Virus record (IMG/VR): IMGVR_UViG_3300044974_000745
Coordinates: 1 to 50,869 of that record
Strand: one strand, 5' to 3'
From: a virus
Length of the DNA stretch: 50,869 bases
Below are positions 1 through 50,869 of the stretch, piece after piece. The notes under the pieces are model-generated. The model had not been told where the DNA came from. It ran no database searches and saw only the letters and a list, made by a program, of their open reading frames with translations. A program made the position numbers and the translations under genes. How positions within the stretch are numbered: position 1 is the first letter of the stretch; every line of letters begins with the position of its first letter.

Positions 1-1
1 T

Positions 2-1819
2 TATACAACTAGAGATTTTCAACAAATAAGAAACGAATTAATCAATTTTACAAAGACGTATTATCCTGATTTAGTTGATAATTTTAACGACGCTTCTGTT
101 TTTTCAGCACTTTTAGATTTAAATGCTGCGGTATCAGACAACTTACAGTTTAATATTGATAGAAGTATTCAGGAGACAGTTTTACAATATGCTCAACAAA
201 AATCTTCAATTTATAATATTGCTAGAACTTACGGGTTAAAGATACCTGGACAAAGACCTTCAGTTGCTTTGGTTGATTTTTCAATCACTGTTCCGGCTTT
301 TGGAGATAAAGAAGATATTAGATATTGTGGTATTTTAAGAAGAGGTTCTCAAGTGTTAGGTGCTGGTCAAATTTTTGAAAATGTGTATGATATTGATTTT
401 GCTTCACCTGTAAATGCTGAAGGATTTCCGAACAGATTAAAAATACCAAATTTTGACGCTAATAATAAACTTTTAAATTATACTATTGTTAAAAGAGATA
501 CAGTAGTTAATGGTCAAACAAAAGTTTATAAAAAAGTTATTACATCAAATGATGTTAAACCATTTTATGAGTTATTCTTACCTGAAAAAAATGTTTTAGG
601 TGTTACAAGTGTACTTTTAAAAGACGGTACTCAATATGCCAATGTACCAAGTTCTCAAGAGTTTATAGGTCTTGATAATAGATGGTATGAAGTTAAAGCT
701 TTAGCTGAAAATAGAGTTTTTGTTGAAGACCCTACTAAGGTATCGGATAGTCCTGGTATTAAAGTTGGAAAATACATTGAAACAAGTACTAAATTTATGT
801 CAGAATTCACACCTGAAGGATTTTGTAAAATGACTTTTGGTGGTGGTAGTCAATCTGCTGATGAACAATTAAGGGAGTTTGCTAGAAATGGATACAAATT
901 GAATTTGTACAAATATTCAAATAATTTTGCTTTAGGGTCAACATTAAAGGCGAATACCACATTATTTGTTCAGTATAGAGTTGGTGGTGGAGTATCCTCA
1001 AACTTAGGTGTTAATGTTATTACTCAAATAGGGAATGTTTCATTTTATGTTAATGGACCATCGGCAAATATTAATAATGTAACAATTAATTCACTTCGTT
1101 GTACAAATGTTACAGCGGCAATAGGTGGAGCGAATAACCCAACAATAGAAGAAGTTAGAAATTTAGTATCATTTAATTTTGCTGCTCAAGACAGAGCGGT
1201 TACTGTAAATGATTATGATTCTATTATAAGAACAATGCCTTCACAGTTTGGGGCACCTGCGAAAGTTGCGATAACTGAAGATAATAATAAAATTAGAGTA
1301 AAAATGTTGTCATATGATAACAATGGTACTCTAACTGAAGTTATATCAAACACCTTAAAAAGTAATGTTGCAAATTACTTGTCTAACTATAGAATGATTA
1401 ATGATTATATCTCAATTGAAAGTGCTAACGTTATTGATTTGGCGTTAAACATTGATGTTGTTTTAAATAATAGTCAAAATCAGGGAGCGGTAATATCACA
1501 ATTAATTAGTATTGTTAGTACTTTCTTTGACTCTGGTATAAGAGACATGGGTGAGAATGTATACATCTCTGATTTGAGACGTTTAGTACAAGATGAAAAT
1601 GGTGTGATTTCCGTTTCAGATATTCAAGTGTTTAATAAAGTTGGTGGTCAATATTCATCATCTCAAACATCACAATCATACTCTGATAATACGACAAAAC
1701 AAATCCAATTGGTTGATGATACAATTTTTGCTCAACCGACACAAATTTATCAAGTAAGATTCGCAACCAAAGATATTACAATTAGAGTTAAAAATCTTAC
1801 TACAGTTAACTTTTCTTGA
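2..1819 (+). CDS. Baseplate wedge protein, T4 gp6 / baseplate J-like (5' end cut off)
   Basis: This gene enters from the left edge; the frame is open from base 2, so 605 residues are visible of a protein about the size of T4 gp6 (660). The visible N-terminus (YTTRDFQQIRNELINF, then the ALLDLNAAVSDNLQFNIDR pattern) is the helical start typical of gp6 and baseplate J-like proteins, which form the wedge ring around the tail hub. A later VNDYDSIIRTMPSQFG segment is the conserved DY motif of the same family. A TTG at 269 is not the start, because homologous coding continues upstream without a break. The family assignment comes from motif recognition and is fairly secure. The gene leads a co-directional baseplate and tail run and is followed by a 72-base gap with a hairpin and a promoter-like site. 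Confidence 0.85.
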   Translation, partial: YTTRDFQQIRNELINFTKTYYPDLVDNFNDASVFSALLDLNAAVSDNLQFNIDRSIQETVLQYAQQKSSIYNIARTYGLKIPGQRPSVALVDFSITVPAFGDKEDIRYCGILRRGSQVLGAGQIFENVYDIDFASPVNAEGFPNRLKIPNFDANNKLLNYTIVKRDTVVNGQTKVYKKVITSNDVKPFYELFLPEKNVLGVTSVLLKDGTQYANVPSSQEFIGLDNRWYEVKALAENRVFVEDPTKVSDSPGIKVGKYIETSTKFMSEFTPEGFCKMTFGGGSQSADEQLREFARNGYKLNLYKYSNNFALGSTLKANTTLFVQYRVGGGVSSNLGVNVITQIGNVSFYVNGPSANINNVTINSLRCTNVTAAIGGANNPTIEEVRNLVSFNFAAQDRAVTVNDYDSIIRTMPSQFGAPAKVAITEDNNKIRVKMLSYDNNGTLTEVISNTLKSNVANYLSNYRMINDYISIESANVIDLALNIDVVLNNSQNQGAVISQLISIVSTFFDSGIRDMGENVYISDLRRLVQDENGVISVSDIQVFNKVGGQYSSSQTSQSYSDNTTKQIQLVDDTIFAQPTQIYQVRFATKDITIRVKNLTTVNFS

Positions 1820-1831
1820 TAATTTATTTTA

Positions 1832-1863
1832 GAAATTTTTATCTTATCTTTTTTAAAAATTTC
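1832..1863 (+). terminator. A/T-only hairpin, possible weak terminator
   Basis: A 10-bp inverted repeat (GAAATTTTTA, 1832-1841, with TAAAAATTTC, 1854-1863) has a 12-base pyrimidine-rich loop and lies 12 bases after the gp6-like stop codon. Only one G-C pair supports the stem and no T-run follows, so it is at best a weak terminator or an RNA processing site. Confidence 0.3.
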
Positions 1864-1871
1864 AAATAAAC

Positions 1872-1879
1872 TATTTATG
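1872..1879 (+). promoter_or_regulatory. Candidate phage promoter element (TATTTATG)
   Basis: One-mismatch copy of the TATTTATA element seen before several gene starts in this window. It ends 12 bases before the ATG of the 1749-residue protein and is followed by an A-run. Confidence 0.35.
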
Positions 1880-1891
1880 AAAAAACGTTAA

Positions 1892-4800
1892 ATGTCAGAT
1901 TCATATAGAATAAGAACACAAGTAGGTGTTGACAAATCAGTTAGAGTACAATTAGACCAAGATTTTGAGTCTTTACAAATCTTATCTTTAAAGATTTTAC
2001 AGAGTGACATTTATACCCGACAATGCTCTGATTATGGGGTAGTCGTTGGTAGGGTTACAGTTAACAATGGTTTAGGTATACCAAATGCGAAAATTTCGGT
2101 TTTCATACCTCTTGATGATACCGACTCAAATAATCCAATTATTTCCACATTATATCCGTATAAAACTTTGTCTGAATTAAATGAAGATGGTTTTAGATAT
2201 AATTTACTACCATATCAGAAACAACATAGTGGACACAACCCAACGGGTACATTATTTACTCGTGAGGATGTATTAACTAACCCTTCGTTTATTGAAGTTT
2301 ACGACAAGTATTACAAGTATAATTGTCAAACAAATGAGAGTGGCGACTATATGATTTTTGGAGTACCAATTGGTAGTCAAACTATTCATTTAGATATTGA
2401 TTTATCTGATATTGGTGAATTTTCGTTGTCACCACAAGATTTAATTCGTACAAGTAATGCTACTGAAGGACAAGTAAATGGTGTACAATTTAAAAGTTCT
2501 AGTAATTTAAGTGAGTTACCTCAAATTTTAACAGTTAATAGAACTATTGAAGTTGAACCACTTTGGGGTCAACCTGAAATTTGTAATTTAGGTATTACAC
2601 GAACAGATTTTGACGTTTTAGAAGAGTTTGGAATTAAAATAGAACCATGTGCAATTTTTATAGGGTCTATTTTTTCAAATAGTGATGAAGATGTTCAAAA
2701 ACAAAATTGTAAAGTTGAGAAAAATTTGGGTGATAAATGTTCTTTAATAAACGGTCCTGGACAAATTTTAGCTATTAGACAAACTATTAATAATGACATA
2801 AATGGAAGACCAATATTAGAAACATATACATTAGAAGAAGGTGGTAATTGTATAGATGAAAATGGGGCTTGGTTGATAAATGTACCTATGAATTTAGAAT
2901 ACGTCTATACCAACGAATATGGTGAAAAAACTATTTCTAATGATTCTAAATTGGGATTACCAACAAAAGGAAAGTACAGGTTTAAAATAAAATGGTCACA
3001 ACCACCAAACTTATCAGATTCAGTTAGAAGAGCTTATTTTTTAGTACCAAATATTAAAGAGTGGGGATGGGATGGACAAGAAGTTCCATTTTTAGATGGT
3101 TATACAGACCCAACATATCTTGGAAATTTTTTTGTTACAAGTTGTAATCCTCCAAATTCAAATGATTTTCAGAATGCTTTTTATAAAAGAGCAAAGGCTT
3201 CATATGCGTTTAGTTTGGATTGGTTAGATTATGGAGAAAAAAGTAGTAATGGTAATTTAACAAGTGTTGGACAACAAATGGTCCAAGAAGCCGTAGAATG
3301 TGAAGATAGATTTTATGAAATGTCGTATAACAAAGTATATTCGGTATCACAACTTATATCTGAATATGGTAAAGGCCCTGCTAACAAAAGATATATTGCA
3401 ATTAAAGAAGTCACCAGCACTGATTGTCTCGGTGCTGTAAATACTCCACCTGCTACAGATGTTCAATACAGACCAAGCGCTTTATATGGTTTAGCGAGTT
3501 ATTTTTTAAGATTATTTTCTATAATAATATTTGTATTAGTAATAGTTTATCATATTGTAAAAGTATTTCTATTAATAATTTTAGCAATCGTTATTTTTTT
3601 CCAAGAGGTTGTTTGTTTACTTGCTGACATATCTTTTTTAGGTATATCTCCATTTACTTTTTTAAATAGTGCGTGTGAAAAATTAACTAAATTAAGGAAT
3701 GATTTAGAAGATATAGTTATTGATGGTGGTACTATAAATTTACCACTTTATTTACCTGGTGAATGTGAGTTTTGTGATTGTTCAGTTTCGGATTCAACAG
3801 GTGAAACTAATTCTTCAAATGTTCCTGGTCTTAGTGGTGTTGCTGATGATATAAATAATACTAACGTATCATGTTTGTCTAAATTTTATGAGCAAATTAC
3901 ATTTGAAAATTGCTCAACAGATTACCCAATTTTATTATCGGGTAAACAATCACAAAATGATGGAAGTCCAACTGCACATGCACCAATATTACAAATGAAC
4001 GGTAATTATGAGGCTTACTTTACTTCTAGTTTAACAATACCTGAAAGACTTAATTTATTTAATACTAAAGCAAAATACTTTGATGATAGTGCGGATAATC
4101 CTGGCGGAGGATGGAATAGAATTAAAGTTTCATTTGATGTAAACCAAAATGACCCTATAACTCAATGGCACTTAGACAATGTTATGGCATTAGTTATAAA
4201 TCCAAGTTGTAATTTAGATTTGACAATTGGAAATCTACTTTCGTTTCAAAATTTAACACAATCCGATGACCCAAATTTATATGAAGGGCCATTAAATTCT
4301 TACGGTAATAATTCTGTTACAGGTACCCCGATAGGTAATCTTGTATCTATCGGTAGTACAGAATATTATCAAAGTAATATTAATTTGACTTGGGCACAAA
4401 CAAATGGTTTAGGTAATACCTCAACGTCTTACGTTATTAATCAAGAAACAAACGACATTGATTTTTTAAGATTCCCAACTGATGTTGAATACTTCCAAGT
4501 TATACATACATCAACAGTACAGGACTTTATTAATAATAGTTACCCTACAAATACAAATTCATTTGCAAATAGATTTTTAAATAATTCTAATTTGATTGTT
4601 AAATTAGAAGATTCCCAAATACTTGGAGTACCCAACAATGAAACAAAATTTACAGTAGATACATCATGTGCCACTGATTTTTTAAATCAAATTGTTGTTT
4701 TTGTAGTTCGTGGAGTTGACCCTCACTCTTCAAGAGTGGATTGTCAACTTGATTTAAGTCGATTATATGGATTTAACACTGATTTCACAACAACTTGGGA

Positions 4801-7141
4801 TGGTACATTTACAATACAGGCTAATCTAAAGTTAAATATCCCAATACAAGGAAGTTTTAAAAACGTGAAACATAATCCTTTGTTAGATAATACTACTTTA
4901 GACATTTATAGTGGAATTCATTTATTTTACGATTCTTTCCATTTCCAACCGGATACGAGTTTATTCCAAAATTACCAAACTAATTATCCTTATTTTTATT
5001 CTAAAATAGATAATGATAATACTGCTGGTTCGCCTTTTCAAGCAAGTGTCTCATCACCAAATGGTTTAAAAATTATTGGCACAAACGGTTTCTCAAAAGA
5101 GTTATATTATTTGGCTCAATCTACCCCTGACATTTGGACAACAACTCCACCACCATCATCCTCACCATCTCCTGATTTACAATATAATTATCCAAATACG
5201 ACTAGAAATAGAGGATATTATTTAAATGAAATAGTTGAAGGTAGTGGTTTATTATATTTAAATAATAATAATTCATTTTATGTAAATTGGTTTGGAATTC
5301 CACCACTTGAATCTACTACATCACCTGATTTTTCATACCCATTAGTTCCGGCTTACGCTAACATTTTTTATTACTCACAAAGTTATTCAACTACATCAAC
5401 AATGACATTCACTTTGAATAATGTTGGTAATGAAAGAAGAATGGTTATGAGGTCTGATAGGTTACCTACATCAACCGTCCAAGAAAATAACGGTAATTAC
5501 AGTTATCCTTTATTTATTAATAAAAATTTATATATAAAAATTGTTTCAGACGAAGGAGTTTCTTTAGCTTCTAATGGTGAATTTCAGGTAACTAATTTTA
5601 GCGGTAATACTGACGATTATAATGAGGATTTATCTGATATTACTTCATCAACAAGTAATTTTGATGGTGCGGTTAATTCATTTACTTGTGCGGGTGCAGT
5701 ACCTTCTGATTGTTATCAAACTGATTCTAATGGGTATGTACAAGTTTTACCGACTGATAATCCGTGTAACACAATAAGTCCTCTTGGTGTTCCTCCGGCA
5801 ATTGTTGTACAGAATGGTTGTTATAGATTAGTAACTTATCCTCTTCTTTCTTTACCGAATGATATAAAATATATTGCCGAATGGACTTTTAGAGTTAGAC
5901 AAGGTTTTATCGCTTGTTATGGTATCTTTAATCATATATTTACAAATAGTTGGCTCAACGGTAGTTTATTTGCATTTCCATTTTCAAATAATGTTTTTTT
6001 CACAAGTAACTTCGGTAATCAACAACCTGGAGAATTACCGGCCAACTCACCATATAATTGTTATTGTAAACATACTATTTATTTGGACTTAGATACTAAT
6101 ACTCATTATTATAGATGTAGTCCATATAATGTGTCAAACGGATTTATTGGTAGATACAATCCTAGAATTTCAGGTTTAGATTATATAACTAATAATTATT
6201 CGTTTGGCCTTACAAAAACTTTGATGTTCCCAACAACAGTTATTGATTTAGGACCTAGAACTGATTATTTAGAAGAATTAATATTCAGTAATGAATATCA
6301 AGGATATGTTTCAGATAAATTAAAAACAACAACATATCAGGATACTAGTGAATTATTAAGTTTATATTTAATACAAAGATTTATAGCTACGACTGTTGCA
6401 GGACAGATTCTCCAATCACTTCAAGGACTTATTCCTGTATTTGGAGACCCTGTATTTTATTATTTTAGTAGAGACAATAATAAAATGGATGCGGATTATG
6501 TTCAGATGTTACAAATTAATTCTCAATTAGGTGTAACACAATTTCAAACTTCGGTATATAACAATGCTAACGAAATTTATTTTTCAGATGGAAATTCTAT
6601 AAATTCAGTTTTTGGGGTTTTCTTTAGAAGTAATTTACAAACAACTGACTATATTTCACCTAAAAGAAAGATTTTAAATCCTTATTTACCACCTAGTAGT
6701 GATTGTGCTTACGATGTTTTTGGTTCAAAAAGTCAAAGTGTTCCTTTTTATCAGTGGCGTACGACCCCTAATAGTAATGGTACTGATAGTATTTTTGGAA
6801 GTCAGAAAAATGAATGGTCGGTTATTTATTCCGTATCTAGTCCATTTTTGACTATCAAATATCAAGAAGTTGATAGAATGAACCCTCTACATAAAAATAT
6901 GCAACCAGTTGACCAATCCCAATCAAGATTTTTTAGAGGGTATATGTCTAATATTTCTTCATCTAATCTTGTTACACTTCAAGTAAATTATGATGCTCAA
7001 CCACCTCAAGCTGGAGGACCGGTACCTAGAATTACTTTACAAGGCTCTCCTTATTATTTCTACTTTGGTACGGGTAGAGGGAAAAGTAGTTGGGATTTGT
7101 TTTCACAGAAATGGATAAACACAGATGTAATTGATTTTTAA
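1892..7141 (+). CDS. Giant baseplate/tail protein (1749 aa) with internal hydrophobic segment
   Basis: I do not recognise a named family for the whole protein. Residues about 48-175 look like a transthyretin-like or carboxypeptidase-regulatory-type beta domain (GRVTVNNGLGIPNAKISVF, and later NESGDYMIFGVPIG), a fold often used in secreted and surface proteins. At about residues 541-588 there is a long, strongly hydrophobic stretch (starting LFSIIIFVLVIVYHIVKVF) long enough for one or two membrane passes, followed by a Cys cluster (CEFCDC). The rest is Asn/Ser/Thr/Tyr-rich with no motif I can name. Its place between gp6-like and other tail genes supports a virion baseplate role. A membrane-spanning segment in such a protein is unusual and could act at the cell envelope during DNA injection (inference). 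Confidence 0.75.
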   Translation: MSDSYRIRTQVGVDKSVRVQLDQDFESLQILSLKILQSDIYTRQCSDYGVVVGRVTVNNGLGIPNAKISVFIPLDDTDSNNPIISTLYPYKTLSELNEDGFRYNLLPYQKQHSGHNPTGTLFTREDVLTNPSFIEVYDKYYKYNCQTNESGDYMIFGVPIGSQTIHLDIDLSDIGEFSLSPQDLIRTSNATEGQVNGVQFKSSSNLSELPQILTVNRTIEVEPLWGQPEICNLGITRTDFDVLEEFGIKIEPCAIFIGSIFSNSDEDVQKQNCKVEKNLGDKCSLINGPGQILAIRQTINNDINGRPILETYTLEEGGNCIDENGAWLINVPMNLEYVYTNEYGEKTISNDSKLGLPTKGKYRFKIKWSQPPNLSDSVRRAYFLVPNIKEWGWDGQEVPFLDGYTDPTYLGNFFVTSCNPPNSNDFQNAFYKRAKASYAFSLDWLDYGEKSSNGNLTSVGQQMVQEAVECEDRFYEMSYNKVYSVSQLISEYGKGPANKRYIAIKEVTSTDCLGAVNTPPATDVQYRPSALYGLASYFLRLFSIIIFVLVIVYHIVKVFLLIILAIVIFFQEVVCLLADISFLGISPFTFLNSACEKLTKLRNDLEDIVIDGGTINLPLYLPGECEFCDCSVSDSTGETNSSNVPGLSGVADDINNTNVSCLSKFYEQITFENCSTDYPILLSGKQSQNDGSPTAHAPILQMNGNYEAYFTSSLTIPERLNLFNTKAKYFDDSADNPGGGWNRIKVSFDVNQNDPITQWHLDNVMALVINPSCNLDLTIGNLLSFQNLTQSDDPNLYEGPLNSYGNNSVTGTPIGNLVSIGSTEYYQSNINLTWAQTNGLGNTSTSYVINQETNDIDFLRFPTDVEYFQVIHTSTVQDFINNSYPTNTNSFANRFLNNSNLIVKLEDSQILGVPNNETKFTVDTSCATDFLNQIVVFVVRGVDPHSSRVDCQLDLSRLYGFNTDFTTTWDGTFTIQANLKLNIPIQGSFKNVKHNPLLDNTTLDIYSGIHLFYDSFHFQPDTSLFQNYQTNYPYFYSKIDNDNTAGSPFQASVSSPNGLKIIGTNGFSKELYYLAQSTPDIWTTTPPPSSSPSPDLQYNYPNTTRNRGYYLNEIVEGSGLLYLNNNNSFYVNWFGIPPLESTTSPDFSYPLVPAYANIFYYSQSYSTTSTMTFTLNNVGNERRMVMRSDRLPTSTVQENNGNYSYPLFINKNLYIKIVSDEGVSLASNGEFQVTNFSGNTDDYNEDLSDITSSTSNFDGAVNSFTCAGAVPSDCYQTDSNGYVQVLPTDNPCNTISPLGVPPAIVVQNGCYRLVTYPLLSLPNDIKYIAEWTFRVRQGFIACYGIFNHIFTNSWLNGSLFAFPFSNNVFFTSNFGNQQPGELPANSPYNCYCKHTIYLDLDTNTHYYRCSPYNVSNGFIGRYNPRISGLDYITNNYSFGLTKTLMFPTTVIDLGPRTDYLEELIFSNEYQGYVSDKLKTTTYQDTSELLSLYLIQRFIATTVAGQILQSLQGLIPVFGDPVFYYFSRDNNKMDADYVQMLQINSQLGVTQFQTSVYNNANEIYFSDGNSINSVFGVFFRSNLQTTDYISPKRKILNPYLPPSSDCAYDVFGSKSQSVPFYQWRTTPNSNGTDSIFGSQKNEWSVIYSVSSPFLTIKYQEVDRMNPLHKNMQPVDQSQSRFFRGYMSNISSSNLVTLQVNYDAQPPQAGGPVPRITLQGSPYYFYFGTGRGKSSWDLFSQKWINTDVIDF

Positions 7142-7143
7142 TT

Positions 7144-8964
7144 ATGAGTAGATTATATGATGATAGGGTTGTATTGGGTTCATTAAGATTTAAATCAGCG
7201 CCAAATACTGATTTATTATTTAAAATACCGTTCAATCAATCAACCAAAATAATGACTGAATATGACCGTAGTGTTGAGATTAGTTTGGCTCAAGTTTTTG
7301 ATGATGAACGACAAAATTCAACTTTATTTAGACCAACGGCTAAATTCCAAATACTATTTTATAATTCATATATAGGTTTTTCTAATTATTTACCATTTAA
7401 TAATAATTTATATATAGATTTAACTCAAGACACTATAGATTTTTGTAATACTAATAATTTTAATCCATTATATGGTTTTCCACAATATTTTGAATTTGAT
7501 TTTATTAGAACAGATTTTAATGTTACAGGGTATACTGTTGATGATTCTTTTTATACCCCATCTTTAAAACACATCCCTTTTATACCTCAGAGTGCTTCAA
7601 CATATAATTGGAATCATTTTATAAGTTATGGATATGAAAATGATTATAATAAAAACATGCAGGCCTATATGAAAGTGGACTCAAATCCATTAAGTATTAT
7701 AAACTGGATTGCATCTGAAGGTATTCCATTTGTTTTAAAAAACACAATGTTTAATGGTTTAAATGCGATATCTTTTATATGTCCTGTTAAACATGGACTT
7801 AATGTTGGTGAATTTATTGAGTTAAGTTTTTCGTATAACGGACAAAATATTTTCCAAGTAGATTCAATAGGTGATGGTTCAGTTGATAGTAAATTCTATA
7901 TTGTTAATATTATTAACCCAGGGTTTACCGGTATTATCTTTGTTGATAATACAAATGGTACTTTTAAAAGAGTTTTGAATCCTGACAATTTAACGGAAAC
8001 AACCTCAAAATATTATGTAAGAAAAAATAAAATTTTAACAAGTATTAATGACCAAGTATTAACCAACGCTGGTTTTGAACAAAATATTTTTGGTAACAAA
8101 AAACAATTTATTAAATCTAATTCTACAAATAATGGTTCATCAAAAGTTAATATAAAACAAGGGTCACAAAGTTATACTTTAAGTTTCCAAAAAGATATTG
8201 ATATTATGGGAATGGTTGATAATCAAATGAGGCCTGTTAGTGAACTTTTTTTCACTACAATTTGGAAAGGTTATTTTGGATGGACATTGGGTGAAAAAAA
8301 TAATACAGGTGGATTTTACAGAATGAGAGAAGGGTGGGAATTTAACTTACCACTTAATCCTGTAACACAATTACCTATCAATTGGTGGAGTTATAATAAC
8401 TCAGATTCGGATTCAAATATACCTAATAATTTTTATAATCTACCAGCTCCGTATGGTGTTGGTCCAAATGGTATCCCATATAATTTTGTTTATAATGAAA
8501 CTCTTAATATTGGTGATGTGATAGATGGTGATTTTTGTGAATGGAATGATTTTGAACAAACTGAAAGAGTTATTTCTGACTTGTATCATAAAATAACTTT
8601 TAATAGAGACCTTTTTAATATTGGTACTAATAGTATAAACTATAAAAATCAACTTGGATATTTTTACAAACCACATACACCAGTTCAAATTAGAGTGTTT
8701 TCTTCTTATTTGGAAAGTGGGTTACCAAGTCAAGTAACTAATATTCCTAGTCACTCTCAATTTTCACAAAATAGAAATGTTTTTGTATGGAAAGATATAT
8801 ATACATATGGGTTTATTGATACGGATGGGATTGGTGTTGATTTCCCTTTTTTAAATAATAAACATCACCCATATAAAAATATTATTTTTAGAATAATACC
8901 TGAAGGTACAAACTCTAGACAGTTCACTACCATAATTGACCCAACAATAGATGAGTGTGAGTAA
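7144..8964 (+). CDS. Tail/baseplate structural protein, unknown family (606 aa)
   Basis: This is a large Asn/Phe/Tyr/Ser-rich protein with no signal peptide, membrane segment or catalytic motif that I can see. It starts two bases after the stop of the 1749-residue protein and its last 14 bases overlap the next gene, so it belongs to the same translationally coupled baseplate run. The composition (beta-prone, rich in aromatic residues and asparagine) matches the neighbouring tail proteins. Function cannot be named; a structural role is inferred only from context. Confidence 0.65.
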   Translation: MSRLYDDRVVLGSLRFKSAPNTDLLFKIPFNQSTKIMTEYDRSVEISLAQVFDDERQNSTLFRPTAKFQILFYNSYIGFSNYLPFNNNLYIDLTQDTIDFCNTNNFNPLYGFPQYFEFDFIRTDFNVTGYTVDDSFYTPSLKHIPFIPQSASTYNWNHFISYGYENDYNKNMQAYMKVDSNPLSIINWIASEGIPFVLKNTMFNGLNAISFICPVKHGLNVGEFIELSFSYNGQNIFQVDSIGDGSVDSKFYIVNIINPGFTGIIFVDNTNGTFKRVLNPDNLTETTSKYYVRKNKILTSINDQVLTNAGFEQNIFGNKKQFIKSNSTNNGSSKVNIKQGSQSYTLSFQKDIDIMGMVDNQMRPVSELFFTTIWKGYFGWTLGEKNNTGGFYRMREGWEFNLPLNPVTQLPINWWSYNNSDSDSNIPNNFYNLPAPYGVGPNGIPYNFVYNETLNIGDVIDGDFCEWNDFEQTERVISDLYHKITFNRDLFNIGTNSINYKNQLGYFYKPHTPVQIRVFSSYLESGLPSQVTNIPSHSQFSQNRNVFVWKDIYTYGFIDTDGIGVDFPFLNNKHHPYKNIIFRIIPEGTNSRQFTTIIDPTIDECE

Positions 8965-9778
8965 CAAATATAAATTTACAATACCAATTTCAACAGACAA
9001 ATATCTTAATATACCTGTTGAAATTAAATGGGATTTCTATGGTCAAGATGATAGTATTGAAAAGTTTCAGTACGATTTAGTTGATGATATAATTGGTAAT
9101 CCAAAGGACTATGAAACTGAAAGATTTTCACATAATAGTTATGGTACAAACTCACAAACTAAATTACAATATGATTTTTTCTTTTATAATTCAACTTCTT
9201 CAGATATCCCGACTTCTTTAACCACTGATTGGGTTCAAAACTACAACACCGCCGGTATACCCGACGAAGATATCTATTTTAAATCAAGACCTTTTAGAAA
9301 ATCTTTTTTTAAGATTGATTTTTACGATTCAAGAGAACCGAGTACTCAAAAAAATTATTTTACAATTATTTTACCTACAACAAATAGTGAGTTTACTGAG
9401 GAGTTTATTCCGAGTATTAACTTGTATAATAACATAAAAATAAATTTACCAAAGTTCAATTTAGATTTTATAGGGTATAGTGAAGGATTTTTTATTTATT
9501 GGTTAAAAGATATTGAATTATTTAATTTAACGACATTTTATATGACTGCAAAATTTTTTGATGCTAAAAATGGTGTTTTTATAAAAATGATGACGGTCCC
9601 ACAATCAACTTTACCTAATAATCGTTTTAGTTTTAATTCGTCAGATTATTTTTATTATCAAGTAAATTTAGATTATATAAGTAAGACATACGAAATTTAT
9701 GATGTTATTTCATTGAACAGGGTAGGTACTAGTACTTCACCAATAAACTGGTTTGAATATGTTAATCCACCCGCATAA
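8951..9778 (+). CDS. Tail/baseplate structural protein, unknown family (275 aa)
   Basis: The ATG lies within the last 14 bases of the preceding gene, in a different frame, and the stop overlaps the next ATG as TAATG; both are typical of coupled phage structural operons. The protein starts with VSNKYKFTIPISTDKYLNIP and is acidic to neutral, aromatic-rich and beta-prone. No recognised domain, Cys pair or membrane segment is visible. Probably a small baseplate or tail component, by position only. Confidence 0.6.
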   Translation: MSVSNKYKFTIPISTDKYLNIPVEIKWDFYGQDDSIEKFQYDLVDDIIGNPKDYETERFSHNSYGTNSQTKLQYDFFFYNSTSSDIPTSLTTDWVQNYNTAGIPDEDIYFKSRPFRKSFFKIDFYDSREPSTQKNYFTIILPTTNSEFTEEFIPSINLYNNIKINLPKFNLDFIGYSEGFFIYWLKDIELFNLTTFYMTAKFFDAKNGVFIKMMTVPQSTLPNNRFSFNSSDYFYYQVNLDYISKTYEIYDVISLNRVGTSTSPINWFEYVNPPA

Positions 9779-10950
9779 TGGAAGATAGATTGTTTAAAAT
9801 AAGAATTTCACCTGAAAATATTAAAGGGGATTTAGTTCCTGTGAGATATATTCTAAATGAATATTCTGAAGTACTTCCATTTGACCCATGTTGTCAATTA
9901 ACAGGTGATACTGTAACAGGTATAACTACAGGAATTACTTTTACATATACCTCTATGACAGAATTATTGTCGGGAGGTACTGAAGGTGAATCACTTTTAA
10001 ATTTAACAATCCCAATTTTTTTAAGCGAAAATATTGTTGATATTGGTTATTATAATGTATTTGACGGATTTGTCCTTCAAAAAGATACCTTAATAAATTT
10101 TTTATTTAGTGCAGATACTATAAATCCATATAGGTACTACTTTTTTAATACATCAGATATTGAATTTAAAAAATTTCTTGAGTTTTGTGATTACCAAATT
10201 AGTTGGGGTGACGGAACACCAATTCAAGTGGTTACATCAATTTCACCAAATTATTATTATCATGACTATGTACAAGATGGTGAATATGAAATTGTAATGT
10301 CAGGTATGAGTCCTTGGGGGTCTAATGTGATTAAAAAAACAATATATGTACCTTTTGACAATGTTACAATTGACAATCCAAGTGGTGAAGTATTTTTCAT
10401 ACCAAGTGGGGGTAATTGGTCAGGAACTCCAATATCATATGATTATATTTTTTCAGGTGATTCATATTGTGAAAATGATTTCCCATGTTGTGATTTTACA
10501 ACAGTTCCATTTTTAGTTACAGGATATACTTTCTCAAGGGTAAACGATTTAGAGGTATATGGTAAAAAAACTGATTTAACTTTAGGTAAGTTTAAACCTG
10601 GTGTGACAGTTACAGGGCCTAATGGTTCTGAAGGTGTTTGGTGGGGTCCATCTCCTGATGGATTATATACCGCCTATACAATAAATAATATTAATTACTA
10701 TGATTATGTGGATGGCTCAACGGTATTTGTTGTTGAATCATCTGGTTGTACAAGTGATTTGATATGTTCAGCAATTACAAAAAATGAAGTTTTAATGAAT
10801 GTTATTTCAGAAATTGAAGTACAATCAAATGTTTTTGCGGAAAGAGGTAAAAATACAGCTTTAGAATATATCCAAAGATTAGGAGAAGTCAGGAATATGG
10901 GACAACTTGATAACTATGGTTATGGATTTTTTAATGTTATAAAAATATAA
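9778..10950 (+). CDS. PKD-like domain tail protein (390 aa)
   Basis: Residues about 137-190 carry a PKD-like beta-sandwich signature: ISWGDGTP, then YYHDYVQDGEYEIVMSG, matching the usual WGDG...Y.H.Y...G.Y.V pattern. PKD domains occur in extracellular Bacteroidetes proteins and often act as spacers or carbohydrate-facing modules. The C-terminal 55 residues (EVQSNVFAERGKNTALEYIQ, then RLGEVRNMG) look like a separate helical piece that may attach the protein to the baseplate. Four cysteines flank the central part (DPCCQL, FPCCDF). The start overlaps the previous stop by one base. A virion surface role is inferred. Confidence 0.65.
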   Translation: MEDRLFKIRISPENIKGDLVPVRYILNEYSEVLPFDPCCQLTGDTVTGITTGITFTYTSMTELLSGGTEGESLLNLTIPIFLSENIVDIGYYNVFDGFVLQKDTLINFLFSADTINPYRYYFFNTSDIEFKKFLEFCDYQISWGDGTPIQVVTSISPNYYYHDYVQDGEYEIVMSGMSPWGSNVIKKTIYVPFDNVTIDNPSGEVFFIPSGGNWSGTPISYDYIFSGDSYCENDFPCCDFTTVPFLVTGYTFSRVNDLEVYGKKTDLTLGKFKPGVTVTGPNGSEGVWWGPSPDGLYTAYTINNINYYDYVDGSTVFVVESSGCTSDLICSAITKNEVLMNVISEIEVQSNVFAERGKNTALEYIQRLGEVRNMGQLDNYGYGFFNVIKI

Positions 10951-10956
10951 ATTCAA

Positions 10957-10964
10957 TATTTATA
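10957..10964 (+). promoter_or_regulatory. Candidate phage promoter element (TATTTATA)
   Basis: An exact TATTTATA, overlapping a TATAAATA (10961-10968), lies in the 39-base gap after the PKD-like gene. It ends 25 bases before the next ATG, the most conventional promoter spacing among the copies seen. Confidence 0.45.
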
Positions 10965-10989
10965 AATACGAAAGTAAAATTATTTTAAA

Positions 10990-11898
10990 ATGGCAACAGG
11001 CACATATGGTACAATAAGACCGTCAGACGTTTCACCCGAAGATGTTGATATAATAATGTTATATACTCCATCAAGAGACGAAACCAATAATTTTGTTTTA
11101 ACAAAATTAAATTCGGTTTCTTTATTGAGACCATACTTTAATAATGCTCAAACAGGTGGAAATACTGATGTTGAAGTTTTAGGTGGGTTATATAATTTAA
11201 AATTACCATCAGACCAATTTAACAAACTTGGGATTTACACACTTTATTTGAGACCGACTGAAATAAGAACTACGATTTTAGATTGTGGTGTTTTATCTGC
11301 TTTACCAAATGTTAGAGGTTTAGTGATAGATTTAAATGCGGTACCCGCAGAATTTAGGAATAGATTTATAAATCAAGGATTAATTGGTTACAGAATTGAA
11401 TATCTAAATGATAATGGTACAAAGATACCAAATTTTTTCAGAATAATAACATCATGTTTTTATTGTGAACCTGTTGTACAAAATTTAACAAATACTACGG
11501 CAAAGGCGGTTAGATATAGATATACTGATAATAATACAAATTTAATTTTTTGTACTCTAACCCCATCTACAGCACCTACAAATAAACCAAACGCTATCCC
11601 ATATATTGGGCAACCAAATCAAAATGTTGTAATTACAAATACTTTTTTTAATCCAATTACAATTGATATTGAAATTGCTGACCAAGATTTTTCAACTTTA
11701 GCGATTGCTCTTTATGGTAATCAGACCAAATCTATGGATGATGGAATTTATACAATTTACGATTCAAGTAATAACATTTATAAGCAATATAACTTGTATG
11801 AAATCAGAGACCAATTTAATAACTTGTTATATGAAGTGAGACAAGATAGAGGTAATAACATTGATTTTAGTAAAAACTTTACAAATATAACTCAATAA
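10990..11898 (+). CDS. Tail structural protein, unknown family (302 aa)
   Basis: The protein begins MATGTYGTIRPSDVSPEDVD and is a soluble, beta-prone protein with a short Cys pair (CFYC) near residue 155-160. No domain is recognisable. It is the first gene after the TATTTATA element at 10957 and its stop overlaps the next start (TAATG), so it probably opens a transcription unit that continues through the 1006-residue and SprB-repeat genes. Baseplate or adaptor function is inferred from position only. Confidence 0.6.
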   Translation: MATGTYGTIRPSDVSPEDVDIIMLYTPSRDETNNFVLTKLNSVSLLRPYFNNAQTGGNTDVEVLGGLYNLKLPSDQFNKLGIYTLYLRPTEIRTTILDCGVLSALPNVRGLVIDLNAVPAEFRNRFINQGLIGYRIEYLNDNGTKIPNFFRIITSCFYCEPVVQNLTNTTAKAVRYRYTDNNTNLIFCTLTPSTAPTNKPNAIPYIGQPNQNVVITNTFFNPITIDIEIADQDFSTLAIALYGNQTKSMDDGIYTIYDSSNNIYKQYNLYEIRDQFNNLLYEVRQDRGNNIDFSKNFTNITQ

Positions 11899-14800
11899 TG
11901 GCTGTTAATAAATTTGTCTGTCCCCCGATTTCAGCAACTGGAAGTGGTTCATTTTCAGATGATTTAGTTGGTTTCCAATTAGTTCAAGGGGGAGGACTTA
12001 CTCAAGGTAATTTTGAATTTACAGTTGGTGTTACAGAAAAAACCAATAGAGAATTTTATACTGGTGTTTTTTCAGACCCAGTGAATTTAAAATCTATGGG
12101 TGTTGAAAGTGTTGCACAATCTAAAGTAATATTTGAAAACAACTTTAAAGTATATCCAAACTATGATTTAAGTGAGGTTACTAATTTTACGTTATATGGT
12201 TCAATGACGAAGAGAATTTCTACGTCTGTTACAACTATTATAAATTATTTTCCGGCATCATTAGAAATGCAGTTTATTGGTATTAATTACACAACAGGAA
12301 CAACAGCTTCTAACGTTGTATTTAATTCAATTGAAAATACTACAAAATTTGATTTAGATTTATCAAGAATTAGGAATCCATTTGGTATTGATTTCACAGT
12401 AAACTCTACGAGAAATTTATCCCTTAAAGAAGTTAAAGTTTCGCCTTTAAGAGATATGACTATTGAATATAAAAAATATTCTTTATTCTATTTGGGTAAT
12501 GAATTTCCTTTAATATTATTACTATCAACAACATCTCTTACATCTGGTTTATTGACGATATATGTTAAGGGAAATCCATTTTCAGGTAATACTCAAATAT
12601 ATAGTGATATTATAGTTAGACCTAATGATTATGAGGTTAATAAAGTTTTTAATGAAAGTTTAGATGATGTTGAAAATTTTATTTTAAATAGAAATTCAGT
12701 TCCTAAATATAGTGCTCAATTTAAAATACCTCAAATGAGTGATGGGGGTCAATACTCAGTAACGAGTACATTTATTACATGGCCACTATCAGGAAGATGG
12801 AACTTAGATATTGTGTCAAGTACTTTTACAACATACTTAACAAAATTAAATGCGATAAGTGAAGATTTTGATTTATATCGTACAAATTTAATTGCTAGAT
12901 TTTTAACTACTGATGCGTTTAAGGAGTTTGATACTGTCGGACAAAAAATGCAAAAAGTTTTACAAATTTATGGTAGAAGTTTTGATGAGATAAATAAATT
13001 CATTAATGCATTGGCGTTTATGAATTCTGTTCATTATAATACTGGAAATGATATACCATCACAATTATTAAAAAATTTAGCTCAAACTTTGGGTTGGAAT
13101 ACCGCAATTTCACCAATTAGTAATGATAACTTTTTAAATTCTGTATTTGGAAGTACTGATAGTGGTGTGTCTCATTTTGCAGGTTTACCAACACAACAAA
13201 CACCTGATGAATTAAATTATCAGTTTTATAAGAATTTAATTTTAAATTCTGCATTTCTTTTTAAATCAAAAGGTACAAGAAAATCAATTGAAGTTTTATT
13301 AAGATTAATTGGGGCACCTGATGCTCTTGTTGAATTTAATGAATACGTTTATTTGGCAGACCAAAGAATTAATATGAGTAGTTTTGAAACACAATATGCT
13401 CAAATTTCGGGAGGTACCTACTCTCAAGAAATTCCTATATTAAATCCTGCTGAAATTTTCACTATTTTTGGGGTTCCTTATACAGGAACAACAACTACTA
13501 CTTCATATGAAGATGTTAATTTTGCTATTTCGGAATATCCTATAGATGATGAAGGATATCCGTCGGTACCTGAACCAAGTCAAAGTTATTATTTCCAAAT
13601 AGGTGCTGGATGGTTTGAATCCACACCTAAACACAGGTCACCTGAACAAATAAATTTAACTAATGCTGTGTTTACAGGTTCAAACCCAAATTATCAAACT
13701 AGTTTAATACCATTTTCATATGGTCAAATTTATTTGAATAGATTTAGATATTTTCCTTATACAAAATTAGGTTTCAATTTAAGAGAAACTATAGATAATA
13801 ATAAAAGTTGGACTAACACCGAAATAGGTCTAAGAACAAATTTAGATGCTGGGTATAATTCAAGATATGTTACAGATGATGACCGTTTAGTTTTAAATGT
13901 TAAGAATACTGAAATATTTTTAAATCCAGCTCAAGGACTTGCTTATGACGTGTGGTACATGTCAAGACAATATAATTATCCAATCCCAAATCAAGGATTG
14001 AAATATATACCACCAACACCATGTAACCCAAATCCTGTTTCCAACTATCCTATCAGGGGAGGAGTTGACTGGACGGAGATTAACCCTAGACCGGGAAGAA
14101 AAACATTTTTTGAGTTTGCTCAAACTTTTTGGTTTAATATGATTAATGTTAGGAATAGACAACATATCAGTGATGGTAAGACAGGTGGTTATCCAACATT
14201 ACAATCAATATATTGGAAATATCTTCAATCAGAAGAAAATATTGGTATTGCTAATGATAACTTTACATACCAAACAATGATTCAGTATGTTGAAGGGTTA
14301 GGTGATTATTGGGTTCGTTTGATTGAACAATTAGTTCCTGCAACGACAATTTGGAATACTGGTTTAAAATATGAAAACTCAATTTTCCACAGACAAAAAT
14401 TTGTATATAGAAGACAAAGTGGTTGTCAATTAATACCTATCCCTTGTAATCCATGTTCACTTACTGCTAATATTTTTAATAATGATTGTCCTGTTGAATC
14501 TGTGGAATGTTCTAAATATCCTTGGATGGTTAGTACTACAATACAAGATTTTACAGGTGTTTTAGGAGTTTTACTAAATAACTATTTGACCACAAATGGG
14601 TATATTTTGAATGATTGTGTTGCTAACAGTTTAAATACCGAATGGTTTGTTGACTTAAGATTTAATGATGTACCTGTAGTCACTGAAAGTTTCTTTAATG
14701 GTATTGGTTATAATACACCAGGATTGAGTACTCCAACAACTACTGATTGGGATAATGGTTTAGTAAGTGCTTTAGACAGTTTATCTTCACTTGGTTATAG

Positions 14801-14918
14801 TTATTATTTAACAAATGAAGATACCATAATTATATATGGTACCGTGTGTGGTTTGGATTTAAATGATTTAAATTTCAAATTGAACATAGGGATAAATTTT
14901 AATATATTATGTAATTAA
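11898..14918 (+). CDS. Large baseplate protein with tail protein gpI-like segment (1006 aa)
   Basis: The middle of this protein (about residues 385-480) contains LLKNLAQTLGWNT, then YQFYKNLILNSAFLFKSKGT and RKSIEVLLRLIGAP. The KGT...SIE.LL...GAP pattern is like that of P2 gpI-type and related contractile-injection baseplate proteins, which link the wedge to tail fibers. The N-terminal 380 residues and the Cys-rich C-terminus (CQLIPIPCNPC) are not recognised and may be fiber-docking domains. It lies directly before the SprB-repeat adhesins and overlaps them (TAATG). A role as fiber-attachment baseplate protein fits, but the family link is from one motif region and is moderate. Confidence 0.65.
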   Translation: MAVNKFVCPPISATGSGSFSDDLVGFQLVQGGGLTQGNFEFTVGVTEKTNREFYTGVFSDPVNLKSMGVESVAQSKVIFENNFKVYPNYDLSEVTNFTLYGSMTKRISTSVTTIINYFPASLEMQFIGINYTTGTTASNVVFNSIENTTKFDLDLSRIRNPFGIDFTVNSTRNLSLKEVKVSPLRDMTIEYKKYSLFYLGNEFPLILLLSTTSLTSGLLTIYVKGNPFSGNTQIYSDIIVRPNDYEVNKVFNESLDDVENFILNRNSVPKYSAQFKIPQMSDGGQYSVTSTFITWPLSGRWNLDIVSSTFTTYLTKLNAISEDFDLYRTNLIARFLTTDAFKEFDTVGQKMQKVLQIYGRSFDEINKFINALAFMNSVHYNTGNDIPSQLLKNLAQTLGWNTAISPISNDNFLNSVFGSTDSGVSHFAGLPTQQTPDELNYQFYKNLILNSAFLFKSKGTRKSIEVLLRLIGAPDALVEFNEYVYLADQRINMSSFETQYAQISGGTYSQEIPILNPAEIFTIFGVPYTGTTTTTSYEDVNFAISEYPIDDEGYPSVPEPSQSYYFQIGAGWFESTPKHRSPEQINLTNAVFTGSNPNYQTSLIPFSYGQIYLNRFRYFPYTKLGFNLRETIDNNKSWTNTEIGLRTNLDAGYNSRYVTDDDRLVLNVKNTEIFLNPAQGLAYDVWYMSRQYNYPIPNQGLKYIPPTPCNPNPVSNYPIRGGVDWTEINPRPGRKTFFEFAQTFWFNMINVRNRQHISDGKTGGYPTLQSIYWKYLQSEENIGIANDNFTYQTMIQYVEGLGDYWVRLIEQLVPATTIWNTGLKYENSIFHRQKFVYRRQSGCQLIPIPCNPCSLTANIFNNDCPVESVECSKYPWMVSTTIQDFTGVLGVLLNNYLTTNGYILNDCVANSLNTEWFVDLRFNDVPVVTESFFNGIGYNTPGLSTPTTTDWDNGLVSALDSLSSLGYSYYLTNEDTIIIYGTVCGLDLNDLNFKLNIGINFNILCN

Positions 14919-17059
14919 TGTCATCTTGTGGATTATCAACAATATTAAGTATTACTGGTGATTGTCAATCAATTAGTACAGGCGCGTTTTTTTTAGAAAT
15001 CGTTGGTACTGCTCCTGATTATACCATTGTTTGGAATTACCCTTATACATCAACAATTCCTTTAGGACCCGGTGTGACAACTTATTCTCAAGATAACTTG
15101 TCATATGGGACGTATACTTTTACAGTTTACGATTCATGTTCACCATCAACTAGTTTACTTGTAAGTGTATATATTTCATCGGGAACTTGTGTTTCAATTT
15201 TAAATGAAATTAGTACAATATGTGGGTTAAACAACGGAAGTTTAACCGCTAGTACTTCAAATATTTATGGTACCCCGTCTTTTTATCTTTATGAGACAAC
15301 TAATGGATATATTTCATCAGGTAGTTCATTCACAAACGAATTTTCTTTTAATAATTTAGAATCGGGAATATATTACGTTATTGCTGATGATGGTGGGGGT
15401 TGTACAGGTAGTACTCAAAGTTGTGTTATAAAAAGTTCAACAACTGTAAGTTTTGGATTATATGTTGTTAACGATTCGGCATGTACACCAAATCACGGTA
15501 AAATTTATGTTACAGGTTTAACAGGTAATCCACCATTTACTTATTTATGGTCTAACGGTGAAACAACAAATTTCACTTCAGGTTTAACTGCAGGGTCTTA
15601 TTCTGTAACCATAACTGATGGTACAGGATGTTCTCAAGGGGTTGGAGCTGTAGTTGGTTTAGTTCCTTCATTAGGATTGGGTTCAGTGATGTCAGTAAGT
15701 CCTACTTGTTTTAACTCCGATGGCGAACTTACAGTGACTATAACAGGAGGTACTTCACCATATTATTTTTCAGGGTCTAATGGTGATAGTTCAATAACAT
15801 TTAGCAATTCATATTCATTCACTAATTTAAGTGGTGGTTATTTTAATGTTTATGTTGTTGATGCTGGTTTATGTAGTTTAAACGTAAGTACATCAATTTT
15901 AACACCGGGTGGGTTTAGTTTAGTTTCTTTAACTACCGGAGATTCTCTTTGTGGTAATAATATTGGTCGTATTGATATTACATTACTTGGAGGTTCACCA
16001 CCGTATGTTTATTCAATTACAGGTACGTCAGGAAATGTGACAAGTATTAGTTCATCAAGTCCTAATTATAGTTTTACAAATTTATCTGCGGACATATATA
16101 ATTTACAAATTTCGGATAATGGACCTTGTGTTTATTATGATACAATAACTATTAATTCAGTTAATAGCTTTGACTTATCATTTAATGTTACAGGGGCAAC
16201 CTGTGGGTTAGATAATGGTTCAGTAGAGGTGTCTTTAAATGGTGGAACTGGACCATATACATATGGTATTAATGGTTCATCTGTTGTAACATCTCAAAGT
16301 GCTGTTACGTTTAATAATTTATATTATGGAACATATTTAGCAACTGTTACCGATAATACAGGTTGTACTATTAATGAATGGGTTGTGGTGACAAACACTT
16401 CAAACATGGATTTTATAGTTTCAAGTGTTAATCCTACATCAGGTAATGATGGCTCAATATCTGTTTTTATTACAGAAGGTACTCCATTATTTAATGTCGT
16501 TTGGAGTAATAATGTTAATGGGCAAACTGGATTGACTGTTAATAACTTAACTGGTGGTACATATACTGTAACAATAACTGATAGTTATGGATGTATATTA
16601 TCAAGAACTATAGATTTGGTAGGTTATAATACGTTAACTTCTTACGAGGTATTCAACATCTGCGATTCCGTGTTTAATGATGAGGGGGTCAATACCAAGA
16701 AAGGTCCACTACAAATGTTAAACGAAGGTTTTTATGATTTAACAACTGGTGATACTATATGTGTTTTAAATTCTGCAATTTTTATTGCGCAAGTAAACGT
16801 AAGTGGTGTTACAACTGAACAATCTTTCTATACAGGTTATACTTTGAATGACTATCCTGCTGATAATCAATTTTATGATGTTGTAGAAACGTTGATTGAA
16901 AATATTCCTGGAATTGATAATGTTATTACTGACCCTATAAATAATTTAATTACAATAAACGCTGGATGTACTGACCAAACTGTGAATTTTGCAGATGTTT
17001 CTGTAATAATTACATTAAAAATTGATTATGATATTTCTTGTGTTGAATGTGCACCTTAA
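14918..17059 (+). CDS. SprB-repeat adhesin-like tail protein (713 aa)
   Basis: The protein is built from about seven beta repeats of 60-75 residues (roughly 10-85, 98-170, 182-240, 257-322, 335-408, 422-485 and 500-565). The best copies follow the SprB repeat pattern: Cys, then NDG or NNGS, then V.ITGGT.PY.Y.WSNG, then GL.AGTY.VTITD..GC. SprB repeats are a hallmark of Flavobacterium gliding adhesins and related Bacteroidetes surface proteins. The last ~145 residues form a different domain containing a TKKGPLQMLNEGFYDL segment and further Cys. Overlap with the previous gene (TAATG) and a 12-base gap to the next SprB-type gene tie it to the tail operon. It is most likely a receptor-binding or side fiber, acting on the host surface (inference). 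Confidence 0.8.
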   Translation: MSSCGLSTILSITGDCQSISTGAFFLEIVGTAPDYTIVWNYPYTSTIPLGPGVTTYSQDNLSYGTYTFTVYDSCSPSTSLLVSVYISSGTCVSILNEISTICGLNNGSLTASTSNIYGTPSFYLYETTNGYISSGSSFTNEFSFNNLESGIYYVIADDGGGCTGSTQSCVIKSSTTVSFGLYVVNDSACTPNHGKIYVTGLTGNPPFTYLWSNGETTNFTSGLTAGSYSVTITDGTGCSQGVGAVVGLVPSLGLGSVMSVSPTCFNSDGELTVTITGGTSPYYFSGSNGDSSITFSNSYSFTNLSGGYFNVYVVDAGLCSLNVSTSILTPGGFSLVSLTTGDSLCGNNIGRIDITLLGGSPPYVYSITGTSGNVTSISSSSPNYSFTNLSADIYNLQISDNGPCVYYDTITINSVNSFDLSFNVTGATCGLDNGSVEVSLNGGTGPYTYGINGSSVVTSQSAVTFNNLYYGTYLATVTDNTGCTINEWVVVTNTSNMDFIVSSVNPTSGNDGSISVFITEGTPLFNVVWSNNVNGQTGLTVNNLTGGTYTVTITDSYGCILSRTIDLVGYNTLTSYEVFNICDSVFNDEGVNTKKGPLQMLNEGFYDLTTGDTICVLNSAIFIAQVNVSGVTTEQSFYTGYTLNDYPADNQFYDVVETLIENIPGIDNVITDPINNLITINAGCTDQTVNFADVSVIITLKIDYDISCVECAP

Positions 17060-17071
17060 AATTTAGGAAAA

Positions 17072-18439
17072 ATGATATTAAAAAATGAACCAACATCTTA
17101 TTTGACGGCGAACACGGAATGTGGAGTTGTTTATTCATTTCAGAATGAATGTGAACCTATTACTATATACCCATTGGGTGCTGAGTGTTTTGTTACTGAT
17201 GTTAATAAAATAGGTAATCATGATGGTTCTATTTATATAAATGTAACAGGAGGTACACCTCCTTATTTTATTGTATGGAATAATGGTAATTATGGTCCAT
17301 ATATTAATAATTTAGGTGTTGGTACATATACTGCGGTTATTGTTGATTATTACGGAGATTTTTCAAGTACAACAACTTGTACTGTTTTACAACCAACATT
17401 ACCACCGTCACCAACTCCAACACCCACACCGTCACCTTTACCAAACACTATTGATTTTTGTTTACAATTAAAATTAAAAAATTGTACTATCACTAACTTA
17501 CATTTTAATCCAAATGGTTCTTTTAATGGACAATTCGCTTGGATTGATGATTCATCAGTTTATTCAATTTATTGGGACGGAACTAAATGGGTGTTAGATT
17601 CATGGACTTGTTATACTGTAATAAATAATAACCCATCATCACCACCAATTACAGGATGGTCAATTTTGGGAACTACAGGTTCTGTTACGGGGTATTTAGG
17701 TTCTTGTGCGTCAATATCATCACTTAAAATGACCATAACGACAAATGACCCTGTTAAAGGTTCTGATGGTAATATAGTAATAACTGCAAGTGATGGAACT
17801 TCACCATATCTATACTCAATTGATGGTGGTACATCTTATCATTCTTCACCAATCTTTAAAGGTTTAAAATCAGGAATTTATGCTGTTCAAACACAAGATT
17901 TTGTTAGTGATATTGTTTACGATTCCATAACATTGAAAACTCCACCACCATCAAAAACATATTCAGTTTCTTTAAATACTGTATCAAGAATTTTATCTTA
18001 TACATTAACAACATACTCTGTTGAATACACAACAACAATTAATGTGTACCCAACTTTACCAAGTGGTGTGACAATTAATTTTGATTTGGCACACACTAAT
18101 GATTCTGAAGTTTCACCTTCACTTACATCGTCAACAATCTCAACAAGTAGTGTTTTAACTAAAAACATGGTAATTGTTCCACAAACAACAACTGTAACAA
18201 CAGGTGAGACGGTAAATACTTTAGTTTTATGTGGGTCTCAAACAGTTTATTTAACTTCTGAAACTGATTTATGGAATTTACAAACTTTAAATAATACTGA
18301 TAGTTTATATATTACTACAACTACAACTAAAATAAGGAATACTAATGACATATGTTATGTTTCTAATTCAAATGATACTTACTCTATTTATAATGTTACG
18401 ATATTAGGATGTAGTCCATGTAATGTGATTGTTAATTAA
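17072..18439 (+). CDS. SprB-like adhesin with Pro/Thr linker (455 aa)
   Basis: Residues about 45-105 are an SprB-like repeat (NHDGSIYINVTGGTPPYFIV, then NNLGVGTYTAVIVD). A linker at about 109-125 (SPTPTPTPSPLP) joins it to a middle domain with Trp-rich segments. A second, weaker SprB-like repeat follows (about 225-285, KGSDGNIVITASDGTSPYLY). The C-terminal ~165 residues are Thr/Ser-rich and beta-prone and end in a CSPC pair. It probably forms a tail fiber with the preceding SprB-repeat protein. No signal peptide is present, as expected for a virion protein. Alternative: a decoration protein. Confidence 0.7.
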   Translation: MILKNEPTSYLTANTECGVVYSFQNECEPITIYPLGAECFVTDVNKIGNHDGSIYINVTGGTPPYFIVWNNGNYGPYINNLGVGTYTAVIVDYYGDFSSTTTCTVLQPTLPPSPTPTPTPSPLPNTIDFCLQLKLKNCTITNLHFNPNGSFNGQFAWIDDSSVYSIYWDGTKWVLDSWTCYTVINNNPSSPPITGWSILGTTGSVTGYLGSCASISSLKMTITTNDPVKGSDGNIVITASDGTSPYLYSIDGGTSYHSSPIFKGLKSGIYAVQTQDFVSDIVYDSITLKTPPPSKTYSVSLNTVSRILSYTLTTYSVEYTTTINVYPTLPSGVTINFDLAHTNDSEVSPSLTSSTISTSSVLTKNMVIVPQTTTVTTGETVNTLVLCGSQTVYLTSETDLWNLQTLNNTDSLYITTTTTKIRNTNDICYVSNSNDTYSIYNVTILGCSPCNVIVN

Positions 18440-18456
18440 AAAAATTAAAAAAAGGA

Positions 18457-18464
18457 TATTTATA
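18457..18464 (+). promoter_or_regulatory. Candidate phage promoter element (TATTTATA)
   Basis: An exact TATTTATA preceded by GA lies 4 bases before the ATG at 18469. If it acted like a -10 element, the transcript would be nearly leaderless. The context GGATATTTATAC resembles the copies at 38695 and 46340. Confidence 0.4.
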
Positions 18465-18468
18465 CACG

Positions 18469-20874
18469 ATGGGATATATTTTAAAAAATACTGCAGGATT
18501 AATAAATTCAAGATTAACGGACACTGGGAGATTGAAGTTGTCTCAAGGAAGTTTCAATATTTCTTACTTCCAAATTGGTGATAGTGAGGTTTCATATAAC
18601 ACACTTCCAAGTACCTATAATCAGTATGATACTATGATTTTAGAACCAAACTATAATTCTCAAAATTCATCATATTATCCTGAAACGAACAAACAATACG
18701 TAAAATATCCTTATTTCGTTGATGGTACAAAAGGTAATACATATGGTATACCGTTTATGGATTCATACGTAAGTCCTATTTATAACAGGGCGGCAATGAG
18801 AGGTTTTTTTATTGGCGATTTAACAGCAACGACTATTGATTGGAGTGCTAGAACAAATAGTAGCTATGTGATTAATTCAAATTATGTTGTTGATATGACA
18901 ACATTAACTGGAGGTACAACAATAAAACTTATATATTCAGGTTGTAATACTGATATAGTTAGATTACCACAAGTTGGTGATTTAGTTACAATTTATTATG
19001 ATGGTGGTCAATTTAGTAGCAATTGTTATTGTGAGTCACCGACGCCAACCCCAACACCATATGCAAGTTCTACACCAACTGCAACTCCATTACCGTCATT
19101 ACCACCTTGTGATACACCAACTCCGACACCAACACCTTCGTCAACAATTTGTGCATCACCAACACCGAAAAATTATTGCACTCCAACACCAAAACCTGAG
19201 TGTGTGATTGATATTACTAATTGTTACCCTGTATTAACTTATAGAATTGTCTCAATATGTTTAGATGAAGTCACATTAGATAGAGCAACACCTGATTACA
19301 GTACATTTTTACCAGGTTGTTATGGACGAATAATAATTTATCCATCAACAATGACTGAAATCTATGATAGTTTAACACCAAGTCCACATTGGAGAGATGA
19401 TGTTATTAACTTTGAATCTATTTGTGATACTGACCAATTTGATGTTAAAATTTGGAACATGAACATTCCTTGGTCTGAAAATCCAGCGGGTTTAATCTCT
19501 ACAAGTTATGAAGATTATACTCAGTTTGGTTCAATTAATTATTTGGGTTCTAAAGAATATTTTGGATATACATCAACATCAGGACAAACAGATACTGATT
19601 CGGTTTATTTTTTCAATTCTTTTTCTGATAAAATAGTTGTTACACCTAAAGAACAAAAATCTATTGCAATTGTTCATTATACTAATCAAACTATTGATAA
19701 TTTTTATGGTGAGAAATTTGCATTAGAACCGTATGATGTTTCTAATCCTAATGATACAACAGGACAAGCTAGAAACTTTAGAGTTCATTTACCTTGGTTA
19801 ATGTGGCATAAGTCACCAATTTGTTGTAGTGGTCAAACATTTTGGATTGACCCACCTGGTTATGAATCATTAAATTTATTTGAGGTTCATTATTTAGAAT
19901 CAAATGAAAATAGTGATATGAACCTACCTGGTCATAGATACTATCATTTATGGGATACTAATAGTAATATTAATGGTTATCCGAATAGAGTTGGTAAGGT
20001 ATTTCCTGATGACAAGATAATAATTTTTGATGATGAGGAAATAATTGCAGCAATGTCGTATAAATCTAACCGAAATTGGACATTACCAGCACCAAGAGTT
20101 TCTTTAATTACGCCAAATACATGTGGAAATGAAACCCCTGTGAATGATGGTATTTTAAGTGGTAATACTGAATATCTTTATGTTACCTATAGATTAGGTA
20201 ATAGTAGTGGTTTCACTGATTATCTTCATTGTAACTATTATATGAAGATGCAAGGACCTAATATTGATTGTACAACGTCAGGTTCTCAAAACGTCGCTGT
20301 AAGATTTGGGGCGGAGTTCTCTTGTTTAAATTACGTTGAAGTAATTCCTGCAAACTTTACAGGATTTATTGCGGATACTTTTGAAATATTAGTACAAAAG
20401 GTTGAAGGGGATGTTAGACCAAATTCTGCGGAATGGAAAGTGATAGATTTTTCTGACTCATTATCAGCGACAACTGTTAATGGGTATATTACCCAAGATA
20501 GTTTAACAGGGAATACTTTTGTTATAACTCAAGATTTGTATGACTTGGCTCCAACCTATAATTTAGGTAATTATATTGATTTAACACCACAGGGTTCAAC
20601 AGGACAAACATTAAATTTTGGTGATGAATATTATTTCTACGGTTCATTGGAAACAGACATTGAGGCGACAATTTATGAAATGAGATATAAAATAAATTTA
20701 GGTCAGGCGGAATTTCAAAGTACTACTAACCCAACTTGGTTACCTGGAACTAAATCATACATTACAGAAATTGGTCTTTATGATTCTGAAAAAAATCTAA
20801 TGATTGTATCTAAAACGCAATCACCAATTTTAAGAACAGGTATACAACAGTTTTTGGTGAAGTTTGATTTTTAA
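18469..20874 (+). CDS. Tail fiber-like protein with Thr/Pro linker (801 aa)
   Basis: The N-terminus (ILKNTAGLINSRLTDTGR, then FNISYFQIGDSEV) and the C-terminus (SYITEIGLYD, then MIVSKTQSPILR) resemble the conserved tail-proximal segment of phage fibers, in which an EIGLYD-type motif is common. Here those two parts bracket a long insert: a Thr/Pro/Cys linker at about residues 189-245 (PTPTPTP units separated by Cys) and a large domain rich in Trp, Tyr and His. The result looks like a fiber base with a domain inserted, or a baseplate-anchored fiber whose ends fold together. It follows the SprB genes and has its own TATTTATA element. Virion location is likely; the receptor is unknown. Confidence 0.7.
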   Translation: MGYILKNTAGLINSRLTDTGRLKLSQGSFNISYFQIGDSEVSYNTLPSTYNQYDTMILEPNYNSQNSSYYPETNKQYVKYPYFVDGTKGNTYGIPFMDSYVSPIYNRAAMRGFFIGDLTATTIDWSARTNSSYVINSNYVVDMTTLTGGTTIKLIYSGCNTDIVRLPQVGDLVTIYYDGGQFSSNCYCESPTPTPTPYASSTPTATPLPSLPPCDTPTPTPTPSSTICASPTPKNYCTPTPKPECVIDITNCYPVLTYRIVSICLDEVTLDRATPDYSTFLPGCYGRIIIYPSTMTEIYDSLTPSPHWRDDVINFESICDTDQFDVKIWNMNIPWSENPAGLISTSYEDYTQFGSINYLGSKEYFGYTSTSGQTDTDSVYFFNSFSDKIVVTPKEQKSIAIVHYTNQTIDNFYGEKFALEPYDVSNPNDTTGQARNFRVHLPWLMWHKSPICCSGQTFWIDPPGYESLNLFEVHYLESNENSDMNLPGHRYYHLWDTNSNINGYPNRVGKVFPDDKIIIFDDEEIIAAMSYKSNRNWTLPAPRVSLITPNTCGNETPVNDGILSGNTEYLYVTYRLGNSSGFTDYLHCNYYMKMQGPNIDCTTSGSQNVAVRFGAEFSCLNYVEVIPANFTGFIADTFEILVQKVEGDVRPNSAEWKVIDFSDSLSATTVNGYITQDSLTGNTFVITQDLYDLAPTYNLGNYIDLTPQGSTGQTLNFGDEYYFYGSLETDIEATIYEMRYKINLGQAEFQSTTNPTWLPGTKSYITEIGLYDSEKNLMIVSKTQSPILRTGIQQFLVKFDF

Positions 20875-20886
20875 TCTCTTTAACTT

Positions 20887-20963
20887 AAATAGCTTTACTA
20901 TTTTAACATCTTTACGAATTTTATATAAAATAATATTCTATAGGTGTAACCTTGTTACCTATA
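20887..20963 (+). promoter_or_regulatory. Leader region before the RuvC-like gene with two hairpins
   Basis: The 110-base gap between the fiber gene and the RuvC-like gene holds a 6-bp hairpin (AAATAG/CTATTT, 20887-20903), possibly a weak terminator. It also holds a stronger one at 20939-20963: TATAGGT pairs with ACCTATA and AAC with GTT, with a 2-base bulge and a CTT loop. No T-run follows the second hairpin, so it looks like an mRNA leader structure or a protein-binding operator rather than a terminator. Confidence 0.45.
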
Positions 20964-20984
20964 AAAGGATAATCAAATTATATA

Positions 20985-21587
20985 ATGAGTAAAAATAGAT
21001 TAAAGGAAAGCCCGAAAGTATTAGGATTAGACGTATCAACTCGCACAATAGGATGGGCATTATTTGATATACAAACAAAAGAATTATTAGAGTTAACTCA
21101 TGTTTCACCTGTTCCTAAACCGAAAGAGGATAACAAAACTAAAGAACTTATCCTAAAGAGTGAAATTTTCAAAACAAAATTAGTACAATATATAGATTTA
21201 GGTATTACTAAAGTTATTATTGAGGAACCATTATTGAATAGTAATAACGTATATACTATTCAAACATTATTAAGATTTAACACTTTAATTACCAAACAAA
21301 TCTATGACGTTTTGGGTATTGTACCTGAATATATTTCAACATACAACTCAAGAAAATTAGCATTTCCTGAATTAGTTCAAAAGAACGATAAAAATAAAAT
21401 GGTCTTATTTGGTGGTTTCCCAAAAGATTGTGATAAGAAACAAATAATTTGGGATTTAGTCGCTAAAAAAGAACCACAAATTCAGTGGCAATACACAAGA
21501 AACAATACTCTTAAGAAAGAAAATTTTGACCAAACTGATGCTTATACCTGTGTTTTAGGTTTTATGAATCAGGAAAATATTTGGTAA
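20985..21587 (+). CDS. RuvC-like Holliday junction resolvase
   Basis: This 200-residue protein has the RNase H-fold resolvase pattern. It has GLDVSTRTIGWAL with Asp16, IIEEPL with Glu80 and Glu81, and DQTDAYT near the C-terminus with Asp182 and Asp185; these acidic residues would bind two metal ions. RuvC-family enzymes cut four-way DNA junctions; in large phages they resolve branched replication intermediates before packaging. It starts after a hairpin-bearing leader and ends 5 bases from the convergent stop of the minus-strand adhesin operon, with no clear terminator between. The catalytic residues appear complete, so the enzyme is probably active. Confidence 0.85.
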   Translation: MSKNRLKESPKVLGLDVSTRTIGWALFDIQTKELLELTHVSPVPKPKEDNKTKELILKSEIFKTKLVQYIDLGITKVIIEEPLLNSNNVYTIQTLLRFNTLITKQIYDVLGIVPEYISTYNSRKLAFPELVQKNDKNKMVLFGGFPKDCDKKQIIWDLVAKKEPQIQWQYTRNNTLKKENFDQTDAYTCVLGFMNQENIW

Positions 21588-21592
21588 AAATA

Positions 21593-23518
21593 TTATGGTT
21601 TTACCGTAATATTCCAATTGTATGGAGAATTTTTAAGTAATAAATAATATGGGTTAGTTAAACCTCCTGTCGGTGATTCAGGTTGTGGGAATGTAGTTCC
21701 TGTAAACAATAAAGTTTTATTGTACAAAGTATTTGCCGTTGCAATAGTTGCAACATCTTGTAAAATATAATCTACTGCCGCGGTTTTAAGGCTAGTACCT
21801 CTAAAATCTAATGATAACATATTAGTCATTGCTGAGAATGTTGATGTCCAACCTGTTAATGTTTGGCTACCTGTGGAAGTAAATGTTTTTAAAGTTGATG
21901 GGAAGTTACCTTGTATTATTTGTGGACTATTTATGAAATTATTACTACTAATATTTAAAGTTACAAGAGAAGTATGTCCCGAAAGATTTGTTGTTCCAGT
22001 TAATTCGTTGAAGAATAAATCTATTGATGTTGCTCCTTGAGTATAATTAAAGTCAAAATTCTGTAAAAGATTACCTTTAAAACTTATTGTTTTAATTGAT
22101 GGTGGGAATTGTGTTGTCCATCCTGATAAACTGACACTATCTAATCTGAAAGTTTGTAATGACGTTGCTCCCGTTAAATCTACTGACCATTGTGGTACAT
22201 ACTGTAAAGGACCACCGTCACTCATATTAAAAGTAACACAACTTGTTGGGAAGTTACTTGTATAACCTGTTATGTCATTTAAATTCAACAATAATGTTTG
22301 GATACTATTTGGGAATATTGGTGGTAATGTCGTTAAGTTGTTATTATCTAATCTTAATTCTATCAATGATGTACAAGCCGATATAGTATTTGTAAATGAA
22401 CTTAAAACTATATTACTATTTAAATCTAAATTAGTTAAATTTGTATTTAATGATAAATCAATGTCAAAATTACGGATTCTGTTACCTCCAAGTTCTGCAA
22501 TTTCCGCAGATACTGGTAATGTATAGGTCCAACCTGATAATGATGTATTACCATTTACAAGTATATTTTTAAGACCCGTACAATCTGATAAATTATTAGG
22601 TATATTAATTATTGGTAATGATGTATTAAGTACAATGAATATTTGATTGAATGTTGAGCCAGTTGGTACCGTTACATTTAAGTTAGTTAAACTATTATTG
22701 TTTGCTAAACTTAAAGTTCTAAATGAACTACTTCCTGAAAAATTGTAGGTAAGCCCTGACATATCAGTATTCCAAATTAACAATTGTTTAAAACTTGGTA
22801 GTAATGCTAGATTTGTTGTCGGATTAAATTGGAAATTTTGAGGTCCTGGAGAATTTGCACCGTAGATATAGAAAAAAATAAGTGAGTTTGGTAAACTAGA
22901 ACTAAAATCATTTAGAGTTGTAGCTGATAACCAAATTTGAGTCGCGGCAGTAAACGCACTAAAAGTATAACTATTCTCAATTATATCTGATATGTTATGT
23001 AATTTAATTTCTCTAATATAGTCGGTTGAAAGAGAAGATGATACTTGAAAATCTTCACATGTTGCAGTATATACACTTGAACCATACGTATGATTATATG
23101 AATAAAATACAAATCCTGGCGGAAATGGAGGATTTGTAATGTTAACTGGTAATGTTGAAGTGTCACCCCAATCAATATTAAAACTACTATTAGATGAGGT
23201 TCTAAAAATAACTGATAATGGATTAGTACCTAAAATATTTGATACTTGGAAAAACGGTGGTATAAACGGTATAGGTGTTGGAGTTGGTGTTACATAACAG
23301 TTGTAAATTTCAAATCTCTCACATCCATCACTTGTTATTATTTTAATACCAATTGCTGGTATAATATCAAATGGTGGAGGTAACACAAAAGTGAATGTTG
23401 GTGGTACTGTTGAAACCACTGTAGATAAAACTGTACAATTGTTACCTAAAACATCACAAACATAAACTGTGTATGGTAAGTTTAATCCTGATATTGAATT
23501 TAATGTTATCGTTTGCAT
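21593..23518 (-). CDS. Leucine-rich-repeat / PKD-like tail adhesin (641 aa)
   Basis: Domains in order: an N-terminal module (about 1-75, ITLNSISG...YVCD...SDGCE) homologous to the separate 71-residue protein upstream; a short TPTPTP linker (78-83); a PKD-like domain (about 90-160, FNIDWGDTSTLPVN and YSYNHTYG); and a long array of irregular leucine-rich repeats (about 170-570, for example LIELRLDNNNLTTLP and SLVTLNISSNNF). The final 70 residues end in LLLKNSPYNWNITVKP. Leucine-rich repeats form a curved protein-binding surface, so receptor or host-surface binding is likely. It is the last gene of a three-gene minus-strand cassette, overlapping the 803-residue gene by one base. No signal peptide is seen, consistent with a virion component. 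Confidence 0.75.
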   Translation of the reverse strand: MQTITLNSISGLNLPYTVYVCDVLGNNCTVLSTVVSTVPPTFTFVLPPPFDIIPAIGIKIITSDGCERFEIYNCYVTPTPTPIPFIPPFFQVSNILGTNPLSVIFRTSSNSSFNIDWGDTSTLPVNITNPPFPPGFVFYSYNHTYGSSVYTATCEDFQVSSSLSTDYIREIKLHNISDIIENSYTFSAFTAATQIWLSATTLNDFSSSLPNSLIFFYIYGANSPGPQNFQFNPTTNLALLPSFKQLLIWNTDMSGLTYNFSGSSSFRTLSLANNNSLTNLNVTVPTGSTFNQIFIVLNTSLPIINIPNNLSDCTGLKNILVNGNTSLSGWTYTLPVSAEIAELGGNRIRNFDIDLSLNTNLTNLDLNSNIVLSSFTNTISACTSLIELRLDNNNLTTLPPIFPNSIQTLLLNLNDITGYTSNFPTSCVTFNMSDGGPLQYVPQWSVDLTGATSLQTFRLDSVSLSGWTTQFPPSIKTISFKGNLLQNFDFNYTQGATSIDLFFNELTGTTNLSGHTSLVTLNISSNNFINSPQIIQGNFPSTLKTFTSTGSQTLTGWTSTFSAMTNMLSLDFRGTSLKTAAVDYILQDVATIATANTLYNKTLLFTGTTFPQPESPTGGLTNPYYLLLKNSPYNWNITVKP

Positions 23519-25929
23519 TATGAAAAATTAGTAGGTATACAGAATGGACCTGATGGTAATTTTGCTTGAGACGCTCCAAAACTAGCACCTAATGGACCGA
23601 ATGGACCAACCATTGATGATTGTGGTAACAAGGCGTAAGGTGAAGTATTACCCATTTTGTAAACCGAGTTATCATTAGTAACTAAATAAATCCTTGAGGA
23701 TTGTTCGAAAATACCTGTTAAAGTTTTACCTGGCATTCCTGAAGTAACATTTATATCAAATTCAAGAACACCCGCACTACTGTATTGTAATACCCTTTGA
23801 GTTGGTGATGGACTTGGAGTTCCTACTAATACAATAATTTTACCACTTGTATCTGTAACCATTAAATCTTTATTTGCTAAATAACCTGCTGGTAATGTTG
23901 TAATATTTGTAACACTCGCAGTTGTTGACGTAATGTTTAAAGATACAATTTTATTTGGACTAACTCCAGTGTTTGTACTATATAAAATTGTATTAGAAAC
24001 TGAAAAAAGTGAACCTAAAAGAACTGGAGAAGTAATAATTCTATTCAGTACAATAGTACCGGGGCAAAGAGTTAGGTCATATTCTTCAATTGTTACATTA
24101 TCACTTCTTAACATCCATAATTTATCTGTTGAATTTGCGATATCGCTATATAAAAATGAAAAATTGGAAAACAATGTTAATGTATTGGATGATTTTAAAT
24201 AAGTATAAACGCTAAATCCTGAACCTCCTGCACTTGTACCTCTAAATGCGACAAATGTTGAACAATCGTCTAAACATGGGGGGGTTGATGTTGGTGTAGG
24301 TGTTAATGTATTAGTAACTGTTGGAGTTAAAGTATTTGTCGGAGTTACGGTGTTTGTTGGTGTAACTGTCGGTGTTGCAGTTATTGTTGGGGTAGTTGTC
24401 GGTGTTATAGTTTTTGTCGGAGTTATAGTAGGTGTAGTTGTAGGTGTTGCAGTTATTGTTGGAGTTATTGTAGTAGTTGGGGTTATTGTTGGTGTAACAG
24501 TAGGACTTAATGAAATTGTCGGAGTTATAGTAGGTGTGGTTGTAGGTGTATTAGTCGGAGTTTCGGTAGGAGTTATTGTAGGTGTAGGGGTATTTGTCGG
24601 AGTTGGTGTTGGATTTTCAGTACTAGTTGGAGTCGGGGTATTAGTATTAGTTGGAGTAACTGTTTGGGTATTAGTAGGAGTTACAGTTGGTGTCTCAGTC
24701 GGAGTTAATGAAATTGTAGGAGTATTTGTCGGAGTTAATGAAATTGTAGGAGTAACAGTTGGTGTAGGTGTAGGTGTTTGACTGGCGATAACATTGTTAT
24801 TACAATCAATACAACCATTATAAACAAGTCCTGTTGTATTTGTGAAATAATTTCCTGCAAAATATGTTACAGTATCAAATGGTGATAAACTTGGATATGA
24901 AACAGTTTGAGATATATATTCCCAACATGAGTTTGTGTTTAAATCAACTAAACATTGACCAATAAGTGGTAAAAATGATGGTAATGTCTGTACAACATAT
25001 TGATTTAAACTATCACAGTTTTTAAATAAATAATATGCTAATGGTAAACTTGTTGTTGGTGTAGGTGTTAATGTAGGAGTTTGTGTTAATGTAGGTGTTA
25101 ATGTGGGTGTTTGAGTTAATTGCGGTAGACATAAAGAACATTCTCCTAAATTAGAATACCCCAGAGGACCGTCAATTAAAACAATATTATTAACACCAAT
25201 AGTTTGGGTTGTATTACCAACATAACTAATACAACTAGATACACCATCAACAGTTGATTCAAAAATCATAAATTGAGTTAATGTATCACCTGACGGGGTA
25301 TTAACTTCACTTGTGGTATAATAGAATTCTCCCGAATAACAATCTTGGAATTTTTTACTACCAGGACATTGTATAATTGAATTAACAGTTATAAAACTAA
25401 CATCACCTGAAAAATTACAATAATAAGTTATAACTGGCGAAGCTGTTGGTGTCGGTGTTAGTGTTGAAGTCGCACTTGGGGTTATACCCGTAATTGTAAC
25501 ATTAATACCAATTGATGGACAATAATTTGTTACCGATGGTGTTGGTGTTAATGTTGGACTTGGAGTTTCTGTTGGGGTGTTAGTTGGTGACGGAGAAACT
25601 TCACAATCAAAAATTGCGGTAAAATCTAAGACCGTACAATTAACTGTTGGTGTTGGAGTCGGTGTTACGCATACTCCTGCTGAAAAATATGTATCACAGA
25701 TGTCAGGACAACTTGAGATACAAGGACTAGCCCCAAATAGTATACAACTACCACCTAAAGAAGATGAAACACACCAATATTCACTTGTTCCTGTAACATA
25801 GTAAATGTAATATCCGTAAGTTGAACCTAACCAGTAGTCATAACTATTATATACTCCTGATAAAGTATAGTTATCATCAACATTGGGTATTTCGGTATTT
25901 GAAATACAATAAAAATTACTACAAGGCAT
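23518..25929 (-). CDS. Thr/Pro-repeat adhesin with propeller-like C-terminus (803 aa)
   Basis: Three Cys-rich beta modules (about residues 1-88, 165-270 and 297-377, each with CxxC-type pairs) are joined by Thr/Pro linkers. They are followed by a Thr/Pro-dominated tract of about 165 residues (385-552) made of TPTxTPT units. The C-terminal ~250 residues (553-803) hold repeating strands of the kind seen in beta-propellers ([17 protein letters not shown], then [26 protein letters not shown] and [14 protein letters not shown]). The Thr/Pro tract probably acts as a stiff, extended stalk that could carry O-linked sugars. The gene is in the middle of the minus-strand cassette: one base separates it from the upstream small gene and it overlaps the LRR gene by one base. 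A receptor-binding fiber is likely, by architecture and context. Confidence 0.7.
24275..24781 (-). repeat. Low-complexity Thr/Pro-coding tract
   Basis: About 500 bases encode near-continuous Thr-Pro-X repeats, seen on the + strand as degenerate GGTGTAGTT-like units of 6 to 12 bases. The units vary in sequence and in spacer residue, so this is a diverged array that could still change length by slippage. On the opposite strand the same tract reads as an open Gly/Val repeat, which I regard as an artefact. Confidence 0.75.
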
Positions 25930-25930
25930 A

Positions 25931-26146
25931 TTATGGTGTTAAAATTGTTATTATTTCACAACCATTATCATCTATAACTTTTATATTAAAATCATCTTGA
26001 GATTCTAAAGGTAAAGGGACGTTAAAATCATATGGTGTTGACGAGATGGTATCTATGTAGACACAAGTTGTTATTGGATTGTCACATAAGTAAACATCAA
26101 AAGGACTTGTCCCCGTCAGACCATTTATAGTAATAACTGTTGGCAT
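25931..26146 (-). CDS. Small module protein, paralog of the LRR protein N-terminus (71 aa)
   Basis: I place the start at the ATG at 26146 ([12 protein letters not shown]) rather than 30 bases upstream, because the TATTTATC promoter-like element at 26160-26167 lies between the two and the homologous protein begins at the same point. The whole protein lines up with residues 1-70 of the 641-residue LRR protein: ITINGLTG with ITLNSISG, VYLCD with VYVCD, and DDNGCE with SDGCE. It may be a cap, trimerisation or attachment module shared by two adhesins. It is the first gene of the minus-strand cassette and ends one base before the 803-residue gene begins. Confidence 0.7.
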
Positions 26147-26159
26147 TTTATTCTTTTTA

Positions 26160-26167
26160 GATAAATA
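26160..26167 (-). promoter_or_regulatory. Candidate phage promoter element for the minus-strand adhesin cassette
   Basis: Read on the minus strand this is TATATTTATCTAAAAAG, a one-mismatch TATTTATA copy 13 bases before the ATG at 26146 and followed by an A-run. It would drive all three minus-strand adhesin genes with the same class of signal as the plus-strand tail genes. Confidence 0.45.
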
Positions 26168-26184
26168 TAAGTTCAAGCAAAAAC

Positions 26185-26214
26185 TTGTGAAGGTTGATAA
26201 ACTTATTATTTTAT
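26185..26214 (+). promoter_or_regulatory. Candidate host-type promoter for the primase operon
   Basis: TTG (26185-26187), 19 bases, then TATTTTAT (26207-26214), compared with the Bacteroidetes consensus TTTG-N17-23-TAnnTTTG. The -7 box is imperfect. It sits 15 bases before the primase ATG, back to back with the minus-strand adhesin promoter. Confidence 0.35.
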
Positions 26215-26229
26215 CTTATCTTATAGTTT

Positions 26230-27132
26230 ATGACTGATGAAAAGGAAATAATTGTTGAGTTACTTACAGAATTATTCGGAAAACACAAACAACATTATCA
26301 ATCTAAAGGTCAAATCGCCTTTAATTGTCCTGTTTGCGACGAAGAAAGGAACAAAGGTAATTTAGAGGTTAATTATTTTGACCACGTTTTCAAATGTTGG
26401 AGTTGTGGTGATACTAATGGGATGAAAGGACCTTTAGGGAGATTAATTGAAAAACACGGTAATAAAAAACAAATAAAGATTTATAAAGTTTTTGCTCCCG
26501 AAAAAAATGAAGAAGTAAAAAAAGAAAAACAAAAACTTGTATTACCTGAAAGTTTTACTTTATTCAAAGATTCACACCCAAGATATCCTGTAAGGTTACA
26601 AGCTTACAATTATTTGAAGTCAAGAGGTATTGATGATACTATCATAGAGAAATATAACATCGGGTTTTGTGATAATGGTTCACACATAGGACGTATTATT
26701 GTTCCATCGTATGACAAAAAGAATGAACTCAATTATTACATTGCTCGTAGTTGGGACCCAAACAGTCGGGCTAAATATAAAAACCCTGAAGCTGAAAAAG
26801 ATAAAATAATATTCAATGAACATATCGTAGATTGGAAGAAAGATATCTTTTTAGTTGAAGGTGTGTTTGACGGATTTTTCTTGGACAACAGTATCCCAAT
26901 GTTGGGTAAACATTTAAGTGAATTGTTATTCACGACAATATACGAAAAGGCTAAAGGGGATATTATTCTTGCTCTTGATGGTGACGCATTTGATAATGCA
27001 GTTAAAATATATAGAGAACTAAATGGTGGTTCACTATACGGTAGAATTAAAATTATAAAACTACCAAAAGATAAAGACGTTTGTGACCTTAGGGGACAAA
27101 TAGATAAATTTTACATAGAAATTAAAGATTAA
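26230..27132 (+). CDS. DNA primase (zinc-binding and TOPRIM domains)
   Basis: This 300-residue protein makes RNA primers for lagging-strand synthesis. An N-terminal zinc-binding site is formed by CPVC (Cys33, Cys36) and CWSC (Cys56, Cys59), which recognises template DNA. The catalytic TOPRIM core follows: FLVEGVFDGFF with Glu210, and ILALDGDA with Asp250 and Asp252, which bind metal ions. The size is close to T4 gp61 and smaller than bacterial DnaG; there is no helicase domain, so the phage helicase must lie elsewhere. It opens the plus-strand DNA-metabolism operon and its TAATG stop/start overlaps the nuclease gene by one base. All key residues appear intact. Confidence 0.9.
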   Translation: MTDEKEIIVELLTELFGKHKQHYQSKGQIAFNCPVCDEERNKGNLEVNYFDHVFKCWSCGDTNGMKGPLGRLIEKHGNKKQIKIYKVFAPEKNEEVKKEKQKLVLPESFTLFKDSHPRYPVRLQAYNYLKSRGIDDTIIEKYNIGFCDNGSHIGRIIVPSYDKKNELNYYIARSWDPNSRAKYKNPEAEKDKIIFNEHIVDWKKDIFLVEGVFDGFFLDNSIPMLGKHLSELLFTTIYEKAKGDIILALDGDAFDNAVKIYRELNGGSLYGRIKIIKLPKDKDVCDLRGQIDKFYIEIKD

Positions 27133-27989
27133 TGAATTTAAAAAAAATTGCAACAGAAATAAGAGAAATCTTAGAAGATAAAAGAAAAGAACTTGAGTTG
27201 ACCTTTATTGAGGAAGACCACAAATATTTCATGAAAAATAAAGATGGGGAAATAAAAAGTGATTTCCCATCGGTATCAAAAGTCATGAAATTATTTTATG
27301 ATGAATTCCCAACAGATGAGATTGCTGAGAAGAAATCAAAAGGAGACCCTGTAGTTAAACAACAACTGATTGAAGAATGGGCTGCCGCTGGTACATACTC
27401 AACCAATATGGGTAGTCGGGTACATTACTTTTTGGAACAAAATACAATTAATTTATTTGGTGACTACAAAGAAGTAAGACAACCAATTTTTGATTGTGAC
27501 TTTACTCAAATACTAAAGGGTGATAGTATGATTTCTGCGGGTAAAAATTATTTGAAGTTAATGATTGAAAGAGGTGCTGAATTATTAGACACTGAAATTG
27601 TTTTAGGTAATCCTGATTTAGGTTATACTGGACAACCTGACAAAGTTTGGTTAATTCCTAACAAAGATGGTGATGAGTTCGGTTTAGTTATTACAGACTG
27701 GAAAACTAATAAGAAAAAAAACTTTGAAGAAAATCAGTTTACTAAACGAATGAAGTTCCCATTCAATGACCTACCTAATAACGCTTTGGGACACTATCAT
27801 ATACAACTACCACTATACGGTAAGTTAATTTTAAAGATGTTAGAGGGAACTAAATATGAGAAAATTAGGATATACGGGGGAATAGTCGTACTTTTGAAGG
27901 ATGATGGTGATTATGAAGAGTTTCGTATACCGAAACAAACTTTAACCACAGTTTTGGAAATGGATATTGGTAAATTCTTAAAAAAATAA
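27132..27989 (+). CDS. PD-(D/E)XK nuclease (RecB/Cas4-like exonuclease)
   Basis: The 285 residues contain the RecB-family nuclease motifs in order: MGSRVHYFLE with His98; GYTGQPDKVWLI with Asp170; LVITDWKTNKK with Asp189 and Lys191; and YHIQLPLYGKLI with Gln225 and Tyr229. The enzyme would cleave DNA with bound Mg2+, probably as an exonuclease in recombination or host-DNA degradation. There is no Cys cluster for an iron-sulfur centre, which argues against a true Cas4. It overlaps the primase by one base and precedes a lytic transglycosylase. Activity is likely; direction and substrate are unknown. Confidence 0.85.
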   Translation: MNLKKIATEIREILEDKRKELELTFIEEDHKYFMKNKDGEIKSDFPSVSKVMKLFYDEFPTDEIAEKKSKGDPVVKQQLIEEWAAAGTYSTNMGSRVHYFLEQNTINLFGDYKEVRQPIFDCDFTQILKGDSMISAGKNYLKLMIERGAELLDTEIVLGNPDLGYTGQPDKVWLIPNKDGDEFGLVITDWKTNKKKNFEENQFTKRMKFPFNDLPNNALGHYHIQLPLYGKLILKMLEGTKYEKIRIYGGIVVLLKDDGDYEEFRIPKQTLTTVLEMDIGKFLKK

Positions 27990-27994
27990 ATATT

Positions 27995-28540
27995 ATGAAA
28001 ACGTTTAACTTGTTATTAATTTCTTCTCTTTCGGTACTTTTAGTTAATGCTTCTTTTAACCTTGAAGTACCTAACACTGAGCCGGTCAAACAAAAAACTT
28101 ACGCTGAAAGAATGTTTGAATCTATAACATTTTATTCGGATTCATTTAATGTCCCTATTAACATTGCATTCAACGTGGCTTATTTAGAGACAACGTATAG
28201 AGGTCCTCACGACACTCTGTATGTTCATAAAAAAACATCAAGAGCGGGAGCGGTTGGGCCTATGCAAATCATGCCTCAATACGCATCACACTATGCGGGG
28301 TTTAAAGTAACTAAACAACAGTTAAAAGATTCTTTGGAATTGAATGTTATGATTTCAATGAAAATCCTTTCAGAAAATTACAAAAAAACTAAAAATTGGA
28401 TGAAATCTTTGGGAAAATATAATACTGGTAAACCATGTGTTAATGGATATGCTCGTAAAGGTGTTATTGAAGATTACAAAAAGAATTGGGTATTACCAAA
28501 ACCTGAAGATGAGATTAATCTTGTTGATTTAATCAAATAA
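27995..28540 (+). CDS. Secreted lytic transglycosylase (SLT-like)
   Basis: This 181-residue protein starts with a Sec signal peptide (MKTFNLLLISSLSVLLVNA), so it should be exported to the periplasm without a holin channel. The mature part has SLT-family motifs: AYLETTYRG with the likely catalytic Glu65, then AVGPMQIMP (86-94), and later a conserved LGKYNTG. It would cleave the glycan strands of peptidoglycan. Its place among replication genes, five bases after the nuclease, is unusual for a lysis gene and could mean early expression, an export-dependent endolysin, or a role in virion entry. A separate amidase gene lies at 35610. Confidence 0.8.
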   Translation: MKTFNLLLISSLSVLLVNASFNLEVPNTEPVKQKTYAERMFESITFYSDSFNVPINIAFNVAYLETTYRGPHDTLYVHKKTSRAGAVGPMQIMPQYASHYAGFKVTKQQLKDSLELNVMISMKILSENYKKTKNWMKSLGKYNTGKPCVNGYARKGVIEDYKKNWVLPKPEDEINLVDLIK

Positions 28541-28566
28541 AACTATTATAATTAATAAAAAATAAT

Positions 28567-28785
28567 ATGGATAATTTAGATTTAAGACCCAAAATTGATT
28601 TGAAACAACAACCTACAGTTACTTGTAGTGAATGTGGTAGTAAGTTCTTCAAAGAAGTCGTACTAATTAAAAAAGTGGCGGCATTATTAACAGGAAATAG
28701 TGAAGATACAATAGTCCCTTTCCCAACATACAGATGTGATGATTGTGGACATGTTGATGAAGAATTTGATTTGTTTGGTAAATGA
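28567..28785 (+). CDS. Small zinc-ribbon protein (72 aa)
   Basis: Two CxxC pairs (TCSECGS and RCDDCGH) about 40 residues apart form a zinc-ribbon-like site in a small acidic protein. I do not recognise the family. Its last four bases overlap the ATG of the gp47-like nuclease, so the two are probably translated together and may work together (DNA or protein binding). No membrane segment. Confidence 0.65.
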   Translation: MDNLDLRPKIDLKQQPTVTCSECGSKFFKEVVLIKKVAALLTGNSEDTIVPFPTYRCDDCGHVDEEFDLFGK

Positions 28786-29561
28786 TAAATAAAGTAGTAC
28801 ATTTTTCTGACCTACATATTCGTCTTTTTAAAGACCATGAACTTTACCGAAGTATAGTTCAGAATATGTTAGATGAGTTTGTTGAACTAAAACCTGATAG
28901 AATAGTATTCACAGGTGATTTAGTACATTCTAAAAACCAAATGACTCCTGAGTTAATTGAGATGGTTTCATGGGTTTTAAATGAATGTTCTAAAATTACT
29001 AAAACTGTTTTGATTATTGGTAATCATGATTTCCTTGAGAACAATATGTCAAGATTGGACGCATTAACACCAATAATTGATTCCTTACAAAATGACAATA
29101 TTGTCTATTATAAAAATCGTGGTGTTTATGAAGATGAGAATATTGAATGGGTTGTTTATTCATTGATTGACCATAACATCCCACCTGATATCCAAAAATC
29201 AGATAAACTAAAGATAGGGTTATTTCACGGACCAGTTCAAGGGTTAACTACAGATATCGGTTATAAGTTTGAAACAGGTTTTGAAACTGATAAATTTGAT
29301 GGTTGTGATTTAGTTTTTTGTGGGGATATTCATAAGAGACAAATCTTTAATATACCTGGTGGTAAAAAGGCATATATGATTGGTTCAACCATACAACAAA
29401 ACTATGGTGAGACAATTAAAAAACATGGGTATGGTATCTATGATGTGGTAAACAACACTTATGATTTTGTTGATTTAAATAACCCAAAACCATTTCTATC
29501 ATTTAAAATGAAATCATTTGATGATATAGTTAATGGTACAGAAAAATTGTCAAATTTTTAA
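28782..29561 (+). CDS. Recombination nuclease subunit, SbcD / T4 gp47-like
   Basis: The 259 residues carry the full metallophosphoesterase set: SDLHI (Asp10, His12), TGDLVHS (Asp46), GNHD (81-83), LFHG (His149) and GDIH (181-184), which hold two metal ions. With its partner ATPase at 30729 it should form the gp46/gp47 (SbcCD, Mre11/Rad50-like) complex that resects double-strand ends for recombination-dependent replication. It is shorter than T4 gp47 (339) and bacterial SbcD (~400), lacking much of the C-terminal cap. Three small genes separate it from the SbcC-like gene. Confidence 0.9.
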   Translation: MINKVVHFSDLHIRLFKDHELYRSIVQNMLDEFVELKPDRIVFTGDLVHSKNQMTPELIEMVSWVLNECSKITKTVLIIGNHDFLENNMSRLDALTPIIDSLQNDNIVYYKNRGVYEDENIEWVVYSLIDHNIPPDIQKSDKLKIGLFHGPVQGLTTDIGYKFETGFETDKFDGCDLVFCGDIHKRQIFNIPGGKKAYMIGSTIQQNYGETIKKHGYGIYDVVNNTYDFVDLNNPKPFLSFKMKSFDDIVNGTEKLSNF

Positions 29562-30146
29562 ATGTATTCAGTTGAAGTAAAAAATAACAAAGAAATTTAT
29601 GATTTCTGTATGATAAATGGTATCACAGATATTAATAAATTTATTCAGGAATGTTTTAAACAGGGATTTGACATTAAAAGATACGGTCTTTTAGGTGAAA
29701 CAGGTGAGAAAGAAGTAATAGTTGAAAAACTTGTGGAAATACCTGTTGAAGTTATCAAAGAGATTGAAAAAATTGTTGAGGTAATTAAAGAAGTACCCGT
29801 TGACAGAGTACTTATCCAAGAGGTTGTTAAGGAAGTTCCTGTGGAAAGGATAGTTGAAAAAATCATTCAGGTATCTGACGACACACAAATAAATGAACTG
29901 TTGTTAAAAATACAACAGTTGGAAAATAGACAACCTGAAATTGTTGAAGTGATTAAAGAAGTTACTATTGAAAAAAGTAATGATAAAACTTTAATGTTAC
30001 AGGAAACATTAGTTAAATTAAGATTAGAAATTGTTGATAAAACAAAAAAAATTGAAGAATTAGAAAATAAAATAAAAACAATGGAATCCAATATGAGTCA
30101 ACCGGCTTTTTATTTAAAGGGTTCCAACTTAAATCAAAAAATGTAA
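29562..30146 (+). CDS. Coiled-coil protein with alternating Val/Glu/Lys repeats (194 aa)
   Basis: The ATG follows directly after the stop of the SbcD-like gene. Residues 1-45 form a small helical domain (INGITDINKFIQECFKQGFD). Residues about 50-105 are repeats of the VEVIKEVPV / VERIVEK type, with alternating hydrophobic and charged residues, and residues about 105-180 are a Leu/Glu/Lys coiled coil. The protein probably oligomerises as a long rod. Its position between the two recombination-nuclease subunits hints at a role in that complex, but this is inference. No catalytic motif or membrane segment. Confidence 0.6.
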   Translation: MYSVEVKNNKEIYDFCMINGITDINKFIQECFKQGFDIKRYGLLGETGEKEVIVEKLVEIPVEVIKEIEKIVEVIKEVPVDRVLIQEVVKEVPVERIVEKIIQVSDDTQINELLLKIQQLENRQPEIVEVIKEVTIEKSNDKTLMLQETLVKLRLEIVDKTKKIEELENKIKTMESNMSQPAFYLKGSNLNQKM

Positions 30147-30147
30147 T

Positions 30148-30498
30148 ATGAGTACTTTAGCTTGGATTTTAATTGCGTATGGAATGACTAATATTTTAGT
30201 TTACGGTTCCATTTTTAATAAACAAAGAGATTTCATTCACAAATGGGGTGGTAATGAACATAATATTTTTTATGGGTTGGGTAAATTCATCTCAGGGTTA
30301 ATATCATGTATAATGTGTACAAGTACATGGATTGGATTTTTTCTCTCATTAGTATTGTTCTCACCAACCCAACAATTATTTGATACTAACGAAATTTTGT
30401 CTATATTTTTTGACGGGATGTTAGCATCAGGTTCAGTTTGGGCGGTTAACGCTATAATTGAATGGTTTGAAGAAAACCGACCAGCTAAAATAGATTAA
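30148..30498 (+). CDS. Membrane protein, DUF1360-like pattern (116 aa)
   Basis: Three probable membrane helices: 4-20 (LAWILIAYGMTNILVYG), about 46-72 with an embedded CIMC pair followed by TWIGF, and about 84-103. The SCxxCxxxWxG pattern in the second helix is like that of DUF1360 proteins found in Firmicutes and phages, whose function is unknown. The C-terminus is short, acidic and soluble. A holin-like role is possible but not shown; it is not next to a lysis enzyme. It lies two bases after the coiled-coil gene. Confidence 0.55.
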   Translation: MSTLAWILIAYGMTNILVYGSIFNKQRDFIHKWGGNEHNIFYGLGKFISGLISCIMCTSTWIGFFLSLVLFSPTQQLFDTNEILSIFFDGMLASGSVWAVNAIIEWFEENRPAKID

Positions 30499-30516
30499 TT
30501 TTAAAACCAAATATAT

Positions 30517-30726
30517 ATGCCAGTATCAAAAAAAAGAGGTGGAGCTAAAGCCCACAGAGCACGAGTTAAAAAAAGAAACGTTAACTTAACAAATGCAAAA
30601 ACAAATTTCCAAAAACAATACACAAAGTTAATGGAAGAAAAATTGGAGGAAATGAAGAATCAACTTTCAGCTCAAACTGAGACAACTGAGACAACTGAAA
30701 CAACTGAGATTTCTGAAAATGTCTAA
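30517..30726 (+). CDS. Small basic protein with acidic Thr/Glu tail (69 aa)
   Basis: The first ~25 residues are very basic (MPVSKKRGGAKAHRARVKKR) and would bind nucleic acid. A short helix follows, then a tail of TETTETTETTE encoded by a 9-base tandem repeat. I do not recognise a family. The ATG of the SbcC-like gene follows three bases after its stop, so it is part of the recombination operon and could be a DNA-binding accessory (inference). Confidence 0.6.
   Translation: MPVSKKRGGAKAHRARVKKRNVNLTNAKTNFQKQYTKLMEEKLEEMKNQLSAQTETTETTETTEISENV
30675..30707 (+). repeat. 9-base tandem repeat encoding Thr-Glu-Thr units
   Basis: AACTGA recurs four times at a 9-base period (30675, 30684, 30693 and 30702) with GAC or AAC between. 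The period is a multiple of three, so copy-number changes would only lengthen or shorten the acidic tail of the small basic protein. Confidence 0.7.
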
Positions 30727-30728
30727 TA

Positions 30729-33104
30729 ATGGATTTGTTTAATCCATCACCAATTTTAAATTATTTACATATGACTCATGACTTAGATTTGAGTAAGCTT
30801 GACAACCCATACATACAAGTTGTGTGGGAGGATTTTGCTGAAAACTTTACTCAAGAAAAAATTAAAAGTGTAAGACAATACTTCCAAAAAAAGTATCAAT
30901 CTACTAACGTAAACGTAATTATTAAAACTAAAACTGTTGATGATGACACGGTACATAACGTTGATATCTCCTTCAATATTTTAGATAAAAATTACCAATT
31001 AGAGTTAGTTAAGTCTTATCTCAAATCTAAGTCAAATGAGGATTTGTATGATGATATCTTTAAATTGGACAATGCGGTTGATAGTAAACTAATATTAAAT
31101 CAAACTGAAGTAACACCATTTAAGAAATGGTTTATTAAAAATATTGAGTTTTCAAATTTCTTATCATACGGTGAAAATCAAAGAATTGATTTTGATAAAT
31201 GTGATGGTATATCAGTAGTTGAATCTAATCCGCCTAACTTTGGTGGAAAGACAGTTCTTTCTGTGGATTTATTATTGTTCTTATTTTTCAATGAAACAAC
31301 AAAAACAACAAAGGCTGAAGAAATCTTTAACCGATTTACTGAGAAAAACTCGGTAGTTGTTAAAGGTGAAATCATGATTGACGGTGAAGATTACATTATT
31401 GTTAGAAAGATTGAAAGAAAACTTTCAAAAAGTAATGATTGGAATGTTAAAACTGAATTGGACTTTTTTAAGAAATTGTTGGACGGTAGTTTACAGAATT
31501 TTACTGGAGAACAACGTAGAGAAACTGAAGCGTTTATTAAAACATCTATTGGTTCTAAAGATGATTTCTTGATGACTATTCTAACAACTGCTACAAATTT
31601 AGAAGATTTAATTGACTCCAAACCTACAGCAAGAGGACAGGTCCTTTCAAGGTTTATGGGATTAGATTTTTTAAAGAAAAAAGAAGAGGCAGCTAAAGAA
31701 ATTTATTCAGATTTTTCTAAATCAATGTTGTCTAATGTGTATAACAGTGAACAACTTAAAAATGAAATTCAGGAAAACATTGAAAAAATTGATAATCTTA
31801 AGAACGGTAATTTAGAGTTAGAAAAAACTTTAAGCGATGTTATTGATAGGATTGGTAAGGGACAAGAATATCGTGATAATTTGTTAAAGAGTAAGTTTAC
31901 TGATATTGACAGAGAGATTAGTTTATTACAACCTGATAAAGTTAATAATGAAATAAGTTCAATTAATTTACAAAAATCTAATGTTGTAAATCAACTTAAA
32001 GAAATTAAAGTTGTTGAACCTACTGAATTTTACCATGAGGACCAACACGATAAAGTTAAAGAAGAATATCAACAATCTTATAAACAAAAAATTGAGGTTG
32101 AGACAAACATTTCAGGGATTGAAAAGTTAAAGAGTTCAGTAAGTAATGGAATTAAATGTGAACATTGTGGAATTGAATTAATGAACGCATCTATTACCCA
32201 ATCAAGAATTGCTGAACTTGACGGACTTATCATGCATAAAATCCAAATTGAGGGGTTAATGACAGATTTTAGCATCAAAGAACGGGCTTTTGTTCAGTTA
32301 AAAAAAGAATTTGATGAATATGAAAAAAACAAGTTAATCAAAGAAAAGTATGAATTGAGTATTGAAAGTTTTGATTTAAAAATTGAGAACTTAAATAACA
32401 AACTAATCAAGTACCAAGAAATTCAAGATAAGATTTCAGAGAACATCAAAATTGAATCTCAATTAATTAAGGCTGGTATGAGATTAGATGAACTTGATAT
32501 TGAAAAAAGAGGTGTTGAAAACAAAATTAGTACAAATAATTTTACAATTAAAAATTCTGAAGATAAAATTGATTCTAGCAAAAAATTAATAGAAAAAATT
32601 AAAGAAGAATCCGAGAAAGAGAAAATATACAAAATATATTTAGAAATCTTTGGTAAGAATGGTGTCTCAAAAATGATTATGAAAACAATGATGCCTTTGA
32701 TAAATTCAGAATTACAAAGATTGTTAGAGGATAGTTCACACTTTAGATTAGAAATTAGAATCAATGATAAGAATGAGGTTGAGTTCATTATGATTGACAA
32801 TAATACACAAGTTGAAAAATTAATGGTTTCAGGTTCAGGATATGAAAGAACTATTGCTTCATTAGCGTTAAGAGCTGTATTAAGTAAAATTTGTTCATTA
32901 CCAAAACCAAATATCATTGTGTTTGATGAGGTATTTGGTAAGATTTCTAATGATAATTTAGATATGGTTTCTGAATTCTTTACAAAGATTAAAGAATATT
33001 TTGAAAAGATTTTTGTAATAACTCACAACCCATTAGTAACCAATTGGTCGGATAATATCATTAGAATTAAAAAAATTGATAATATTAGTTTTGTAACTCA
33101 GTAA
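30729..33104 (+). CDS. Recombination nuclease ATPase subunit, SbcC / T4 gp46-like
   Basis: This 791-residue SMC/Rad50-type ATPase partners the SbcD-like nuclease. An unusual N-terminal extension of about 130 residues precedes the ATPase head. The P-loop is SNPPNFGGKT (166-175), less canonical than GxxGxGKS. A long coiled coil (about 330-650) is broken by a zinc hook at KCEHCGIEL (Cys476, Cys479) that would dimerise two arms. The C-terminal half-head has the signature VSGSGYERTIASLALR and Walker B IIVFDEVFG (about 729-737). It would drive DNA-end processing with the SbcD-like subunit. Ends at a candidate promoter for the sigma-factor unit. Confidence 0.9.
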   Translation: MDLFNPSPILNYLHMTHDLDLSKLDNPYIQVVWEDFAENFTQEKIKSVRQYFQKKYQSTNVNVIIKTKTVDDDTVHNVDISFNILDKNYQLELVKSYLKSKSNEDLYDDIFKLDNAVDSKLILNQTEVTPFKKWFIKNIEFSNFLSYGENQRIDFDKCDGISVVESNPPNFGGKTVLSVDLLLFLFFNETTKTTKAEEIFNRFTEKNSVVVKGEIMIDGEDYIIVRKIERKLSKSNDWNVKTELDFFKKLLDGSLQNFTGEQRRETEAFIKTSIGSKDDFLMTILTTATNLEDLIDSKPTARGQVLSRFMGLDFLKKKEEAAKEIYSDFSKSMLSNVYNSEQLKNEIQENIEKIDNLKNGNLELEKTLSDVIDRIGKGQEYRDNLLKSKFTDIDREISLLQPDKVNNEISSINLQKSNVVNQLKEIKVVEPTEFYHEDQHDKVKEEYQQSYKQKIEVETNISGIEKLKSSVSNGIKCEHCGIELMNASITQSRIAELDGLIMHKIQIEGLMTDFSIKERAFVQLKKEFDEYEKNKLIKEKYELSIESFDLKIENLNNKLIKYQEIQDKISENIKIESQLIKAGMRLDELDIEKRGVENKISTNNFTIKNSEDKIDSSKKLIEKIKEESEKEKIYKIYLEIFGKNGVSKMIMKTMMPLINSELQRLLEDSSHFRLEIRINDKNEVEFIMIDNNTQVEKLMVSGSGYERTIASLALRAVLSKICSLPKPNIIVFDEVFGKISNDNLDMVSEFFTKIKEYFEKIFVITHNPLVTNWSDNIIRIKKIDNISFVTQ

Positions 33105-33119
33105 TTTAGTTTATATTAG
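33089..33119 (+). promoter_or_regulatory. Candidate host-type promoter upstream of the sigma-factor unit
   Basis: TTTTG (33089-33093), 18 bases, then TATATTAG (33112-33119), one mismatch from TAnnTTTG. It overlaps the end of the SbcC-like gene and lies 13 bases before the ATG at 33133. It fits recognition by the host primary sigma factor, so the phage sigma gene could be expressed early. Confidence 0.4.
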
Positions 33120-33132
33120 CAAAAAATATATT

Positions 33133-33642
33133 ATGAAGTACATCTTATTCTTGTTTGGTAAAAGTGATAACCAAGAAGTTTTTGTAGAGAAAATTGCAAA
33201 GTTTCTGAGTGATTCAATGAGTAGTGATTCAGTTAGATTTTATTTTGGTGATACTGCCGCTGTGTTTACGTTTGATACAGATTTAAATTTAAAAAATGTT
33301 ACATCTAACCTTGATGAATTATTTAATAACCCTGAAATAATTTATTTCCTTTTACCATACAGGACTGACAATTTGTCAGTAAAACTTGACTCTATCACAA
33401 AAACTCACCTATTTGGCACTGATGATGATATTATTACAGATAATGAATTTTTGAAAATTCTTAAAGATAGAATTGAAAAAAATCTTATATTTGACGAAGA
33501 AGAAGATGAAGACGATGACCTTTGTTTGACTAACAAAGTAAAAGAACTGTCACTTGATAATATTTTAGATAAAATATCTAACAGTGGTTTATCTTCTTTA
33601 AGTGAATATGAAAAAAACCTTTTAAACGAATACTCAAAATAA
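33133..33642 (+). CDS. Acidic protein with rhomboid-associated C-terminal helix pattern (169 aa)
   Basis: The body is unrecognised. A very acidic loop (EEEDEDDD, around residue 120-130) precedes a C-terminal segment LDNILDKISNSGLSSLSEYE and LLNEYSK. This matches the LDxILDKISxxGxxSLTxEEKxFLxxxSK helix found at the C-terminus of many Bacteroidetes rhomboid-type membrane proteins (DUF6576). No protease motif or membrane helix is present, so only the tail is shared. It lies four bases before the sigma-factor gene and behind a host-type promoter, which hints at a regulatory or host-interaction role (inference). Confidence 0.6.
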   Translation: MKYILFLFGKSDNQEVFVEKIAKFLSDSMSSDSVRFYFGDTAAVFTFDTDLNLKNVTSNLDELFNNPEIIYFLLPYRTDNLSVKLDSITKTHLFGTDDDIITDNEFLKILKDRIEKNLIFDEEEDEDDDLCLTNKVKELSLDNILDKISNSGLSSLSEYEKNLLNEYSK

Positions 33643-33646
33643 AAAT

Positions 33647-34447
33647 ATGAAACAAAAAAACTCATCAATACCAATCAACCAAGAAGAAATTCAACATTAC
33701 TTAAAAGATATTCGTAGAATAAAAGTAATGACCGCTGAACGTGAGAAAGAATTGTCTAAACTAATAATGGATGGTGACATTTCAGAAAAAGAAAGAGAAA
33801 AAATTAATAAAGAACTCTTAGAGGGTAATTTAAGATTTGTAATAACAGTTGCTAAACAATACCAAAATCAGGGTTTGGACTTTCCTGATTTGATTGCTGA
33901 AGGTAATTTAGGACTAATGAAAGCTATTAAAAACTTTGATTGGTCAAAAAATCTACGTTTTATATCATATGCGGTATGGTGGGTTAAACAATCAATTTTA
34001 CAATCTTTAAATGACAACGCTCGTACTATACGACTACCGGTTAACGTAGTACAAGATTTACAAAGAGCTAAAAAACAAGTTGAAAATAATGGGGCTAAGT
34101 TAGATGACAAATTTGAAAATTTACCATCTATTATTGACTTGGATATGCATATCAATGAGGAAGGTGATACATTAGTGGATATTATTAAAAATGAAGATGC
34201 TGATATGCCTGATGCGATTTTTAGTAATGATGGAGTATTAAAATCACAACTAATGTCAATCCTTGGCATTTTAGATGAAAGAGAAAAGGTAATTATACAA
34301 GATTATTTCGGTATCTCAGGGACACCAAGAACATTAGAAGATATTGGTGGTGACTTTAATCTTACAAAAGAAAGAGTTAGACAAATTAAAGAAAAGGCAT
34401 TACGAAAATTAAGGAACGAGAGTTCGGTTTTATTCGACTACTTGTAG
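33647..34447 (+). CDS. RNA polymerase sigma-70 factor, primary type
   Basis: The 266 residues align by eye with all the working regions of Bacteroidetes RpoD. Region 1.2 is IQHYLKDIRRIKVMTAE; region 2 includes NLRFVITVAKQYQNQGLDF, LIAEGNLGLMKAI and FISYAVWWVKQSI; region 3 follows. Region 4 has a helix-turn-helix, TLEDIGGDFNLTKERVRQIK. Most phage sigma factors are diverged (gp55-type) or extracytoplasmic-function type, so a primary-type factor is notable. It is shorter in region 3 than host RpoD (~287). It would redirect host RNA polymerase to phage promoters, possibly the TATTTATA class. Its unit ends at a strong terminator. Confidence 0.9.
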   Translation: MKQKNSSIPINQEEIQHYLKDIRRIKVMTAEREKELSKLIMDGDISEKEREKINKELLEGNLRFVITVAKQYQNQGLDFPDLIAEGNLGLMKAIKNFDWSKNLRFISYAVWWVKQSILQSLNDNARTIRLPVNVVQDLQRAKKQVENNGAKLDDKFENLPSIIDLDMHINEEGDTLVDIIKNEDADMPDAIFSNDGVLKSQLMSILGILDEREKVIIQDYFGISGTPRTLEDIGGDFNLTKERVRQIKEKALRKLRNESSVLFDYL

Positions 34448-34455
34448 AAAAAATA

Positions 34456-34489
34456 AAAACCTTCTATTTATTATGATAGAGGGTTTTTT
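34456..34489 (+). terminator. Strong intrinsic terminator after the sigma factor
   Basis: A 12-bp stem (AAAACCTTCTAT, 34456-34467, with ATAGAGGGTTTT, 34476-34487, one T-G pair) has an 8-base loop and runs into a T-run. It lies 8 bases after the TAG stop and is the clearest rho-independent terminator in the window. Confidence 0.85.
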
Positions 34490-34511
34490 ATTTTATTAAA
34501 AAAAAATTATT

Positions 34512-34841
34512 ATGAAAAATTTTATTGAGTTAGTAAAAAAATATAAATTATATATTTTATCCGTATTATTTGTGATTTTCTTTTTTAGGTCATGTAGTAA
34601 ATCGGGGCAAGTGAAAAAACTTGAAAAGTTAGAAGTTAAAAAAGAAAAAGTAATTGATAGTTTAGACAATGTGATTAAGAGTCATGAGTATACTATTAAT
34701 AATGTTTCAGAAGTTATCAGGTTGGAAAAGATAAAAGTTCACACTGATTATGATAACTACATTTCAAGTAAAGATAGAGGGGAACAACTTATGGAACTAC
34801 ATATGTTGGTTAAACAAAACATTAAAGATTTAGATAAATGA
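34512..34841 (+). CDS. Single-span membrane protein with coiled coil (109 aa)
   Basis: A membrane helix at about residues 13-27 (LYILSVLFVIFFFRS) is followed by Cys28 and a Lys/Glu-rich helix that ends in LVKQNIKDLDK. The layout (short N-terminus, one anchor, long coiled coil outside) resembles inner-membrane spanin or Rz-like subunits. A lipoprotein signal is possible (FRSC) but the lipobox is poor. It overlaps the next membrane gene by four bases and opens the block after the sigma terminator. Confidence 0.6.
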   Translation: MKNFIELVKKYKLYILSVLFVIFFFRSCSKSGQVKKLEKLEVKKEKVIDSLDNVIKSHEYTINNVSEVIRLEKIKVHTDYDNYISSKDRGEQLMELHMLVKQNIKDLDK

Positions 34842-35596
34842 AAAAAATTTGGGAGTGGATAAAAAATAATCCAAATAGGACTATGTTTTTAGTTCCTATT
34901 TTTTTAGTTGCGGGAATATCTATTTCACACGTTGTTTCTTGGTATGATATTGCAAACCCTTTTAGTTGGGCAGTTTATTTGTCAATAGCTATTGAGATTG
35001 GTGCTATGACCGCTTTGGTTGCTGCGACTAATAAAATTAAAGGTGGTGTTTGGTTTATGTTTGGACTCATAACATTAATTCAAATGATAGGTAATGTCTT
35101 TTTCTCGTATAAAGAAATTGATGCCAATAGTGATTTATTTAAATCTTGGGTTGAGTTAACAGGACCTTTATTTGAAGGTTTAGGTTCTGACCCATCAGAT
35201 ATTATATCACAGAAAAGATGGTTAGCATTTTTAGAAGGTGGATTACTTCCAATCATTTCCTTAACATCGTTACATTTTTTCACAAAATATGAAAGTAGTG
35301 AAAAAGAAGTAGAAGTTAAAATTAAAAAGGATGAGAGTCATATTGAAGATGTTAAATTAAAAATACGACAAGACGAACAACAACAAGTAGAAATTGTTCA
35401 TCTCTTCCAAGAAGAAGTAAGTAACCAAGTACCCACCAAGTACCCACCAAGTACCCACCAAGTAACCGACCAAGTAACCGACCAAGTAACTGTACATGAT
35501 GAGGTAACAGAAACTTTTGATATTGACGAATCTAATATACAGGAAGAAAAAAACGAAAACGATAAAAAAAGAATAGTGTATTCTAAAACTGTTTAA
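34838..35596 (+). CDS. Multi-span membrane protein with repeat-encoded cytoplasmic tail (252 aa)
   Basis: About four membrane helices (near residues 15-33, 44-65, 70-90 and 133-150) are followed by a soluble C-terminal tail of ~100 residues. The tail contains Lys/Glu/Gln-rich helices and a segment (NQVPTKYPPSTHQVTDQVTD) encoded by tandem DNA repeats of 11 and then 12 bases. I do not recognise the family. It sits in a membrane and lysis block, so an envelope role such as holin, anti-holin or superinfection exclusion is possible, none of which is shown. Confidence 0.6.
   Translation: MKKIWEWIKNNPNRTMFLVPIFLVAGISISHVVSWYDIANPFSWAVYLSIAIEIGAMTALVAATNKIKGGVWFMFGLITLIQMIGNVFFSYKEIDANSDLFKSWVELTGPLFEGLGSDPSDIISQKRWLAFLEGGLLPIISLTSLHFFTKYESSEKEVEVKIKKDESHIEDVKLKIRQDEQQQVEIVHLFQEEVSNQVPTKYPPSTHQVTDQVTDQVTVHDEVTETFDIDESNIQEEKNENDKKRIVYSKTV
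35424..35488 (+). repeat. Helically phased direct repeats (ACCAAGTA, six copies)
   Basis: Exact ACCAAGTA octamers start at 35424, 35435, 35446, 35457, 35469 and 35481, spaced 11, 11, 11, 12 and 12 bases. The spacing is close to one DNA helical turn, as in iterons or arrays of protein-binding sites. Because 11 is not a multiple of three, the copies are read in different frames in the overlapping gene, so the conservation is in DNA rather than protein. Confidence 0.85.
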
Positions 35597-35609
35597 TTTT
35601 TAATGGTTG

Positions 35610-36206
35610 ATGAATGAAATCATTAAATATGGTAAATTTAAACCGACAGGTAAACAAAAAAAGAAAAGTCAAATAATTCTTGTTCATACTGGAAGACCCA
35701 TTGAATCTTACTTACTAGGTTTAAAGTATAGATTCAATGGGAAGTATCAAAAAATCCCAAATTATATAATCGGTAGAGATGGTAAAATATTAGAATTATT
35801 ATCTAATACTGAGTATTCTAATATTTTTAATTCATCGGATATAAACCGTAATTCAATAGTCATATCATTAGAAAATTTAGGTTGGTTACATAAAGAACCT
35901 TTAAATGATTATTACGTTAACTGGATTGGAGATATTTATAAAGGAGATGTATTCGAAAGAAAGTGGAGAGATTATTTTTTTTGGCAACCGTATACAACAA
36001 TACAAGTAGAAAATACTGCAAAACTTTGTAAGATGTTGTTTAATGAAGTACCAATTGAAAATAATGTTTTGGGTCATAACACCAAAATAAGTGGGGTTGA
36101 GAAGTACAGAGGAATAGTGAGTAGGAGTAATTTCGGAATTGAATTCACAGATGTGAGTCCAGCATTTAACTTTGAGATATTTTTAAAAAACATAGAAAAT
36201 GAATAA
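35610..36206 (+). CDS. N-acetylmuramoyl-L-alanine amidase-like endolysin
   Basis: I choose the ATG at 35610 (MNEIIKYGKF) over the TTG one codon upstream. The 198 residues follow the amidase_2/PGRP layout: IILVHTGRP with a zinc-binding His, PNYIIGRDGKILEL, IVISLENLGW, the helix TIQVENTAKLCKMLFNE, and VLGHNTKISG with the second His. The third ligand, usually Cys or Asp in a DPG-like turn, is probably Asp in FTDVSPAF. The enzyme would cut the amide bond between MurNAc and the peptide. No signal peptide is seen, so it would need a holin or another route, unlike the transglycosylase at 27995. Overlaps the next gene by 8 bases. Confidence 0.75.
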   Translation: MNEIIKYGKFKPTGKQKKKSQIILVHTGRPIESYLLGLKYRFNGKYQKIPNYIIGRDGKILELLSNTEYSNIFNSSDINRNSIVISLENLGWLHKEPLNDYYVNWIGDIYKGDVFERKWRDYFFWQPYTTIQVENTAKLCKMLFNEVPIENNVLGHNTKISGVEKYRGIVSRSNFGIEFTDVSPAFNFEIFLKNIENE

Positions 36207-36804
36207 CAAACATGATGAAATAAAAAATTTATTGAAGGCTTCAAGAGACATGTTTTCTAAGCCAATAAATGAAGAACAAGTAAAAAATATTAGACAAAAA
36301 TATTCATTACTTACTGAAGAAGAATATGAGACCGGTGCTTCTGTTGTTGATAAAATAAACATTACAAAATCTGTTGATGACAGAATAGATGATGATGTTA
36401 AATCAAAAAAAGACAAAACTCAAGGTTACAGAATTTCTGGCGGTATTTTAGTTTTACACGGTAAAGAACAATCTGAGTTAGAGTTAACTACAGATGAAAA
36501 AAATGCGTTCCAAGAAACAATGGATGAGTTTGTCGCTGAAGTATCTGATTTAGTAGATTTCAATAAACTAAATGTTTATACAAATAATGTTGAATGGTCG
36601 GGTAAAATAATTGATTTTGACATTGATTTCTTCTTCTCAATAGGTGAAGAAAATGGTATGTATATTAATGGAGAAATGATTAAAACTGACGAATCGTTTT
36701 TAGAATTACTTACTAAATTAAAAACTTTTTATCAGAAGTTTAAATCTAAATGGGCTAAGGTATTAGCATCAAGGAAAAAAACTAAAAAAGAAGATGAAGA
36801 ATAA
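36199..36804 (+). CDS. Hypothetical soluble protein (201 aa)
   Basis: It overlaps the amidase by 8 bases and the next membrane gene by 11. The protein is acidic and helical at both ends; a central part (YRISGGILVLHGKEQSELEL) could be a small beta unit, and the end is Lys-rich (ASRKKTKKEDEE). No known domain, Cys site or membrane segment. The tight overlaps place it in the lysis and envelope operon. Confidence 0.6.
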   Translation: MNNKHDEIKNLLKASRDMFSKPINEEQVKNIRQKYSLLTEEEYETGASVVDKINITKSVDDRIDDDVKSKKDKTQGYRISGGILVLHGKEQSELELTTDEKNAFQETMDEFVAEVSDLVDFNKLNVYTNNVEWSGKIIDFDIDFFFSIGEENGMYINGEMIKTDESFLELLTKLKTFYQKFKSKWAKVLASRKKTKKEDEE

Positions 36805-37135
36805 TAGTATAGTTAGTATTTTATTTTTAATCATAATTGGATTGTTTGTATATGATATCATTACAACAAATAAAATAAAAACTGATGTTGAAAAATATCA
36901 AACTTCAATAGATAGTATCCAAACAAAAATTGACTCAGTATCATTACTTAACAAAGAATTGGATAATAAATTAGCAGAGCTTGATACAAATATCACAGAA
37001 ATTACTCAAGAAATTGAATTGGTTGATAACAACATAAACGTTATAAAAAACAAAACAAATGAAAAAGTTGATATTGTTGACCATTATGACAACGCTGAGC
37101 TTAATCAGTTTTTCACAGGTAGATACGGGAATTAA
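36794..37135 (+). CDS. Membrane-anchored coiled-coil protein, spanin-like (113 aa)
   Basis: An N-terminal membrane helix (SIVSILFLIIIGLFVYDII) is followed by about 80 residues of heptad-like coiled coil. The layout is that of an inner-membrane spanin (Rz), which connects inner and outer membranes in the last step of lysis. Its final 77 bases contain, in another frame, the start and signal peptide of the next gene, as Rz1 genes do in Rz. Assignment is by topology and overlap, since spanins are not conserved in sequence. Confidence 0.6.
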   Translation: MKNNSIVSILFLIIIGLFVYDIITTNKIKTDVEKYQTSIDSIQTKIDSVSLLNKELDNKLAELDTNITEITQEIELVDNNINVIKNKTNEKVDIVDHYDNAELNQFFTGRYGN

Positions 37136-37481
37136 AGACACTACAAAAGTTATTATCAGTTCTCAAGTTGCCAGAAAGATTGCTAAAGATTTAGTTAGAC
37201 TGGATGGATGTGTTCAAGAAAACCAAGAATTGTATTCTAAAATATCATTGGTTGAAGATAGAGAAAAACAAAAAGATGGTAAGATTGAAATTTTAACTGA
37301 AAAAGATAAAAACAATCAAATAATTATTGGTGAAAAAGACAAACAAATTGGGTTGTATGTTAATATGACTGAAGATTTACAAAATGAGATTAAAACCACA
37401 AATGATAAATTTGTATGGTGGAGACGAGGAACAATCGCCAGTGGTGGTGTTATAATTTTACTTTTAATCTTTGCATTATAA
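37059..37481 (+). CDS. Exported coiled-coil protein with C-terminal anchor, spanin-like (140 aa)
   Basis: The N-terminus (MKKLILLTIMTTLSLISFS) is a clear signal peptide encoded inside the end of the previous gene. A coiled-coil region follows (about 45-105), and residues about 124-140 (GTIASGGVIILLLIFAL) are a C-terminal membrane anchor preceded by WWRR. There is no lipobox Cys at the signal cleavage site, so it is not a standard outer-membrane spanin; the combination of signal and C-terminal anchor is more like a single-protein bridge. It overlaps the following gene by one base (TAATG). Lysis function is inferred. Confidence 0.6.
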   Translation: MKKLILLTIMTTLSLISFSQVDTGIKDTTKVIISSQVARKIAKDLVRLDGCVQENQELYSKISLVEDREKQKDGKIEILTEKDKNNQIIIGEKDKQIGLYVNMTEDLQNEIKTTNDKFVWWRRGTIASGGVIILLLIFAL

Positions 37482-37726
37482 TGGCATTTACTGATAGTGA
37501 TAAAAAACAAATAGAGACCATTGTCCGTAAAGAAATTAAAGATTTTATGGGTAGTAATACCATAAAACAATTTGAAGATAAACTTTTAGATATGGTTGCT
37601 AAAGAAATTAAAAAAGGTAAATTAGAGGGGGATGTTAAAGATATTGTGGTAAGGATTTTTAGAGAGTTTTACAATTTTATGTGGACTCAAAGAGGATATT
37701 GGGAACCAAGAATTAAAAACGCGTAA
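37481..37726 (+). CDS. Small basic/helical protein (81 aa)
   Basis: I start it at the ATG overlapping the previous stop (MAFTDSDKKQIETIVRKEIK) and not at the longer upstream frame, which would overlap the spanin-like gene by 67 bases. It is helical and charged, with a conserved-looking end (FMWTQRGYWEPRIKNA). Family unknown. It is followed two bases later by the gene for a probable virion protein, so it may be a head or packaging accessory, but nothing in the sequence decides this. Confidence 0.6.
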   Translation: MAFTDSDKKQIETIVRKEIKDFMGSNTIKQFEDKLLDMVAKEIKKGKLEGDVKDIVVRIFREFYNFMWTQRGYWEPRIKNA

Positions 37727-37728
37727 GT

Positions 37729-38685
37729 ATGAAATTAAAAGAAAATTTAACCGATGATTTTAAACAAAAAGTTGGTAGTTATATTATGGGACAAAAAGAA
37801 ATATCATCAAATCCTGAAGGTTCTATAACTGGTTTTCAAACGATAAATAAACTGAATAATGAATTAACAGAAAAAAAAATGAAAAACAAACCAATTAACA
37901 AGGGGTTTAAAAAAAGTAATGTTACTGATTTAGTTGGTAAAGGTAAAATGGATTTACCGATTGGTAAATTATATTCATTTGGTAAATCTCAGACTAATGA
38001 AGATAAAAGGGCTAAAGAACAATTTAAATTAGATTTAAAGAACGACCCTGATTTCCAAGATGTTAAAAAAGATTCTGGAGAATTCGGAACTCCAAATGTA
38101 TCACTTAACGACCCATTTATTAAAAAGAAAAAATATAAACATATCCCTAAAATTGAAGAATTAGATGAGGGATGGTCTGAAAAATATAAAAAAAGTATAG
38201 ATTGTAAAAACCCAAAAGGATTTTCACAGAAAGCACATTGTGAAGGAAGAAAAAAGAAAGGAGAACAAAGTGAAGCTACGGGTAGTGGTTCTGCTGGAGG
38301 TTTTATGGCACCTGTAGGATTTGACCCTAATAGTGATTTTGTAAAAAGAAGTTTTTCAGAAAAACCTAAAAAGGTTGAAACAAAAGAAGCGACAGGTACT
38401 GGGTCATCAGGTTCATATGAAACTACTGGAGCTTGGGCTAAATCTACAAAGAAAAAAGATTGGAGAGGTGCCTCTAAAACACAGATACCTGGTGGTAAAT
38501 TTGTTCAGGTTAAGAAAAAATGTAAAAAGTTTCCATATTGTAATCAAGGTGATATCAACGCATTGAACATTTGGGAAAATGAAACTTTAAAAAAAGTTAT
38601 ATCTAATGTGAGTCAAAAATACAATATAAGTGAAAATGTTGTAAAAAATATTATAGCTTACGAATATGATTTGATTAAAAGATAA
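37729..38685 (+). CDS. Probable virion/prohead-associated protein with CNPKGFS motif (318 aa)
   Basis: A Lys-rich, low-hydrophobicity protein with two recognisable features. First, KKSIDCKNPKGFSQKAHCEG (about 156-175) is a Cys/His motif that recurs in structural or core proteins of T4-like and jumbo phages. Second, two copies of an EATGxGSxG unit (near 183 and 222) are followed by aromatic segments, as seen in phage linker or processing regions. Another Cys cluster (KKCKKFPYC) lies near 265. The C-terminus is a helix. It precedes the acidic protein at 38713, separated by a TATTTATA element. Head or core location is inferred. Confidence 0.55.
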   Translation: MKLKENLTDDFKQKVGSYIMGQKEISSNPEGSITGFQTINKLNNELTEKKMKNKPINKGFKKSNVTDLVGKGKMDLPIGKLYSFGKSQTNEDKRAKEQFKLDLKNDPDFQDVKKDSGEFGTPNVSLNDPFIKKKKYKHIPKIEELDEGWSEKYKKSIDCKNPKGFSQKAHCEGRKKKGEQSEATGSGSAGGFMAPVGFDPNSDFVKRSFSEKPKKVETKEATGTGSSGSYETTGAWAKSTKKKDWRGASKTQIPGGKFVQVKKKCKKFPYCNQGDINALNIWENETLKKVISNVSQKYNISENVVKNIIAYEYDLIKR

Positions 38686-38694
38686 AATAATAGA

Positions 38695-38702
38695 TATTTA
38701 TA
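38695..38702 (+). promoter_or_regulatory. Candidate phage promoter element (GATATTTATAAAG)
   Basis: An exact TATTTATA within GATATTTATAAAGAAAAAA, identical over 19 bases to the copy before the gene at 46359. It ends 10 bases before the ATG at 38713. The long identity between two unlinked leaders is the best evidence for this promoter class. Confidence 0.55.
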
Positions 38703-38712
38703 AAGAAAAAAA

Positions 38713-40251
38713 ATGAAAAACTCTAAAGACAAATACATCAACTCATTAGTTTCAAAATTAATTAACGAAACTTTAAATGGTAAGGCGGACAGTTTAGTAT
38801 CAAAAATTAAATCAAGTATGGAAGAAGAGATGGGTGGTATGGAAGATTCACATCCTCGTTTTGGTAATCTTAACTTTTCTGACTACACAAGTGATGAGAT
38901 TAAAAGTATGTTAAGAAAACCAATGATTGAACCAACAGATATTACAGTTGACGATGACGAAGGGTATGATGATGAAGACGATATGATGTATGTACCAAAA
39001 AGAAGAAAAACTAGTTTTGAAGATGAAGAAGAAGAAGAATATGATTCTTATGAAAATATGTATGAAGAATTAGAAGAAGGTATGAGTATGGCATGTGAGT
39101 CATGTGGTGGAAATTTATCTGAAGGTGAATGTACTGAATGTGGATGGTCTAAAGACTCAATGGAAGAAGAATATAGTAAAGAAACTAAATTCAGACCTGC
39201 AGGGTCTTCATTTGACTATGTTCAAGAAGAAGATATGGAAGATGAAGAGGGTATAGACCAAGATATGTCTTCAGCTTATGAAGAAAGAGTATCAAGATTT
39301 TGTGACACTGAAGGTGAAGATTATAATGAAGAATCTTGTAACTACTTGAAGAATGATTTCTTAACTGAAGAAATGAAAGAAGCTCTTCATGGTAAACAAA
39401 GAAAATTGGATAAGAACAAAAATAATAAGATTGATTCTGAAGATTTCAAAATGATGAGAAAAGGCAAGAAAGAAACAAAAGAAAGTAGTAAACCTGACTT
39501 CTTAGATTTAGATAAAGATGGTAATAAAAAAGAATCTATGAAGTCGGCGGCTAAAGATGTTAAATCAAAGGTTGCGGAATCATTACAGTTAACTGAAGAT
39601 GAGTTAGTGTCTTTAATTGAAAAAATCATTAAAGAAGATAAAAAAACAAATTTTAAAAAATCTAACACAAAAGGTTTGGATGTTTATCAAAAGGCTCATA
39701 CAGGTTCTGGTAAAGAAAATAATGAATATTTGAAATCTGTTACTAAAAAAATGAAAGAATATCTAAAAGACGGTTCTAAAGGTCAATACGATACAAATCC
39801 TGAAATATTCCCTAAAGGTAATGGAGAATTGGCTAAAATGTCTAAAAAGGCTTATCATGTCTCTAAAGACGGTGAAGAATTTTTAGATGATTATATGAGA
39901 CCTGGTATGGAGAATCTTGATTATGATGAGGTACATCCTAACGAAGATTGGATGAAAGATAATATTGAGGGGTCATCAAGAACAGGTAATAATCCTAGTT
40001 GGGGAAATGCTGAAGAAACAGATTTAGGTGCAAAACTTAATAAAAAACGAAAAGAAAATAAATTTGCTAAAGCTAGAAGAATGGCTGCAAATAAATCAGC
40101 TCAACCTGTTGTTAGTGATAAACCAGGTCAAGAGTCAGGAAAGGGGTTAAATATTAAACTTGAATCGACTGAAAACAAAAAAAATGAATTGTTATCTGAA
40201 GAGTTTAACAGAATGAAAAATTTGATGGGTTACGACAGAAAAACCCAATAA
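38713..40251 (+). CDS. Acidic internal virion/scaffold-like protein with EF-hand loops (512 aa)
   Basis: The protein is highly charged and mostly unstructured or helical, as in prohead core or scaffold proteins. Residues 60-125 are a long Asp/Glu tract. A zinc-ribbon-like site follows (CESCGGNLSEGECTECGW, about 128-145). Two EF-hand-like calcium loops come next: LDKNKNNKIDSEDFKMMRKG (about 233-252) and FLDLDKDGNKKE (about 263-274). The segment LTEDELVSLIEKIIKED and the end FNRMKNLMGYDRK resemble pieces seen in other large-phage structural proteins. It has its own TATTTATA leader and ends just before an intrinsic terminator. Virion or core role is inferred; family not named. Confidence 0.6.
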   Translation: MKNSKDKYINSLVSKLINETLNGKADSLVSKIKSSMEEEMGGMEDSHPRFGNLNFSDYTSDEIKSMLRKPMIEPTDITVDDDEGYDDEDDMMYVPKRRKTSFEDEEEEEYDSYENMYEELEEGMSMACESCGGNLSEGECTECGWSKDSMEEEYSKETKFRPAGSSFDYVQEEDMEDEEGIDQDMSSAYEERVSRFCDTEGEDYNEESCNYLKNDFLTEEMKEALHGKQRKLDKNKNNKIDSEDFKMMRKGKKETKESSKPDFLDLDKDGNKKESMKSAAKDVKSKVAESLQLTEDELVSLIEKIIKEDKKTNFKKSNTKGLDVYQKAHTGSGKENNEYLKSVTKKMKEYLKDGSKGQYDTNPEIFPKGNGELAKMSKKAYHVSKDGEEFLDDYMRPGMENLDYDEVHPNEDWMKDNIEGSSRTGNNPSWGNAEETDLGAKLNKKRKENKFAKARRMAANKSAQPVVSDKPGQESGKGLNIKLESTENKKNELLSEEFNRMKNLMGYDRKTQ

Positions 40252-40276
40252 TTTACAAATTCATAAAATAAATTAT

Positions 40277-40310
40277 AATTCTCCATAGGACATCTTATGG
40301 AGAATTTTTT
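40277..40310 (+). terminator. Intrinsic terminator that contains the next start codon
   Basis: A perfect 11-bp stem (AATTCTCCATA, 40277-40287, with TATGGAGAATT, 40296-40306) has an 8-base loop and runs into a T-run. It terminates transcripts from the 512-residue gene. The right arm contains the ATG (40297) of the next gene. Confidence 0.75.
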
Positions 40311-40770
40311 TAATTATATAACCCAACCCGTTAAACCTGAAGACGTTGAAAAATGGTTTAAGGGTAATAACATCTTAAACGAAAAATTGGAATTATTTTC
40401 TGATTTTTCACATTCTTTAAATTTATTGATAGTTGAGACATATTTGGGTCAACAGGATTCTCCAAATGAAACAAAAATCCTAATGTCGGATGATGATAAT
40501 AGTAAACATTTTGAATGGTGTTGGGATAAAACAGTTAATAATTTTCTTAAAGAAGATTTAAATTTTAAAAACAGAGGAGAGCACTTTGATTATTTCAAGT
40601 CATTCTTTGATGAAATCTTTTATACTCAAAAAGACGAAAAGATAAGAAAATCAATTACTAATTTCTTTACAGATTTATTTGATATAAATAAACCATTCAC
40701 AAAATCTGATTTGGATATGGTCTTAACAATTTATAAAATTTTAGATAAACATTTAAGTAAAAAATCTTGA
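40297..40770 (+). CDS. Hypothetical acidic protein (157 aa)
   Basis: This is the only reasonable ATG for the frame and it lies inside the right arm of a terminator hairpin, so translation needs transcripts that do not fold that hairpin. The protein starts MENFFNYITQPVKPEDVEKW and is rich in Asp, Phe and Lys, with helical segments and two Trp near residue 70 (FEWCWDK). No known domain, metal site or membrane segment. Function unknown. Confidence 0.65.
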   Translation: MENFFNYITQPVKPEDVEKWFKGNNILNEKLELFSDFSHSLNLLIVETYLGQQDSPNETKILMSDDDNSKHFEWCWDKTVNNFLKEDLNFKNRGEHFDYFKSFFDEIFYTQKDEKIRKSITNFFTDLFDINKPFTKSDLDMVLTIYKILDKHLSKKS

Positions 40771-40838
40771 TTTTTATTTACTACGGATTAAAAAAACTTA
40801 CAATTATATTGTTACAATAAACATAAATTTTTATTATA

Positions 40839-41021
40839 ATGGAAACGTTAGAACAAATCAAAACATTGACCGAAGAACTTTCAGTAGACGCTACAAAATT
40901 CTTCAAAGGAAATAAAAGTGCAGGGACTAGAGCGAGAAAAATTGCTCAAGACCTAAAGTCACTTTTACAAACTTTGAGAAATGAAATTTTGGACGAAAGG
41001 AAAAAAGATGAAAATGCTTAA
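40839..41021 (+). CDS. Histone H1-like protein (Hc1-type, Bacteroidetes)
   Basis: The 60 residues match the N-terminal conserved helix pair of the H1-like DNA-binding proteins of Bacteroidetes: SVDATKFFKGNKSAGTRARK followed by IAQDLKSLLQTLRNEILDE, where the host proteins have a NKAAGTRARKxSLELEKxLKEFR pattern. Host members are similar in size. This small protein could coat phage or host DNA, or copy a host nucleoid protein to alter transcription. It overlaps the next small membrane gene by 14 bases. The family call rests on a distinctive motif and is fairly secure. Confidence 0.75.
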   Translation: METLEQIKTLTEELSVDATKFFKGNKSAGTRARKIAQDLKSLLQTLRNEILDERKKDENA

Positions 41022-41199
41022 TATAGATAATATTTTTATATTCGTCTTTATTTTTTCAACACTGTATGTTATACGGACAGGGTTTAAATTTATAAGAGCC
41101 CTATTACAAAATCCACCATCAAAATTGGTGATTAGTAGTAGGGAACTTATATTTTTTGGTATATTTCTATCATACATTATTACATATTTAATTAACTAA
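41008..41199 (+). CDS. Small two-span membrane protein (63 aa)
   Basis: The ATG at 41008 (MKMLNIDNIFIFVF) is preferred to the frame start at 40981, which would overlap the H1-like gene by 41 bases. ATG 41014 is also possible. Two membrane helices (about 7-24 and 45-61) flank a short basic loop (RALLQNPPSKLVISSRE). Size and topology fit a holin or other small phage membrane protein, but no lysis enzyme is adjacent. Next ATG follows after one base. Confidence 0.55.
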   Translation: MKMLNIDNIFIFVFIFSTLYVIRTGFKFIRALLQNPPSKLVISSRELIFFGIFLSYIITYLIN

Positions 41200-41200
41200 T

Positions 41201-41626
41201 ATGAGTTTATTTAAAGAATTTTCGCAACTATTACCATATCTACAGTCAGTAAGAAAACTTGAAAAATATTTGAGTTTTGATGTACAATTTCCAAAAACAT
41301 GGAAAATACTAAAAAAGTATGTTAACGAAGAAAAAGTATTACAACAAGAAAGTAAAAACACTGAAGAAAGATTGTTTTCATTTATTAGTGAAATAAATGA
41401 AGATGTTGTTAATCTAACTATTGATAATATCAAAAATATTATTTCTTACAATTTAGAACTTGAAATGAAAGAAAAATTGTTTGATGATAAAGTTAATGAA
41501 TTAAAAAATATTTTTGAAAAACAGAATTTAAATTCATTGAAAAATTTACAGTTCCAAATCCCAAAAAATAAAATTAAACTTAGTGATGATGAAGAACCAA
41601 TCCAATCTGAAGTGGTATCAGAGTGA
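41201..41626 (+). CDS. Hypothetical helical protein (141 aa)
   Basis: A charged, helix-rich protein beginning MSLFKEFSQLLPYLQSVRKL with a probable coiled coil in the second half (MKEKLFDDKVNELKNIFEKQ) and an acidic end. No known domain or membrane segment. It begins one base after the membrane protein and its end overlaps the next small gene by 44 bases in another frame. Confidence 0.6.
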   Translation: MSLFKEFSQLLPYLQSVRKLEKYLSFDVQFPKTWKILKKYVNEEKVLQQESKNTEERLFSFISEINEDVVNLTIDNIKNIISYNLELEMKEKLFDDKVNELKNIFEKQNLNSLKNLQFQIPKNKIKLSDDEEPIQSEVVSE

Positions 41627-41771
41627 ACTTAACAAAGACAAAAAAGAGTTAGATAAACAAAAATTAAAGTTTATCAATGAGATTAAAAAACTCAAAAAAG
41701 ACGATATCGTCCCTAAGGCAGATAAAAAAATAAGTATATGGCGGAGAATACTCAAGGTGTTAGCAATTTAG
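41583..41771 (+). CDS. Small basic coiled-coil protein (about 60 aa)
   Basis: The frame opens at ATG 41583 with further ATGs at 41586 and 41589; the true start is uncertain, and a start inside the 44-base overlap is unavoidable unless a non-ATG codon is used. The protein is a Lys-rich helix (SELNKDKKELDKQKLKFINE) ending in an aromatic/basic amphipathic segment (ISIWRRILKVLAI) that could touch a membrane. Function unknown. It overlaps the next gene by 34 bases. Confidence 0.5.
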   Translation: MMMKNQSNLKWYQSELNKDKKELDKQKLKFINEIKKLKKDDIVPKADKKISIWRRILKVLAI

Positions 41772-41974
41772 TTGAAAAAATGGCATTATTTACGGACGCT
41801 ATTGATGATATGTTCCCAAATGGTAAAAAAATCGTTTTGATAGAACTATCAAATCATGATTTTACTGCAACAAAATTAAATTTTGGTAATAATGATTTTG
41901 ATACAAATCAATTTAGAGTTGATATATCAGGACTTGAATTTGTGTTTATTCGGGATGGGTTGTTGAATGTCTAA
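41738..41974 (+). CDS. Hypothetical small protein (78 aa)
   Basis: It starts MAENTQGVSNLVEKMALFTD with a helix and continues as a beta-prone small domain (KKIVLIELSNHDFTATKLNF). No known family. Its 3' end overlaps the convergent minus-strand gene by 29 bases, so the two transcripts are antisense to each other at their ends. Confidence 0.55.
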   Translation: MAENTQGVSNLVEKMALFTDAIDDMFPNGKKIVLIELSNHDFTATKLNFGNNDFDTNQFRVDISGLEFVFIRDGLLNV

Positions 41975-42587
41975 GTAAATAATTTTTAGGAAACCCTTTA
42001 TCTACTAAAAGATTATACAGATATTTTCTTTGAGTAGTTGAAGTATCTTTAACTATTAAACAATTTTGTTTATTGTTATCCATCAAATATTGTGTTAAAA
42101 CATCAATAAATCTTTCGGAGTCAGAAATGGTTTTAAAAGTGAATAGATTAAAATCGTCATCATTTTGTACGATAATTTTATTATTTAATTTAGATATTAG
42201 TGTAAGACCTGATTCAGATAAATATAATTTTATAAACTGATGGGTTGTTATTTTTTCTTTTGTTTGGTAATTAACAAAAGTTTCTTCAATATTATAGTTT
42301 AAAATTTTGGTAATTGTAAAATTATCATCATCCAATTCAACTTTAATCTGTCTACCTATTTCATCCTTTAAGAATATGGGTAAAAATGTCCCTGAAGTTT
42401 TTTCTAAAATTGATAATTCATAATTAGAATGTTGACCAGCTTCAACTTTTTTAGGGAATATAACTGAATCACTTTCAACCATAAGTGTTTCAAAAAAAGT
42501 TTTTGCTTTTTTATGTGTTTTAAACTTATTGATTATTTTCTTTTTTACCTTATTTTTGAATAATACTATTTGAAAATTATAATCCAT
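41946..42587 (-). CDS. Hypothetical protein on the minus strand (213 aa)
   Basis: The protein starts MDYNFQIVLFKNKVKKKIIN with a basic segment, followed by mixed alpha/beta sequence and ending FPKNYLLRHSTTHPE. I recognise no domain. A TATTTATA element (42605-42612, minus strand) lies 17 bases upstream, back to back with the DnaJ leader. It is one of only five minus-strand genes in the window and converges with the 41738 gene. Confidence 0.65.
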   Translation of the reverse strand: MDYNFQIVLFKNKVKKKIINKFKTHKKAKTFFETLMVESDSVIFPKKVEAGQHSNYELSILEKTSGTFLPIFLKDEIGRQIKVELDDDNFTITKILNYNIEETFVNYQTKEKITTHQFIKLYLSESGLTLISKLNNKIIVQNDDDFNLFTFKTISDSERFIDVLTQYLMDNNKQNCLIVKDTSTTQRKYLYNLLVDKGFPKNYLLRHSTTHPE

Positions 42588-42604
42588 TACAAAAAAATAA
42601 AATT

Positions 42605-42612
42605 TATAAATA
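42605..42612 (-). promoter_or_regulatory. Candidate phage promoter element, nearly symmetric and possibly bidirectional
   Basis: The 33-base space between the minus-strand 213-residue gene and DnaJ contains AATTTATAAATATT. On the minus strand this is an exact TATTTATA, 17 bases before the ATG at 42587. On the plus strand it reads AATTTATA, one mismatch, ending 12 bases before the DnaJ ATG. Confidence 0.45.
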
Positions 42613-42620
42613 TTAAGTAA

Positions 42621-43547
42621 ATGAACGAATCAAGTTTCTACGATGTTTTAGGTGTTAACGAAAACGCGACTGCTGATGATATAAAAAAAAGTTACAGAAA
42701 ATTAGCTGTTGAACATCATCCTGATAAAGGTGGTGATGAAGAAAAATTCAAAAGAATTTCTGAAGCTTATGATGTTTTGGGTGATGAAGAGAAAAGAAAA
42801 AAATATGACCACCAAAAAAACAACCCATTCTCAAATATGGGAGGTGGTGGTTTTAATCCATTTGAAGATTTATTTAATAGTTTTAATCAAGGTCAAAGAA
42901 GACAAACTGTTCCTGATAAAGTTATTGATTTAGAATTAACTGTTGTTGAATCATATCATGGTTCTGACAAAACAATAAACTATTCTAGAAAACATTCATG
43001 TAAATCATGTTCATCAACTGGTGGTGAACGTAATACATGTCAAAGGTGTCAAGGGCATGGTTTTATAACCATGAGAGTGGGTAATGGTATGTTTGTTCAA
43101 ATGGTGAGACAAGCGTGTGATGTGTGTAATGGTGAAGGGTCTCAGCTCATTAAAAAATGTAATACTTGTCATGGAAATGGAACCGTTTCTGAATTTGAAA
43201 CAATATCTGTTAATATTCCATCAGGTGCTGACGAAGGTCAATTTTTTAAATTACAAGGTAAAGGTGATTTTCATAAAGGAATTTATGGTAATTTGATTTT
43301 AAAAATTAAAATGGTATCAGTTAATAATTTTGAAAAATCTCTAAACGATTTAATTTATAATGCTTATTTGAATTTAGAAGAAATACAAAGAGATGTTATT
43401 ACAATACCTCATCCTGACGGTGACGTTACTGTTAACTTACCAAAAGTGTTTGATACGTCAAAACCATTAAGATTGAAATCAAAAGGGTTTAAAAGTACAC
43501 CGAATGGTGATTTGTACGTTAAGATGTTTGTGAAATTTGAAAGGTAA
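42621..43547 (+). CDS. dnaJ: DnaJ (Hsp40) co-chaperone
   Basis: The 308 residues carry a complete type I DnaJ layout, slightly shorter than bacterial DnaJ (~375). The J domain has the HPD tripeptide (33-35) that stimulates DnaK ATPase. A short Gly/Phe region follows ([15 protein letters not shown]). The zinc domain has four CxxC pairs (127/130, 140/143, 166/169 and 180/183), and the C-terminal substrate-binding domains contain [18 protein letters not shown]. It should recruit the host DnaK to phage clients, for example in replication-complex remodelling or capsid and tail folding. Its stop is two bases from the convergent stop of a 52-residue gene. Confidence 0.92.
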
Positions 43548-43549
43548 AA

Positions 43550-43708
43550 TTAAAATAGTGAAATTATTTTCTCAACAATTTTAATGGTACCGTAGATACA
43601 TGTTCCGAATACATACGCTCCAAAAATTATAATCCAATAATTTTTTTGTATCATTTCTGTCGGTGACTTTTTATTGCAAGTGTTACATTTTTTAGGTTTC
43701 TTTTCCAT
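43550..43708 (-). CDS. Small CxxC membrane protein on the minus strand (52 aa)
   Basis: The frame from ATG 43708 to TAA 43550 encodes MEKKPKKCNTCNKKSP followed by one membrane helix (YWIIIFGAYVFGTCIYGTI) and a short basic amphipathic end. The Cys pair in a Lys-rich N-terminus looks like half a zinc site. It fills what would otherwise be an empty 218-base stretch, uses an A-rich leader like other genes here, and meets the DnaJ stop with two bases between. The composition supports a real gene; function unknown. Confidence 0.65.
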   Translation of the reverse strand: MEKKPKKCNTCNKKSPTEMIQKNYWIIIFGAYVFGTCIYGTIKIVEKIISLF

Positions 43709-43754
43709 GATTTTCTTTTAAAAATATTAATTTATTTTTTTTAAATATCAATGT

Positions 43755-43762
43755 TATTTATA
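43755..43762 (+). promoter_or_regulatory. Candidate phage promoter element (TATTTATA)
   Basis: An exact TATTTATA lies three bases before the preferred ATG at 43766, in a leader of almost pure A and T. The close spacing would give a leaderless transcript or mean the motif acts in another way. Confidence 0.3.
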
Positions 43763-43765
43763 TGT

Positions 43766-44167
43766 ATGGAATTGTTACGTTCATTAAAAAGTTTATTAAT
43801 TGAAAAAAAGATTGCTGAATTACAGGATATGTTGTATATCACATATTCAATTCAACATACTGATGAGAGTAAACATGGTCAATTTAGAAAAAGAAGACAT
43901 GAAAGAGAAGAAGGTGGTCAAAGAATTACCGATTATGATATACTAGAACTTTGTAAAAGAGCTAAAAGTGATATCACTCAATATATTGTGATTGGTGAAA
44001 TAATGGATGGAGTTAGATTTATAGTAACTCAGAAAGATTCACCTTATTTAAATCTTGTTATTGCACCTGTAGAAAATAGTCCGTATGACTGGACTTTAAC
44101 GGTTGTTACAGTTATGAATAATGAGTATTTTAAAATTGGTTCAAACCAATTACAAATAGTTGTTTAA
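43766..44167 (+). CDS. Hypothetical protein, possible RelE/BECR-like or DUF4258-like fold (133 aa)
   Basis: I prefer ATG 43766 (MELLRSLKSLLIEKK) to ATG 43751, because the five extra codons coincide with the TATTTATA element. The protein has a helical N-terminus, then SKHGQFRKRRHEREEGGQRI and a C-terminal run of strands (RFIVTQKDSPYLNLVIAPVE, then LTVVTVMNNEYFKIG). A His/Arg-rich segment followed by ITDYDILELC and strands ending in VVTVM is reminiscent of DUF4258 and related RelE-like small proteins. This is a weak, pattern-level resemblance. A good terminator follows. Confidence 0.5.
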   Translation: MELLRSLKSLLIEKKIAELQDMLYITYSIQHTDESKHGQFRKRRHEREEGGQRITDYDILELCKRAKSDITQYIVIGEIMDGVRFIVTQKDSPYLNLVIAPVENSPYDWTLTVVTVMNNEYFKIGSNQLQIVV

Positions 44168-44171
44168 AGAA

Positions 44172-44212
44172 AAACCCCCGATGTATTCTAACAACGAGGG
44201 TTTAAACTTTTT
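44172..44212 (+). terminator. Intrinsic terminator
   Basis: AAACCC (44172-44177) pairs with GGGTTT (44198-44203), extended after one mismatch by CG/CG, with a 14-base loop. A T-run at 44208-44212 follows. It begins just after the TAA of the 133-residue gene. Confidence 0.65.
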
Positions 44213-44220
44213 CACTCTAT

Positions 44221-44295
44221 GAGTTGAGGCTTCCGCCCCTGAACATCTTCGTGGTTCAGTTCCGCCGAGTTGTGTGGGTAATCTCGGTTCAACCC
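44221..44295 (+). ncRNA. Candidate structured RNA, cloverleaf-like
   Basis: This ~75-base stretch is visibly more G+C-rich than its surroundings and holds no open frame. A closing helix pairs GTTGAG (44223-44228) with TTCAAC (44288-44293). It encloses a 3-bp hairpin GGC-TTCC-GCC (44228-44237, which would share its first G with the closing helix), a 6-bp hairpin CTGAAC/GTTCAG (44239-44244 with 44254-44259, 9-base loop) and a 5-6-bp hairpin CCGAG/CTCGG (44265-44269 with 44283-44287, 13-base loop). The layout resembles a tRNA cloverleaf but the loops are the wrong sizes for a working tRNA. It could be a tRNA-like element, a regulatory leader for the small gene at 44382, or a stand-alone RNA. Confidence 0.5.
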
Positions 44296-44381
44296 CTTAA
44301 TCCAATTGTGACTACAAATATAAATAGAATATTCCGAATAAAAAAATAAAATTTAAACTTTTTTTGATATATCTTTGTCTT

Positions 44382-44519
44382 ATGAAACAGGAAACACTAC
44401 CACTTAATCTTCGTCACGTTGCTCAAATTGTGAGACGGAATATGATTACAAAGGTTACTCCGTCAGGTAAAGAGTATTCCCGTAAAAAACTTAAGAAGGT
44501 TGATATTTTTTCGGAGTAG
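44382..44519 (+). CDS. Small basic protein (45 aa)
   Basis: The frame from ATG 44382 to TAG 44517-44519 encodes 45 residues (start MKQETLPLNLRHVAQIVRRN, end KKLKKVDIFSE). It is basic with a short amphipathic helix and could bind nucleic acid or protein. It lies 86 bases after the structured RNA candidate. No family recognised; it is supported by clean placement between two regulatory regions and by coding-like composition. Confidence 0.5.
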   Translation: MKQETLPLNLRHVAQIVRRNMITKVTPSGKEYSRKKLKKVDIFSE

Positions 44520-44545
44520 TATTTAGTTTTTGACGCACTTTAATA

Positions 44546-44553
44546 TATTTATA
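44546..44553 (+). promoter_or_regulatory. Candidate phage promoter element (TATTTATA)
   Basis: An exact TATTTATA lies two bases before the ATG of the ribbon-helix-helix gene at 44556. As with the copies at 18457 and 43755, the spacing is too short for an ordinary leader. Confidence 0.3.
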
Positions 44554-44555
44554 AT

Positions 44556-44708
44556 ATGGGGAGACCTAAAAAAGAAGATAAAGATAAAAAAGTTAAATAC
44601 GGTATCAGTATTGACAAATATCTTTTTGAAAAAATTAAACAAGAAAATATAAGTGTGTCCAAGTTCATACAGAATTTGGTGAAAGAATATTATGAGAAAA
44701 TTGACTGA
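44556..44708 (+). CDS. Ribbon-helix-helix DNA-binding protein with AT-hook-like start (50 aa)
   Basis: The protein begins MGRPKKEDKDKK, an AT-hook-like GRPKK, then KYGISIDKYLFEKIKQENIS (strand and first helix) and VSKFIQNLVKEYYEK (second helix), the CopG/Arc ribbon-helix-helix pattern. Such proteins bind DNA as dimers and usually repress nearby promoters. The last 17 bases overlap the start of the homing endonuclease gene, so it may control that gene or the methylase behind it (inference). Confidence 0.7.
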   Translation: MGRPKKEDKDKKVKYGISIDKYLFEKIKQENISVSKFIQNLVKEYYEKID

Positions 44709-45471
44709 AATTGATTGTACTAATATTTGTGATGACTATTTGATTGGTCTATCTTATAATTTATTATCTGAAAAATATAATATTTGTACTTGGAGTATTG
44801 GAAATGTTTTAAAGAAAAATAATATTAAACCTAGAATCCGTAAACATAATTGTAATGAAGATTATTTTGAAAAAATTGATAGTAATAAAAAAGCGTATTG
44901 GTTAGGTTTATTATTTGCCGACGGATATGTTAGAAAACGAAAACAATTTAATGGTAAACATAAACAAGGTGGTACTGTTGGGATATCGTTAAAAAATGGT
45001 GATGAATATTTATTAGAAAAACTAATTATTGATTTGGAGTCAACATATAAACTTAGTAAACAAATTAAAGATGAATTTTTAAGTTATAAGTTAGAAGTTA
45101 ATAGTTCCAAAATGGCCGATGATTTGATTAATTTAGGATGTGTTCCAAATAAAAGTTTAAAATTATTACCACCTATTTTAACTGAAGAATTTATTCCTCA
45201 TTTTATTAGAGGGTATTTTGATGGGGATGGTTCTATTGGTAAATATAATGAAAGGATTAAATTTAGTTTATTGGGAACAAACGATTTGTTAATATGGATT
45301 TTAAATTTTTTCAAAAATAAAGGGATGAGGACAACCCCTAAAATTAGTAAAAAGAAAAATATCTATACGTTTCAGGTAAACTCAAAATCTGATATTGAGT
45401 TAATTGAAAATATTTTGTATACTTCATCTAATGATTATTACCTAAAAAGAAAAAAAGAAAAATTTAAATAA
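44692..45471 (+). CDS. LAGLIDADG homing endonuclease, free-standing
   Basis: The 259 residues contain two LAGLIDADG-type motifs, YWLGLLFADGYV (69-80) and FIRGYFDGDGSI (171-182), each with the metal-binding Asp. They are preceded by a helix-turn-helix-like N-terminus (LIGLSYNLLSEKYNICTWSI). A single-chain enzyme with two motifs would cut one long asymmetric site and copy its own gene into alleles that lack it. It overlaps the ribbon-helix-helix gene by 17 bases and ends one base before the methylase ATG. No intron or intein boundary is seen, so it is free-standing. Confidence 0.88.
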   Translation: MRKLTEIDCTNICDDYLIGLSYNLLSEKYNICTWSIGNVLKKNNIKPRIRKHNCNEDYFEKIDSNKKAYWLGLLFADGYVRKRKQFNGKHKQGGTVGISLKNGDEYLLEKLIIDLESTYKLSKQIKDEFLSYKLEVNSSKMADDLINLGCVPNKSLKLLPPILTEEFIPHFIRGYFDGDGSIGKYNERIKFSLLGTNDLLIWILNFFKNKGMRTTPKISKKKNIYTFQVNSKSDIELIENILYTSSNDYYLKRKKEKFK

Positions 45472-45472
45472 T

Positions 45473-46330
45473 ATGTGTGTATCCTATATAGGGGGAAAAT
45501 CTAAAATTGCTCCACAATTAATAATTCCAAATATCCCAAGAGATATTGAAACATTTGTTGAACCTTTTAGTGGTCAATTTTGGACATTTTTTAAAATGAA
45601 ATTGGAAGATTACCCAAATCTTAAAACAGTAGTTTATAATGATTTTAACCCCTTAAATTATAATATGTATAGATGTCTACAAAACCACAAAAAACTTCTT
45701 GAAGAGTGTGAAAGGTTGGTAGTACAACAAAAAGATGTGTATCCGACAGACCCAATCTGTAAAGATAATTTCAATAAGTTTCAAACAGAAATTTATTCAA
45801 AAGATTTGATTCTTGGTGATGAACCAAACTATGAAATTGCCGCTAAATATGTTTATGTATTAACCCAAGTATTTTCAGGTGCTAATCCCGAAAAATCAAA
45901 GTTTATTGATTTAAAGGGTAAATATCATTCCAAATTTACATCATTTAAGAATAAATTAAAAAATGAAAAATGGCAAAAAATGTTTGAAAGAATTAATGTT
46001 GTTGAAAACATGGACTTTCAGGAAGTGATTGAAAAATATGATGGCCCTAACACTTATTTTTATACTGACCCACCTTATTATATTGTTGGTGAGGGTGACT
46101 ATTACTCAAACCACGATTTTGATAGAGATGACCATGAAAGATTAGCAAACGTGTTGAAAAATATACAAGGAAAGTTTTCGTTATCTTATTATGATTTTGT
46201 ACTTTTGCAAGAGTGGTTTCCAAAGGAAGAATATAAATGGGAGAAGAAAGAATTTGCTAAAGCCGCAGCGGCAAAGAAAGGAAAGACCCAAAATATGGGT
46301 GAGGAGTTATTAATTATGAATTATTTTTAA
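45473..46330 (+). CDS. Dam-like N6-adenine DNA methyltransferase (D12 class)
   Basis: The 285 residues carry the D12 methylase motifs. These are SYIGGKSKI (4-12) and FVEPFSGQF (28-36), the S-adenosylmethionine-binding region, with GQF in place of the more usual GxG. Asp57 lies in YNDFNP, and TDPPYY (198-203) is the catalytic DPPY. The enzyme would methylate adenine in a short site, probably protecting phage DNA from restriction or marking it for replication timing. The target sequence cannot be read from the protein. It starts immediately after the homing endonuclease, an arrangement that lets the mobile gene spread without breaking the methylase. Confidence 0.88.
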   Translation: MCVSYIGGKSKIAPQLIIPNIPRDIETFVEPFSGQFWTFFKMKLEDYPNLKTVVYNDFNPLNYNMYRCLQNHKKLLEECERLVVQQKDVYPTDPICKDNFNKFQTEIYSKDLILGDEPNYEIAAKYVYVLTQVFSGANPEKSKFIDLKGKYHSKFTSFKNKLKNEKWQKMFERINVVENMDFQEVIEKYDGPNTYFYTDPPYYIVGEGDYYSNHDFDRDDHERLANVLKNIQGKFSLSYYDFVLLQEWFPKEEYKWEKKEFAKAAAAKKGKTQNMGEELLIMNYF

Positions 46331-46339
46331 TTTTTTTGA

Positions 46340-46347
46340 TATTTATA
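46340..46347 (+). promoter_or_regulatory. Candidate phage promoter element (GATATTTATAAAG)
   Basis: An exact TATTTATA in a 19-base stretch identical to the leader at 38694. It ends 11 bases before the ATG at 46359. Confidence 0.55.
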
Positions 46348-46358
46348 AAGAAAAAACA

Positions 46359-47735
46359 ATGAGAGGATTTACACAACTTTTATCAAATTTAATTTTAGAA
46401 AACTCAAGATTTCAAATTTTATATGACAAATTAGTTAAACCATCGGCTAAACCTGCTCAAGGTGCTGAAGGTAGAAGAGCTAAAGGTATTATGGATTTTG
46501 AAACTTTAAAGGCGATTATATTTGCTGACCCTACGACAAGAATACCTGAAGGATTGGGTGATATTGATGAAATCAGTATTCAGGATATGGATAAAGTTAA
46601 AGTTGGTAAGTATACTCAGTGGTTACTGAAAAATTTTGTATCGGCACCAATGACTGGTGAAGAAGGTGAAATTGAAAAAGATAATCCGGAGTATAAAAGA
46701 AGATTTCAAGAATACCAACGTCTTTTCTTGGAAGACCTTCATAAAACAACTGATGATTTAAAAAAATACGAAAGATTTAAAAATCAATTACCTCAAGATA
46801 AGAGGGATATTAATAAAATCACAGTTAGTGAATTATTTGATTTAGTTAAAGATTTTAAACTTGAAAAAGTTAAAGCGTCTAAAGAGGAAAAAGAAAACGC
46901 TAAAATTTCTTATGAATATCCTGGTAGTGAAATTATTTTCAGAGGTCCAAAGTGGACTTTGATTAAAATTGAAGATAAAAGTGAATTAGGAAAAAATGCG
47001 GCAATATTCTTTGGAGGTTATCAAGATGGTGATAACGATGAATCAAGATGGTGTACTTCAGGACCTGGATTGACGTTCTTCAATGGTTATATTAAAGACG
47101 GTCCTCTTTATGTTGTGTTACCAAATGATGATAATGGACAAGTTGGAAAAAGAACTGGATTACCTAAAGAAAGATATCAATTCCATTTCCCATCAAGTCA
47201 ATTTATGGATAGAGAAGATAGACATGTAAATTTGACTGAACTTTTAAATGGACCGATGAATGAACTTAAAGAAAGTTTTAAACCTGAATTCGCTAAAGGA
47301 TTGGTTACTAAAGGTGGTGATAAAGTTGAAATTAACTATCCTAACGATTCGGCAGGTAAATTTGTCGCTCTTTATGGATTTGATGAACTTTTTGAATCTA
47401 TGCCAAAAACGATACAACATTTGTTAATTAACAATAAATCTAAAGAAAATATTGCGATAGACGTTCCTGAAAGTTTGGGTCAGTTTACTAACTTACAAGC
47501 ATTGATGTTACAAAATATTGTTAGAACTTTACCTGAGTCAATCGGTAACTTGAAAGGACTTAATTTCTTAGCGTTACCATCTAACTCTAATCTACAGAGT
47601 TTACCGGCATCTATTGTTAATTTAGAGAATTTAGCATTTATAAATTTGAAGGATAGTAACCCAAATATTGAAATACCTGATGTGTTGAAAGAAAAATTAA
47701 GTGATGAGGGTGGTGGATTTTATTATGTGATTTAA
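46359..47735 (+). CDS. WCT-motif protein with C-terminal leucine-rich repeats (458 aa)
   Basis: Residues 1-110 are helical (KVGKYTQWLLKNF). A central domain (about 185-310) contains DESRWCTSGPGLTFF, then DGPLYVVLPND and RYQFHFPSSQFMDREDR, a combination found in uncharacterised proteins of large phages. Residues about 365-445 are four or five leucine-rich repeats of the LPESIGNLKGLNFLALPSNS type, closer to bacterial and plant-like LRRs than those in the minus-strand adhesin. The leader shares 19 bases with the 512-residue virion-like gene, suggesting late expression. It may recognise a protein partner, but whether it is a virion or effector protein is unknown. Confidence 0.6.
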   Translation: MRGFTQLLSNLILENSRFQILYDKLVKPSAKPAQGAEGRRAKGIMDFETLKAIIFADPTTRIPEGLGDIDEISIQDMDKVKVGKYTQWLLKNFVSAPMTGEEGEIEKDNPEYKRRFQEYQRLFLEDLHKTTDDLKKYERFKNQLPQDKRDINKITVSELFDLVKDFKLEKVKASKEEKENAKISYEYPGSEIIFRGPKWTLIKIEDKSELGKNAAIFFGGYQDGDNDESRWCTSGPGLTFFNGYIKDGPLYVVLPNDDNGQVGKRTGLPKERYQFHFPSSQFMDREDRHVNLTELLNGPMNELKESFKPEFAKGLVTKGGDKVEINYPNDSAGKFVALYGFDELFESMPKTIQHLLINNKSKENIAIDVPESLGQFTNLQALMLQNIVRTLPESIGNLKGLNFLALPSNSNLQSLPASIVNLENLAFINLKDSNPNIEIPDVLKEKLSDEGGGFYYVI

Positions 47736-47749
47736 TTTTGTTATTTTTG
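47718..47749 (+). promoter_or_regulatory. Candidate host-type promoter
   Basis: TATTTTTG (47742-47749) is an exact match to the Bacteroidetes -7 box TAnnTTTG, 14 bases before the ATG at 47764. A TTTTA at 47718-47722 stands at -33 spacing but is an imperfect TTTG. Confidence 0.35.
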
Positions 47750-47763
47750 TAAAAAATAATATT

Positions 47764-48054
47764 ATGAAATACATTGAAGTTGACATTTATATGAACCAAT
47801 TGGTTTCTTTCTTTGAAAAGAATCCTAATGATTTAATATCATTAATTGGGGAACTTCAAAAAGATGATTTTTACAAAAAGGTTAAAGAAACTTGTATTAA
47901 AAATTTTAAAGAAAACGGTGAAGTTATTCCGACACAAAAACAACTAATAGATATTGTTGTTGAGTTGAAGCAAGGACCGGTATCAACATACGAAATGAAA
48001 TCCATTAATCAGGCATTCCAAAAAACAAAATTTGGAATTTTATGTCTAAATTAA
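47764..48054 (+). CDS. Hypothetical conserved-type phage protein (96 aa)
   Basis: A small helical protein (QLVSFFEKNPNDLISLIGEL, then TQKQLIDIVVELKQG), a pattern I associate with uncharacterised small proteins in other large phages, though I cannot name a family. No metal site or membrane segment. It lies behind a host-type -7 box and ends just before another, better host-type promoter. Confidence 0.6.
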   Translation: MKYIEVDIYMNQLVSFFEKNPNDLISLIGELQKDDFYKKVKETCIKNFKENGEVIPTQKQLIDIVVELKQGPVSTYEMKSINQAFQKTKFGILCLN

Positions 48055-48086
48055 TTTTGAAAATCTAAAAAAAAATCTTATTTTTG
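48055..48086 (+). promoter_or_regulatory. Host-type promoter (TTTTG-N19-TATTTTTG)
   Basis: TTTTG (48055-48059), a 19-base A-rich spacer and TATTTTTG (48079-48086) match the Bacteroidetes primary-sigma consensus at both boxes and in spacing. It is the best host-type promoter in the window and drives the PcfJ-like gene at 48110. Confidence 0.65.
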
Positions 48087-48109
48087 TGGGACATAGAGTC
48101 CCATTTTTT
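48087..48109 (+). terminator. Terminator-like hairpin between promoter and start codon
   Basis: TGGGAC (48087-48092) pairs with GTCCCA (48098-48103) around a 5-base loop, followed at once by six T and then the ATG at 48110. Transcripts starting at the adjacent promoter would begin inside the left arm and escape it, while read-through from upstream would fold it. Confidence 0.5.
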
Positions 48110-49747
48110 ATGACCACAATTTTTGAAAAAATTTACCGAAACTATTATACTTCATTGTACCATAATTACAGTAGTATTGATACTGTATTACCTCTCACTC
48201 CGTATAGGTTAAAATCTTCATGGACATTAAATAAAGAAGATAATACAGAAGAAGCGTTTGAAAAAAATTATGGTAATCTGTGTTCAGAAGTTTTATTAAA
48301 AAGAATTATCATCAAGTTAGAAAAAAATGATGATAAGATTTCTATGAAGTTATTTTACTACGTAAACTCAAGAAGAGTTGGGAAAAAATTCTTCAGGAAA
48401 AGTACAATGTGTAAGTATGTGACCTATAACTTAAAAACTAATATCTTATATCATGGTGAAATTACAAACTATCACCTTAAAAGAAAGTGTTACAAAAAAG
48501 TAAGAACATCTAATTTTAGTGATTCCCCCATCCAAAAATTCATAGGTTTTTTTAATACTTTAACTTACGGTTTGGCGGAATATAATCTGTTCACTAAAGA
48601 TGATATTTTCAATCTTTTTAATTTATTCCTACAGAACATACCAGGATTAGAGAATTATATGAATATTAATAGTCAGGACCGTCTATATAAATTTATTTTA
48701 GATAAAAGAGGGGTTAAACTACCAAACAACTGGTTATCGTTTAAAGATTCTCCAATACAGCCTAAAAAAGTTGACTATAAAAAAAACGATTTCAAATACA
48801 TTGATGCCCTAATGAATATACATAACTTGAGTGGGGATAAAATAAGAAGGGTACTACATCAGGTTAATAGTTTTAATATTAATACTTGGAATTCAGTAGC
48901 TTCTCTTTTTGGATTAGATTATTTGAAAACTAAAAATGATAATTTTATAAAAGAAATTTTTGAAACAAGTTATTTCCAACATTCTGAATATTTTTTACCT
49001 GAACTTTTTACTAAAAAAGAACTGGATAATTCTTTTGAAATTTTCAAACAATCTCTACTTGGTGACATTGACCCTTTCACATTTTTTGACCACATAAGAT
49101 TTTATGTTAAATTAAAAGGATATGGTGAAAAAATTAAATGGAGTAGTAGAACATATACTGAATTTAATGAAGAACATTTAATTTGGTCAGATTTATACTC
49201 ATCTTATACTAAAGGAAAATTAAAAAGAATTTATGGTCAAAGTTTTATTGATTTGTTTGATACCAAAATTGTATTAGATGATAAATATTTCCCTGTCATT
49301 TTACTAACTTCAACGGACTATAATAATGAATCTGCGGTACAATCCAATTGTGTTAGAACCTATGTTGACCGAGCAGCATCAGTAATCATATCTTTGAGAA
49401 AAGGTTCTAATACATCAGATGTTAGAGCAAGTATTGAATACTTAATTAATACTGATGATAACGAAAAAATTAAATTGAAAAGGATTCAGACGTTAGGTAA
49501 ATATAATTACCATTTAGATACAACTTGGAATGAACCAATCAAGATGTTAGATAAAATGATTTCTAATTATTTAAAAATTAAAGTTTTTGATTTACCAAAG
49601 TTAGAAAAGGAAACTAAAAAAGGGATTTCCATATTTAATTCTGAGTTTGTAACTACGAATGAATATGCGCCTGAAATGGGGTATTACTTAAAATGGGATA
49701 ATAGTGATGTAAATAATAATTGCTTATTACCATACATTGATTTTTGA
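48110..49747 (+). CDS. PcfJ-like protein (545 aa)
   Basis: I start at ATG 48110 (MTTIFEKIYRNYY); the upstream GTG frame would run through the promoter and hairpin. The C-terminal part (about residues 405-475) matches the PcfJ-like pattern: SNCVRTYVDRAASVIISLRK, then ASIEYLI and LKRIQTLGKYN, resembling the C-V-x-Y...I-S-x-R...T-I-E...Q-x-x-G-x-x-N order. PcfJ was named from a conjugative plasmid and its function is not established. The N-terminal 400 residues are basic and helical without a recognised domain. Driven by a host-type promoter, it may be an early protein, unlike the WCT/LRR gene two genes upstream. Confidence 0.6.
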   Translation: MTTIFEKIYRNYYTSLYHNYSSIDTVLPLTPYRLKSSWTLNKEDNTEEAFEKNYGNLCSEVLLKRIIIKLEKNDDKISMKLFYYVNSRRVGKKFFRKSTMCKYVTYNLKTNILYHGEITNYHLKRKCYKKVRTSNFSDSPIQKFIGFFNTLTYGLAEYNLFTKDDIFNLFNLFLQNIPGLENYMNINSQDRLYKFILDKRGVKLPNNWLSFKDSPIQPKKVDYKKNDFKYIDALMNIHNLSGDKIRRVLHQVNSFNINTWNSVASLFGLDYLKTKNDNFIKEIFETSYFQHSEYFLPELFTKKELDNSFEIFKQSLLGDIDPFTFFDHIRFYVKLKGYGEKIKWSSRTYTEFNEEHLIWSDLYSSYTKGKLKRIYGQSFIDLFDTKIVLDDKYFPVILLTSTDYNNESAVQSNCVRTYVDRAASVIISLRKGSNTSDVRASIEYLINTDDNEKIKLKRIQTLGKYNYHLDTTWNEPIKMLDKMISNYLKIKVFDLPKLEKETKKGISIFNSEFVTTNEYAPEMGYYLKWDNSDVNNNCLLPYIDF

Positions 49748-49770
49748 TAGGAAAATATTAATTTTATATA

Positions 49771-50109
49771 ATGAATCAAATACCTAAAAATTGTATAGAA
49801 AAATTTATTAAATCTTACAACAATTATCCATCAATTATAGAGTTAAAACTCAATAGTGAAGATATTGATAAGTTAATGAAGAATAAAACAGTTTTATGGT
49901 CTCATATGTCAATAATTGATAGTCCTATAGATATTTTATGTGATAAAAATCTTGTGGAAATTGATAGTAACGGTATTTATGTTTATATTGATAAACAATC
50001 CGATGATGAAAGTTTAGTTTATTTTTTGTTTCTACAAAACTATATTAATAATGTTAATTTTATCATCTCTAAACTAATAAAAAAAAATAATAATGGAATT
50101 AAACAGTGA
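49771..50109 (+). CDS. Hypothetical protein (112 aa)
   Basis: A small Asn/Asp/Ile-rich protein starting MNQIPKNCIEKFIKSYNNYP, with alternating helices and short strands (SNGIYVYIDKQSDDESLVYF). I recognise no domain. Its last 17 bases overlap the thioredoxin start in another frame, so the two are translationally coupled. Confidence 0.6.
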   Translation: MNQIPKNCIEKFIKSYNNYPSIIELKLNSEDIDKLMKNKTVLWSHMSIIDSPIDILCDKNLVEIDSNGIYVYIDKQSDDESLVYFLFLQNYINNVNFIISKLIKKNNNGIKQ

Positions 50110-50416
50110 AACATTTAACGAGAAGTTAAAAAGTGGTGAAAAAATGTTAGTGGAGTTTTGGGCTCCATGGTGTGGACCATGTCGTATATTAAAACCGACA
50201 TTTGAAAAAGTTGCTAAAATTTTGGAGAGTGAAGATTATGGTGTTAATTTGTATACTTTAAACGTTGAAGAAAATAAAGAATTGTCGGCTAATCTAAAAA
50301 TTAGAAGTATTCCTGTGATTAAATCTTTTAGTGCCGGTAATGAGGTTAACACTGAGGTTGGTGTTATACCTGAATCAAAAATTAGAGATTTAGCTAAAAA
50401 TGTTTTAAATGGATAA
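50093..50416 (+). CDS. Thioredoxin
   Basis: The 107 residues have the thioredoxin fold with the classic active site WAPWCGPC (Cys27, Cys30) after the strand MLVEFWAP, and a cis-proline region RSIPVIKSF. It would reduce disulfides in the cytoplasm; phage thioredoxins commonly supply electrons to ribonucleotide reductase. Overlaps with the genes on both sides (17 and 8 bases) place it in a redox pair with the glutaredoxin-like gene. No signal peptide, so it is cytoplasmic. Confidence 0.92.
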   Translation: MELNSETFNEKLKSGEKMLVEFWAPWCGPCRILKPTFEKVAKILESEDYGVNLYTLNVEENKELSANLKIRSIPVIKSFSAGNEVNTEVGVIPESKIRDLAKNVLNG

Positions 50417-50696
50417 TATTGTTATTTTATTTACAATGGATGGTTGTCCTTTCTGTCAAATCATGAAAGACAAACTTAAAGAGTCTGATATAGAATATCA
50501 TGAAAGAGATATTGATGAGAATGAAGAAGAATATTCTTTATTTTCAGAAGTAAGTGGAAGTGATTTTGTTCCGGCTTTTATGATAATAAGTGACCCTGAG
50601 ACCACACCAAGTGCTAAGTTATTTGCACCTGAGAAAGATTTTTTTGATTTAGATGAAGGAGTAGAAATTATTAAGGAACATTTAAACAAAGGTTAA
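50409..50696 (+). CDS. Glutaredoxin-like protein
   Basis: The 95 residues start MDNIVILFTMDGCPFCQIMK with a CPFC redox site (Cys13, Cys16) after the first strand, then YHERDIDENEEEY and VPAFMII with the cis-proline, the usual glutaredoxin order. CPFC differs from the common CPYC but is used in some family members. It overlaps the thioredoxin by 8 bases and the next gene by one (TAATG). Together they could support nucleotide reduction by a reductase encoded outside the window. Confidence 0.82.
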   Translation: MDNIVILFTMDGCPFCQIMKDKLKESDIEYHERDIDENEEEYSLFSEVSGSDFVPAFMIISDPETTPSAKLFAPEKDFFDLDEGVEIIKEHLNKG

Positions 50697-50869
50697 TGAA
50701 ATTAAGTTTTAAAAAGAATGGTGTGGTTAATGAACCATTAATCCATTGGTCTCTTGATGATGATAACATTGTTGTTATCTATCAAGGTAGTAGAGGGGGT
50801 AATCCTGAATTGGATTATATTATTAAGTATAAGTCACCTGGAAAAAGATTGAGAGCTCCTTCCCACACT
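50696..50869 (+). CDS. Hypothetical protein, cut by the right edge (58 codons visible)
   Basis: The ATG overlaps the glutaredoxin stop (TAATG) and the frame stays open to the end of the window. The visible part (MKLSFKKNGVVNEPLIHWSL, then GSRGGNPELDYIIKY and SPGKRLRAPSHT) is soluble and basic at its end. The KRLRAPSHT segment looks like the start of a motif seen in phage and bacterial proteins of unknown function, but too little is visible to name it. Confidence 0.6.
   Translation, partial: MKLSFKKNGVVNEPLIHWSLDDDNIVVIYQGSRGGNPELDYIIKYKSPGKRLRAPSHT

Follow-up and report, generated by a model that had tools for sequence, protein, structure and literature searches.

A tail-operon protein of large uncultured phages carries seven SprB-family repeats and is a likely contractile-tail arm with exchangeable tips

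We describe a phage protein of 713 residues (P713), made of seven SprB-type Ig-like repeats and a C-terminal alpha/beta domain, which is likely to be an arm of a contractile tail: a rod of seven SprB repeats with a docking domain and with tips, borne on the rod or by its partner P455, that serve adsorption. Sequence family, repeat number, synteny, a common C-terminal domain, tip exchange and predicted fold are direct results of the analysis; presence in the virion, docking, binding and the direction of gene transfer are inferred. In our model, seven SprB-family Ig-like domains would form a rod of fixed length on the contractile-tail apparatus of large phages, the C-terminal alpha/beta domain of P713, of a kind also found in the neighbouring protein P1006, would dock or assemble this rod, and the rod or P455 would present exchangeable tips to the host surface, letting the phage adsorb to, or transiently grip, the cell. 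The repeat family, which is common with the host lineage, would most simply have been taken from a Bacteroidota surface protein, and the P713 array would have lost secretion signals and settled at seven units ahead of the radiation of the group. Two UniProt entries from uncultured Caudovirales phage, A0A6J5LD72 and A0A6J5LDA4, are named 'SprB repeat', and the former (714 aa in BFVD; E 1e-65, 34% identity) is an evident homologue of P713 whose label exists only in the database; no paper describing SprB repeats in phage proteins was found in the literature searched. New here are the P1006-P713 synteny, the constant seven repeats, their positional orthology, the P1006-type C-terminal domain and the tips.

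The window, the whole stretch of 50,869 nucleotides that we analysed (IMG/VR record IMGVR_UViG_3300044974_000745), comes from an uncultured virus and covers part of its genome. Positions 14918-18439 hold exactly two adjacent complete open reading frames (ORFs), P713 (14918..17059) and then P455 (17072..18439; 455 aa), both on the plus strand, and the start of P713 overlaps by 1 base the upstream 1006-aa ORF, P1006 (11898..14918, plus strand), a conserved baseplate-operon protein. We built an HMM on the window repeats and iterated it on orthologues; with it, P713 shows seven repeats (residues 10-565, each at E 1e-13 or better), at 14942..15169, 15197..15427, 15458..15655, 15683..15898, 15926..16153, 16178..16390 and 16415..16618, the third being the closest of them to bacterial SprB repeats; the C-terminal domain, our candidate for docking, follows at 16619..17056. 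The same HMM finds two repeats in P455, for a total of nine, with SprB-type matches at 17210-17290 and 17759-17833. P455 also has a Pro-Thr linker at about 17399-17437, its further domains fit no known family, and its length among relatives ranges from 341 to 1133 aa. Against Pfam PF13573 (SprB; curated cut-off 28 bits), P713 scores 49.5 bits (E 3e-13) and P455 44.6 bits (E 1e-11), and SprB is the sole Pfam family above its curated cut-off in either protein. A DNA-level search gave signal from six single repeats in the window and from none of 14 control genomes. The original prediction of about nine SprB-type repeats in two adjacent genes of a baseplate/tail operon thus stands: the profile search places both proteins over the cut-off, and the operon assignment is backed by a gp6-like baseplate wedge protein at 2..1819 (plus strand, open at the contig end; phrog_219, E 4.5e-22) and by the nearby fibre-like P801.

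P1006 has relatives in 157 stretches of viral contigs, on contigs of up to 322 kb, and in all 89 distinct P1006 loci with enough downstream sequence a P713 homologue follows directly, with an identical 1-base overlap in 72. Seven is the exact repeat count in 71 of the 72 distinct orthologues of P713, and the repeats hardly shift in position; aligned orthologues are 37-77% identical to P713 of the window. When a repeat is compared with those of other phages, its closest counterpart occupies the same place in the array 494 times out of 497; repeats within one P713 average only 27% identity to each other. The repeats also hold many invariant glycines and cysteines. Bacterial arrays in the fetched loci, by comparison, reach 38 repeats per ORF, with a median within-protein identity of 42%. 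Constant repeat number, positional orthology and low internal identity together indicate that the P713 array is an old, fixed one, in contrast to the bacterial arrays sampled. Such a rod would presumably be rigid and have a defined polarity on the virion. Near-DNA search of phage records gave no match. Compared with the near relative L008, P1006 and P801 are 96% and 94% identical whereas P713 is 77% identical, with the lowest value, 51%, in repeat 1. Elsewhere in the baseplate operon, P1749 and P606 (1892-8964) share only 53% and 65% identity with their counterparts in L008, in contrast to 96-98% for P302 and P1006, a case of strong local divergence.

The stretch 568-711 of P713 shows homology to the C-terminal 159 residues of P1006 (hhalign probability 95%, E 3e-8), and the order of helices and strands in the two C-terminal domains is the same in both AlphaFold2 (AF2) models. 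The bacterial ORFs of the fetched loci gave no match to this domain, which probably docks or assembles P713. Beyond it, 44 of 72 P713 orthologues carry a C-terminal extension longer than 60 aa, 31 of these with a Pro-Thr-rich linker, and the extensions terminate in tips that fall into nine unrelated clusters. Different tips sit on similar cores, as in the pairs L017/L019 (82% identical) and L013/L014 (72% identical). The orthologues in L033, L082 and L103 were left out of the count of tip loss since their ORFs run to contig ends. P713 of the window has no tip extension, so that tips would here be presented by P455 or not at all; P455, which has a linker too, is a candidate tip carrier. As for P1006 itself, it is a distant relative of gp109 of Flavobacterium phage immuto (1265 aa) and of a 1336-aa protein of Microcystis phage Mel-JY01, encoded downstream of the wedge gene. 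Naming P1006 from its fold was abandoned, since the AF2 model is poor (mean pLDDT 56) and Foldseek and PDB matches were not significant. Searching phage isolates with P1006 by tblastn gave no match, and P1006 is absent from 395 Bacteroidota genomes, which therefore offer no prophage or host link.

Downstream of P455 lies P801 (18469..20874, plus strand), a fibre-like protein with Pro-Thr linkers and profile matches to tail-fibre-region proteins of immuto and Mel-JY01. M803 (23518-25929, minus strand) has phrog_15511 and Pro-Thr linkers in common with P801, which suggests a second, minus-strand fibre-like protein. Next to it, M641 (21593-23518, minus strand) matches leucine-rich-repeat protein models weakly, far below the cut-off, and is possibly a leucine-rich-repeat phage protein encoded next to the tail operon on the opposite strand. 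In several relatives (L016, L025, L031, L032, L036, L043 and others) the block of P200 and P801, and P455, is inverted with respect to P713, so this fibre block appears to act as a movable module. The collections searched held no isolate or virion proteome of the group, and the virion location of P713 is accordingly read from synteny.

The AF2 model of P713 (mean pLDDT 83) shows seven consecutive beta-sandwich domains followed by the alpha/beta domain. Its top Foldseek matches are fragments of GhpA (E 5e-21), the grappling-hook protein of Aureispira sp. CCB-QB1, followed by strings of Ig and FN3 domains; GhpA, which also matches the repeat profile (2.5e-4, with RemZ at 0.002), is bacterial and its PDB sequence has 5,898 residues, as against 713 in the phage protein. 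In PDB, the repeat profile also reaches the decoration protein 5lxk of a phage (E 9e-6) and the neck whiskers protein gp24 (9occ, 7e-5), and tblastn finds whisker/hoc proteins of Klebsiella and Enterobacter phages at 34-36%. These similarities raise the possibility that P713 instead decorates the capsid or neck as a string of Ig-like domains, like Hoc, pb10 or whiskers, and acts in dispersal or in loose surface contact. In support of this, T4 Hoc is likewise a string of Ig-like domains with a conserved C-terminal virion-binding domain (PMC10385173), and a conserved non-Ig end domain is found in 5lxk and 9occ as well, all three having weak sequence similarity to the P713 repeats. P713 differs from them, however, in having seven SprB-type domains, an invariant position in the baseplate operon, usually with the 1-base overlap with P1006, a C-terminal domain common with P1006, and swappable tips. 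Each of these last three features argues against decoration of the head or neck, which we consider unlikely. On the best reading, P713 would be an Ig-like arm belonging to the tail, comparable to T4 Hoc and T5 pb10.

Where the repeats came from is suggested by their nearest relatives, which sit in Bacteroidota proteins at up to 58% identity over 50-60 aa. A pattern search of bacterial genomes returned at least 570 related stretches, and the best 79 loci are almost all from named Bacteroidota. When matches at the same array position are set aside, five of the seven window repeats have a bacterial repeat, and not one from another phage, as their top match, which fits descent of the P713 array from a multi-repeat protein of Bacteroidota. 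Of the original proposal that the phage took a host surface module for binding, the SprB family, the Bacteroidota kinship and the tail-operon genes all held; since both proteins are encoded in the tail operon, use of a host-surface-type module in the virion is reasonable, and transfer would most simply have run from host to phage.

The companion proposal, that P713 and P455 engage the gliding machinery or the type IX secretion system (T9SS) by mimicry, fared poorly. The likely hosts carry T9SS, the repeats truly belong to the SprB family, and the receptors of flavobacterial phages are thought to be part of the gliding machinery (PMC7345892), so that mimicry stays a testable question. SprB repeats are nonetheless general surface domains of Bacteroidota and not a mark of gliding, given that they number from tens to hundreds per genome across the phylum, occur in the grappling hook GhpA, and are found beside TANFOR toxins (PMC7073777), among very many other settings. 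Moreover, according to Kulkarni et al. 2019, as cited in PMC7073777, it is the C-terminal region of SprB, not the repeats, that directs secretion and propulsion. No T9SS C-terminal domain (CTD; PF18962, PF13585 and NCBIfam CTD models) gave an accepted match in the window, P713 or P455, and the N-termini of the two proteins, MSSCGLSTILSITGD and MILKNEPTSYLTANT, read directly, have no signal-peptide pattern. In both respects they differ from bacterial SprB proteins such as that of Flavobacterium johnsoniae, as they do in repeat number (7 and 2, as opposed to up to 38 in one ORF) and in having repeats that are positionally fixed and more diverged (27% compared with the median of 42% within a protein). 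The phage repeats are also poor against the family consensus, scoring at most 36 bits each in the window where bacterial repeats reach 65. With neither sorting signal, a low and fixed repeat number and a family that is not specific to gliding, binding of the virion to the gliding conveyor or T9SS through its SprB-like repeats is very unlikely. Most likely, P713 works as a phage Ig-like appendage and not as a gliding adhesin, and the SprB rod looks like a borrowed structural module with swappable tips rather than a copy of the gliding machinery.

The link to T9SS runs only via other genes of some relatives. The search for CHU_C covered 29 distinct viral records with relatives and gave it in 3 of them, and not in the window fragment. 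Three large phage contigs (G006, G428 and G008, at L322, L323 and L325) carry a recurrent cassette that encodes short proteins whose starts resemble signal peptides; it includes a PKD-like member, and its last member has a T9SS type B sorting domain. In G008 the cassette adjoins genes for thymidylate synthase and a T4-type RNA ligase, and a further T9SS type B protein of 604 aa, encoded beside the ligase gene, scores 60 bits for Pfam CHU_C; with the NCBIfam model its 33.2 bits fall slightly short of the cut-off (35). G006 also encodes a protein of 1855 aa (L324:3425-8992) whose start resembles a signal peptide; it matches PKD_6 seven times and SprB four times and has a T9SS type A sorting domain. 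The 642-kb phage LR756502.1 encodes, next to SpoVR and glutamate synthase-like genes, a protein of 1670 aa (L156:9730-14742) with a signal-peptide-like start, 13 SprB repeats, PKD and a type B CHU_C domain. Phage-encoded T9SS cargo has already been described in Cryophage (PMC7468147), which has sorting-domain proteins as do some relatives of the window phage; the Cryophage cargo consists of enzymes with type A CTDs, whereas the relatives here encode small Ig/PKD proteins with type B domains and a single protein that combines SprB repeats with a type A CTD. It is conceivable, if rather improbable, that the fixed tail rod and the T9SS-exported SprB/PKD proteins of some members represent the same repeat family used twice to engage the same partners. 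If so, virions and infected cells could engage the same surface partners, for example in attachment to kin cells or a block to superinfection. These exported proteins could also be taken to mean that P713 and P455 themselves are displayed on the host surface during infection, in superinfection exclusion or adhesion, instead of being virion parts; given their N-termini without signal-peptide-like features, the missing CTD and the place of P713 inside the tail operon at every locus, this is highly improbable.

Least probable of all is that Ig-like domains, which are frequent in phages, converged on the SprB pattern: although single repeats give weak Pfam matches to other Ig families, SprB matches 27 of the 42 repeats scanned singly (best E 5e-10), the runner-up family by member count matches 7 (best E 0.0035), no family other than SprB gives an E better than 3e-4, and the closest Bacteroidota repeats are as similar as described above. 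The repeats are therefore closer to SprB than to generic Ig-like families, in keeping with their original identification as SprB-type.

The phage group very probably infects Bacteroidota, since its gene starts are poor in Shine-Dalgarno-like motifs and relatives encode proteins with T9SS signals. Such motifs precede 11% of window genes, compared with 3% in Flavobacterium phage immuto, 45% in a Microcystis phage and 100% in a Klebsiella phage (eight genes). Bacteroidota-type -33/-7 promoter motifs were set aside as host evidence, as their enrichment is only mild (10 compared with 4.3 expected; 2 of 100 shuffles as high).

Altogether, this analysis would extend the range of Ig-like domains known from phage virions by a repeat family of the Bacteroidota type. 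It also guards against a tempting misreading, as SprB repeats in a phage do not alone imply gliding. For abundant uncultured large phages, P713 offers a conserved and testable tail arm, and its fixed seven-unit rod with exchangeable tips is a candidate for an adsorption module, which might be linked to hosts through its tips.
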